NCBI GenBank assembly: GCA_943704525.1
Contig: CALSCQ010001479.1
Location: 1-20,000 of the forward strand
Source: Pigoraptor vietnamica
Lineage: Eukaryota > Opisthokonta > Filasterea
DNA: 20,000 nucleotides
Reading direction: 5' to 3'
Positions 1 through 20,000 of the stretch are shown piece by piece. The notes beneath the pieces were generated by a model, which searched no databases, was not told the origin of the DNA, and saw only the letters and a program-made list of their open reading frames with translations. Numbering within the stretch: the stretch's first letter is position 1; the number at the start of each line of letters is the position of its first letter. Made by a program: the position numbers and the translations under genes.

Positions 1-31
1 CCCCCCCTCCCCCTCCAAACAACAACAACAG

Positions 32-3000
32 GCGCACGGCCCACACACCTTGCGCCCCGTACCTCTTCGGCGAGCGCGCGGGCGATGTCTCCATTTCGCT
101 TGCGGGCGCATTCGACTACTACTTCACGTGGTGCGACGACCCGGACGGCTTGCCCAGCGCAGACCGGCCCGAGTGAGTGCTGTCGCCTCTCTTCTCTCCT
201 CTGTACTCCTCTCTTTCCGCCATTCGCGTGCGAGCCGTTTCCGCGTGTGTGTCAAGCATTGTACGCGCCGGCATCGACACTATTATTTCCGGGCCAATGC
301 GATCACTCTTTCTTGTGTCAATCGCCCCACCCCTCTCGTTTCTCAACTCTTCACTCGCCTCTGTGTTGGATTGACACAATCCCCACGCACCCACGCAGGG
401 GGCCCACGAAGCACGGGGCGTACGGCCACTTTGTCGTCGACCCCGTCCTCACGATCAACGGGACGACGCCGCTCCCGCTCGACTCGATTTGCCTGCAAAC
501 GGTGATCACGAAGTGCCTCGGGAGGCACACCGAGTGGGAGTCGCGGCTGCGCGTGGCCGCCGAGTGCGGGTACAACATGGTCCACTTCACGCCGGTGCAG
601 CGCCTCGGTGCCTCCAACAGCGCCTACTCGATCGCGGGCCAGCTGGACCCAAACCCCAACCTCTTCCCAAACGCAGCGACCGCGCAGGCTGACCTCGCCG
701 CGGCCATTGCGCTGCTCGAGAAAAAGTACGGCATACTTTCGATGTCGGACCTCGTGTGGAACCACACGGCGCACAACAGCGAGTGGCTGGACGAGCACCC
801 GGAGGCCGGCTACAACCTCGACAACTCGCCGCACCTCGCGCCCGCGTTCGTCTTTGACGAGGCCCTTCAGCACCTCTCGTACCAAATCGGCGCCGGCGTG
901 TACCCGGGCGTCGCGGGACCCGTCGAGACGGAGGAGCACGTGACACGAATCATGGACCTCGTGCGCAACGAGCTGCTGCCCCGGATGCGCCTGTGGGAGT
1001 TTTACGCTGTCCACGTCGGCGAGGCCGTCACGCTGTTTCGCCGGCGGCTCGCGGAGGTGGGGCGGCCGGCGCACCGGGGCCGTCACTCTGTGCACGCGCC
1101 GACGTCGACGCCGACCGCCCACGTGACGGTCGGGCAGACGGGCCGGCGGCACCTGTGGAAGGTGATCGACATTGACCGCGCTGTGGTGGACTTTAACATG
1201 CCGCAGCTGTCGCCGGGGGAGACGGAGGTGGCGCGCGTGGAGCGCTGCTGTCGCGCGTTTGAGCACGCTGTGAACGAGGCGAACGTGCCGCTCTACGCCT
1301 TGTACGACCACGACATTAACGACGCGCTCAAGTCGATCCACAATACGCTCAAGTGAGGACGAAATGCATGCTATGGTTTATTTTGTGTGTGCCGCATGTG
1401 CCGCGCGCTCGTTGGAAAAAATCGTGTTTGTGCGCACGCGCATGCGCGGCACCTCATGGAGCTTGTTTTGTCACTCATGCGTGATCTCCTCGCACGCAAA
1501 CTCACACCGTAACTTGATGTCCTTCTTCTTTCGGCGCAGGTACGAGCGCCTTGACGGCCACGGACCCCGCATGGGCGCAGTGAACGAGCACTTTCCCATC
1601 CAGGCTGTGTACTTCACGCGCCTGCCCAATTCACGGCCGTGGGTGTCGCTTGTGCAGTGGCGTCTTGGTCCTTCGTTGTCCGGAGATGTGCCTCTCGGCT
1701 CCCGTAGTCGTGCACTTGCACGAGTTATGCGTTGTGCGACAAAATAGCCCACGTCCATAACCCTAACCTTACCCCCAAACCACCACTTCCTGCCAACTCA
1801 CTGCCCCGTGATGTCGCAGCGGCGGGTTCAAGGGCGCGGTCACCGTGTACGATCCCGACGGCTACGATCCCGCAAGGGTCCTTGCCAACAACGGGTGGAT
1901 CTGGGACACCGATCCGACCGTCGACTTTGCCTCGGAGGCGTCGCGCGCGTATGTGCGCCGCGAGGTCATTGCGTGGGGCGACTGCGTCAAGCTGCGCTAT
2001 GGCAAAGGGCGCGACGACAACCCGTGGCTGTGGGACTACATGACGAAGTGGGTGTGTGAGTGTGAGTGGGATGGTGTGCACGCAGACGGGGGAGCGGCAA
2101 GAGAGCGAAGAAGTAATGGTCTTGAACTCTGGATTGGGAACGAGCGTTAGCACATATGCGGGCCCGTAGTTTCGCACGTAACGAATGGGCCCCGACAAGC
2201 TAACTGGTTGTGCAAAATGGAAGGTACACGCTGTCGGTCGTGAGCGTCTTCCACGCCGTGCGAATCGACAACTGCCACGGGACGCCCGTCCACGTCGCAG
2301 AGGAGCTCCTCGATGCGGCGCGAAAGAAGCGGCCTAACCTGTGAGTGCATGCAGCGCGCACGATGCAATGCGCCCACGCACCCACGCACGAAACGCGCTG
2401 ACAATTTTTGGACGGCCCATATTATCACTGTCTGCGCACCTTTTCACCATCTCAGCGCACTGCCGCCTGCACTCAACAGCTACGTCGTCGCGGAGCTCTT
2501 CACGAAGAATCCCCATCTCGACAACATGTACGTGAACAGGCTCGCGCTCAACTCGCTCATTCGCGAGGCGATGCAGGCTCACACGCCGGCCGATCTCGGT
2601 GGGTTGCCCGCTGCGTATCTATGGGAACTGGCTGCATGTGTTATCGCACGCACTCGCCGGTGGCAGAGTCAGCCGGGCGATGAGACTTCACAGTTGTGAC
2701 TAATTCGTGCTTGGTGGCCTCGTTCAGTCTGTAGCCATCGAATGTCCTGCGCCGGAGACGCCTCTCAACACTAACAGCGAACGGATACGTGCGCTTTGGG
2801 CTGACACGCACGGCTCTACACGCACGCAGGGCACCTTGTGGATCGCTACGGCGGAATGCCCGTCGGCTCCTTCCTCAGCGGCATTGCGGGGGCGCGCCTT
2901 GTTTGCGGCACCATCCCGCACGCGCTCTTCATGGACGAGACACACGATAACGAGGTGCGCGTGCGTGCTTGCCACGTCTGTCGGTTCGCTAGTCCATTCT

Positions 3001-6000
3001 GTGCACGAGTCCCGCGCGGCGTTCGTGTGACGCCCTATCGATCGAGGCCTTTTTTTCACTCGCACATGCGATGGAGTGATGGCTCACGTGACACGTTCCC
3101 TACTGTTGCAGACGCCTGCCAGCAGGCGATCCGCGCGCGATTTTGTCCCAAACGCGGCGCTCGTGACGATGGCGTGCTGTGCGGTGGGCAGCAACCGCGG
3201 CTACGACGAGTTTGTGCCGCACAACATTCACGTCGTGAAGGAGTCGCGGCTGTACGGTGCGTGGACGGACGCTGCGAGTACGGCGCCTGGCACCGCAAAT
3301 GCTGCGACGGGAATGATTGCCGTGCGTCGCGTTCTCAACAATCTGCACAAGGAGATGGTCTCCGGTGGCTTCTCGCAGGTGCGTATGCGCGTAGTGTGAG
3401 GGTTAGGCGGAACCTTGTGCAAGGAAAAGGGCGAGAGATATTGTGTGCATGTGTGTCTAGCGTGCGCGTGTGAATGCGCGTTGGTTGCAATAATATCCGA
3501 GTGCGCTGAGGCAAACGCCATTCCGCGCAGGTGTACGTCGACCGCCTCACCAAGGACATTCTTGCGGTCACCCGCCACGCCCCATCGACACACGAGAGTG
3601 TTATTTGCGTCGCACACACGGCCTTCGAGCAGCACAGCGGGTGCGACCGGCCAAAGTCCCTACGGTGGGTGGCTGTGCCTTGTGCGCGGCGCGCGTGTTT
3701 AGTGCGAATGTGCGTGCCGCGTGGGCTGTGCATTGTATGCGGCGTCTGAATGGCGCGAGAGCACGGTGTGTGCGACTGCGCTTATGATGTCACTGCCTTC
3801 GTCGTCAGAATTTCGGGCGTCGTGACCAGTGTCGTGCTGGAGGCAACCCTGGACATTGCGGATCCGGACGCCGCGTTTGTCCGCAACGCCGCGTTCATCA
3901 ATGGACTTGCCAACATGCGCCTGTCTTCGGAGGTCCACGGCACGAACGCGGTGAGTGGGACGCACTATCGCAGAATGCAGAGGTGTGGCGTAAGACAGTG
4001 ACTCGCATTCACTGCAAGCCCACTCGAATACCTTGCATGACGTCCGGAATAGTAGGGTTTCCATCTTTCTGTTTCTTAGATTTCGTTTGGTACTTCAGCA
4101 AATTTACGTGCGCGTGCGTCTGCCGCAGGCGCACATCCCCACGAGTGGCACACTCTTCCAGCTCGAGAGCCTTGTGGATAGGCAGGAGGGAGGCTACCAA
4201 CTGCTCCACTTTAAGGACGGGTTCCGCCCGGGGAGCGTGATTATTGTCAGGTGTGTGTGCGTGTGCGTGCTTGTACGTGCGCGTGTGTGTGTGTGCCTGT
4301 GCGTCGGGTGTGAGCGTGCGCCCGAGTAGTGTGTGCTCGTAACATCATCGCTGCGAACTGTGCCTGAATCTCGCACCATTCTCATTCGACAACAGGACGC
4401 GCATGTCTCCGGAGGCGCACGAAGCCGCGCACGCACTCCAGGCAGAATTTCTCGGCGTCGCGAACACGCCTCGCCGCTCATCCGTCGAGGACAGGCGGCG
4501 TGCGTCGGCGGGTGTGGTGGCGGAGGCGGCGTCGGCGCAGCTTGCCCTTCCCCCGGAGGATCTTGCGGCCATTCTGCGCGATGTGACGCTGGTCGATCTC
4601 AACGCGATTCTCTACCGCACCGACGGCGAGGTGCGCGGAGTGCGCGTGCTGTCCTGCGCCACTGTCAGTCGTTTGGTCCATTGCTTCGCTCTGTTCAGTG
4701 CCGGGGGCGTTCCTACATGAGTCGATGGACCGCTGTCTATGATTTAAGCTGGCCCCCACTTCAGGGGTGCATCTATCACGGGGCATTCGTCGTCTCTCTA
4801 TTCGCCTAATAATCGCAAGCACGCGTCTCCCTTCTCGATGATACCCCGACCCCCCTCACCACCGCCTGCCTTGCAACACCCCGCAGGAGAAGGACGACGG
4901 GACGGGCGGCAGCGCATACGACGTGCCCAACCGCGGCCCCATGGTGTACTGCGGCCTTGCGGGCATCGGCCCTCTCCTCTCGGAAATTCGGTGCGTTACG
5001 TTACATCCCGCCAATGTGTCGCGTGCGTTCTTTAAGATCCCGAGGACGGATTGGCGTGTGGAGTTGTGTTCGTTTTTTGCACTCTGTCGTATATATATTG
5101 TCGTTTTGTAATGCTGTTGCGTTGCTCGCCTTCCTCTGACGACTCGTGCCCCGGCAGCGCCTCACGTGACCTGGGACACCCGCTATGCGAGAACCTCCGC
5201 CGCGGCGATTGGCTCATGGAATACTCGGTGCAGCGCCTCACTAAGTGCGTGACGTGTGCGATGTGATGTCCGCGTGACGTGCGCGATGTGAGCGTGACGT
5301 GTGCGATACGTCTGCGCGCGCCGTCATGTGCTTGCGTGCTCTCTTAGTGCACTGTGTGCGAGTGTGTGAAGATTGCTCTTGTTTGTCAGCCCGTAGGCGT
5401 TTCTGTTGTGTGTGCGAATGTATATTGCTTGTCACCGCATGGGCGCTTCTGGCTCGCCACACGTGCGATAACCACGACACGCAATCCACCGCAGGAACTT
5501 TCCCACGCGCCGCTTTGGGCTGTGGCTGCGCCGTCAGTTTGAGCGCGTGCAGCAGCTGCCCCGGTACCTCGTCCCCTTCTACTTTGACATTGTCGTCACG
5601 CCCTCCATCATGATTTGCAAGGACCACGCCTGGCGCCTCATGGGATCCTTCGTCAACGAGGTGCGCCCCGCTGTCCGTGTGCTGTGGGCGCGTGAAGTTG
5701 CGTGCGCGCGCATTTTTTTTTAACGTGCGCTTTGCGGGCTTGCTCCCATCCTGTGTGTGCGATGGATGTGTGGCGCCCACTTGACTATGGCCCGCGCACT
5801 GTTGGTTCCATTTCACTAGAGCAGACGCAGGCAGACTGTGGGCACTCTCCGTCCTCACAACTGTGGCGTGATGTCTCACTCAAGCTGCCTGTTTCTCCGC
5901 AGGGCTCTGAGCTCGTGCGCCACCTTGCCCTTGGGTCCGTTCAGCTCTATGGCATCGTCCAGTCGTCCGCCTTCTCCAGCGCGATCGAAGTCATCGACGA

Positions 6001-8414
6001 ACCGCCGAATTTCACCGCCGCGCCCGCAGCAGCGACGCACACGGACGGTTCGACAGCGGCGCCCAGTGGGTCACACACGATTCGCCGCCGATCGCTGACG
6101 GCGCTTCCGTTGGCCGACCAGCTGCTCGTGTCGACGACGCACATGCCTCCGACGCTCGCCGCCGGCCTCCCCCACTTCAGCGTCGGTTACATGCGGTGGG
6201 TGTGAGGGGACAACGAAAAGGGCTCGTAATGGAATGGCATGTGCATGCCAACCTGTGTTTATGGCGGTCGGTGCGAAGTGTTGAGCGACGGGCTCGTTAT
6301 AGGATGGCATGTGCAAACGTGTGTGTGTGTGGGTCGGTGCGTAGTATTGAGCGACGCGCGTGTGTGCAGGTGCTGGGGACGGGACACGTTCATTGCGCTT
6401 CGCGGCCTCTTCCTTGTGACGGAACGATTTGAAGACGCGCGCTCGATCATTCTCTCGTGCGCCGCGTGCTTGCGGCATGGCCTCATCCCGAACCTGCTCG
6501 ACGGTGGCCGGTGCGTTAACACTGTTCGTGCACGCACGGTTGTAACGAAAAACTGGCGACAGCGCAGAAGGCCAGCATATTGTTGTCCGCGGTTGTAATG
6601 CACTGGAGACGGCGCAGAATGGGTTCGAATGTATGCCCATGCGCGCCTTCTCACGTTTGGACGTTCGGACGGCGTTTGGACGTGTGTTTTGCGCGCAGGA
6701 ATCCGCGCTTCAACGCGCGCGATGCGTCGTGGTGGTTCCTGCAGGCCGTGAAGGACTACGTGCAGCTTGCACCGGAGGGCCCTGCGTTGCTCTCGGCGCG
6801 CGTGCGGCGCCTCTTCCCTTACGACGACCAGCGGCAGCACAAGGAGTGGAAGGACGCGGGTTACAAGCCCGTCGTTGCGTCCGTCGGTGACATCGTCTAC
6901 GAGATTGTGTCGCGCCACGCTCAGGTTTGTGTGTTTTGTTTGTTGATTGTGTGATTGGTTTAATAATTTGTGTGTGCCCCGTCGCACGCGGACACCTTTG
7001 CCACATGCGGTTCTCCATCCCCTCGCCGTCTTGTCGTTTGTGCTCTTGTGCGTTGTACAGCTCGTGTTGCTTGGTTCATGCATCGTGGTCGGGGTTGCTA
7101 CGTTTTGGCAGAAATCTCACTCGCGCGCACCGAATGCGCACACACTCGCAGCTGATCGAGTTTCGCGAGTGGAACGCGGGCCCTGCGATCGACCGCGTCA
7201 TGACGTCACACGGGTTCCAGGTGCGCGCGGGCATCGATCCCGCCACGGGGTTCCCTTTTGGCGGGAACGCGCAGAACTGCGGCACGTGGATGGACAAGAT
7301 GGGCGAGTCGGAGCAGGGTGGGTGTTTGGCGCGCGACTCTGCGAGTTGGCGTGTATGCGTGCGCGCACACACACATTTTATGGTTGCATCGTACTTGCGT
7401 ACTTGCGTACTTGCAACGATTTTCCCGTCCGGCCCTTTTGCCGCAAAACCTTCTTTGTGGCGATGGCTGCTTTGCGTTCTTGTGTGCCGATGAGGTCGTG
7501 TATGAACGCGAAAATGACACCGGCGCCCATTTTCTGTCCACTCTTCTGCAGCCGGCACGTGCGGCGTTCCCGCCACTCCGCGCGACGGGTCCGCGATTGA
7601 GCTGGTGGGCCTTTGCAAGTCGGTCGTGGGATGGCTTGCCACGATTGCGGGGACCAGCGAATTTCCGCACGAGACCGTGCCCTTGCGCCAGGAAGACGGC
7701 AGCACGAAGGTGTGTGTAGATGCACGTTGGTGTATGTGTGGGGTGCGCCAGGTGCGCCACTGTACATGCATGCGTGCGCCTTCTCAAGTCTTTGTGCCGC
7801 GCTATTCACTTCGCTGAACTGTTCCCCTCCGCTGCAGCCCATCTCCTTCGCCGAGTGGGACGCGCTCATTGCGCGCAATTTCGAGCGCAAGTTCTACGTG
7901 CCCGAGGACCCCTCGCAAGACGACGCGTATGGCGTGGACCGCGCGGTCGTCTTCCGCCGCGGCATTTACAGAGACACTGTTGGCGCATCCGAGCGCTTCA
8001 GGTGGGGGACTGCGCGCGTGCGCTGTCGCCATGCAGGTTGTATTGTCTTCTGTGTGAACGCTTGCTACTGTCCGCGATGTCTCTCGAATGTCACATGTCA
8101 CACCCGCCCTTCTTTCGTGCGCATGCGTGGTGCCGTGCCTGTTTGTTAATACGTTACTTCGCCCTACGGCCACAGAGACTACCAGCTGCGCCCCAATCAG
8201 TACATTGCGATGGCCGTTGCGCCTGAGCTGTTCGATATCGCGCACGCCTCTGCAGCGCTCGCCATGGGCGATAAGGTGCGTGCCCGCGAAGAGTGCGTGC
8301 AACATCTACCCTCCCCACACCCACTGTGCGCTTCTATGCGCATGTTGCGTGCGACTGCGGCGTGCGTGTGCGAGAGTCTTCCCGTCGTCGCCGTTTTGCG
8401 CTTGTCCCACTATA

Positions 8415-8509
<95 letters not shown>

Positions 8510-8955
8510 ATCCGACACACCTTCGTCCCCCGCAGCACCTCGCGGGTCCTCTTGGCATCAAGACGCTCGACCCGGACGACTGGACGTACAATGGGAACTA
8601 CAATAACGCCGCCGATACGGCCGATAGGAAGACGTCCAAGGGGTTCAACTATCACAACGGCCCGGAGTGGCTGTGGGTCTTTGGTTACTTTCTGCGTGCC
8701 AAGGTCGCGATCGGAGGGCGCGCCAACCGCCTCCGCCGCGCCGTCGCAGAGGTCGAGTACGGACTGGCGGCGCACAAGCGGCATCTCTTCGATAACAACG
8801 TGTGGGAGGGACTGCCCGAGCTGACGAACGCGAACGGGGCGCCGTGCCACGACGGGTGTCCCGTGCAGGCGTGGAGTGCGAGCTGTATTCTCGACGTGCT
8901 GTTTGACATCAAGCGCGCGGGACTGCACGCGCCCCAAATAGCGCACACGAACTAG
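32..8955 (+). CDS. AGL: Glycogen debranching enzyme, bifunctional (5' partial, 23 exons in window)
   Basis: Cytosolic enzyme that removes glycogen branch points using a 4-alpha-glucanotransferase and an amylo-alpha-1,6-glucosidase in one chain. Exons I assign: 32-172, 399-1352, 1540-1638, 1820-2047, 2224-2340, 2480-2598, 2830-2954, 3112-3378, 3531-3664, 3809-3950, 4129-4250, 4396-4630, 4887-4990, 5158-5244, 5495-5660, 5903-6195, 6370-6510, 6699-6924, 7152-7317, 7552-7709, 7838-8001, 8176-8275, 8536-8955 (TAG stop). Every junction keeps the frame, giving about 1568 visible residues; human AGL is 1532, so only a modest N-terminal piece lies left of position 32. Family motifs appear in order: [65 protein letters not shown] and GLPELTN. 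Donor choices at 1638 and 2047 rest on frame and family alignment. An insertion of about 45 Ala/Ser/Arg-rich residues near 4400-4540 is less conserved. No frame break was seen. Confidence 0.97.
2224..2954 (+). other. AGL: 4-alpha-glucanotransferase catalytic centre of the debranching enzyme
   Basis: Exons 5-7 encode the GH13-like catalytic residues. The nucleophile Asp of the RIDNCH motif is at 2267-2269. The acid/base Glu of VVAELF is at 2493-2495. The transition-state Asp of THDNE is at 2946-2948. Assignment rests on family knowledge of the conserved Asp-Glu-Asp triad in eukaryotic debranching enzymes. All three are present, so the transferase half looks catalytically competent. The domain starts earlier, in exons 2-4, where the (beta/alpha)8 barrel begins (NHT.H.SEWL around 761-790). 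Confidence 0.9.
5247..5310 (+). repeat. Three ~20-nt tandem copies inside intron 14
   Basis: Copies of GCGTGACGTGTGCGATGTGA lie at 5247-5266, 5272-5291 and 5292-5310, with a 5-nt spacer after the first and a few substitutions. The array begins two bases inside the intron, so the first copy overlaps the donor GTGCGT at 5245. Confidence 0.85.
6220..6355 (+). repeat. Two ~70-nt tandem copies inside intron 16
   Basis: The first copy runs 6220-6289 and the second 6290-6355. Shared blocks are GGGCTCGT near the start, GGATGGCATGTGCA-like text in the middle, and GGTCGGTGCG followed by TTGAGCGAC at the end. The copies have diverged moderately, mainly in a GT-rich middle. They fill most of the intron between the exons ending at 6195 and starting at 6370. 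Confidence 0.85.
7390..7413 (+). repeat. Three perfect 8-nt tandem copies in intron 19
   Basis: The unit CGTACTTG occurs three times in a row with no change. It is a short microsatellite-like array within the intron of 7318-7551, with no evident function. Confidence 0.8.
8416..8507 (+). repeat. Perfect (CA)46 microsatellite in the last intron
   Basis: Ninety-two uninterrupted bases of alternating C and A lie in intron 22 (8276-8535). The tract ends 28 nt before the acceptor CAG at 8533-8535, where a polypyrimidine tract or branch site would normally sit. On the transcript it is a CA repeat, a known binding target of hnRNP L-type proteins in animals. Confidence 0.98.
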
Positions 8956-8958
8956 CGT

Positions 8959-8982
8959 CTGTGAGTGGCGCTGTGAGTGGCG
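8959..8982 (+). repeat. Tandem 12-mer duplication after the debranching stop codon
   Basis: CTGTGAGTGGCG occurs twice back to back, starting four bases after the stop codon at 8953-8955. It probably lies in the 3' UTR. Confidence 0.85.
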
Positions 8983-9000
8983 GCCATGCGCCGTGCTTTT

Positions 9001-9017
9001 GGTATGGCGGCCATACC
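9001..9017. other. Short hairpin between convergent gene ends
   Basis: The arms GGTATGG (9001-9007) and CCATACC (9011-9017) are perfect complements around a 3-nt CGG loop. It sits between the debranching stop (8955) and the kinase-like stop (9097). The gap of about 140 nt must contain both 3' ends. I see no canonical AATAAA on either strand here; ATAAAG occurs just after the hairpin. Confidence 0.5.
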
Positions 9018-9096
9018 GACTCATAAAGAGGAGGGTGTCGAGACCTTGGGACGCTTGGAAGTTTTCACCTAAACCTCAGCCGGGCAGGGACGTGTA

Positions 9097-10268
9097 CTAC
9101 GGTGAGGGACAGAGAACGACCACACTTCCTTCGCATCTTATTGAGCGGCGGTCGCTCAAAACCGCCAGCGAAATGGATATATGCAGCTGTTCGCGTTCCA
9201 TGCTTGTTCTCTGCATGTCGGGCGTCATCGGGAACCTTGTGTCTCCGCGGTCGCAGTTATCAATCTTCAGCATGCACGTGAGTTCGTTGTCGAGACTGGA
9301 CGCCGTGGGGTGCTTCCTCGGGTCCACACATGAGGCGTTGGACGACGCCGCGCACAAACGACCAGTCGTTTGGCGACGCCGCGAATTGCCCGCAAAGTGT
9401 TGCGAGTACATGATAGAGACGGTGCGACCCAGCGCCCACATGTCAGTCGCAGGCGACGCGCGCCCTGCGGAACCGAGGCACTCCGGCGCCAAGAAGCCCT
9501 GCGCACCGCGCAAATGCACGTGACCGAGCGAAATGTGACCCGCGAAGAATAGGGCAAGACATTAGTACGTATTATGAAGGGAAAGACGTTGAGAGCAGAA
9601 GACAGGCAAGCACATAAAGTGACGCAAACTATTTGCACGAGGGCGGGCATGATGAAAGTAGTATCGATAAAGAACCAAAACGTGGCACAGCCAAGTGAGC
9701 ACACTTTTGTCCCGGCCGCTGGAGCCGTCCCGCCGGTGTCGAGCGCGCCCACAAGATCATAATCCACAAGGCGCCAACAGATCGCGTCCCAGTCGAAGCG
9801 AACCGCACCCGGCTTGACGTCGCGGTGCCGCAGCCGCTTGAGTGCAGAACGGCCAGCGCCCGCGAGCAGTCGCGCAAGAGCACAACAGCCTGTGGCGAAG
9901 GGTGTCACGAACGGTCGGAAGAGCACGCCGCGCCAACAGTCAATAGGCAACCGTACCGTCGCAGGCGTGGTCAGGGGACAGGAGGGATCTTCGGCAAACA
10001 GCCACGGCTCGACGATGCAGTACGTCCCAGCCGAAGGTTCGCTCGTTGACGAGAAGAGCAGAGCGGGAATGTGGTCCTGTCCCGCAAAGTGCCGCAGAAA
10101 CAAAACCTCTCGCGCGTCGCGCCGCCCAGTCTTCACGATGAGAGCGACGGTCGCACCCGTCATGGTGCGCGCCATCCAGACCCATGTCGCGGTGTGCTGC
10201 CAACAATAATCAATGAGATGACCGGATACGCAAACGACCCGGCCAAAACCGACACAGCCAATCTCGCA
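9097..10268 (-). other. Protein kinase domain with non-canonical catalytic motifs
   Basis: The last two exons carry the kinase lobes. In order: a glycine-loop-like GCVGFGRV; a VALIVK strand with the candidate ATP lysine; a helix-C-like AREVLFLRHF with a Glu; a hinge-like GTYCIVEPW; the catalytic loop HRDVKPGAVRF; DYD in place of DFG; then, across the 9704-9499 intron, GTK joined to GFLAPECL (APE motif); TDMWALGRT (the conserved Asp of helix F); and DPRKHPTASSL near the end. The catalytic HRD Asp and the metal-binding Asp of DYD remain. The Asn normally found after KPG is Ala, and DFG's Phe-Gly is Tyr-Asp. It could be an atypical active kinase or a pseudokinase. Confidence 0.8.
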
Positions 10269-13144
10269 CTGCACCCACACGCCATGTAGGAGCGATGCCG
10301 ACAGGCAACTGATATCAAGGAATTGTCAAACTCATGCACCTCCTCAGACAAACGTCAGCGCACTAAGAAAGCACATTGGCAAAACATAATACAGTGGGGA
10401 GATATTCGACTTACATCGACGCAAAGGTCTTCGATCGTCGCACCGAGCGCGTCACAGGCCGCGACCGCGAGCAAGCGCGCGTCATGAATTCCGATACATT
10501 CCGGATTCTCGCGCCACTCACCGTCCGCATCTCCGAGGTCGTCGTCGGCGTGGCACTTCGCAGTCTTCCCGTCCTTCGCAGTCTCACCGCCGGCGTCCTT
10601 CACGGCCCCATCACTCGCGGCCGGCCTCATGAACACGGCCAAGAGCGCCTTGATAGTGTCCGCGCCCCTGAAGTCCCCGCTGGACGCCATGGCCGAATCG
10701 GGGAGGTCACTATCAGGCGGCGGCTGAATGAAGTCGGCGTCCTCCGGCATGCCGCGGAGGTAGGAGCCCGTAGCGCGTGCAACGACGAGCCACTTTGCCA
10801 GCGTCGCGACGCCCGCTACGGTGGCAATATCGGCCTCGTCAATGTTCTCAAAGAGGCGACCCGTAATCACGATATCGTTGCCTTGCACCCCGACCCGCAC
10901 GCGAGGCCGCATGCAGACGAGACGGAGCGTCGACTCGCGCACAAGACATCCCCAAATGGATATCTTTTCGAGCGCATCCGTCGTGTTGCCGACGCGCCTC
11001 CTGCTCACATGGTAGACGAGCGCCTCGTACATATAGCACGGCAACCGCCAGCGATCGGCCTTGTGGGCTCGTCCGTCCGCGTCCTTGGTCCTCGAGATCA
11101 CGCACAAAAACCACGGCACATCGTCGCAGAAGCGGTTTGGCTTCTTCCGGTCACAAATACGGGAAATGTCATACTCGACTTCATAGACCAAGCCGCTGCT
11201 ATCGGCGTCAGTCACGCTGAGCGCACGGAGAAGTGCGCCGATAACCACCGACACAAGGCGTGCGTGATGATTCGTCTCGTCCTCTCTCGGCTTTGTAACA
11301 ACAAAGTGCCTCACGGACGCGAGGGCGCTCAAGACGTGCACCAGACCGTGCTCGACGATGGACGTCGGGAATTCAACGCCGGCAAGCCCATCCAAAAAAT
11401 CCTTCCCCAGCCACGGATCTTTGTCGCCAGTGAGGGAGACTGCCGCTGATCGAATCGGTTCCGCACTCGACGTCTCGACGTCCGCGAATACATCACCGAG
11501 CTCATCCTTGGGATAGCGAGCGATCCAGTAGAGAGTTAGAGACGCGTCTACGCGCGCCTGTTCTCGGGGATACGACGGGTCGTCCACGCTGCACCCCGGA
11601 CGAGTCGCAATTCGGCCGTCAGCCAAAAAAAAGAAAGAAAAAAAAAGAACGCACTCAACAGCACGGCACCACAGACCCTCTTCGATCGATGCGCCATCGT
11701 TCAGCTCTGCGACGGCACTCACCGAAGGGCACGCTGGGCTCTCTTCAGAACGTCGTGAAGGTGCTTGTGCGTCTCCTCCCACATGTAACCGTTAGGACAC
11801 GCCATCCCTGTTACAGTGACCGATGCCGAGCATTAATCGTGTGGGGTGGCTGCACGGCCTGAGCCACACCAGACAAACAATGTATTCCCGCTCACCGGTG
11901 TAGACGTCAATATCGCCGCCGTGCGCTGCCAGCTTCCCAAAATCAGGCGGTGTGTCGGTTCCATGCTCGAAAATCAGCAGGTCCAGCCGCTCGTCGAGCA
12001 GATCCTTGAGACATGTTGCTAGGCGGTTGCGTGCGTTTGCATGGCTCTGTGGGCCTCTCCAAACGTCTGCCAGAAGACATTAATGCCTGTAGATACGCAA
12101 GATGCTGGCTGGAGAGACTGCATTGCATAATCAAATATATGACTGGTGAGTGATAATTGAATGGACAGCCAAGAGAGGAGGGAAAGGAGGGAAGGGTCAG
12201 TTGGTTTGACACACAGCAGGCACAAACTGCAACACGTACGCAACACACACATACATATGAGCACTCGTACCCCCGTCAGCTACTGAAACTCTCGAAAACG
12301 TTCTCGCCAGCTGCTCGGGATCTTGCTGTGCCAGGTCTGACGGCACGGAGAAGCAATGCCGCGGGCACGGTGTCAGTTATGAGGACCCTAAGAGTAGACC
12401 CACGCTCGAAGGTACGCAATATGCAACACGCGCCAAATTCATACTCAGCCAACGTGCGAGACACTATACAGTCGCACTTCCCCAATACGCATTAACGTGG
12501 GACTCTGACACACTATACACTACGCAAACATCCAAACTGAATACACTTACACACACACACACAGCCCACAATACACGTCCGACACGACACACACAGCCCG
12601 ATACTGTCAGTTCGCACGTAGAATACACTGCCCCCAGACGCACGCCCTACACCACACTATATATAAAAAAATGAACACACGAAAAGTTTGTCAGTGTAAC
12701 ACCCTGTCGACGCACTCCAGGCCGTGTGACTCACCGCCAGGGGCCAAACTCGGCTTCTCTGCAAGCCACAGAACGCGAAACGTAAGGCACATCAACAACG
12801 GCAACGCACTGACGTCGCAGCACACAGAGTACCCACCCAGCCGCAGATATTCCTTCTTCCTCCGCAACTGCTCGTTCTCCTTCCGCAGCTGCTCCTCTTC
12901 TTTCGCTACTGCTTCGCTTTCGTCCGCTGCGCCTCCACGTCCTTGTTTAACCACTCCAAAATTCTTTCCTCTCGGTCTGTTAGAGACGATTTCGCGTTGA
13001 GTGCGTCAATCTTTTCCGTGACGTTCTTGACGTCCCGTTCAACCTCGTCGGTAGAGAGTTCGAGCGCAGAAACGTCGCTTCGTTCTTAGAAATCTTCCGA
13101 TCGATCTTGCCAATCTGCTCCTCCAAACTTATCGACTGCGCCAT
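9097..13144 (-). CDS. Coiled-coil / unknown middle region / protein kinase-like protein, multi-exon
   Basis: Minus-strand exons I assign, 5' to 3': about 13144-12837, 12758-12735, 12066-11896, 11807-11723, 11588-10415, 10268-9705, 9498-9097. From the short second exon onward all junction phases agree. The start ATG at 13144 has G at -3 and +4. The first exon gives a charged, Glu/Lys/Leu-rich coiled coil (SLEEQIGKIDRKI, later EEEQLRKENEQLRRKKE). A long middle part (about 12066-10415, some 475 residues) matches no domain I can name. The C-terminal third is a protein kinase fold. Total length is about 900 residues. The coiled coil and one part of the kinase lobe read best in more than one frame, so the gene may be decaying, carry unrecognised splicing, or contain sequence errors. 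The layout recalls lineage-expanded coiled-coil kinases of protists and chytrid-like fungi; that link is inference. Confidence 0.72.
11589..11722 (-). other. Intron with a long polypyrimidine run in the kinase-like gene
   Basis: Donor CG/GTGAGT at 11722 and acceptor GGTGCAG ending at 11589 join LR to VDDP in frame. The intron contains a T-rich tract (about 11627-11650 on the minus strand) with two runs of eight or more T. Because this intron also happens to be open, a naive reading joins it to the next exon as coding sequence; the T-run translation (FFSFFFL) and the frame of the upstream exon argue for splicing. Confidence 0.65.
12067..12734 (-). other. Unusually long intron of the kinase-like gene, GT/CA-rich
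   Basis: The donor GTGAGT starts at 12734 and the acceptor CTGGCAG ends at 12067 on the minus strand; joining them keeps the frame. At 668 nt it is over three times longer than the gene's other introns (78-206 nt). On the plus strand 12510-12660 is rich in CACA runs, including (CA)n near 12549-12563, and 12657-12671 has an A/T run resembling TATATATAAAAAAATG. A missed exon is possible: a minus-strand open frame of 69 codons spans 12485-12276, but I recognise nothing in it. Confidence 0.5.
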
Positions 13145-14829
13145 TGCTGTGACTGGGGGCATGCTGTGCGGAGGGACGCGATGAAAGAAGAAAGGCGATG
13201 AACGGAAAACGCGATCAGGCGGAATCCGCGGAAATTTGGTCAATCACATAACAGTATTGATAGGCAACCCCAGAGTAACAGGACATGGACCAGACATCGC
13301 CGGCAGCCCCGGCCCGGCGGTCGCACTGGCCGGCCAGACTACGGAACAGTTGGAGTGCGGTTTTTTGGCACCTTTCAACGTGCCGTTGCCTTTGCGTGCG
13401 CATCCCTTTTAACTTTGCGGCGATGAGCGGCTCTCTCACTGCAACTGCCGGAGGGATGCCACTGCAGCCGGGCACTTCCTCTCGGGAAGCCAGTGCGGAG
13501 GCTCAGTGCGGCTGTCGGGCGGCCGAGCCGGCCCGGGCAGCCGGCAGCAGTCGGCGAGGGTTGCAACCGGCCGGTGCCCCCGCCCGCGACAACGCCGTTC
13601 AGTTCGATTGCTCTTTACGTGCCCCGTCCACGTCAACGCCGTTTTCGTTTGTTCCTAGCGCCCACGTAGCTGGCCCCGTATCATCAGAGGCAGCCCGATG
13701 CGCGCTCGGCTGCCGGCGATGCGCCGCGCCAGCCGGATTGTGCGCAACGAGTGTGACTGTCGGCTGATCACTGTAGCAGAGAGCCGTTAATTTTGTTCTG
13801 CGGGGCACTCTGAAGGTGGCACCGGCGGAGTCACAAGCCCACACTGGCGGCGCTGATGCTGACAGCGGAGGGAATCAGCAGCCGGCGTGCCCCGCCCGAG
13901 GGCCGTACTGATGATATCTGATAGCGAGGCGGCGCTGGAACTGACGCGACCCGCGAATGTTGCGTGTCAGTCTGCCAACGGCGGTACAGATGCGCAGGGG
14001 CCCCGTCGGCGACCGGCATGGCCGGCGCATCTGGTCTGATGACTCGACGGCTCATCGGGCTGCTGGCTGTTGCCGGCCGGATCTACGGCGCGCGCCGGCG
14101 TGCCGGCCTCACTGTCAGAGGAGTCGCTGATCGGCTTCTGGGCGTCAGTTCCGGCCTGATCCCCTTGGACGGAGTCGGACGGACTCAAGACATCTCGAGG
14201 ACGGAACTGTGGTGATCGTGCGACAGACTGAGGGCTATCTTCAGTTGGCCGGGCGACTGGCGGCACGCGGGCATGACTGATAAATGATCCGCCGAGTACG
14301 GCGTCCGGCGTGCCGCCGCCGGCGGCTGCTGCCGTGGCCGCCAGTGTGCGGGCCGCCCGAGCCGGCAGTGAAGCATTAAACTGACTGCTAACGCCGTGAC
14401 GTTTATCTGTTGTTAGTGTGCCGTCGGCCGTAGCAGTCCTTGAGGACGAGGGTGACTCTACCAGCCTCACGGGGCGGGGAAGCGGCAGTACAGCTTCGAA
14501 AATGGAGGCCGTGTCGAGTGTTACGTGCCTCAGTGTCAGGCGGTGTGCGTTTTTGCCCAAATTGGGTGCGATCATGTCACCTGACACCACCACCGCGCGC
14601 AGACAGCAACCACAGCGCCCGCGGAACGTGCATTCTCTCGCACGCACACGCAGCCACACATGCGGAAAGACGCAGACGCACGCGGAGACACGCACAAAGA
14701 CACTCTAGACACAAAGGCCACGCAAAGCTTGCGCTCTCACACATATACGAAGCATACATCTGACAAAGATCCCACACTCCATTCGCTTTCTGGAAGGTCT
14801 ACACCCAATTTCTGCATCAACTCTCGCTG
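13145..14829. other. Divergent intergenic region, GCCGGC-rich, no recognised gene
   Basis: This 1.7-kb interval lies between the divergently transcribed kinase-like gene and channel gene. From about 13290 to 14520 it is rich in CCGG/GCCGGC text and lacks the GT/CA-rich character of the introns. It carries several open frames, the longest at 14575-13967 on the minus strand, and another minus frame at 13475-13215 with a mixed, protein-like composition. None matches a family I know. I saw no terminal inverted repeats, no target-site duplication and no transposase or polymerase motif. From about 14640 to 14760 it becomes CA/CG-rich spacer. Confidence 0.5.
13967..14575 (-). CDS. Hypothetical Ser/Pro/Ala-rich protein, doubtful
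   Basis: A 202-codon open frame from an ATG at 14575 to a stop at 13967 on the minus strand. The first 60 residues are mixed in composition (MIAPNLGKNAHRLTLRHVTL and onward). The rest is low complexity, rich in Ser, Pro, Ala and Thr with an acidic SDSSDSEAG patch. There is no recognisable domain, signal peptide or membrane segment. In GC-rich DNA such frames arise by chance, so this may be noncoding, a lineage-specific gene, or a remnant. Its only support is length and the absence of a better candidate on either strand. Confidence 0.2.
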   Translation of the reverse strand: MIAPNLGKNAHRLTLRHVTLDTASIFEAVLPLPRPVRLVESPSSSRTATADGTLTTDKRHGVSSQFNASLPARAARTLAATAAAAGGGTPDAVLGGSFISHARVPPVARPTEDSPQSVARSPQFRPRDVLSPSDSVQGDQAGTDAQKPISDSSDSEAGTPARAVDPAGNSQQPDEPSSHQTRCAGHAGRRRGPCASVPPLAD

Positions 14830-14959
<130 letters not shown>

Positions 14960-15002
14960 GGCGCCCTCGTGAGGCCGGGTGTGCTCTCAGTGTGTTGCTG
15001 CC

Positions 15003-18000
15003 ATGCCCCCAGGGACGCCGGCCGACCGCGAAATTGCGGCAGCGGCGATGGAGATGAACCCGGTTCGCCACTCGCGCGCCTCCGCCGTCGACCCCAACGC
15101 CATCATAGCCTCGTCGTTGTCGCAGGGTATTGTCGTGGCCCCAACGGCCACCGTGAGCTCGGCGACGGGCGTGCGTGCCGTGCGTCTGGTGCGGCTTGCA
15201 GAGCCTGATGGCGCTGCGAATGCCGCCGATGGAGAGAAGAGGGACGGCCGACTTGGGCCGTTGTCGTCGTCGCCGCGGACGTCGGGTGACTCCGTGCGCG
15301 TGCGTCGCAGTGGTCACACGAAGGCCGTTGCATGCTGCTCCTTTTCGCAGCCCCGGCATATTCTCGTCACGGGGTCGCGGGATTCGACGATGCGCGTGTG
15401 GAACACGAACGACGGCTCGCTCCTCGCCGCGTCCAGCATGTGCGGCGGCGTGCTGCGCGGGCACTCCGAGGCCGTCGAGTCGGTCGCCCTCTCGCCGAAC
15501 GGGACGCGATGCGCTTCCACGTCGTGGGATAACACGGCGCGTGTGTGGGATCTCGAGACGGGCAGCGAGGTTTGTCGGTTGGCGCGTGCGACGCCCTCGA
15601 CGTCGAGCGGCTTTGCTGCGGTAACATTCAGCGCGGACTGTCGCTTTGTTGCGGCCGCGTCGACAGACCCGCGCAAGAGCGTCGCGGGCGTGTGGGACGC
15701 ATCGACGGGTGAGCTCGTGGCGCTGCTCGAGGGGCACACGGGACAGGTGCAGGCACTGTCGTTCTCGCCCACGAGCGCCCGTATTGTGACGGGGTCGCGC
15801 GACGGGACGTGCCTCGTGTATCAGCTGCAGCTGAACGCCTCTTCGCACGGCGAGGGCGGCGCGTCCATTGTGACCCGCCTCCTGGGACACAGCGAGCCCA
15901 TCGTCGCGTGCAAATACTCGCCGGTGGGACGGTCTGCGGGGAGCAGGCACGCGTCTCTCGCGAGCGGCGGCGATGTGTCCAAGCGCAATTCCGTGCTGGA
16001 GGGAAGCGGCGCCGGCGGAGAATACAGCTCGCTCGTGCTCACGGCATCGACGGACGGTCTCTTGGGCGTGTGGGACGCGACGACGGGCGCGCTCATTCGC
16101 CCACTTGTCGGAATGGAACGAGGTGCCAAAGTGCACTGCGACTTTTCGCCCGACGGAACGCAGGTGGCGGCCGTGTCGACGCTGGGCAACCTCATGCTGT
16201 GGGACACGGCCACCGGCGCTGTCATCCGCCGCGTGGACCTCGTCCAAATGGTCGCCCTGAACGAGCCCTTCGCACCCGGCGCCGGAGGTGCTTCGGGGGC
16301 CGCCGCGGGTGGCGTGGGCGTGCTCGCACCCGACCAGAACGCCCTCGCGCAGACGGGCATCGTCGTCGTCCCCGCGACCGAGACGGCTTCGGCGCAGAGC
16401 GGACACGACGCCGGCGTGCCGGGAGGGCCCTCGGCGGCGGTCGTTGCGGCGCGGATCGGCGTGGCGCTGTCAGTCGCCTTTTCTTCGGACGGACGGCGCA
16501 TACTCGTCCCGCTTGCGACGGAGGACTTTGGGGTGCGCCTCGTGGATACGCAGATTGAGCCTGCGCCGCTCGTCAAGCCGCACGTGAAGGCGGTCACAGC
16601 GTGCGCGTTTCACCCGTCCGGCACGCGCGTCATTTCCGCGGCGGTGCTCGGGCCCGTGCGCGTGTGGGACGCAACGCATGGCACCGATCGCATGGAGCTG
16701 GAAGGGCACACGCATTCCGTCATGTCGGTGGCCGTGAGCGCGGACGGATCGCGCTTTGTGACAGCGTCCTGGGACCGCCTGCTCATGGTGTGGGATGCGG
16801 CGACGGGGAAGCGCACGGCGACGCTCGCCGGGCACGAGGGTCAGGTGAGCGCGTGCGCAGTGTCGCCCGCGGACCCGACTGGCCGCATCGTTGCGAGCGG
16901 AGGGAGCGATTCCACTGCGCGCATATGGGACGCAGAGACGGGGGCGTGCGTGTTTGTGCTCGGCGGCCACAAGGGGGCGGTGAACGCCGTCGCGTTTTCG
17001 CACGAGGGAGAGCTAGTTGCGTCGGCGTCGTTCGACGGGACGGTCCGCGTGTGGGATCCGGCCAGCGGCACCCTCCTCGTCACGTTCCACGGCCACTCCT
17101 CCTCCGTGCACGGCCTCGCGTTCTTCCCGTTTGACGTGCGCGGGGAGGTTGCCGACCTTCGCAGTGGCCTGTTTCCCCTATCCGTCGGTGCACCCGATGA
17201 CCCAGACGGGGGCGCGTCCCGTCGCACGCTTGTGGTTGCTTCGGCATCGGCCGACCGCAGCGTGCGTTTGTGGGGCCTCTCTGTGCGGGAGGGCGAGAAG
17301 GGCGGCGTCGACGTCGTCGTGGCCACGCAGCTGCATGCGCTCGACGACGCCCATCTCGGGACGGCGACGTCATGCGCCTTTTCACCAACGGGCGCGCGCC
17401 TCTTCAGTGTCGGTCGCGACAAAACGCTCAAGGTGTGGGACATGCGCGACTACTCTTGCGAAATGGCCTTCCGCTTGCCGGCCGAGGGCGAGTGCGTCAG
17501 CGTGTTTGGCGGCCAGGCAGTCCATGGATCTGCGTCGATGGGCACTCTCCGGAGGCACCGGGCGCGCACAATGGCGGGAACCGGGGCGGATGGTGCGCTT
17601 GTCGTGGCCATCGCGATGTTGGACGCGTCCGTTTTAGTAATGGACGTGACAAAGCGCGACCCGCCACTCGCGTCAATGGACCTGTTAATTGCGCGCGGGG
17701 ACGTCACTTCCCTCGCACGCGTCACGCGGGAATACCCGCACACGGTGCACGTGCCACATCTCGAGAACAGGCGCACGGTCATCCACCGCGCCGCCGAGCT
17801 TGGTCGTAACGACGTGCTGGCTGTTCTCCTCTCTGCGCGCGTGCCGTTTGTGCTCTCGCGCGACGCTTCGGGACTCACCGCCATCGACCTCGCCATGGCT
17901 CGCAATTTGAAAACGACCGTCGAGCTGCTCCTCCGGCGGGTGGTCGAGCCCCCGCTCGGTCTCCACCCGCGCAACGCGTACGCGCTCACGTGCCTCCTGC

Positions 18001-19757
18001 CTCGCCTCGTCCAGCGGTGGCCGGACCTCGCTGCCGACACGCTGCGTAGATTGGACTCCGTCAGCGCGCCGCCCCTTGCCGCGAACACGCTCGAAATGCA
18101 CCCGTGCGTGCCGTGGCCCTGCCGCGCGACCGTGTCCTCCGCGGCGGAGCACTACCCCTCCGCCCGCGGCCGGCGTGACAATGCACAGACGCTCACGGCG
18201 GCGCTGGACGACGGCGACATTCTGGTGCGCAGCGACCCCGAGCTCAACTGCGCCGGTGCCCTGTGGCGGGACCTTGTGGAACTGGACGGCTCCGCGGGCG
18301 CCAACGTGGAGGGGGGCGCGGGCGGCGTCGATGCGGGCGTCGCAGCAGACGAGGGCATTGCAGTGGAGGAAGTGCCCGATGACGAAGACGATGCAGACGG
18401 CGACGAACGGCCGACGGCGGAGCGCCGAGTGCCCGTGTTGCCGTGCGTGGTGCCCCTCCCCTTTGTGCTCGGCGCCGACGCCCGGTACCAGGTGACTGGC
18501 CGGCCGGCGGCGGGCGGTGTCACGCGCGGACAGTCGCGGCCGCCGCGCGTGCTTCCCGGCAGCCTCGACGCGCACTGTCCGCAGGGGTTCTCTCACATTG
18601 GAAAGAAGGCGCTCGGCGGGACGTTGCTTCACGTGGCGGCGCGCAGCGGGTGCGAGGAGCTGTTCCGCACGCGCGTCATGGAGGCGGTGATGGCGCACAA
18701 GTGGGACGCATTCGGGCGCCGGAAGTTCCTCGTGGACCTCGCGTTTTACGCCGTGTTTGTCGGCCTGTACACGGCGGTGACGGCCGTCGCGACGTCTCGC
18801 GGCACGTCTTGCGCGTCAAACGTCTATCGCAGCGACCCCTCCAATAACGGGGACGGTCCCGATTACGACGGCGCGCGGGGGAAGGTCGAGCTTGCGTTTG
18901 AGATTGCGATGTTGGCGATGGCTGCGTGGTTGTTTGTGGTCGAGCTGGTGCAGCTGTACAAGGAACGGCTGCGCTACTTTGCGTCGCTGTGGAACCTCGT
19001 CGAGACGTCGGCGCTGATCCTCGTCTTCACCGCCGTCCCACTGCGCGCCCTCTGCGCGTGGTCGGAGCCGGCCGTTACGTCCGTCGCGACGCTTCTCCTG
19101 TGGTTCCGCCTGCTGTCGTTTGCGCGCGGCTTCCGGCAGACCGGCGTCTTTGTCCGCATGCTGCTGTCGATCGCACGCGACCTCGTCTTCTTCCTCGGCA
19201 TACTGTTGCTCGCCGTCCTCTCCTTCGCGCACGCGTTCTTCCTGCTCGGCGGCGGCTCAAGCGCCGCGGGCTTCGAGACGTGGGGCGACTCGGTTCTCAA
19301 CGCCTATTTGATGATGTTCTCGGCCTTTGACGTGACGACGCTTGCCGCGGTAGCCTACCCCGGGCTCGCACGCACGCTGTGGGGCATCTTCATGGTGGTT
19401 GTCGTCATTATTCTGCTGAACGTGCTCATCGCACTTCTCTCGAACACGTTCGAGCGCACGATGGAGAACGCCGCCGTGCAGTGGCGCATGGAGCTCGCGT
19501 CGATCCTCGTCGAATACGAGTTGGCAATGACCCCGAAGCAGCGCGCCGCCCACGCGCCTCGCTGGCTCCACTACGTCGTGACGGCGTCGGACGCGCAGGC
19601 GGTCGCGGAAGGCGTTCCTTCGCCGGGGGGTTCGTCCGGACACGACGAGGCGACGCGGAAGGGCGTGGAGGCGCTGTCGGGGAAACTGGACGCCCTGCGT
19701 GACGCCGTGCAGTCGCTCTCGGGGCGCTTGGACCGCCTCGAGGAGCGTGGACGGTGA
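15003..19757 (+). CDS. WD40 - ankyrin - TRP-type cation channel fusion protein, single exon
   Basis: A 1584-residue uninterrupted frame. I take the ATG at 15003 (GCTGCC before it); the frame stays open a little upstream but without an earlier ATG. Residues 1-100 are Ala/Ser-rich. Residues 105-880 hold about 14 WD40 units, enough for two seven-bladed propellers, with a Gly/Ala-rich insert near 425-480. Residues 892-982 resemble ankyrin repeats (VIHRAAELGRNDVLAVLL, then LTAIDLAMARN). Residues 985-1225 are a linker with an acidic patch (VPDDEDDADGDE). Residues 1230-1510 are a six-segment ion channel ending in the TRP-family signature LLNVLIALLSNTFER. Residues 1554-1584 look like a short coiled coil. 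Predicted role: plasma- or organelle-membrane, non-selective or calcium-permeable cation channel with a huge cytosolic N-terminus; gating stimulus unknown. No introns, unlike its neighbours. Confidence 0.93.
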   Translation: MPPGTPADREIAAAAMEMNPVRHSRASAVDPNAIIASSLSQGIVVAPTATVSSATGVRAVRLVRLAEPDGAANAADGEKRDGRLGPLSSSPRTSGDSVRVRRSGHTKAVACCSFSQPRHILVTGSRDSTMRVWNTNDGSLLAASSMCGGVLRGHSEAVESVALSPNGTRCASTSWDNTARVWDLETGSEVCRLARATPSTSSGFAAVTFSADCRFVAAASTDPRKSVAGVWDASTGELVALLEGHTGQVQALSFSPTSARIVTGSRDGTCLVYQLQLNASSHGEGGASIVTRLLGHSEPIVACKYSPVGRSAGSRHASLASGGDVSKRNSVLEGSGAGGEYSSLVLTASTDGLLGVWDATTGALIRPLVGMERGAKVHCDFSPDGTQVAAVSTLGNLMLWDTATGAVIRRVDLVQMVALNEPFAPGAGGASGAAAGGVGVLAPDQNALAQTGIVVVPATETASAQSGHDAGVPGGPSAAVVAARIGVALSVAFSSDGRRILVPLATEDFGVRLVDTQIEPAPLVKPHVKAVTACAFHPSGTRVISAAVLGPVRVWDATHGTDRMELEGHTHSVMSVAVSADGSRFVTASWDRLLMVWDAATGKRTATLAGHEGQVSACAVSPADPTGRIVASGGSDSTARIWDAETGACVFVLGGHKGAVNAVAFSHEGELVASASFDGTVRVWDPASGTLLVTFHGHSSSVHGLAFFPFDVRGEVADLRSGLFPLSVGAPDDPDGGASRRTLVVASASADRSVRLWGLSVREGEKGGVDVVVATQLHALDDAHLGTATSCAFSPTGARLFSVGRDKTLKVWDMRDYSCEMAFRLPAEGECVSVFGGQAVHGSASMGTLRRHRARTMAGTGADGALVVAIAMLDASVLVMDVTKRDPPLASMDLLIARGDVTSLARVTREYPHTVHVPHLENRRTVIHRAAELGRNDVLAVLLSARVPFVLSRDASGLTAIDLAMARNLKTTVELLLRRVVEPPLGLHPRNAYALTCLLPRLVQRWPDLAADTLRRLDSVSAPPLAANTLEMHPCVPWPCRATVSSAAEHYPSARGRRDNAQTLTAALDDGDILVRSDPELNCAGALWRDLVELDGSAGANVEGGAGGVDAGVAADEGIAVEEVPDDEDDADGDERPTAERRVPVLPCVVPLPFVLGADARYQVTGRPAAGGVTRGQSRPPRVLPGSLDAHCPQGFSHIGKKALGGTLLHVAARSGCEELFRTRVMEAVMAHKWDAFGRRKFLVDLAFYAVFVGLYTAVTAVATSRGTSCASNVYRSDPSNNGDGPDYDGARGKVELAFEIAMLAMAAWLFVVELVQLYKERLRYFASLWNLVETSALILVFTAVPLRALCAWSEPAVTSVATLLLWFRLLSFARGFRQTGVFVRMLLSIARDLVFFLGILLLAVLSFAHAFFLLGGGSSAAGFETWGDSVLNAYLMMFSAFDVTTLAAVAYPGLARTLWGIFMVVVVIILLNVLIALLSNTFERTMENAAVQWRMELASILVEYELAMTPKQRAAHAPRWLHYVVTASDAQAVAEGVPSPGGSSGHDEATRKGVEALSGKLDALRDAVQSLSGRLDRLEERGR
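15315..17655 (+). other. About 14 WD40 repeats, two probable beta-propellers
   Basis: Repeat cores seen in order (abbreviated): SRDSTMRVWN, SWDNTARVWD, KSVAGVWD, SRDGTCLVYQ, STDGLLGVWD, STLGNLMLWD, DFGVRLVD, LGPVRVWD, SWDRLLMVWD, SDSTARIWD, SFDGTVRVWD, SADRSVRLWG, GRDKTLKVWD and a weak last unit ending SVLVMD. Most start with a GH dipeptide (GHSEAV, GHTGQV, GHTHSV, GHEGQV, GHKGAV, GHSSSV). Repeats 9-11 are the most regular. Repeats 3, 6, 7 and 14 are degenerate. The insert between repeats 6 and 7 separates the two halves and may mark the boundary between propellers. Confidence 0.9.
18690..19530 (+). other. Six-transmembrane TRP-type ion transport domain
   Basis: Pre-S1 reads KWDAFGRRKF, common before S1 in TRP channels. 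Segments by hydrophobicity: S1 about residues 1242-1264, S2 1295-1319, S3 1329-1350, S4 1358-1376, S5 1394-1417, pore 1418-1456, S6 1459-1483. S4 has few basic residues (one Arg in its middle), which fits TRP rather than voltage-gated channels. The pore segment contains MFSAFDVTTL, with an acidic Asp where the filter is expected. After S6 comes SNTFERTMENAAVQWRMELA, a TRP-family hallmark region. S3 and S4 are separated by a short Cys/Trp-containing loop. Confidence 0.9.
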
Positions 19758-20000
19758 AGGACGGGCGACGGTGTGTTGCGATTTGATGTCCTGGTGCGCC
19801 GACGGATTGATGTCTCTGGGCGTGAATGGTCGATGCCATACAGTGTCAATAAGGTCTGTGGCTGCGTTTGCACTAGCGTGTTAATTGACTGCAGTCTTCG
19901 CGCGCCACGCGCACACAGAGCGACGCAGACACACGCACACACGCACGGTCACACACGCAAGTACACGTGGCGCACGTGCATGCAACGAGACGAAGCGACC
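19758..20000. other. 3' flank of the channel gene, no gene seen
   Basis: After the TGA stop there are about 240 nt with no convincing coding frame. TCAATAAGG near 19846-19854 is the nearest thing to a polyadenylation signal. From about 19910 the sequence becomes CA/CGCA-rich spacer like the other intergenic parts. Confidence 0.4.

Follow-up and report, generated by a model that had tools for sequence, protein, structure and literature searches.

A predicted single-exon protein joining WD40 propellers, a reduced ankyrin region and a TRPV-like channel

The locus described here raises the question of whether one gene encodes WD40 propellers, ankyrin repeats and a TRP channel in a single polypeptide. 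If so, what type of channel is it, and what might the propellers contribute? The window (the whole stretch of DNA analyzed, 20,000 nucleotides) lies on contig C612 of 28,843 bases, and the assembly searched comprises 32.5 Mb in 1,395 contigs. On the forward strand, positions 15003-19757 run from ATG to TGA over 1,584 uninterrupted codons, within a stop-to-stop span of 1,594 codons. Along this one frame we could assign 13 to 14 WD40 blades, a weak ankyrin region, TRPV-type segments followed by a TRP helix, and C-terminal heptads, as listed below with the basis of each assignment.

15003..19757, + strand: whole coding frame, single exon; 1,584 aa plus stop, in the order WD40 x14, ankyrin, TRPV-like channel, probable coiled coil
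15312..17654, + strand: 14 WD40 blades, aa 104-884 (Pfam PF00400, blade table; boundaries set by hand)
16248..16451, + strand: insert rich in Gly and Ala, aa 416-483, separating blades 6 and 7 (blade table, sequence)
17676..17954, + strand: weak ankyrin repeats, aa 892-984 (Ank_2 best stretch aa 920-977; PF00023 25.5 bits)
17955..18614, + strand: insert, aa 985-1204 (~220 residues), which includes an acidic stretch rich in Gly and Ala (sequence; GC3 0.79-0.88)
18615..18665, + strand: last ankyrin repeat, adjoining pre-S1, aa 1205-1221 (Ank_3 best stretch)
18702..18782, + strand: pre-S1 and S1, with fingerprint residues W1234, F1242 and Y1249 (TRPV6/Inactive alignments, hydropathy)
18885..18941, + strand: S2 (hydropathy)
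18996..19052, + strand: S3 (hydropathy)
19182..19238, + strand: S5, with fingerprint residue F1408; G1381 lies just upstream (hydropathy, alignment)
19281..19340, + strand: pore helix and filter, ...AYLMMFSAFD... (alignments)
19383..19439, + strand: S6, with F1463, N1473, L1475, I1476 and A1477 (hydropathy, alignments)
19440..19532, + strand: TRP-domain-like helix, with W1494 (alignments)
19650..19745, + strand: aa 1550-1581, heptads of a probable C-terminal coiled coil (heptad scoring)

The reality of the frame has to be settled before its domains are discussed. GC3 was 0.76-0.88 in all 15 consecutive 100-codon segments of codons 1-1500, both inserts included, and did not exceed 0.72 in the flanks in any phase (four 300-base stretches, for which the phase is arbitrary). 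Inspection of the frame and of GC3 gave no sign of an intron, a frame break or a join within 15003-19757. One open frame with steady coding-like GC3 excludes two chance frames and bears no mark of a join; misjoin and pseudogene were therefore both rejected, as the earlier note had argued when it held that this is not a misjoin of two broken frames. The order that it proposed, WD40 repeats followed by ankyrin repeats and a TRP channel within one exon, is likewise borne out by the frame, the Pfam matches and the blade table. A CA-repeat tract precedes the ATG at 15003.

The WD40 part was matched by Pfam PF00400 at 1.3e-79 in a scan of the entire protein. A genome-specific WD model, for which 36 blades of the same genome served as input, returned 14 rows on the channel protein that correspond to 13 covered blades, blade 5 (residues 295-370) having been matched as two pieces, one of them insignificant. 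The 14th blade, residues 827-884, is degenerate and was assigned by eye. Within it, a hydropathy scan placed residues 862-880 in the range of a membrane helix; in our judgement they form a buried strand, a membrane segment being the other possibility. Fourteen blades suggest two seven-bladed propellers, which they presumably form, and the double propeller anticipated from the sequence thus agrees with a count of 13 by model and one by eye. Blade lengths range from 42 to 81 residues with hand-set boundaries, and mean identity between blades is 24-31% across spacings 1-12. Spacing 7 has the top mean identity (31.3%), and because spacings 3 (30.9%) and 9 (30.5%) nearly equal it, there is no clear sign that one propeller was recently doubled. 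In the PDB, the best match of the WD40 part is 2ymu, a 'WD-40 repeat protein' (5.3e-99), which we take to be from Nostoc, and Apaf-1 is also among the matches (5.4e-53). Both are double propellers; their WD40 arrays resemble that of the window protein, and neither is joined to a channel.

The TRP-type channel spans about residues 1225-1510. It was matched by Pfam Ion_trans (4.2e-17) and by the NCBIfam model TIGR00870 'trp' (2.9e-21), the latter over positions 342-644 of 747 with 75.2 bits, which falls short of the curated cut-off of 498.75 bits. Among PDB sequences, the channel matched Inactive (6.5e-19), TRPV6 (2.1e-13), TRPA1 (1.2e-12) and Nanchung (1e-9), and the best 60 of the 273 sequences matched are all TRP channels (TRPV, TRPA and one YVC1). 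The alignments we used pair the channel once with Inactive and four times with TRPV6 constructs, and they run from pre-S1 through the TRP helix. Hydropathy made no call for S4, and its position was taken from these alignments.

A more specific comparison is afforded by the group I TRP fingerprint of 12 residues, W F (F/Y) G (F/Y) (F/Y) (F/Y) N L I A W, of which, according to PMC9242649, at least nine are present in 95% of TRP channels, whereas two algal group I TRPs score 9 and 7 and PKD2 scores 6. Eleven of the 12 occur in the window protein (W1234, F1242, Y1249, G1381, F1408, F1463, N1473, L1475, I1476, A1477 and W1494). The remaining one, the pore aromatic, depends on the alignment, being Y1435 against Inactive and M1438 against TRPV6 if we have correctly assumed which residue of those two channels is the fingerprint pore aromatic. 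When the channel sequence was shuffled 10,000 times, the pattern from S6 to the TRP helix never arose, but the pre-S1 pattern alone appeared 574 times and therefore carries little weight by itself.

The selectivity filter, SAFD at residues 1440-1443, lacks the usual glycine and in this departs from the conserved glycine of TRPV channels. D1443 aligns with the Asp of the TRPV6 filter TIID, presumably a residue important for Ca2+ selectivity, and with an Asn in the Inactive alignment. A filter glycine is reported for 86.3% of TRP channels and lies outside the fingerprint count (PMC9242649). Toward the C-terminus, eight of the nine a/d positions of the heptads in residues 1550-1581 are hydrophobic, a score reached by 12 of 10,000 shuffles, and this segment is a probable coiled coil. 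By similarity rather than by a tree, we assign the channel to group I and describe it as TRPV-like, since TRPV channels are nearest among the best PDB matches; the TRP channel proposed earlier is thereby retained and narrowed.

Less of the expected ankyrin part could be recovered. The Pfam search that the earlier note had called for gave clear WD40 and Ion_trans matches, but the ankyrin matches were marginal and constitute the weakest domain assignment of the protein. Ank_2 scored 27.8 bits for residues 880-1231 alone and 26.4 in a longer piece, on either side of its cut-off of 27.3; PF00023 exceeded its cut-off of 21.1 in both pieces scanned (22.4 and 25.5); and Ank_3 exceeded 22.3 in the shorter piece only (24.8 bits). 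The best stretches for these families all lie outside the insert at 985-1204. About two to three repeats can be placed at residues 892-984 and one at 1205-1221, with ~220 residues between them, and the N-terminal stack of approximately six repeats that marks the TRPV subfamily was not found. The ankyrin parts of animal TRPV, TRPA and TRPN channels are much stronger than this.

How, then, does the protein compare with the channels it most resembles? With insect Inactive/Nanchung and vertebrate TRPV5/6 it shares the W-F-Y spacing of pre-S1, RGF.Q.G of S4-S5, N.LIA of S6 and the Trp of the TRP helix. It differs from them in the addition of ~14 WD40 blades and the C-terminal heptads, in an ankyrin region that is reduced and split by the 220-residue insert, and in a filter, SAFD, without glycine. 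TRPV channels have about six ankyrin repeats and are not known to carry a propeller.

We consider it reasonably probable that the gene product is a subunit of a TRPV-like cation channel in which ~14 WD40 blades and reduced ankyrins replace the usual large ankyrin stack, and in which the propellers dock partner proteins. The propellers and the ankyrin region would lie on the cytosolic side of the channel. Four subunits would assemble through S5-S6 and the coiled coil, with up to eight propellers per channel only if a homotetramer forms, and the pore would pass cations, probably including Ca2+. Partner proteins bound to the propellers would hold the channel in place (the cilium and the cell surface are plausible sites), and a conformational change might pass from the propellers through the ankyrin/pre-S1 segment to the pore, so that location or gating is tuned. 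We rank this docking and tuning role first because WD40 propellers generally bind proteins, the gene is single-copy, and the blades have diverged without the recent amplification of repeats that recognition domains would be expected to show. That the WD40 part serves as a scaffold or ligand sensor linked to gating, as the earlier note suggested, is a hypothesis.

A related possibility is binding of the propellers to axonemal or microtubule proteins, with the channel then gated by force or bending, as the insect Inactive/Nanchung channels are. Inactive is the best PDB match of the channel, and EML and dynein-assembly WD40 proteins are among those that the propellers match in Pfam and the PDB. 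The same genome carries the ciliary gene IFT46 at two loci (best E-value 3.1e-74), from which we conclude that the organism is probably a ciliated eukaryote; a glycogen-type debranching enzyme is encoded there as well. WD40 matches of the EML type are generic, however, and IFT57 gave only a weak match under its cut-off. Tethering to the cilium as the source of gating is a possible but doubtful explanation.

The role of partner docking must also be weighed against the idea of a receptor-channel, in which the WD40 part senses a ligand or non-self and a Ca2+ channel serves as effector instead of an NTPase plus an enzyme. Fungal NACHT-WD40 receptors are proposed ligand or non-self sensors. From 150 scored WD40 matches we drew 20 loci, mostly long frames. 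Among the other long WD40 proteins, eight have exactly 14 blades and one has 15. The two N-termini scanned both carry an ADP-ribosyltransferase (ART) domain (1e-12 and 2.4e-11), followed in each by a P-loop recognized by eye; Pfam named no NTPase in these two N-terminal pieces, which end soon after the P-loop. Judged by eye, the eight 14-blade proteins look like STAND NTPases. In a further protein, on C1393, WD40 repeats are joined to a protein kinase (2e-31), and the ART and kinase cases together indicate that fusions of WD40 arrays with other domains are common in this genome.

These proteins share with the window protein their blade number and their single long frames, but no channel was seen in them, and their blades are regular and, at equal position, not in register with those of the window protein. 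Of the 104 blade spacings in the eight 14-blade proteins, 103 fall between 41 and 45 residues (101 are 41-44, and the rest are 45, 45 and 58), whereas the window blades are irregular and diverged. BLAST identity of the window WD40 part to the nine best-scoring other frames is 26.9-33.1%. At equal blade positions there was no excess similarity to nine other long WD40 proteins, the observed value being reached by a fraction of 0.756 of the 500 permutations, and an offset of three blades gave a borderline excess (0.046 of 500 permutations, as the best of 15 offsets, the window protein being one of ten tested in this way). Nor is the comparison of register a clean one, since among the 14-blade proteins themselves, each compared with the rest, equal-position excess is weak in three of the eight (0.002, 0.022, 0.036) and absent in five. 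For residues 1-99 and 860-1584, where all Pfam matches up to E = 1 were covered, no P-loop NTPase of NACHT or NB-ARC type appeared. Residues 104-884 consist of WD40 blades and one insert, and the Pfam families seen there are the best 25 of 55. With no NTPase, and with both the blade-length pattern and the equal-position register in disagreement, we rejected membership of the window protein in the STAND-like WD40 family. A recent copy of a local WD40 module looks unlikely because blades at the same positions mismatch, and the propeller domain looks like an older, settled one that has diverged individually, not like a fresh copy taken from other WD40 proteins in this genome.

Recognition receptors would also be expected to expand, and the channel half is single-copy. 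When the assembly was searched for a second copy of the ankyrin-channel half, only the half itself was returned (two candidates scored), and the best other BLAST match of the channel half among the fetched frames is an Ion_trans frame on C596 (1.75e-05, 21% identity). Nine matches to the trp model were found in the assembly, and the window gene alone runs through the pore. Seven of the nine fall within model positions 18-218, which we take to be the ankyrin part; one on C105 covers positions 423-505 and may be an exon of another TRP gene, as the search runs exon by exon. The shared blade number, the ART and kinase fusions and the borderline offset thus speak for a receptor-channel, but the irregular blades, the missing register and the unexpanded channel make it unlikely. 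Its most far-reaching form, in which the cytosolic double propeller is the primary receptor of the stimulus and a protein ligand on eight propellers directly opens a Ca2+-permeable TRPV-like pore, seems to us improbable to a similar degree. If true, it would define a new TRP class, a one-protein receptor-channel that works without second messengers.

Transcripts or translation could instead start near Met880 or Met892, giving a separate ankyrin-TRP channel and an independent WD40 part, and codons 872, 880, 892 and 965 are indeed among the 31 in-frame ATGs. The junction, however, shows neither a stop nor a break in the frame, the codon signature does not change there, and it is simplest to read the longest continuous frame as one protein, so two proteins from one frame appear very improbable. 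That the channel is a polycystin (group II) and not of TRPV type is scarcely credible. PKD_channel was matched at 7.7e-08, and most unicellular TRPs fall in group II clusters according to PMC7312350 and PMC9242649, but TRPV, TRPA and one YVC1 make up the best 60 of the 273 PDB sequences matched, only 34 residues separate the S1 and S2 hydropathy segments where polycystins have a long S1-S2 loop (PMC7312350), W1494 of the TRP helix is present, and 11 of 12 group I residues contrast with the 6 given for PKD2 (PMC9242649).

How unusual is a channel subunit with WD40 propellers? In the assembly, 40 Ion_trans matches sit on 25 contigs, and two of these contigs also bear a WD40 match, namely C612, with the window gene, and C692, where Ion_trans and WD40 are ~10 kb apart in different frames. 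This count of fusions covers the 150 WD40 matches scored among 823 candidates, and a further fusion may exist among the other 673. Open reading frames from 16 Ion_trans loci (L001-L008 and L030-L037, which cover 13 of the 25 contigs; the top six frames of at least 250 aa at each locus) contained no match to the WD40 half at 1e-10. Relatives with the same domain order were absent from collections of viral contigs, prokaryote genomes and phages, a result that says little because few or no eukaryotes are included there. Some predicted fungal proteins, of Rhizophagus and Mortierella, have propeller-like or WD40-like N-termini together with an Ion_trans domain, and the combination may for that reason exist unannotated elsewhere.

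No WD40-TRP fusion was named in the literature searched, that is, in the titles and opening abstract text of the matches listed, among which subscription papers are few. The primary study of protist TRPV-like channels is reportedly that of Cai and Clapham in 2012. TRPV channels have already been reported from unicellular eukaryotes, including the TRPV-like channels of Thecamonas and choanoflagellates, and the available text of PMC7312350 and PMC10770216 makes no mention of a WD40 part in them. What appears to be new here, as far as sequence comparison can tell, is not a TRPV channel in a unicellular eukaryote but the joining of WD40 propellers to a TRPV-like pore, and we regard the protein as an unusual variant.

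Group I TRP channels differ mainly in their cytosolic parts, which include ankyrin stacks, TRPM homology regions and enzymes. With WD40 propellers on a TRPV-like pore, this cytosolic repertoire would gain a platform for docking proteins, and would do so in a unicellular lineage. The reduced and divided ankyrin region bears on the question of whether a full ankyrin stack is needed for gating such channels, and the presence of the gene fits the view that TRPV-like channels are older than animals.

Beside the fusion gene, which joins WD40 blades, ankyrin repeats and a TRPV-like channel in one frame, the window holds the following features.

Other features of the window
85-1356 and 8293-8955, parts of a glycogen debranching enzyme of eukaryotic type (hDGE_amylase, 3.4e-74; GDE_C, 1.4e-32)
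about 8410-8500, second long CA run, read off translations
9267-10280, minus strand, frame of 337 aa
10355-11782, minus strand, frame of 475 aa
14830-14957, (CA)n repeat, almost pure, about 128 bases long

The debranching enzyme pieces are separated by about 7 kb, so that this neighbouring gene seems to be split by introns, whereas the fusion gene lies in one exon. The (CA)n run at 14830-14957 stops about 45 bases upstream of the fusion gene ATG. A Pfam search gave no credible match for either minus-strand frame; the 337-aa frame has an HRDVKP motif that by eye resembles a kinase catalytic loop.

Elsewhere in the host assembly (G000), frames in seven contigs (C853 at 8935-9384, and C406, C1065, C841, C1246, C949 and C143) matched the NCBIfam trp model solely within positions 18-218, and these are presumably ankyrin-repeat proteins and not channels. 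Two separate IFT46-like loci were found in the same genome (C408, 10662-11405; C1233, 5206-6419).

WD40 arrays of this genome also occur in one frame with other domains.

WD40-containing frames at extracted loci
L022, 2135-4471, minus strand, WD40 array with protein kinase domain (Pkinase, 2e-31)
L017, 82-3000, minus strand, kinase-like sequence at the start (by eye) and seven WD40 blades at the end
L040, 390-2099, with L013 (C642), ART-WD40 family member
L041, 391-2199, with L015 (C684), ART-WD40 family member
L010, L011, L012, L014, L016 and L021, frames related to the ART-WD40 family

The ART-WD40 family comprises single-frame proteins with 14 regular WD40 blades, which end in a C-terminal tail and presumably start with an ADP-ribosyltransferase domain (PF01129) and a P-loop, the latter assigned by eye. 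The PF01129 domain was present in both of the N-termini scanned (L040 and L041), and the tails, as judged by eye, are alike across the family.
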